A DNA stretch of 15,473 nt, taken from NCBI GenBank assembly GCA_014382645.1, contig JACNJI010000470.1:1-15473 (forward strand), in the 5' to 3' direction. Positions 1-15,473 of the stretch are shown piece after piece. The notes beneath the pieces are model-generated. The model saw only the letters and a program-made list of their open reading frames with translations, did no database searches and had not been told where the DNA came from. Both the position numbers and the translations under genes were made by a program. The stretch comes from Verrucomicrobiota bacterium (GTDB lineage Bacteria > Verrucomicrobiota > Verrucomicrobiia > Opitutales > Seribacteraceae). The stretch's first letter is position 1; the number at the start of each line of letters is the position of its first letter.

Positions 1-1248
1 GTCAAAGCTTCGATTGAGGATCTGAAAGACACATATCATCAACTAGAAGCTCAAGAACAGGAGTTCGCTACCGCGATGGATAAAGTTCAGTCCGAGTCCG
101 TTGAACTTAGTGAAATGGAAACCAACCTAGCGGTACTGGATCGAAAACTTCAAATTCAAAAAGGTTCTACGGATACGATTCAAAGACGCCTACAAGATGT
201 TGTCATTCAAATAGCTCTTCCAAAAGAGCAAGACGACCCTCTTCATAAAGGGAGCGTTGCTTACCCGGGCACCCAGATCAGTCCGAACTTACCAGAAATT
301 CACAAAATAGGATTTATTATATTTGGAGTGCTCTTTGTTCTGATCCCCTTCGGTTTTGAGTTTATAGATAATCGGATAAAATCCCCTTGGGATATAGAAG
401 TTTTCCTTGGTCAGGATCTACTTGCCGGCATTCCAAAGATATCTGAAGTCAAAGAGAGCGATCGACCGCTTATTGTCGGCAACGAACTAGACGATGGTCT
501 CACCGAAGCCTTCCGGAGCATGTACAGTCGTATACAAATGAACTCCAAGACGGATTACCCAAAAACTATTTTAATCACTAGTGCGATACCAAGTGAAGGG
601 AAGAGTCTACTTGCCGCTAATTTGGCTTACAGTTGCGCCAATCACGGGCGTAAAACAATCCTTATCGATTTTGATTTAAGACGACCCGGGCTTCATAAAT
701 TTTGTGGAGTAAGTAATGATAGAGGATTACTTACGCTGATAAATGAGACTGTAACAAATCCTACTCCAAATTATGACTTTTGGGATAGTGGAACACTTGT
801 GGAAATTTATCCCAACCTTTTAATCTTGCCCTCTGGCGGAAAAACCCGCGCCGCTACGGAAATGCTAGAAAAGCCCGAGTTCGACAAGATGCTCTTCAGC
901 CTCAGGCAAAACGCAGAAATCATCATTATCGACAGTCCTCCCATTGGACTGTTTCCTGACTCACTTGCAATGGCCCGCAAGGTAGATGAGGTGATTTTTG
1001 TAACTCGTTATGGAAAGGTGGCGCGTAAAGTGGCAAAAAGTCTAATCGAGAGCCTGGAGGAAACAGGAGTAAATCTGTTAGGCGTTGTGCTCAATGATTT
1101 ACCCGAAAAGAAGACCCCAGGCTACTACTATTCCGGATACTATGGATATGGTTACTTCCGATACAAGTACTACAACAAGTACTACAACAAGTACTACGGG
1201 AAACACGGTCCTGAGAAAGCTCAAGATAAAACCGCAAAGGTCAGTTAG
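1..1248 (+). CDS. Wzz-type chain-length determinant / BY-kinase, 5' truncated by window edge
   Basis: The frame is open from base 1, so the N-terminus lies outside the window; 415 residues are visible. Residues below are counted from the Met at base 76. The visible N-terminal part is coiled coil, followed by a membrane segment (about 78-97) and the 'IDNRIKSP' junction typical of Wzz-family proteins fused to a bacterial tyrosine kinase. The kinase domain has Walker A 'SAIPSEGKS' (169-177), Walker A' 'ILIDFDLRRP' (195-204) and Walker B 'IIIIDSPP' (282-289). The tail (349-374) holds 14 tyrosines, the usual autophosphorylation cluster of this family. By family knowledge it sits in the inner membrane and controls polymerisation and export of an exopolysaccharide or capsule through cycles of tyrosine phosphorylation. 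The rest of that locus should lie to the left of the window. The kinase assignment is secure; the particular polysaccharide cannot be told. Confidence 0.93.
   Translation, partial: VKASIEDLKDTYHQLEAQEQEFATAMDKVQSESVELSEMETNLAVLDRKLQIQKGSTDTIQRRLQDVVIQIALPKEQDDPLHKGSVAYPGTQISPNLPEIHKIGFIIFGVLFVLIPFGFEFIDNRIKSPWDIEVFLGQDLLAGIPKISEVKESDRPLIVGNELDDGLTEAFRSMYSRIQMNSKTDYPKTILITSAIPSEGKSLLAANLAYSCANHGRKTILIDFDLRRPGLHKFCGVSNDRGLLTLINETVTNPTPNYDFWDSGTLVEIYPNLLILPSGGKTRAATEMLEKPEFDKMLFSLRQNAEIIIIDSPPIGLFPDSLAMARKVDEVIFVTRYGKVARKVAKSLIESLEETGVNLLGVVLNDLPEKKTPGYYYSGYYGYGYFRYKYYNKYYNKYYGKHGPEKAQDKTAKVS
1162..1197 (+). repeat. Three tandem 12-bp units in the tyrosine-rich tail
   Basis: Units at 1162-1173, 1174-1185 and 1186-1197 read [tac/aac]aagtactac. 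The last two are identical and the first differs at one base. Each unit encodes Y/N-K-Y-Y, so loss or gain of a unit would stay in frame and change the number of tyrosine pairs in the kinase tail. Confidence 0.85.
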
Positions 1249-1548
1249 GTGCATTGAAATGAAACCTTATCCTAGCTAAGACTAACATTCTACTTCAAAC
1301 GAATAGATGCGTAGAAAAAAACGCCGCGGGCTAAATGGTTTTGGAATATGCCGACGGAACATGTCCAAGTTAATTCCCATAAAAGGCGTTTTAAGTGCGA
1401 TTCGATCGATCACAGACTTCCCAAGGGCATGGTTTGCTTAACTTTCTTAGCCACTTCCATTTAACGCAAATCTGAAAACTATTCGAAGTCGGCGTGACAA
1501 ATTTCTCATTGCACATAAATCCTTAGGTACTTCTTGAAAGTGTAATTA
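1249..1548. other. 300-bp intergenic gap without recognisable gene
   Basis: I see no ORF of substance, tRNA or clear terminator here. The only structure noticed is an 8-bp inverted repeat, aaaacgcc at 1318-1325 and ggcgtttt at 1385-1392, with 59 bp between the arms. It could be a transcript fold or chance. The promoter of the downstream small gene must lie here if that gene has its own, but no convincing -35/-10 pair stands out. Confidence 0.5.
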
Positions 1549-1779
1549 ATGCGATATGCTTACAAAACTTGTGTAATTCATCCTAAAGGACTCCGCGTGA
1601 GCGGAGATGATCAATCTGATAAACTTGCCGAAAGCCTTGAAAAAGAAAGCAATGAATTAGGAAAGAGAGGGTGGAAGTTAACAGCCGTGACTCCTACCTT
1701 GATAAATGGAGGCTCGGTTTCAAAATTATTACTCACTTTCCGTAAGAAATCTCAGGATATTGCTACAGGCAAGGATTGA
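1549..1779 (+). CDS. Small DUF4177-like protein
   Basis: This encodes 76 aa with no signal peptide or membrane segment. It begins 'MRYAYKTCVI', continues with a helix-like stretch 'LAESLEKESNELGKRGWKL' and ends in 'LLLTFRKK'. That order (beta strand, helix ending in xxGW+L, beta strand with F+K) is the pattern of DUF4177, a family of small cytoplasmic proteins of unknown role. An in-frame stop at 1543-1545 fixes ATG 1549 as the first possible start; the upstream 'gaaag' is a weak ribosome site. It stands alone, 300 bp after the kinase gene, and converges with the lipoprotein gene 29 bp away. The family assignment comes from memory of the pattern and is moderate. No function can be given. Confidence 0.7.
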   Translation: MRYAYKTCVIHPKGLRVSGDDQSDKLAESLEKESNELGKRGWKLTAVTPTLINGGSVSKLLLTFRKKSQDIATGKD

Positions 1780-1808
1780 AATTACTACTCATTCGAGAAA
1801 TCCATTGG

Positions 1809-2246
1809 TTAGTATTCGACTGTTCGCACTACGCCATTTGCAAGCGTAAGGGTAAATAGTTCTCTGTCTTGATCACAAATCTCGAATTCTTTGGAAGTTT
1901 GTCCAAAATGAGATGCGATCAAGTGCCCGACACGGTAGCGTCTCGTCTCCCACACTGATGCAGCACTTGGGATGCTTGCCAGTACTTCAAAACGGTACCC
2001 CATAACTTTGTTTAACTCGGAAATGGGGATGCCGGATTGAATGTGAACTAAAGCATCTCTCTCAATCCGCACCAAATTATTGCTGCTATTTCGGCTCTTT
2101 TCAATTTGGGCTTTCCGTATCGCTTCCTCTTGGGCTCGCCTTTGTTCGGCAAACTGATTGTCCGGATCCCATAAGTTATCGCGACATGCGGTTAAAACCA
2201 TTGCCATAAAACCAGCTGTCCATAGAATATTAATTAGTCGTGGCAC
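1809..2246 (-). CDS. Small hypothetical lipoprotein
   Basis: This encodes 145 aa from a GTG start; an in-frame TAA lies directly upstream, so no earlier start is possible. The N-terminus 'MPRLINILWTAGFMAMVLTAC' is a short lipoprotein signal peptide with lipobox LTAC and Cys21 as the predicted lipidated residue. A charged, probably helical segment follows (about 32-50, rich in A/E/K/R/Q). The globular remainder (about 57-145) has alternating hydrophobic residues and could be beta-rich, including 'GIPISELNKVMGYRF' and 'ELFTLTLANGVVRTVEY'. The 'SGIPISELNKVMG' stretch recalls the small outer-membrane SmpA/BamE-like fold ('G.s.eev...lG'), but this is only a resemblance. It is divergent from the pssA unit and convergent with the DUF4177-like gene. 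No Shine-Dalgarno is visible. Confidence 0.75.
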   Translation of the reverse strand: MPRLINILWTAGFMAMVLTACRDNLWDPDNQFAEQRRAQEEAIRKAQIEKSRNSSNNLVRIERDALVHIQSGIPISELNKVMGYRFEVLASIPSAASVWETRRYRVGHLIASHFGQTSKEFEICDQDRELFTLTLANGVVRTVEY

Positions 2247-2335
2247 TTAATTTAATTTTGCTAGTTTCACTAAAAAGGCAAATGTAATTAGCGACCTGCC
2301 GAACACTGAAATCCGGTATAAAACCTGCTGTAACA

Positions 2336-2364
2336 TTGATCGCAACTTCACCTTCCACTAATAT
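2336..2364 (+). promoter_or_regulatory. Candidate promoter for the 183-aa/pssA unit
   Basis: TTGATC (2336-2341) and TAATAT (2359-2364) are separated by exactly 17 bp, and each matches 4 of 6 bases of the sigma-70 consensus. Transcription from here would begin about base 2370, leaving almost no leader before the GTG at 2374. A second -10-like TATAAA at 2317-2322 has no good -35. Prediction by eye only. Confidence 0.35.
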
Positions 2365-2373
2365 CAAGTTCTC

Positions 2374-2925
2374 GTGGATTTTAATTCCGCACAAAACTCT
2401 TACCCTTATGCCCTGGAAAGGCAGGCCTCACTATTGGCTGCTTCCTTGCGGTTTCCTGAACCTTCGTCTGGCAGGTGGTTGTTAAGGCTTGTCAGGTTGC
2501 CCGTTAAAGGTCGGGAAACAATTATTGATTTGGAAAACCAGAACAACCGTTGCGTTGTAACTGTTACTCGCTTTTTGAAACCTCTTCGGCAATTATGGGA
2601 GGCACTAGATCGACCCAGTGAGATCCCCCGCACAACTATCCCTCTAGAAATATCCATGGCAACACTCGACAGCAATGATGCGCTCTTCCGAGAAACGGAA
2701 AGAGGCACAGTGCTTGACTGTATTAATGCACCGATAGACGATTCTGCCCTGGACCACTACCTTATTTTTTTTACAGACACCATCGATTGCAAGATTGCCG
2801 CGATTACCGACCCTTACAAAATGCGTAAAGCTGAAGCCTGGCATCGCATAATAAATCGCTCATACGGAGCCGAACTGGTTCCGCCGCGGCGATGTTTTGT
2901 GGAAGAAACTGTTTCCGTTTCATGA
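2374..2925 (+). CDS. Hypothetical protein coupled to pssA
   Basis: This encodes 183 aa from a GTG start with no evident Shine-Dalgarno. I do not recognise the family. The protein looks soluble and mixed alpha/beta, with no signal peptide and no membrane segment. It carries many Arg and Pro residues and a C-terminal region 'PYKMRKAEAWHRIINRSYG' that is basic and amphipathic. Its stop codon overlaps the pssA start as ATGA at 2922-2925, so the two are probably translated together. This suggests a link to phospholipid synthesis, but that rests on position alone. It is not phosphatidylserine decarboxylase, the usual partner of PssA, because the Psd cleavage motif (LGST/GGST type) is absent. The GTG at 2374 is the first plausible start after the divergent promoter region. 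Confidence 0.7.
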   Translation: MDFNSAQNSYPYALERQASLLAASLRFPEPSSGRWLLRLVRLPVKGRETIIDLENQNNRCVVTVTRFLKPLRQLWEALDRPSEIPRTTIPLEISMATLDSNDALFRETERGTVLDCINAPIDDSALDHYLIFFTDTIDCKIAAITDPYKMRKAEAWHRIINRSYGAELVPPRRCFVEETVSVS

Positions 2926-3716
2926 ATCAAATCGATCCGGTTGAACACGGTAGGGTTCTTACCCTGCCGAAACTGTTGCCTAACATCTTCACTACAATAG
3001 GCCTATGCGTCGGTCTCACGGGAATGCGTTTCGCGATGGAAGGCGAGTGGGAAAAAGCGGTCTTCTCCATACTCGTTGCGGCCGCTTTTGATACCGTGGA
3101 CGGTCTGTCCGCTCGATTACTCAAAGCCCATTCTCGTTTTGGGGCAGAACTGGATAGCTTGGCTGACACAATAAGTTTTGGTGTTGCTCCCGCGGTAGTA
3201 ATATATCTCTGGATTCGAGCGCCATTGATCGGTAGCAATTCGGAACACCTACTCGAGTGGTTTTGGATTCCGATACTCGCATTTTCGACCTGCAATGCCT
3301 TGCGCTTGGCTCGTTTCAACGTCATGCACGAAGAAGGCAAACCGAGAGACAATACTTATTTCACAGGGGCTCCGGCTCCGGCCGCTGCAGGAATGGCAAT
3401 GATGCCGATGGGTATGGAATTCATTCTCAAGCGTTTTCAATCTGGTTTCATTGTTGCCGAATACCCTCTTTGGGTTCTCGGTTGGGTTGTGGCGATATCT
3501 CTACTCATGATTAGCCGAGTCCCCACCTTTTCATTCCGAAACGTTCGTTTTCGGGTTGCTCGAAATCGAGCTATCCTCGTGCTTTTGGCGGTGGGATTAA
3601 GCGTTGCTGTGTTTTCGGAGGAACCTTGGATATTCCTTTTTTCGCTTGGAGCCCTGTATCTATCAAGCTTGCCGTTCAGCATAATTGCCTACCGTAAAGA
3701 CAATCCAAGGAAATAA
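2922..3716 (+). CDS. pssA: CDP-diacylglycerol--serine O-phosphatidyltransferase
   Basis: This encodes 264 aa. It makes phosphatidylserine from CDP-diacylglycerol and L-serine, the first committed step to phosphatidylethanolamine, in the inner membrane. The full CDP-alcohol phosphatidyltransferase motif is present: D57, D60, G61, A64, R65, then G74, D78 and D82 (spacing DxxDGxxAR-x8-GxxxDxxxD). Also typical of the integral-membrane PssA type are 'NIFTTIGL' near the N-terminus, 'LRLARFNV' and 'FTGAPAPAAAG'. Several hydrophobic helices follow, and the length is normal. The ATG at 2922 is preferred because it overlaps the upstream stop (ATGA) and places the conserved N-terminus correctly; an ATG ten codons earlier (2892) is inside the upstream gene. 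The 3' end is only 4 bp from the convergent TPR gene, leaving no room for a terminator between them. Confidence 0.93.
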   Translation: MNQIDPVEHGRVLTLPKLLPNIFTTIGLCVGLTGMRFAMEGEWEKAVFSILVAAAFDTVDGLSARLLKAHSRFGAELDSLADTISFGVAPAVVIYLWIRAPLIGSNSEHLLEWFWIPILAFSTCNALRLARFNVMHEEGKPRDNTYFTGAPAPAAAGMAMMPMGMEFILKRFQSGFIVAEYPLWVLGWVVAISLLMISRVPTFSFRNVRFRVARNRAILVLLAVGLSVAVFSEEPWIFLFSLGALYLSSLPFSIIAYRKDNPRK

Positions 3717-3720
3717 TATC

Positions 3721-5100
3721 CTAAGACTCGTTTTCGGACTTTGATGCGGCAATTTGTGCAAGATAAGCGTTCGCTTTGGCATTGGAAGGTTCAATGTCGG
3801 TAACAATAAGAAAGTGCATCTCTGCTTTATTGAGGTCTCCTCCCGTAAGAGCAATTTCTCCTAATCGAAAATGGGCGGGGGGATGAGCCCATTCAGCTTG
3901 AACGACAGCTTCGTAGTGTCCGGTGGCTTCGTTTGCTCGATCACTGTCGTCGAGAAGAACGGCTAGTTCATAACGGGCTGGAGCGAATGCCGGCGATGCG
4001 GCAACCGCCTTGTCAAGAAACTGAATTGCTTTTCCATTGCGCCCCTCCAACGCTTCAATCTTGGCCAAATGACATAATACGGGGGACTGGGAACGCCGAG
4101 CATTATCTGCCTTTTCCAAACAACGTCGCGCTCTAATGAAATTTGCGTTGTCGGCAGCAATGTCCGAGTCTTCCTTGAATTGCTTCTCATCTTTCTGGAA
4201 TGTGCTCAGAGCCTCTATTAAGTCTTTCTTTGCTGCATCTGTCTTACCTTGCTCGATAAACACCTCTGCTCTTTCCAGAAGAGACTGTCCCTTAACTTCG
4301 GGTTCTTGAATGGCGAGAGTTAGAAATCTTTCAACCTGAACATGATCGCTCTCTCCAAGTGCAAATCTCGCCAGGCAAAGGTGAGCATCTCCGGCAATAC
4401 CTTTCACTTTTGCGGCTTTTTTATAGCAATCAATTGCGGCTCTGATATTTCCTTCGCTTTCGAATATGACGCCCAATCTCAAATTAGCTGGACCATGACT
4501 TGGGCTTAAACGCAATGTTTGTTCATAGCGTTGCTTTGCAGAAGTATAATCAGATTCTCTAAATATATTCCCTTCGCGATCAGATTTTTCACCCTTGTCG
4601 AGTAATTGGGCAAGATGAAAGCAAGGGCGAGGGTCCTCGGGTAAGAGATCGATCGATATTTCGAGCAAAAGCTTGGCTCTGTCGAAATCGTCAGGGTGTT
4701 CCAGAAAAGTTGCGAGCCGAAAATGGGCTTCACCATTAAGGTGGTCTAGGCTAATGACCTTTTCAAGTTGATCAGCCGCAGCCTTTATTTGCCCCTTTAC
4801 CGCAAGAAGCTCTGCCAGTCGAAAACGAGACGCTGAATCAGCGAGATCTCCGGAGGTTGCTTCCAAAAGATGCTTGATTGCCTGCTCTTCCTGTCCTTCA
4901 TCAATTAATATTTCCGCTAGAGCAAAGTGGGCGGCAGGAACCTCCGTCTCCCCCGCAATCGCTTTTGAAAGGATGTCCTTGGCTTCATCCAAGAGATTTT
5001 CTTGCCGGTAGAGATCAGCTAGCGCAAGACGAGCAGCAAGATGGTTGGAGTCAAGGGCGATGGCCTTTTCCAGGTGGCCAAGAGCATCGGGATGAATCAC
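3721..5100 (-). CDS. TPR-array protein, last gene of the coil/cyclase operon
   Basis: This encodes 459 aa from a GTG start, with a GGAG seven bases upstream. It is almost entirely tetratricopeptide repeats, a helix-turn-helix solenoid used to hold other proteins. Clear 34-residue units begin at residues 20, 54, 88 and 122, each with the A/L/A helix signature such as 'AHFALAEIL' and 'AHFRLATFL'. A 46-residue unit spans 156-201, then 34-residue units resume. A longer, divergent charged stretch lies near 300-340, and three to four further repeats end near 459. There is no signal peptide or membrane segment, so it is probably cytoplasmic. It follows the other TPR gene by 18 bp and shares with it the insert-bearing repeat type, which points to duplication or joint function. 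Binding partners are unknown; the neighbouring cyclase and coiled coil are candidates. Confidence 0.88.
   Translation of the reverse strand: MIHPDALGHLEKAIALDSNHLAARLALADLYRQENLLDEAKDILSKAIAGETEVPAAHFALAEILIDEGQEEQAIKHLLEATSGDLADSASRFRLAELLAVKGQIKAAADQLEKVISLDHLNGEAHFRLATFLEHPDDFDRAKLLLEISIDLLPEDPRPCFHLAQLLDKGEKSDREGNIFRESDYTSAKQRYEQTLRLSPSHGPANLRLGVIFESEGNIRAAIDCYKKAAKVKGIAGDAHLCLARFALGESDHVQVERFLTLAIQEPEVKGQSLLERAEVFIEQGKTDAAKKDLIEALSTFQKDEKQFKEDSDIAADNANFIRARRCLEKADNARRSQSPVLCHLAKIEALEGRNGKAIQFLDKAVAASPAFAPARYELAVLLDDSDRANEATGHYEAVVQAEWAHPPAHFRLGEIALTGGDLNKAEMHFLIVTDIEPSNAKANAYLAQIAASKSENES
4498..4635 (-). repeat. 46-residue insert-bearing TPR unit (copy 3)
   Basis: Residues 156-201 of the 459-aa protein. 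It is a 34-residue TPR enlarged by 12 residues between helices A and B, with core 'REGNIFRESDYTSA'. It matches in length and position the two long units in the neighbouring 543-aa protein. Confidence 0.75.
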
Positions 5101-5107
5101 GATCCAA

Positions 5108-5111
5108 CTCC
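5108..5111 (-). promoter_or_regulatory. Ribosome binding site deciding a GTG start
   Basis: On the minus strand GGAG lies seven bases before the GTG at 5100. It supports this GTG as the start of the 459-aa TPR protein rather than an internal ATG. Confidence 0.65.
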
Positions 5112-5118
5112 AGTTACA

Positions 5119-6750
5119 CTATTTTTGCTTAGGGACAGACCGAGACTTTCCCTTGGCTTTTGATTTCGAAGAAGAAATTTCTTTTTTTGCAGAAACAGTT
5201 GGTTTGCGAGAAGGACTCGATTTAGGTTTTTGGGCAAGTAAATCTTTGGAGGCGGCAGGATCCATAAGAAGAACAGCCATCCGATAGTGAGCTTCCGAAT
5301 AGTTGGGATTTATCTTTAGTGCCTCCGAGTAGTGCTTGAACGCATCAGCGTAATTCCGCAACTCGCTGAGCAATAGCCCTAAACGGAAGTGCGCCTTTGC
5401 ATACTTTGCGTCAATGTCGATAGCACGACGGAAGTGGTGTTCGGCAATATCCAATTTTGGATCTTTAACCAAGGTAGCATCCGCGGTTAGCCTTTCACCC
5501 CCGGCCTGTATTTTCGCTAACCAGTAGTGACTCTGTGCATGTGTAGGATCGATCTCAATTGCCGTTTCATAGTTGCGTACGGCTTGATCGTATTCGGCTG
5601 GAGTCGTAAGAATGCGTGCAAGATTAAAATAGGCTTCAACATAATTCTGGTCGACGTCCGATGCTTTTTGATAGTGCATCTTGGCCTCGGTAAGTTCATT
5701 GGTGCGTTCAAGATGGCCAGCTAAGTGAAAGTAGGCTAGGGCAAATTCCGGATCGATTTCAAGGGCTCTGTAAAAGTGTTTTTTTGCGGGTACGGGATCT
5801 TCATCCGTAGAGAGCAACCGGGCAAGATGATAGTGAGCGTCCGAGTGCTCGGGATCAAAACCCACCGCTTTTTTAAAATTCTCCAACGCTTCTTTGTCAT
5901 TTCCTTCATTGCGAAGAATCAGACCAAGTCGAAAATGGGCAGGAGCATTCTTCTCGTAATGCTTAATGGATTCGATGAAATGCTTTTGGGCTTGGCCCGA
6001 AAGATTTAATTCAACGAGAATATGGGCGAGAAGAAAATGTGCCTTCGAGTATTCCGGATCGATCGATATTGCCTTTTCCAATCTTTCGCGTGCTTGCTTG
6101 AAATCGCCTTCCGCAGAGAGAATCTTTGCTATATTGTAGAGTGCCTTCGGATGGTTTTTTTCAAGCTCCAGAACTCTGATGAAATGATCTTTGGCTTCAG
6201 GCAGATCGGTGGAATCCACGATTACGCCTTCCTTATCCGTAGAGATTCCACCTGAAAGCAGTTTACCCATGTAATACAGGGCGTCGATGAAGCCCGGACG
6301 TATGTCGATGGCGGTTTCAAAATTCTTTCGGGCGTCTTCAAAATCATCCGGGTTGGAGAGCAAGCGAGCTTTATGGTAATAAGCTTCAGCGTAGTTTTGA
6401 TCGATTTCCGTTACCTTTTCCAAGTTGTTCTTGGCCTCTTCGACATCTTTTAGCTTAACCAACAGAAGAGCGTAATTAAAGTAGGCGTCGGCATAGTTGG
6501 GATTAATTTCGAGGGCATTAAGAAAATGACTTCTCGATATTTCGTATTCACCTTTGGCAGCGAACGCGACAGCTAGTTCGCACTGGGCTTCGGCGTAATC
6601 GGCACTCAAGGATACGGCTTTTTGAAAATGTCCCCATGCTCCTTCGATGTTTCCTTCGCCTTTTTCAAGAAGACCGAGCTTATAGTATGCCTCGGCATAT
6701 TCGGGGTTAATCTCTATTGCTTGTTCTAAGTGTTCACGGGCGGCGTTCAT
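5119..6750 (-). CDS. TPR-array protein with basic C-terminal tail
   Basis: This encodes 543 aa. A partial repeat (1-17) is followed by near-perfect consensus TPR units starting at residues 18, 52, 86, 120, 154, 200, 234, 268, 302, 336, 370, 404 and 450, and a final half unit from 484. All are 34 residues except those at 154 and 404, which are 46. The consensus is Y-x-E-A-(Y/H)-(Y/F)-x-L-A ... A-I-(E/D)-I-(D/N)-P. The tail from about 507 has 13 Lys/Arg and one Glu in 37 residues, with many Ser, and looks disordered. There is no signal peptide, so it is probably cytoplasmic. The ATG at 6750 is the only start codon in frame after the cyclase stop 54 bp upstream; no clear Shine-Dalgarno is seen, so it may rely on coupling. 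Role inferred: adaptor that gathers partners of the cyclase or the coiled-coil rod. The basic tail could bind the acidic rod, membrane or nucleic acid. Confidence 0.9.
   Translation of the reverse strand: MNAAREHLEQAIEINPEYAEAYYKLGLLEKGEGNIEGAWGHFQKAVSLSADYAEAQCELAVAFAAKGEYEISRSHFLNALEINPNYADAYFNYALLLVKLKDVEEAKNNLEKVTEIDQNYAEAYYHKARLLSNPDDFEDARKNFETAIDIRPGFIDALYYMGKLLSGGISTDKEGVIVDSTDLPEAKDHFIRVLELEKNHPKALYNIAKILSAEGDFKQARERLEKAISIDPEYSKAHFLLAHILVELNLSGQAQKHFIESIKHYEKNAPAHFRLGLILRNEGNDKEALENFKKAVGFDPEHSDAHYHLARLLSTDEDPVPAKKHFYRALEIDPEFALAYFHLAGHLERTNELTEAKMHYQKASDVDQNYVEAYFNLARILTTPAEYDQAVRNYETAIEIDPTHAQSHYWLAKIQAGGERLTADATLVKDPKLDIAEHHFRRAIDIDAKYAKAHFRLGLLLSELRNYADAFKHYSEALKINPNYSEAHYRMAVLLMDPAASKDLLAQKPKSSPSRKPTVSAKKEISSSKSKAKGKSRSVPKQK
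5404..5541 (-). repeat. 46-residue insert-bearing TPR unit (copy 2)
   Basis: Residues 404-449 of the 543-aa protein. The 12-residue enlargement begins after 'LAKIQAGG' and carries 'ATLVKDPKLDIA'. It lies seven repeats after copy 1. Confidence 0.75.
6154..6291 (-). repeat. 46-residue insert-bearing TPR unit (copy 1)
   Basis: Residues 154-199 of the 543-aa protein. The enlargement begins after 'MGKLLSGG' and carries 'GVIVDSTDLPEA'. Its length and the GG placement match copy 2 exactly. Confidence 0.75.
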
Positions 6751-6804
6751 AACGTCGTATCGAAGGCAATGGGTTTTTGAGGCCGACGGAGTTCGGGTTC
6801 GGTC

Positions 6805-9093
6805 TTATTTGGAGGTCATTACCCAAACGCCATCCCAATCACCTTTAGGGGGAGTTTTCTTCATATGAGCGCAACGGTCAATGTAGAGTTGAGCAGCCTT
6901 GTCTTCAGGGTTGATCTTAAGCACATTCTTGAAAAGCTTGGCGCTCTGGTCCCATTTGCCATCGTTCCAGCAACGATGACCATCGTTAAAGGTGCCGAGG
7001 GCATCAACTAGATTTGGGTAGGATTCTTCGTCGTGGTAGTCGAGCACTTCGTACACACCGACCGGCTGGGTCTTGCCCTTGACTATTACATAGTCCACCT
7101 GCCGAGTCCGATAAGTGGCTTTGACCGCCCTGAGGGTGAACTCACTTATTAGGATATGGGCACCGTATTGCTTGCATGCACTTTCGATACGAGCCGCCAA
7201 GTTCACTCCGTCACCAATCACAGTGTAGTCCATGCGCTTTGGGGAACCAATGTTTCCGGAAACGATGGAGTCGGTGTTGATACCCATACCGTGATCAATC
7301 GGCAACTTGCCTTCGGCGGCTCGCTGGTCGTTGTAGACCTTCAAGTCGGTCATCATGCGGATGGCGGCCCGCACGGCCCGGTCGGGGTCGTCGTCGTGAG
7401 CAACGGGGGTGCCGAAGATACACATCATCGCGTCGCCAATAAACTTATCGAGCATGCCACCTTCATCGGTGATGCAGTCGACCATGATGGTGAAGTACTC
7501 ATTGAGGAGCTTAACCGTACCTTGAGCTCCGAGTTCTTCGGTAATGGTGGTAAAACTGCGTATATCCGAGAAGAGAACCGAGCCAACGCTCTGCTTTCCG
7601 CCGAGAAAATCGTCGCTGTGGCCTCCGTCCATTAACTGATCAGCCAATTCGGGATCCATGTAGCGTGACATGGTAGACTTCATTCGTTTCTCAGAACTAA
7701 TGTCTTCGATCATGGCCATCGCCCCGAGCACTTCCTTCTTTTCTCCTAGCAGGGGCATTATGGAGACATTTACAGACAGTTTCTCACCCTCAATCTGCAG
7801 TTCGGCATCAAGAAATTCATCCTTTTCAGTTACATCTTTAAGTTTTTCGGCGAGCCAAGTATTTGAGTTGGTGAAGAAATCGTCTGCACTTTTGCCTATC
7901 ACTTCGGAGATGATGGGAACTTTAAAGATGCGCATCCCCGAAAGGTTACAAGTCTTGATTACACCTTCATCGTCTAGGGTAATGACCGCATCCTGCATAC
8001 TCGAAAGAATACTCTCCGAATAATTTTGCTGGGTCTGCACATCGGCGAACAGTTTAGCGTTCTCAATCCCCATAGAAATTTGAGACGTGAAAGCGGCTAA
8101 CCGTTTTTCGTCTTCTGAATTGAAGGAACCGCCCCGCTTATTCAGTACTTGGCTAACGCCTATGGTTTTACCTTCTTTATTAAAAACTGGCATACACAGC
8201 ATGGAACGCGTAAAGAACCCCGTCTGCTTATCGAAACCAGGATTGAAACGTAGATCTGCATAAGCATGTGGAATGTTCACGGGTTTTGCAGAATTGAGAA
8301 CGGTGCCTGCAATACCCATATGATTCGGAAATCGAATCTCCGATTTTTCATCCAATCCTTCGCCAACCTCGGTATAGAGCTCGTTTGTTTTTTCATCATT
8401 GATAAAAAGTGTAGCCCTTTCGCAATCAAGCATCTTGGAAATGGTGCTTATTATCTTTTGCAATAGGGGAGTGAGCTCCAACTCAGAAGATACTTGTGAG
8501 ACAATGTCGAGAAATTCCAACTCTTGCTTCCGAGCTGCTTCAATTTGCTCAACTATTATGTTTCCCTGAATTGCTATGGCAGCTTGCTCCGTCATAGCCT
8601 CGAGAAGATCGAGGTCGTCCTGAGAGAATTGACCGTCAATTTTGTTGAGAATTTGCGACACGCCAATTTTATCACCACGGACCGTTCGAAGCGGAGCGCA
8701 GAGAATACTTTTCGTTCTAAACCCCGTCCTGACGTCGACGGCTTTGTTGAACCGCTCGTCCTTGTAAGCATCGTGGATGATCACGCCCTGATCATGAGAA
8801 AAGGCCCAACCGGCAACTCCCTTTGTATTAAGAATACGAATTTCTCGACGGAAGTTCCCTTGAGCCACCCGAGAATACAGCTCGCCCGTGGCATCGTCAT
8901 TAAGGAAAATGGTACCTCTCTCGGCTCCAATGGAGGGGGTCGTAATGTTCACCAATGTCTCAAGTGCTTCGTCCAGCGAATTTGTTTTAGCAAGATCATT
9001 AGTAACTTGGAGCAGCATTTTTGCAAATCGCTCCGTTCGTTTTACGCGTGCGGCGCGATCTGCGTCTTTGACCGCTTTACTTTTAGTTTCCAT
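6805..9093 (-). CDS. Class III (type IIIb) adenylate cyclase, GAF-GAF-PAS-CHD-TPR
   Basis: This encodes 762 aa and is predicted to make cAMP from ATP. Domain order: GAF-A (about 36-177), GAF-B (about 203-346), PAS (about 357-466), cyclase domain (about 500-685), and a short TPR-like helical tail (about 697-740) ending in 'WDGVWVMTSK'. All catalytic residues are present: metal-binding D510 ('FSDIRSFT') and D554 ('KFIGDAMM'), substrate Lys550 and Thr624 ('DYTVIGD'), and transition-state N631 and R635 ('VNLAARIE'). Lys plus Thr defines the IIIb adenylate type, several members of which respond to bicarbonate. GAF-B carries a complete NKxnFx3DE motif (N318, K319, F324, D328, E329), a mark of cyclic-nucleotide-binding GAF domains; in GAF-A the last Glu is replaced (N150, K151, F156, D160, L161). 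No membrane segment is seen. The start codon overlaps the coiled-coil gene end by 11 bp, with 'aaaagag' upstream as ribosome site. Confidence 0.93.
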   Translation of the reverse strand: METKSKAVKDADRAARVKRTERFAKMLLQVTNDLAKTNSLDEALETLVNITTPSIGAERGTIFLNDDATGELYSRVAQGNFRREIRILNTKGVAGWAFSHDQGVIIHDAYKDERFNKAVDVRTGFRTKSILCAPLRTVRGDKIGVSQILNKIDGQFSQDDLDLLEAMTEQAAIAIQGNIIVEQIEAARKQELEFLDIVSQVSSELELTPLLQKIISTISKMLDCERATLFINDEKTNELYTEVGEGLDEKSEIRFPNHMGIAGTVLNSAKPVNIPHAYADLRFNPGFDKQTGFFTRSMLCMPVFNKEGKTIGVSQVLNKRGGSFNSEDEKRLAAFTSQISMGIENAKLFADVQTQQNYSESILSSMQDAVITLDDEGVIKTCNLSGMRIFKVPIISEVIGKSADDFFTNSNTWLAEKLKDVTEKDEFLDAELQIEGEKLSVNVSIMPLLGEKKEVLGAMAMIEDISSEKRMKSTMSRYMDPELADQLMDGGHSDDFLGGKQSVGSVLFSDIRSFTTITEELGAQGTVKLLNEYFTIMVDCITDEGGMLDKFIGDAMMCIFGTPVAHDDDPDRAVRAAIRMMTDLKVYNDQRAAEGKLPIDHGMGINTDSIVSGNIGSPKRMDYTVIGDGVNLAARIESACKQYGAHILISEFTLRAVKATYRTRQVDYVIVKGKTQPVGVYEVLDYHDEESYPNLVDALGTFNDGHRCWNDGKWDQSAKLFKNVLKINPEDKAAQLYIDRCAHMKKTPPKGDWDGVWVMTSK

Positions 9094-11242
9094 GACTCTT
9101 TTCTAGTTCATCTCTTAGCTCGACAATGGTTTCTTGCAGTTGCTTGAATTCCATTGTCTTAAGTTGATTTTCCTGCTGAATTTTTTCATCGTGTAAATTG
9201 CCTTTGAGTTCAAGCTCATCTCGAAGCGCATTAACGATGCGTTTAAAGTGAGTAACCTCTCCGTGCTCGGAGGCAACAGCTTTTTGCACCGCCTCCTCCC
9301 GGATAACTTCTGCCCGCTCAAGTTCAAGCCGCAAAGACGCGACGTTCTCTCGAAGGCTTCTCAACTCCGAGGAAGTCTCCGCGATAGCCCTCTGGACAGA
9401 TTCTTCACGACCTGATTGTATACGGTCAATTTGATCCCGCAAGGCTCTGGCGGTACTCTTGAGTTGCGTCAGTTCTTTACCTGCCGATGCAGAAGCCTTC
9501 TGAACGGCATCTTCGCGTTCAATGTCTTTACGTTCCAATTCTTCGCGCAATTGAGCTATGTTCACTTTGAGAACACGAGTTTCATTCCCCCCCCGTACAT
9601 GAGCTTGCTGAACAGCTGAATCTTTCTCTTGTCCTGCCTGCTCCAACCGGTCTCGTGTAATGGCAAGACTTTCCCGCAATTGGCGAATTTCAGTAACTGC
9701 CGCAGCTTCGACTTGCTGAACGCGGGCGGCTTCTCGTACACTTGCCCCATCCAGCTCCTCCCTTAGAGAGGTGGCGGTGTCCCTCAGCGACCTGATCTCT
9801 CTTTCCGATGTAGCAACTGCAGATTGTACTCGTTCCTCCTGCCTCGCCTGTGCCTTTTCCAGCTGATCCCTAATGGCCTGAAGTGATTTTTTGAAATGTT
9901 GAACTTCTCCGTGGGCAGTGGCCATCGCTTTTTGCACACTGTCCATTTCGTGAGCCTGAGCATTGTCGAGTTCTTCTCGCAAAGCGGTACAAGTGGATTT
10001 GAGGGAGCGTATCTCGTTTTCCGCAACGACCACCGCTTTCTGGACTCGACCTTCTTTATTTGCTTTTGATTTCTCCAGTTGGTCTCGCAATGCAGAAAGA
10101 GAGGCTTTGAGTTGGCGCATCTCGTTATTGTGAGAGGATACTGCCCGCTGAACGGTCTGTGCCTCATTGATGGCGGCTTGCTCAAGTTCGACTCGAAGAC
10201 TAGTTGCTGTTTCTCTTAACGAACGTATTTCGGCCTCGGCGGTGGCAACCGCTCTTTGTATTTTATCCCCCTCTCTGGCTTTAGCTCGTTCTAGATGTTC
10301 GCGAGCAATCAATAAAGCGCTTTTTAATTGTCGAATCTCGTCCCCCGAAGCAGAAATGGCTTTTTGAATACTGTCCGCCTCCCTTGACGCCGCATAGTCA
10401 AGTTCCTGCCTCAAGTTAGTGGCGGTTTCCTTTAATGAACTGATTTCTGTGTTCGCGGTCGCCACTGCCCGCTGAATCCGGTCATCACCATCCGCCTTAG
10501 AGCGTTCGAGCCTATCTCTAACCACGACAAGGGCACTTTTTAGTTGTCGAATTTCTCCCTCTGCCGCGGAAGAAGCTTTACGAGTAGCCTCATCTTCTCG
10601 AACACGCGATTGCTCAAGTTCCTCTCGCAAAGAGATGAGACTTTCCTTCAGCGAGCGGATTTCGACACCAGCCGTCGCCGTCGTTTTTTGGACTCTTTCA
10701 TCTTGCTCTATTTTGGCACGTCCCAATTGTTCACGCAAGGCTTGGGATGTCTCTCGAAGTTGCCGAATTTCATTTTGCGTAGATGAAGCCGCCTTTTGCA
10801 AGGATTCATCTTTGTCTGCACTCGCCCTATCTAACTCTTCCCGAAGTTTTTGCAGGTTGGTCTTTAATTGGCGATTTTCGCCTGCCGACGAAGCCGTCGC
10901 CTTTTGAAGATTTTCTTGTTCTTTGGATTTTGTTCGTTCGAACTGCTCTCGTAATGTAGTGACAGTCTCACGGAGTTGGCGACTTTCTTCACGATCAGTT
11001 GCTGCGATTTTCTGTCGTTCTCCGTCCAATTCTATGCGACTTTGCTCCAACAGGTCTCGCAGTTCAAGAGCGGTAATCTTGAGTTGGTCGATTTCACGCC
11101 GAGAATCCATATTTGCTTGCTGCAAACATTCTTCCCGAAAAGCCTCAGCCTTTTCCAATTCATCCCGAAAAGCCAGAATCGTTTGCTTGAGAAAACGATT
11201 CTCCTTTGCCGACAGATGTTCGGTAGATTCTATCTCCGGCAT
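9083..11242 (-). CDS. Giant coiled-coil protein of exact 36-residue repeats
   Basis: This encodes 719 aa from the ATG at 11242. The frame is open back to a TTG at 11293 (736 aa), directly after an in-frame stop; neither start has a good Shine-Dalgarno. After a 13-residue lead the protein is 19 full 36-residue repeats plus a 22-residue partial one, with no insertion or deletion between them. Each repeat begins with Glu, and Arg is at position 13 in all 20. Gln is at position 28 in 18 of the 19 full repeats. The core follows the pattern I2, L5, L/T9, L12, L16, A19, V27, A30. The repeat region has no proline and only one aromatic tyrosine. There is no signal peptide or membrane segment, so it is a predicted cytoplasmic rod, about 105 nm if one continuous helix. 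It is the first gene of the operon and overlaps the cyclase start. It may be a scaffold or filament; no known family is recognised. Confidence 0.88.
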   Translation of the reverse strand: MPEIESTEHLSAKENRFLKQTILAFRDELEKAEAFREECLQQANMDSRREIDQLKITALELRDLLEQSRIELDGERQKIAATDREESRQLRETVTTLREQFERTKSKEQENLQKATASSAGENRQLKTNLQKLREELDRASADKDESLQKAASSTQNEIRQLRETSQALREQLGRAKIEQDERVQKTTATAGVEIRSLKESLISLREELEQSRVREDEATRKASSAAEGEIRQLKSALVVVRDRLERSKADGDDRIQRAVATANTEISSLKETATNLRQELDYAASREADSIQKAISASGDEIRQLKSALLIAREHLERAKAREGDKIQRAVATAEAEIRSLRETATSLRVELEQAAINEAQTVQRAVSSHNNEMRQLKASLSALRDQLEKSKANKEGRVQKAVVVAENEIRSLKSTCTALREELDNAQAHEMDSVQKAMATAHGEVQHFKKSLQAIRDQLEKAQARQEERVQSAVATSEREIRSLRDTATSLREELDGASVREAARVQQVEAAAVTEIRQLRESLAITRDRLEQAGQEKDSAVQQAHVRGGNETRVLKVNIAQLREELERKDIEREDAVQKASASAGKELTQLKSTARALRDQIDRIQSGREESVQRAIAETSSELRSLRENVASLRLELERAEVIREEAVQKAVASEHGEVTHFKRIVNALRDELELKGNLHDEKIQQENQLKTMEFKQLQETIVELRDELEKSHGN
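9086..11203 (-). repeat. 108-bp coding repeat, 19.6 units
   Basis: This is the DNA behind the 36-residue protein repeats, in strict 108-bp phase over 2.1 kb. The DNA copies are well diverged, so the period is clear in the protein and weak in the bases. From about unit 5 the units alternate between two subtypes, 'EIRQLK.SL' and 'EIRSL+.TAT', giving a 216-bp super-period. Confidence 0.9.
9587..9594 (-). repeat. G8 homopolymer on the coding strand of the coiled-coil gene
   Basis: Eight consecutive G (coding strand) encode R-G-G at the end of repeat 15, where the consensus would have 'ATA'-type residues. This is a possible slippage site. Confidence 0.7.
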
Positions 11243-11282
11243 CAGCAATTGGGTTTGCCTTGATACAAGCACATGGGGAAAG

Positions 11283-11310
11283 TGATTAGACAACTAGAAC
11301 TTACCGTCAA
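11283..11310 (-). promoter_or_regulatory. Candidate promoter of the coil/cyclase/TPR operon
   Basis: On the minus strand TTGACG (11305-11310) is followed after 16 bp by TAATCA (11283-11288). The -35 is good and the -10 weak. If used, transcription starts inside the first codons of the longer TTG frame, which favours the ATG at 11242 as the real start of the coiled-coil protein. Confidence 0.35.
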
Positions 11311-11327
11311 GTTTGTAAAGATTAATA

Positions 11328-11357
11328 TTGACTCATGCATTTAGGGTTGCCTACACA
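11328..11357 (+). promoter_or_regulatory. Candidate promoter of the 453-aa lipoprotein gene
   Basis: TTGACT (11328-11333) and TACACA (11352-11357) are separated by 18 bp, in the 119-bp region shared with the divergent operon. The -35 matches well and the -10 poorly. Close spacing to the opposing candidate promoter could allow joint control. Confidence 0.3.
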
Positions 11358-11412
11358 CGATTTCTTTCAGTAATTCAATCCATGTGCTCCTCTCCCCTAG
11401 AGTCACGCTCCA

Positions 11413-12774
11413 ATGAAAGCTCGCGATAACACTCCCTTTGCCTGTACCTTCTTAGCACTGGTTTTTTTCCTTGTTTCCTGTGGAGATGATCATGCTGGCG
11501 ACAATCACTCCAGTTCAGGTCACGATAGTGACTCACATGAACCCAAGTCTCAAGAAAATCTGCTCGCCATGCTTGAAGATACCGATTCCCCTCATGGCGA
11601 GACTAGTGTTCATGCGCCCATTTCCGACAAACATGAAACCACAGAATCCGTCGGTCATACGTCATCGAGTTCTCCAGACGACCTGGAAGCTCTTTTAGGC
11701 GGTGCCCCTCCAGTGGCAGGTGAGCCTGCTCATGGAGCAGAGAGCAACAATCTCGGACAACTGATAAAGCCGACAAGCGCAGCCACACATACGGAGGCCA
11801 CGAAAGGTTTATATCCTTCCCTTGATCAGGATCTTGAAGATTTGCTTTCAAAGCTCAACAACAGTAAATTGGCTTTTGAAGAACAAATTGGCACACTGGA
11901 TAAAATGGTCGAGCAACGGGATGACAGGATCAACAGCCTCAAGCTCATTAATCAGCAATTACGCGACGAATTAAACCGTCTTAGGAAAACTAGTCCCGGA
12001 GAATCGGGAAACCTGCCTATAAATGGTGAAATTCAAGTCTTAAGTGATGATCTACTCAAATTAAAGAATACCTTTACGCTTAAAGTAAAAGAACTTGATG
12101 AACTTCGTGAATATAACAAAGAACTACTCAACAGGCTCGACAATTCAGAACCAGCGGTAAAAAGAAACATTGCTTCCTCACCGCCTGCCAATGTCAACCC
12201 TACCGGAGAGCCAACAAATGTTGCAACTCCTGACGATAGCCTCGACAAATTGCTGCCCGACCTGCCAGTAGTTGCTCCCCGCTATAGTTCAGGGAAGGCG
12301 TTGCCCATGTCACTACCAACAGGATCTCTCGATTTCGATGCCGTAGTTACGGCCGCAAACGGCAAGATCAAAGAAGCCTTTTATACTGAATTTTTCATAG
12401 CGAAATCCGATTTGCGCGAAATTCTTGAGAACGCCGGCATCAATCTAGGTAATCCCAAATACAAGAATATTTCATCTCATGCAGAGCTTTGGGCTCAAAG
12501 TCGCAAATATCCTTTTCGTTACCCTGACCTTCAAAAGAAAATACGAAAGGCTCTGCTTGACTCCATCGATGACGAGAAAGATCCAGGTCGCCGTATCCGC
12601 ACGGATATTGACGGAAACTCGGGTGCAATCCGCACTCTTACAGCTGGCGGTTACTATATTATAGGCACAGCCTCGCTTGGGCAGGTGGGGGTAACTTGGT
12701 CGGTACCCGTTAAGGTGAAATCTGGACGCAATAAGGTTTCTCTTACGATTGCAAATGCATCGTGGAGTCTCTAA
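11413..12774 (+). CDS. Lipoprotein with His/Asp-rich region, coiled coil and C-terminal beta domain
   Basis: This encodes 453 aa. The signal peptide has lipobox LVSC with Cys23 lipidated, so the protein should be anchored in a membrane facing the periplasm or outside. Residues 24-135 are low-complexity, rich in Ser, Asp, Glu and His; ten His lie in 27-126, four of them every five residues (27, 32, 37, 42), which could bind metal. Two helical coiled-coil segments follow (about 136-193 and 205-243), then a Pro-rich linker. The C-terminal part (about 310-453) starts helical and ends with 'DIDGNSGAIRTLTAGGYYI' and a strand-rich run, resembling carboxypeptidase-regulatory/transthyretin-like beta sandwiches. 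I do not recognise the whole protein. It is divergent from the coiled-coil operon and precedes the DUF1538 gene by 129 bp. A link to either is only positional. Confidence 0.82.
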   Translation: MKARDNTPFACTFLALVFFLVSCGDDHAGDNHSSSGHDSDSHEPKSQENLLAMLEDTDSPHGETSVHAPISDKHETTESVGHTSSSSPDDLEALLGGAPPVAGEPAHGAESNNLGQLIKPTSAATHTEATKGLYPSLDQDLEDLLSKLNNSKLAFEEQIGTLDKMVEQRDDRINSLKLINQQLRDELNRLRKTSPGESGNLPINGEIQVLSDDLLKLKNTFTLKVKELDELREYNKELLNRLDNSEPAVKRNIASSPPANVNPTGEPTNVATPDDSLDKLLPDLPVVAPRYSSGKALPMSLPTGSLDFDAVVTAANGKIKEAFYTEFFIAKSDLREILENAGINLGNPKYKNISSHAELWAQSRKYPFRYPDLQKKIRKALLDSIDDEKDPGRRIRTDIDGNSGAIRTLTAGGYYIIGTASLGQVGVTWSVPVKVKSGRNKVSLTIANASWSL

Positions 12775-12827
12775 TCATCGTGTTGTAGCTGGATCTTGCC
12801 TTATGAAATTAGATGTTGCACACTCTG

Positions 12828-12855
12828 TCGAAACCTCCTCTAACTTCGGTATATT
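12828..12855 (+). promoter_or_regulatory. Weak candidate promoter for the DUF1538/PII pair
   Basis: TATATT (12850-12855) matches 5 of 6 bases of the -10 consensus. Only a poor -35, TCGAAA (12828-12833), lies at 16 bp. The gap after the lipoprotein gene has no clear terminator, so read-through from that gene is equally possible. Confidence 0.25.
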
Positions 12856-12903
12856 CTTCTCACTAGCCTCATTTTGCGGCACAACCCTTCTCCTTACTTT
12901 GCC

Positions 12904-15087
12904 ATGTCTGACGAACAATCATCTGATCAAGACAAACTCCGCCTGACAACACAGCAGAAGATTGGCATTCTTTGTTCCTTTGCCAAGGACAAGGTAGTCG
13001 AGCAGATTCAGTGCGTCTGGTTCATCATTCTCTATCTAGTCGTCTTTCAGTTGCTGGTGCTAGGCTTGCCCATCGTGTATTCGTTGATGATAGCAGTAGG
13101 GATAAGCATCGTCATCATCGGACTCGCCTTTTTCATGGAAGGACTCCGACTGGGTCTAATGCCCCTTGGGGAAACGCTGGGATCCACTCTGCCCAGAAAG
13201 AAGATATTTGGCATTCCATGCCTACCCGTGAGTCTGGCTTTCGGCTTTGTTCTCGGTGCATTTGCTACTTTTGCAGAACCCGCTATCGGCGTGCTGAGAG
13301 CGGCCGGTGCTGGCGTCGACCCAACCCTTGCACCTTTGTTGTGGACCATTCTCAATACTGGGGCCGGCAATTTAGTAAACTCCGTTGGAGCCGGCGTAGG
13401 AATTGCCGTTCTTCTCGGTGTGCTTCGTTTTTACAAAGGCTGGTCCCTTAAACCTTTCATTTATGTTGGTGTTATTGTTCTCTCAACATTTACGCTATAT
13501 TTTCAGTTTTCAGATGCGCGACTTCAGCATGTACTAGGATTAGCCTGGGACTGCGGTGCTGTAACTACCGGGCCTGTTACCGTTCCACTCGTTCTCGCTC
13601 TTGGCATTGGCGTTTGCCGAATCGTTTCAACGGGTGGTTCCCGCAACACGGGCTTTGGCGTCGTCACACTTGCCTCCCTTTTTCCCATTTTTGCAGTTCT
13701 TTGCTATGCCACTTTCCTCTTCAATGGGGACAATTATTATTATGCCACTCAGTCCCAAGCTGATTGGCATAAGGAAGCTGGTGTTTATGGTAAAAATTAT
13801 GATCCTGACCTCCAGAGGTTTGGTGACATCGTTGCCGAGAGAAGAATAGCAGCTTCAGGCGGTGCTTCTGAGAGTGACATGGCGGGCTCGCTTTCAAAAG
13901 AAGATCTCGCCATCGTTCAAGCAGAATTAAATGACACTGGCAAACTACCCCCGGGTTATTCTCTCCAGACAGATATTGCTGGTGCTGGTCTTAACGCTCA
14001 ACCTATTGACAAGGATGACAATAATTCGCGCTCGATCGTTCAGCCGACCGGCACTAATTCAATAATCGTTAGAGATGGCGTTTCTACTCCCGATGAAGTT
14101 TGGGATCCCGGAACTGAAATAATGGGGGCCTTGACCAATAATTTTGATTTCTTTCCAAACACATTTAAGCCAGAAGAAGATACCAATGGTAACGGTATCT
14201 TAGATCCTGGCGAAGATATTTATAGATATTCAGACGGAGTTCTCACTTACAACAAACCAGGTGAAGTAAATCCCAACGCAGTATTAGATGGTCCCGATCG
14301 AGATCGAGGAGCCATCGAAGGTGCTCTTTGGGCAATTGTTCCACTTTGCACCATTCTGTTGCTCGTCCTTGTGGTTGGCCTCAGGCAACCGCCAAAGCAC
14401 TACGACGAATTATTCATTGGAATCATCTGTGCGGTTATTGGAATGGGTCTCTTTAATCTAGGCATAGCTCTCGGTCTAACCCCATTGGGGGAGCAATTGG
14501 GTGGTAACGTGGTATCTAGTTTCGCCGCCATTGAGCCTTGGGCGGCGGAAGGCTTCGTTGATCCTATGTTCTCTTCATCCAACTTAGGGAAGGCTTTAGC
14601 TATACTCTTCGGTTTCATTCTGGGATACGGGGCCACCTTGGCAGAACCGGCTCTCAACGCACTTGGCTCCACCGTAGAAAAAATAACAGTCGGTGCTTTC
14701 AAGAAAAGCCTGCTCATGCAGACTGTTGCAACTGGAGTGGCCATCGGCATCTCCACGGGTGTGGCTAAGATCGCCTTCAATCTCGATCTCTGGTACTTAC
14801 TCATTCCACCCTACATGATCTTGATGGTAATCACTTACTTTTCGAGCGAGGATTTCGTTAACTTCGGTTGGGACAGTGCAGGGGTTACCACTGGCCCCAT
14901 CACCGTTCCGCTTGTACTCGCCATGGGCTTGGGCATCGGTTCCAAGACTGGAGCAATAGATGGTTTCGGGGTACTTGCACTTGCATCGATAGGGCCAATT
15001 ATTACCGTACTTACCGTTGGACTTATAGTTGGAAGAAAACCTAAGACGGATGAAGATGAAACCCTAATCGCAACGGAGGCCGTTTAA
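12904..15087 (+). CDS. Double DUF1538 membrane protein with large inserted domain
   Basis: This encodes 727 aa from the ATG at 12904; a TTG ten codons upstream is possible but less likely. It is a polytopic inner-membrane protein built from two homologous halves (about 38-275 and 475-715). Each half carries the same signatures: 'PLGE.LG', 'A.FAEPA'/'ATLAEPA', and a W-D-x-x-(G/A)-V-T-T-G-P-(V/I)-T-V-P-L-V-L-A motif (215-230 and 656-671). These are marks of DUF1538, likely an inverted- or direct-repeat transporter fold of unknown substrate. Between the halves lies a hydrophilic segment of about 200 residues (about 276-470), including an EF-hand-like loop at 426-437; this makes the protein much longer than two DUF1538 domains need. 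The PII-like gene starts 1 bp after the stop, so the pair is probably co-transcribed and the PII-like protein may regulate it. Transport is inferred, not shown. Confidence 0.9.
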   Translation: MSDEQSSDQDKLRLTTQQKIGILCSFAKDKVVEQIQCVWFIILYLVVFQLLVLGLPIVYSLMIAVGISIVIIGLAFFMEGLRLGLMPLGETLGSTLPRKKIFGIPCLPVSLAFGFVLGAFATFAEPAIGVLRAAGAGVDPTLAPLLWTILNTGAGNLVNSVGAGVGIAVLLGVLRFYKGWSLKPFIYVGVIVLSTFTLYFQFSDARLQHVLGLAWDCGAVTTGPVTVPLVLALGIGVCRIVSTGGSRNTGFGVVTLASLFPIFAVLCYATFLFNGDNYYYATQSQADWHKEAGVYGKNYDPDLQRFGDIVAERRIAASGGASESDMAGSLSKEDLAIVQAELNDTGKLPPGYSLQTDIAGAGLNAQPIDKDDNNSRSIVQPTGTNSIIVRDGVSTPDEVWDPGTEIMGALTNNFDFFPNTFKPEEDTNGNGILDPGEDIYRYSDGVLTYNKPGEVNPNAVLDGPDRDRGAIEGALWAIVPLCTILLLVLVVGLRQPPKHYDELFIGIICAVIGMGLFNLGIALGLTPLGEQLGGNVVSSFAAIEPWAAEGFVDPMFSSSNLGKALAILFGFILGYGATLAEPALNALGSTVEKITVGAFKKSLLMQTVATGVAIGISTGVAKIAFNLDLWYLLIPPYMILMVITYFSSEDFVNFGWDSAGVTTGPITVPLVLAMGLGIGSKTGAIDGFGVLALASIGPIITVLTVGLIVGRKPKTDEDETLIATEAV
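14179..14214 (+). other. EF-hand-like calcium-binding loop in the DUF1538 insertion
   Basis: Twelve residues, D-T-N-G-N-G-I-L-D-P-G-E, match the EF-hand/dockerin loop with D1, N3, N5, G6, D9 and E12 in place. No flanking EF-hand helix pair is obvious, so it is likely a single dockerin- or calx-like site. Confidence 0.7.
15075..15079 (+). promoter_or_regulatory. Strong Shine-Dalgarno for the PII-like gene
   Basis: GGAGG lies inside the end of the DUF1538 gene, nine bases before the ATG at 15089. It is the best ribosome site in the window and suggests the regulator is made in excess of the membrane protein. Confidence 0.75.
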
Positions 15088-15088
15088 C

Positions 15089-15473
15089 ATGAGTAACTAC
15101 ACGCAAAGCGATAACTTCTCCCTTCTCACACTCATTTTGCCCAAAGAGTCTGTCGTTACAGTCTCTAAGGCAATCTGCAAAGCAGGTGCATCTGGCATCT
15201 TCGAGGTAACTGCCCGCGGGTCCGTGTTAAACGAAGGGGGGTTCCTCCAGCGGATGTTCCCGCCTCCTGCACCAGTACAACACCTTCTACAGACACTTGT
15301 CCCCAACGACAAGGTTGATGCGGTTACAGATGCGGCCGTTCTGGCAGGTAACCTCAATCGAGTTGGGGCAGGAGCCGTATTTGTCATCGACTGTAACGAT
15401 ACCCGCCATACTGAAAAGGTTCCTGCTCCTTCCCCGTCCGTTGATAATGCCAACGGTTCTTCAGGCACTTACA
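15089..15473 (+). CDS. PII-like signalling protein, 3' truncated by window edge
   Basis: 128 codons are visible and the frame is still open at the window end. The N-terminus 'LLTLILPKESVVTVSKAICKAGASG' and the later 'NDKVDAVTDAAVLAGNLNRVGAGAVFVID' follow the PII fold: a beta strand and helix ending in GAxG, then a helix and a B-loop matching 'TGKIGDGKIFV' of GlnB. The stretch where GlnB has its T-loop is replaced by a segment with 'RMFPPPAPVQHLL', and the uridylylated tyrosine is not recognisable. PII-like proteins sense nucleotides or small metabolites and control a partner, often a transporter encoded next door. Here the DUF1538 gene is 1 bp upstream. After the PII core the visible tail (from about 105) is Pro/Ser/Asn-rich. 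The family call is good; the ligand is unknown. Confidence 0.8.
   Translation, partial: MSNYTQSDNFSLLTLILPKESVVTVSKAICKAGASGIFEVTARGSVLNEGGFLQRMFPPPAPVQHLLQTLVPNDKVDAVTDAAVLAGNLNRVGAGAVFVIDCNDTRHTEKVPAPSPSVDNANGSSGTY

Follow-up and report, generated by a model that had tools for sequence, protein, structure and literature searches.

Introduction

Among long coiled coils, the myosin and paramyosin rods carry a 28-residue long-period repeat whose charge bands fix axial stagger, and crescentin is a long coiled coil without an enzyme domain. For the class that includes FilP and Scy, Walshaw is said to have described a 51-residue repeat in 2010. The Anabaena cyclase CyaB1 has a PAS and a TPR-like tail. 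Both FilP and Scy are described as dimers in which a long coiled coil departs from the heptad pattern, with hendecads and a core rich in Ala; the former is confined to Actinobacteria and the latter to Streptomycetales (PMC9858780). Striated filaments are formed by FilP (PMC6599971), and cAMP activates CyaB2 of Anabaena through its GAF domains (PMC4411481).

The window, which is the whole stretch of 15,473 nucleotides of Verrucomicrobiota DNA analyzed here, comes from an uncultured member of the Opitutales, judging by its nearest named relatives. It encodes the long form of an undescribed, phase-locked coiled-coil family found in several bacterial phyla, and genes of this family immediately precede those of a single orthologous group of tandem-GAF-PAS-class III cyclases. 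Like FilP and Scy, the window coil is long and non-heptad, but its period is 36 residues rather than the reported 51, it lacks their DivIVA-like N-terminal motif (no Pfam family matches it at 1e-3), and it has a cyclase partner, which the cited passages do not mention for FilP or Scy. With crescentin and intermediate-filament-like proteins it shares a long coil without an enzyme domain; it differs in its exact repeat, in the whole-unit copy-number variation of its family, and in having 13 residues before the repeats and none after them instead of a tripartite head-rod-tail structure. Those 13 residues are all that lies outside the repeats, leaving no SMC ATPase heads. The myosin and paramyosin rods are eukaryotic and heptad-based with skips, and no relation to the window coil was found in our searches. 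The window cyclase resembles CyaB1 and CyaB2 in that a pair of GAF domains precedes the class III catalytic domain.

Results

Gene arrangement

The features of the locus are as follows.

9083..11242, minus strand: coiled-coil gene, 719 residues from the likely ATG at 11242 to the stop at 9083
11204..11242, minus strand: N-terminal cap MPEIESTEHLSAK, ahead of the first repeat, placed by the distance to the upstream M
9086..11203, minus strand: 20 phase-locked 36-residue repeats (19 full, the last of 22 residues), from the translation
9086..9151, minus strand: C-terminal cap, a half repeat EFKQLQETIVELRDELEKSHGN, ending 9 residues past the last R13
9083..9093, minus strand: 11 bases shared by the end of the coiled-coil gene (stop) and the start of the cyclase gene (ATG)
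6805..9093, minus strand: GAF-GAF-PAS-class III cyclase, the conserved partner, from Pfam, alignment and a PDB match
5119..6750, minus strand: TPR protein 1, same direction as the coil gene, from Pfam and relatives
3721..5100, minus strand: TPR protein 2, same direction as the coil gene; only part of the relatives have it

The coil gene is thus followed by the cyclase and then by two TPR genes, all on one strand. The open frame of the coil extends to a TTG at 11293 (736 residues); because the N-terminus is conserved in orthologues, we chose the ATG at 11242, which is very likely the true start. The nearest upstream M stands 13 residues from the first E1 in the window protein and 14 in 27/37 homologues, the 9 residues past the last R13 recur in 30/37, and the 11-base overlap recurs in 21/37 regions holding both genes (frames read from the first start codon). 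Scans for promoters and terminators gave no excess over shuffles.

The window protein is an exact repeat array

Read on the minus strand from 11203, the frame translates into 706 residues, which fall into 19 full rows of 36 residues and one of 22 with 0 indels. An initial annotation of this DNA had claimed that E1 and R13 are invariant and that proline is absent, and direct counts agree: E occupies position 1 and R position 13 in 20/20 rows, and the 706 residues contain 0 prolines. Identity at lag 36 is 0.337 for these residues, whereas 2000 residue shuffles gave 0.087 (sd 0.010, max 0.122), and the best lag between 5 and 149 stayed at or below 0.136 in 300 shuffles. The best lags are 36, 72, 108, and 144. 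Over the whole open frame, lag 72 (0.407) exceeds lag 36 (0.324), indicating that the array is really built from 72-residue units, each an A/B pair. The proposed 18/5 (3.6) periodicity was recovered exactly, with a hydrophobicity Fourier peak at 3.600 residues and a power of 49.6 there, compared to a maximum of 10.95 in 500 shuffles (scan 3.0 to 4.2).

The same annotation had assigned ten core positions to each 36 residues. A regular, 3-4 spaced hydrophobic stripe is present on one helix, but the exact number of ten is an idealization, as the stripe is incomplete at positions 19, 23, and 34. In 751 Opitutales repeats, positions 5, 16, 9, 12, and 27 are 82-99% ILVMFYW, position 2 is 66%, and position 30 is mainly Ala; position 23 is polar (11%), positions 19 and 34 are weak (26% and 16%), and the off-stripe positions 21 and 31 reach 40% and 44%. 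The repeat is better described as a good zipper of ~25 residues (27 to 16 of the next unit) plus ~10 highly charged residues (17-26). G or N occurs occasionally at positions 22, 35, and 36, and no position has a conserved Gly.

Searched singly against proteins, the window coil returned 0 of 7998 scored candidates at E <= 0.001, probably because common coiled-coil words swamp the candidates, and a profile of 12 short homologues gave 99 matches among 8000 scored. Against Pfam at 0.01, the 12 short homologues matched 59 scattered families, of which the first 25 were inspected and did not include DivIVA; all four Pfam matches of the first short homologue were below cut-off. NCBIfam SMC matches within the coil (27.5 and 26.5 bits vs cut-offs of 567 and 729) and a Sul12a match fell far below threshold, PADLOC returned only LmuB at 17 bits, and the best PDB match by sequence (3k6c, E 0.0043) was dismissed as chance. 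No paper on the phase-locked family was found among the matches listed in a search of open-licence PMC papers.

Repeat phase is kept in homologues

To compare phase between species, we scored the repeats of homologues in fixed register. All full repeats of 40 Opitutales proteins (751/751) score best in phase; both end patterns occur in 33/40 of these proteins (a contig end truncates one of the 33) and are spaced by a whole multiple of 36 in 33/33. Across 52 wider loci, mostly from other phyla, 283/283 full repeats are in phase. In this fixed-phase test, 283/316 full rows in the chosen frames scored >=6 bits, and the 33 rejected rows all fall outside the span of accepted rows in their proteins. 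Position 13 is Arg in 749/751 Opitutales repeats and in 283/283 of the wider set, the latter even with column 13 left out of row selection; C-terminal partial rows were accepted only with R13 and therefore are no evidence for it. E1 is invariant in the window protein but not in the Opitutales family (682/751). The wider analysis left out loci L101-L126, mostly on the same contigs as L061-L100 judging by length, and a quick tree covered 15 of the 52 wider loci.

A jump-tolerant register scan with a low penalty had reported jumps inside the span from first to last R13 in 12/52 loci. Most were in the final repeat or in an extended reading frame ahead of the coil, and eight and six fell in the C-terminal parts of L134 and L135, which are degenerate; the scan was replaced by the fixed-phase test. 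The profile cannot place these two C-terminal ends, which are the sole exception in the drift test. Drift in repeat length, a check proposed with the initial annotation, was thus not found in the interior of the array, where phase is kept while copy number varies.

Compared between repeats separated by 1 to 4 units, third codon positions agree at 0.28-0.30; at sites with the same residue, codon identity is 77 vs 75.2 expected, and 76 vs 89.5. Synonymous sites between repeats are therefore saturated, indicating that selection holds the phase, as had been suspected. The adjoining cyclases have 61 internal indels in 36 comparisons against the window cyclase. Coiled coils usually tolerate insertions, and thus a family without interior slippage over several phyla is unusual.

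The coil is linked to one group of cyclases

Among 387 evenly drawn Verrucomicrobiota genomes, the 6 that carry the coil are precisely those whose cyclase scores highest, and the cyclase adjoins the coil in 6/6; three lower-scoring cyclases of this sample lack a coil, one of them having only 393 bases upstream. The coil lies upstream of the cyclase in 52/52 testable wider loci. Genetic linkage to the cyclase is thus, like the phase lock, a direct observation.

The window cyclase matches Pfam GAF (131 bits, two stretches), PAS, and Guanylate_cyc (80 bits). K550 and T624 are invariant in 8/8 aligned cyclases and are presumably the purine-selecting places of adenylate-type enzymes, making cAMP the putative product. 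The best PDB match is 1ykd, named an adenylate cyclase, which we take to be the tandem GAF of CyaB2. With a cyclase profile, 6019/8000 scored proteins matched at E <= 1e-150, a number that counts this kind of cyclase and not the coil-linked group. A PADLOC match to a Pycsar cyclase (up to 81.5 bits, in the catalytic domain) was read as the shared cyclase fold, not defence.

Copy number changes by whole repeats

Copy number ranges from about 3 to 24 repeats between species, which does not support a molecular ruler of one length. Most homologues outside the phylum of the Opitutales have 3 to 9 repeats, and L179, the smallest complete member observed next to a cyclase, has 106 residues and 3 repeats. 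In the lineage of the window, the array switches regularly between A and B repeats, whose mean charges are opposite in sign at position 15 (+0.15 and -0.72) and position 20 (+0.42 and -0.20), and copy number has changed at least 8 times, always by an even number. By between-species repeat alignment, the repeats absent from 16- and 18-repeat forms are adjacent pairs (5-6 and 13-14 in L081; 4-5 and 13-14 in L088; 10-11 in L077); the alignment is ambiguous for 22- and 24-repeat forms. The linked cyclase, the A/B unit of 72 residues, and these even steps in copy number go beyond the initial annotation.

Helix geometry and charge pairing

The 3.6-residue period supports the nearly straight geometry proposed earlier. 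AlphaFold2 predicts the 217-residue homologue L147 of Terasakiella brassicae to be a single helix (2-215; pLDDT 92.8, pTM 0.35) and the window protein to form four helix segments with low-confidence breaks (pLDDT 71.4, pTM 0.23). The earlier claim of one continuous helix therefore stands as mostly one long helix, on the L147 model; for the window protein itself the predicted helix is broken, and that model neither supports nor excludes a folded bundle.

With e and g positions assigned by us, the 1-6' pair (g-e') counts 575 attractive and 6 repulsive cases among 724 in 33 Opitutales proteins, and 192 attractive and 5 repulsive among 279 in 48 other proteins. Thus, computation supports both a long helix and complementary 1-6' pairs. 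Summed over three pairs, the Opitutales chains in register are net attractive (634 vs 158 of 2172). In the wider set, the stripe flanks are on average acidic (1, 15, 22) and basic (6, 13, 20). From these averages we derive that an antiparallel alignment overlaying the cores would set position 6 beside 13', both basic (+0.73, +1.00).

Discussion

A candidate scaffold for cAMP synthesis

The reading we favour, at a little under an even chance, is that the protein forms a near-straight, two-stranded, probably parallel rod that serves as the dedicated scaffold of the tandem-GAF-PAS-class III cyclase. As one continuous helix, the rod would be ~105 nm long. Because 36 residues are exactly ten 3.6-residue turns, each repeat would present its face at the same azimuth, 5.3 nm from the next. 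The rod may thus be an assembly platform for the cyclase, and perhaps also for TPR proteins where TPR genes follow; identical sites at fixed spacing would cluster cAMP synthesis, and copy number would set capacity or length, changing only by whole repeats because other changes would break core and azimuth. The dimeric state, chain orientation, cyclase binding, and clustering are our inferences. Linkage of coil and cyclase can also reflect shared regulation, which weighs against a scaffold, and contact between rod and cyclase is a prediction. Also counting against this reading, pair 15-20' of the Opitutales is net repulsive in register, and a crude whole-helix charge scan scored some antiparallel staggers (mean up to 0.073) above every parallel one (up to 0.044). 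The broken, low-confidence AlphaFold2 model of the window protein and the three lower-scoring cyclases with no coil stand on the same side.

With this family, a widespread kind of bacterial cyclase gains a cross-phylum partner that is unnamed in the family libraries searched, and proteins of 3-24 in-phase repeats offer a natural series for testing coiled-coil register over deep evolution. The family also raises the questions of a near-irreplaceable arginine (R13) and of cAMP synthesis organized on a scaffold in bacteria.

Alternative readings

Somewhat unlikely, in our judgment, is a cytoskeletal filament like those of crescentin or FilP, in which the rods would polymerize by themselves with a fixed axial stagger and the cyclase would only be co-regulated or report on the filament. 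In its Opitutales form, the oppositely charged A and B repeats would pair between chains shifted by an odd number of repeats, and the A/B alternation and even copy-number changes of the window's lineage fit this arrangement. In register, pair 15-20' of the Opitutales is attractive in 59 and repulsive in 152 of 724 cases, whereas at a shift of one repeat it is attractive in 399 and repulsive in 126 of 1382; the shifted pair is net attractive in 31/33 proteins, all related, and its sum is 273, whereas 300 random orderings of the repeats gave 65.3 (sd 20.7, max 117). The whole-helix charge scan, however, had its best parallel score at shift 7, with parallel shifts by multiples of 36 unfavourable and odd shifts unsupported. 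In other phyla, where most homologues have few repeats, the in-register conflict is absent (103 attractive and 9 repulsive of 279; 10 and 2 of 27 in f4), and a one-repeat shift is equally good (158 and 21 of 458), and thus charge does not choose the register. Keratin 14 in the PDB (E 0.024 and 0.03) and Pfam Filament, the latter in 2/12 short homologues (best E 6.1e-05), give weak matches in favour of a filament, though such matches can arise with any coiled coil. A head or tail domain is missing.

The scaffold and the shifted pairing could be combined in the Opitutales: parallel chains shifted by an odd repeat number, A facing B, would leave sticky ends and join head to tail into a cable along which cyclase dimers sit at intervals of 5.3 nm (or 10.7 nm). 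Such a polymer would scaffold bacterial cAMP signalling, and its length would be quantized in 72-residue steps. We consider this elaboration unlikely.

Also improbable, and slightly more so, is a regulatory subunit whose helix signals to the GAF-GAF-PAS cyclase through the enzyme's N-terminal helix, with the repeats as a lever or titrating element. The consistent linkage and overlapping genes agree with such a role, and L179 seems too short for much of a scaffold, but a regulatory subunit leaves 24 exactly phased repeats and whole-repeat length changes unexplained.

A bundle or solenoid of short helices, folded back with 36 residues per unit, is very improbable. Turns could lie in the charged segment 17-26 or at positions 22, 35, and 36, where G or N is occasionally found, and both the low-confidence breaks that AlphaFold2 predicts for the window protein and the antiparallel charge scores point the same way; the lack of proline and of a conserved-Gly position, the single modelled helix of L147 (though a lone chain may be drawn helical by default), and hydrophobic positions too few for a solenoid argue against it, and the check for folded bundles thus gave no support.

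Least credible is a membrane- or lipid-binding amphipathic helix of the apolipoprotein kind, for which a 3.600 period is also natural. Weak PDB matches of the coil sequence to apolipoprotein A-I (E 0.18 to 0.95) speak for it, but many lipid-binding helices have two basic stripe edges, whereas this stripe has one acidic and one basic flank, as in paired helices, and core Leu at 3-4 spacing.

The coil and its locus

In the window's coil protein, a 13-residue N-terminal cap precedes a repeat region of 706 residues. Translation confirmed the repeat counts of the initial annotation (19 rows of 36 residues and one of 22, a row being one repeat) and its invariants, namely Glu at repeat position 1 (E1) and Arg at position 13 (R13), each in 20/20 rows, and the absence of proline from the repeats. 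The lag-36 identity of the protein lies far beyond residue-shuffle values and its hydrophobic period is 3.600. Lag 72, which that annotation overlooked, beats lag 36 (0.407 vs 0.324), and the core does not hold the ten good positions it had counted. The coil gene heads an operon-like row in which its stop and the ATG of a GAF-GAF-PAS-class III cyclase gene overlap by 11 bases:

9083–11242, minus strand: coiled-coil gene, first in the row
6805–9093, minus strand: cyclase gene, second
5119–6750, minus strand: TPR gene, third
3721–5100, minus strand: TPR gene, fourth

No other copy of the coil was found at E ≤ 10 in the source genome, a draft of 3.79 Mb in 557 contigs that is 88% complete.

Repeat phase is kept among Opitutales

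The coil was present in 41/134 genomes searched at E ≤ 1e-5, the window's own counted; these were covered by 39 fetched regions, the window, and coordinates for one further genome (G002). Coil and cyclase adjoined in the same order in 37/39 fetched regions; genome G019 has a contig that stops within the coil, and G033 has its coil divided between two contig ends, with the cyclase on one of these. No close cyclase match was obtained for eight genomes in the window's family (G004, G027, G034, G036–G039, and G019, for which this concerns the cyclase only), several of which are 57–78% complete.

Coil open frames, with start codons uncurated, have lengths of 577, 648, 721–736, 792–816, and 851–898, with 322 in coil family f4 and 155 in G116. 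Both end patterns were found in 33/40 proteins, and their spacing was a whole number of 36-residue units in 33/33 (15, 17, 19, 21, or 23 units; for locus L073, the count of 17 runs to an internal repeat, where its contig ends). Six of the remaining seven proteins were read by rows: an f18 protein (L061) has 23 units, three f4 proteins have 8 each, and the G116 protein has 3; L065 is truncated, as is the seventh protein, L075. Phase zero scored best of 36 shifts for 751/751 full repeats from the 40 proteins, a count that is partly circular on its own because the profile was built from the same repeats. Independent of that profile are the rows from wider phyla and the fixed lengths of the caps: the last R13 is followed by 9 residues in 30/37 proteins, and Met stands 14 residues before E1 in 27/37. 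E1 was kept in 682 of the 751 repeats and R13 in 749.

The phase-locked coil extends to other phyla

An alignment-based genome scan for cyclase relatives gave at least 589 pattern matches, and the best 80 of 448 confirmed relatives were used, the nearest being uncultured Opitutales/Opitutia metagenome-assembled genomes with 95% cyclase identity. The wider set comprised 54 loci (L127–L180), of which 52 were testable, L140 and L142 being without upstream room; four of the 52 (L127–L129 and L131) are Opitutales contigs also in the Opitutales count. Recognized by LRxxL gaps summing to multiples of 36 or by scored repeats sharing one phase, a same-strand upstream coil was present in 52/52 testable loci among these best 80 of 448 relatives, with its stop −1 to 501 bases ahead of the cyclase match (955 in L135). 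The loci are labelled Verrucomicrobiota, Neomarinimicrobiota, UBP8, Margulisiibacteriota, Armatimonadetes, Alpha-, Beta-, and Deltaproteobacteria, and Candidatus Scalindua, mostly from metagenome bins whose individual assignments may be wrong; L147, by contrast, is labelled as the strain Terasakiella brassicae CGMCC 1.15254.

Against the Opitutales profile, 283 full rows in the 52 loci reached at least 6 bits, with a single phase within each protein and no row lacking between the first and last accepted. Arg occupied position 13 in 283/283 rows, even with column 13 excluded from selection, and none had Lys, which would preserve charge. The strict phase originally proposed is thus supported by in-phase repeats across Opitutales and the wider loci, whereas a ruler of one length is unsupported, as copy number across the 52 loci ranges from 3 to 24.

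Linkage was also measured in 387 genomes drawn evenly from Verrucomicrobiota; the cyclase (E ≤ 1e-170) and coil (E ≤ 1e-15) searches were treated as one genome draw because they shared the same number and handles. The cyclase was found in 9/387 and the coil in 6/387, these six being the genomes with the top cyclase scores (1228–1564 bits), and coil adjoined cyclase in 6/6. The other three cyclases (G455, G400, and G367, loci L199–L201; 594–932 bits) had no 36-residue repeat in the available upstream sequence of 5434, 1662, and just 393 bases. The coil is thus tied to one orthologous group rather than to tandem-GAF cyclases generally.

Selection on the repeats, and copy-number change

Window repeats 1–4 apart agree at third codon positions at 0.28–0.30, and same-residue codon agreement between them is about that expected from codon usage; the repeats are thus old, and the protein pattern is maintained by selection. 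The coils, which apart from the nearest two share about 29–50% identity with the window's, change by whole repeats only, whereas the adjoining cyclases, at 59–95% identity, show 61 internal indels in 36 comparisons with the window's, a control that is only indicative because helices tolerate indels less well than loops.

In the window's lineage (families f1 and f18), two repeat types alternate with a 72-residue unit, position 4 being mainly Q or S and mean charge alternating at position 15 (+0.15 or −0.72) and position 20 (+0.42 or −0.20). The 15–20' pair is net repulsive in register in 26/33 lineage proteins and net attractive at a one-repeat shift in 31/33; the shifted sum was 273, compared to 65.3 (sd 20.7, max 117) in 300 permutations of repeat order. 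In 48 other proteins this pair is attractive both in register (103 attractive vs 9 repulsive of 279) and shifted (158 vs 21 of 458), so no register is singled out there. A whole-helix charge scan gave no sign of the lineage's odd-shift preference. On a quick cyclase tree, the 33 lineage proteins underwent at least eight copy-number changes, all even to even (16, 18, 20, 22, 24). The chance of eight even steps is 0.004 if odd and even steps are equally likely, an assumption that could be biased by unequal crossing-over between repeats two apart, which are more similar.

Predicted structure and helix pairing

With 12 sequences, AlphaFold2 predicted the Terasakiella coil (217 aa) as a single helix over residues 2–215 (pLDDT 92.8, pTM 0.35). 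Its model of the window coil, with helices 8–171, 194–388, 448–461, and 469–716 (mean pLDDT 71.4), is not decisive. An undistorted helix has 3.63 residues per turn, according to PMC9858780, so a period of 3.6 would give a very slight left-handed coil, supporting the nearly straight rod of the initial annotation. The same paper states that hendecad packing in dimers requires small core residues, especially Ala; Ala occupies position 30 in 48% of Opitutales repeats and 62% of others, and position 34 in 18% and 41%.

Our assignment of a/d to positions 2, 5, 9, 12, 16, and 19 gives g–e' pairs 1–6', 8–13', and 15–20'. Of 724 Opitutales cases of pair 1–6', 575 are attractive and 6 repulsive (192 and 5 of 279 in others), and pair 8–13' largely places Thr, Ser, or Asn facing the Arg. 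By our derivation, an antiparallel overlay of the same core would set basic 6 beside basic 13'. In the crude whole-helix charge scan, however, some antiparallel staggers (0.073) exceeded the best parallel one (0.044).

Possible function

The cyclase's best PDB match is 1ykd, and its layout is that of the Anabaena CyaB proteins. The simplest reading, which we hold tentatively and at somewhat less than even odds, is that the coil may serve as a scaffold or assembly partner of the cyclase; it is suggested by a coil gene beside, and often overlapping, the cyclase gene and by one face repeated at 5.3 nm. These odds were lowered slightly, from even, on account of helix orientation, for which the charge scan and the 1–6' pairing point in opposite directions. 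That the coil is a filament in its own right seems less probable, and a regulatory helix is unlikely.

Known examples of long coiled coils whose long-period repeats are not heptad-based include FilP and Scy. A cross-phylum, 36-locked coil family with a cyclase partner was found neither in the open-licence PMC literature searched nor in Pfam, NCBIfam, and PADLOC scans.

Other features of the loci

A putative lipoprotein gene (11413–12774, plus strand), with FLVSCG near its start by eye and an LRDELNRLRK segment, adjoins the coil gene divergently in nearly all fetched f1 regions. Beyond it, 12874–15087 (plus strand) encodes a UmpA/UmpB-like (DUF1538) Na,Li,K/H antiporter whose two halves lie in one protein, with matches below NCBIfam cut-offs, followed at 15089 by an open frame that looks PII-like by eye.

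In the wider set, four Neomarinimicrobiota loci have an extra gene (218–245 aa) upstream of the coil (e.g. L132:4545–5198 and L137:768–1502), and the two of these genes that were scanned against Pfam gave no match. The gene immediately upstream of the coil in a Verrucomicrobia bin (L136:4365–5219) has a weak, below-cut-off match to 3'5'-cyclic nucleotide phosphodiesterase (E 0.0002). The coil of one Neomarinimicrobiota bin (L130:1441–2162) is spread over two open frames, reflecting a broken gene or a sequencing error, and L145, L150, L155, L161, and L162 encode a second cyclase-cluster protein nearby downstream on the opposite strand. The window's cyclase ends in WDGVWVMTSK (6805–6837, minus strand); WDGVWVM, one of the two peptide patterns used in the genome scan, is terminal in 8/8 aligned cyclases.
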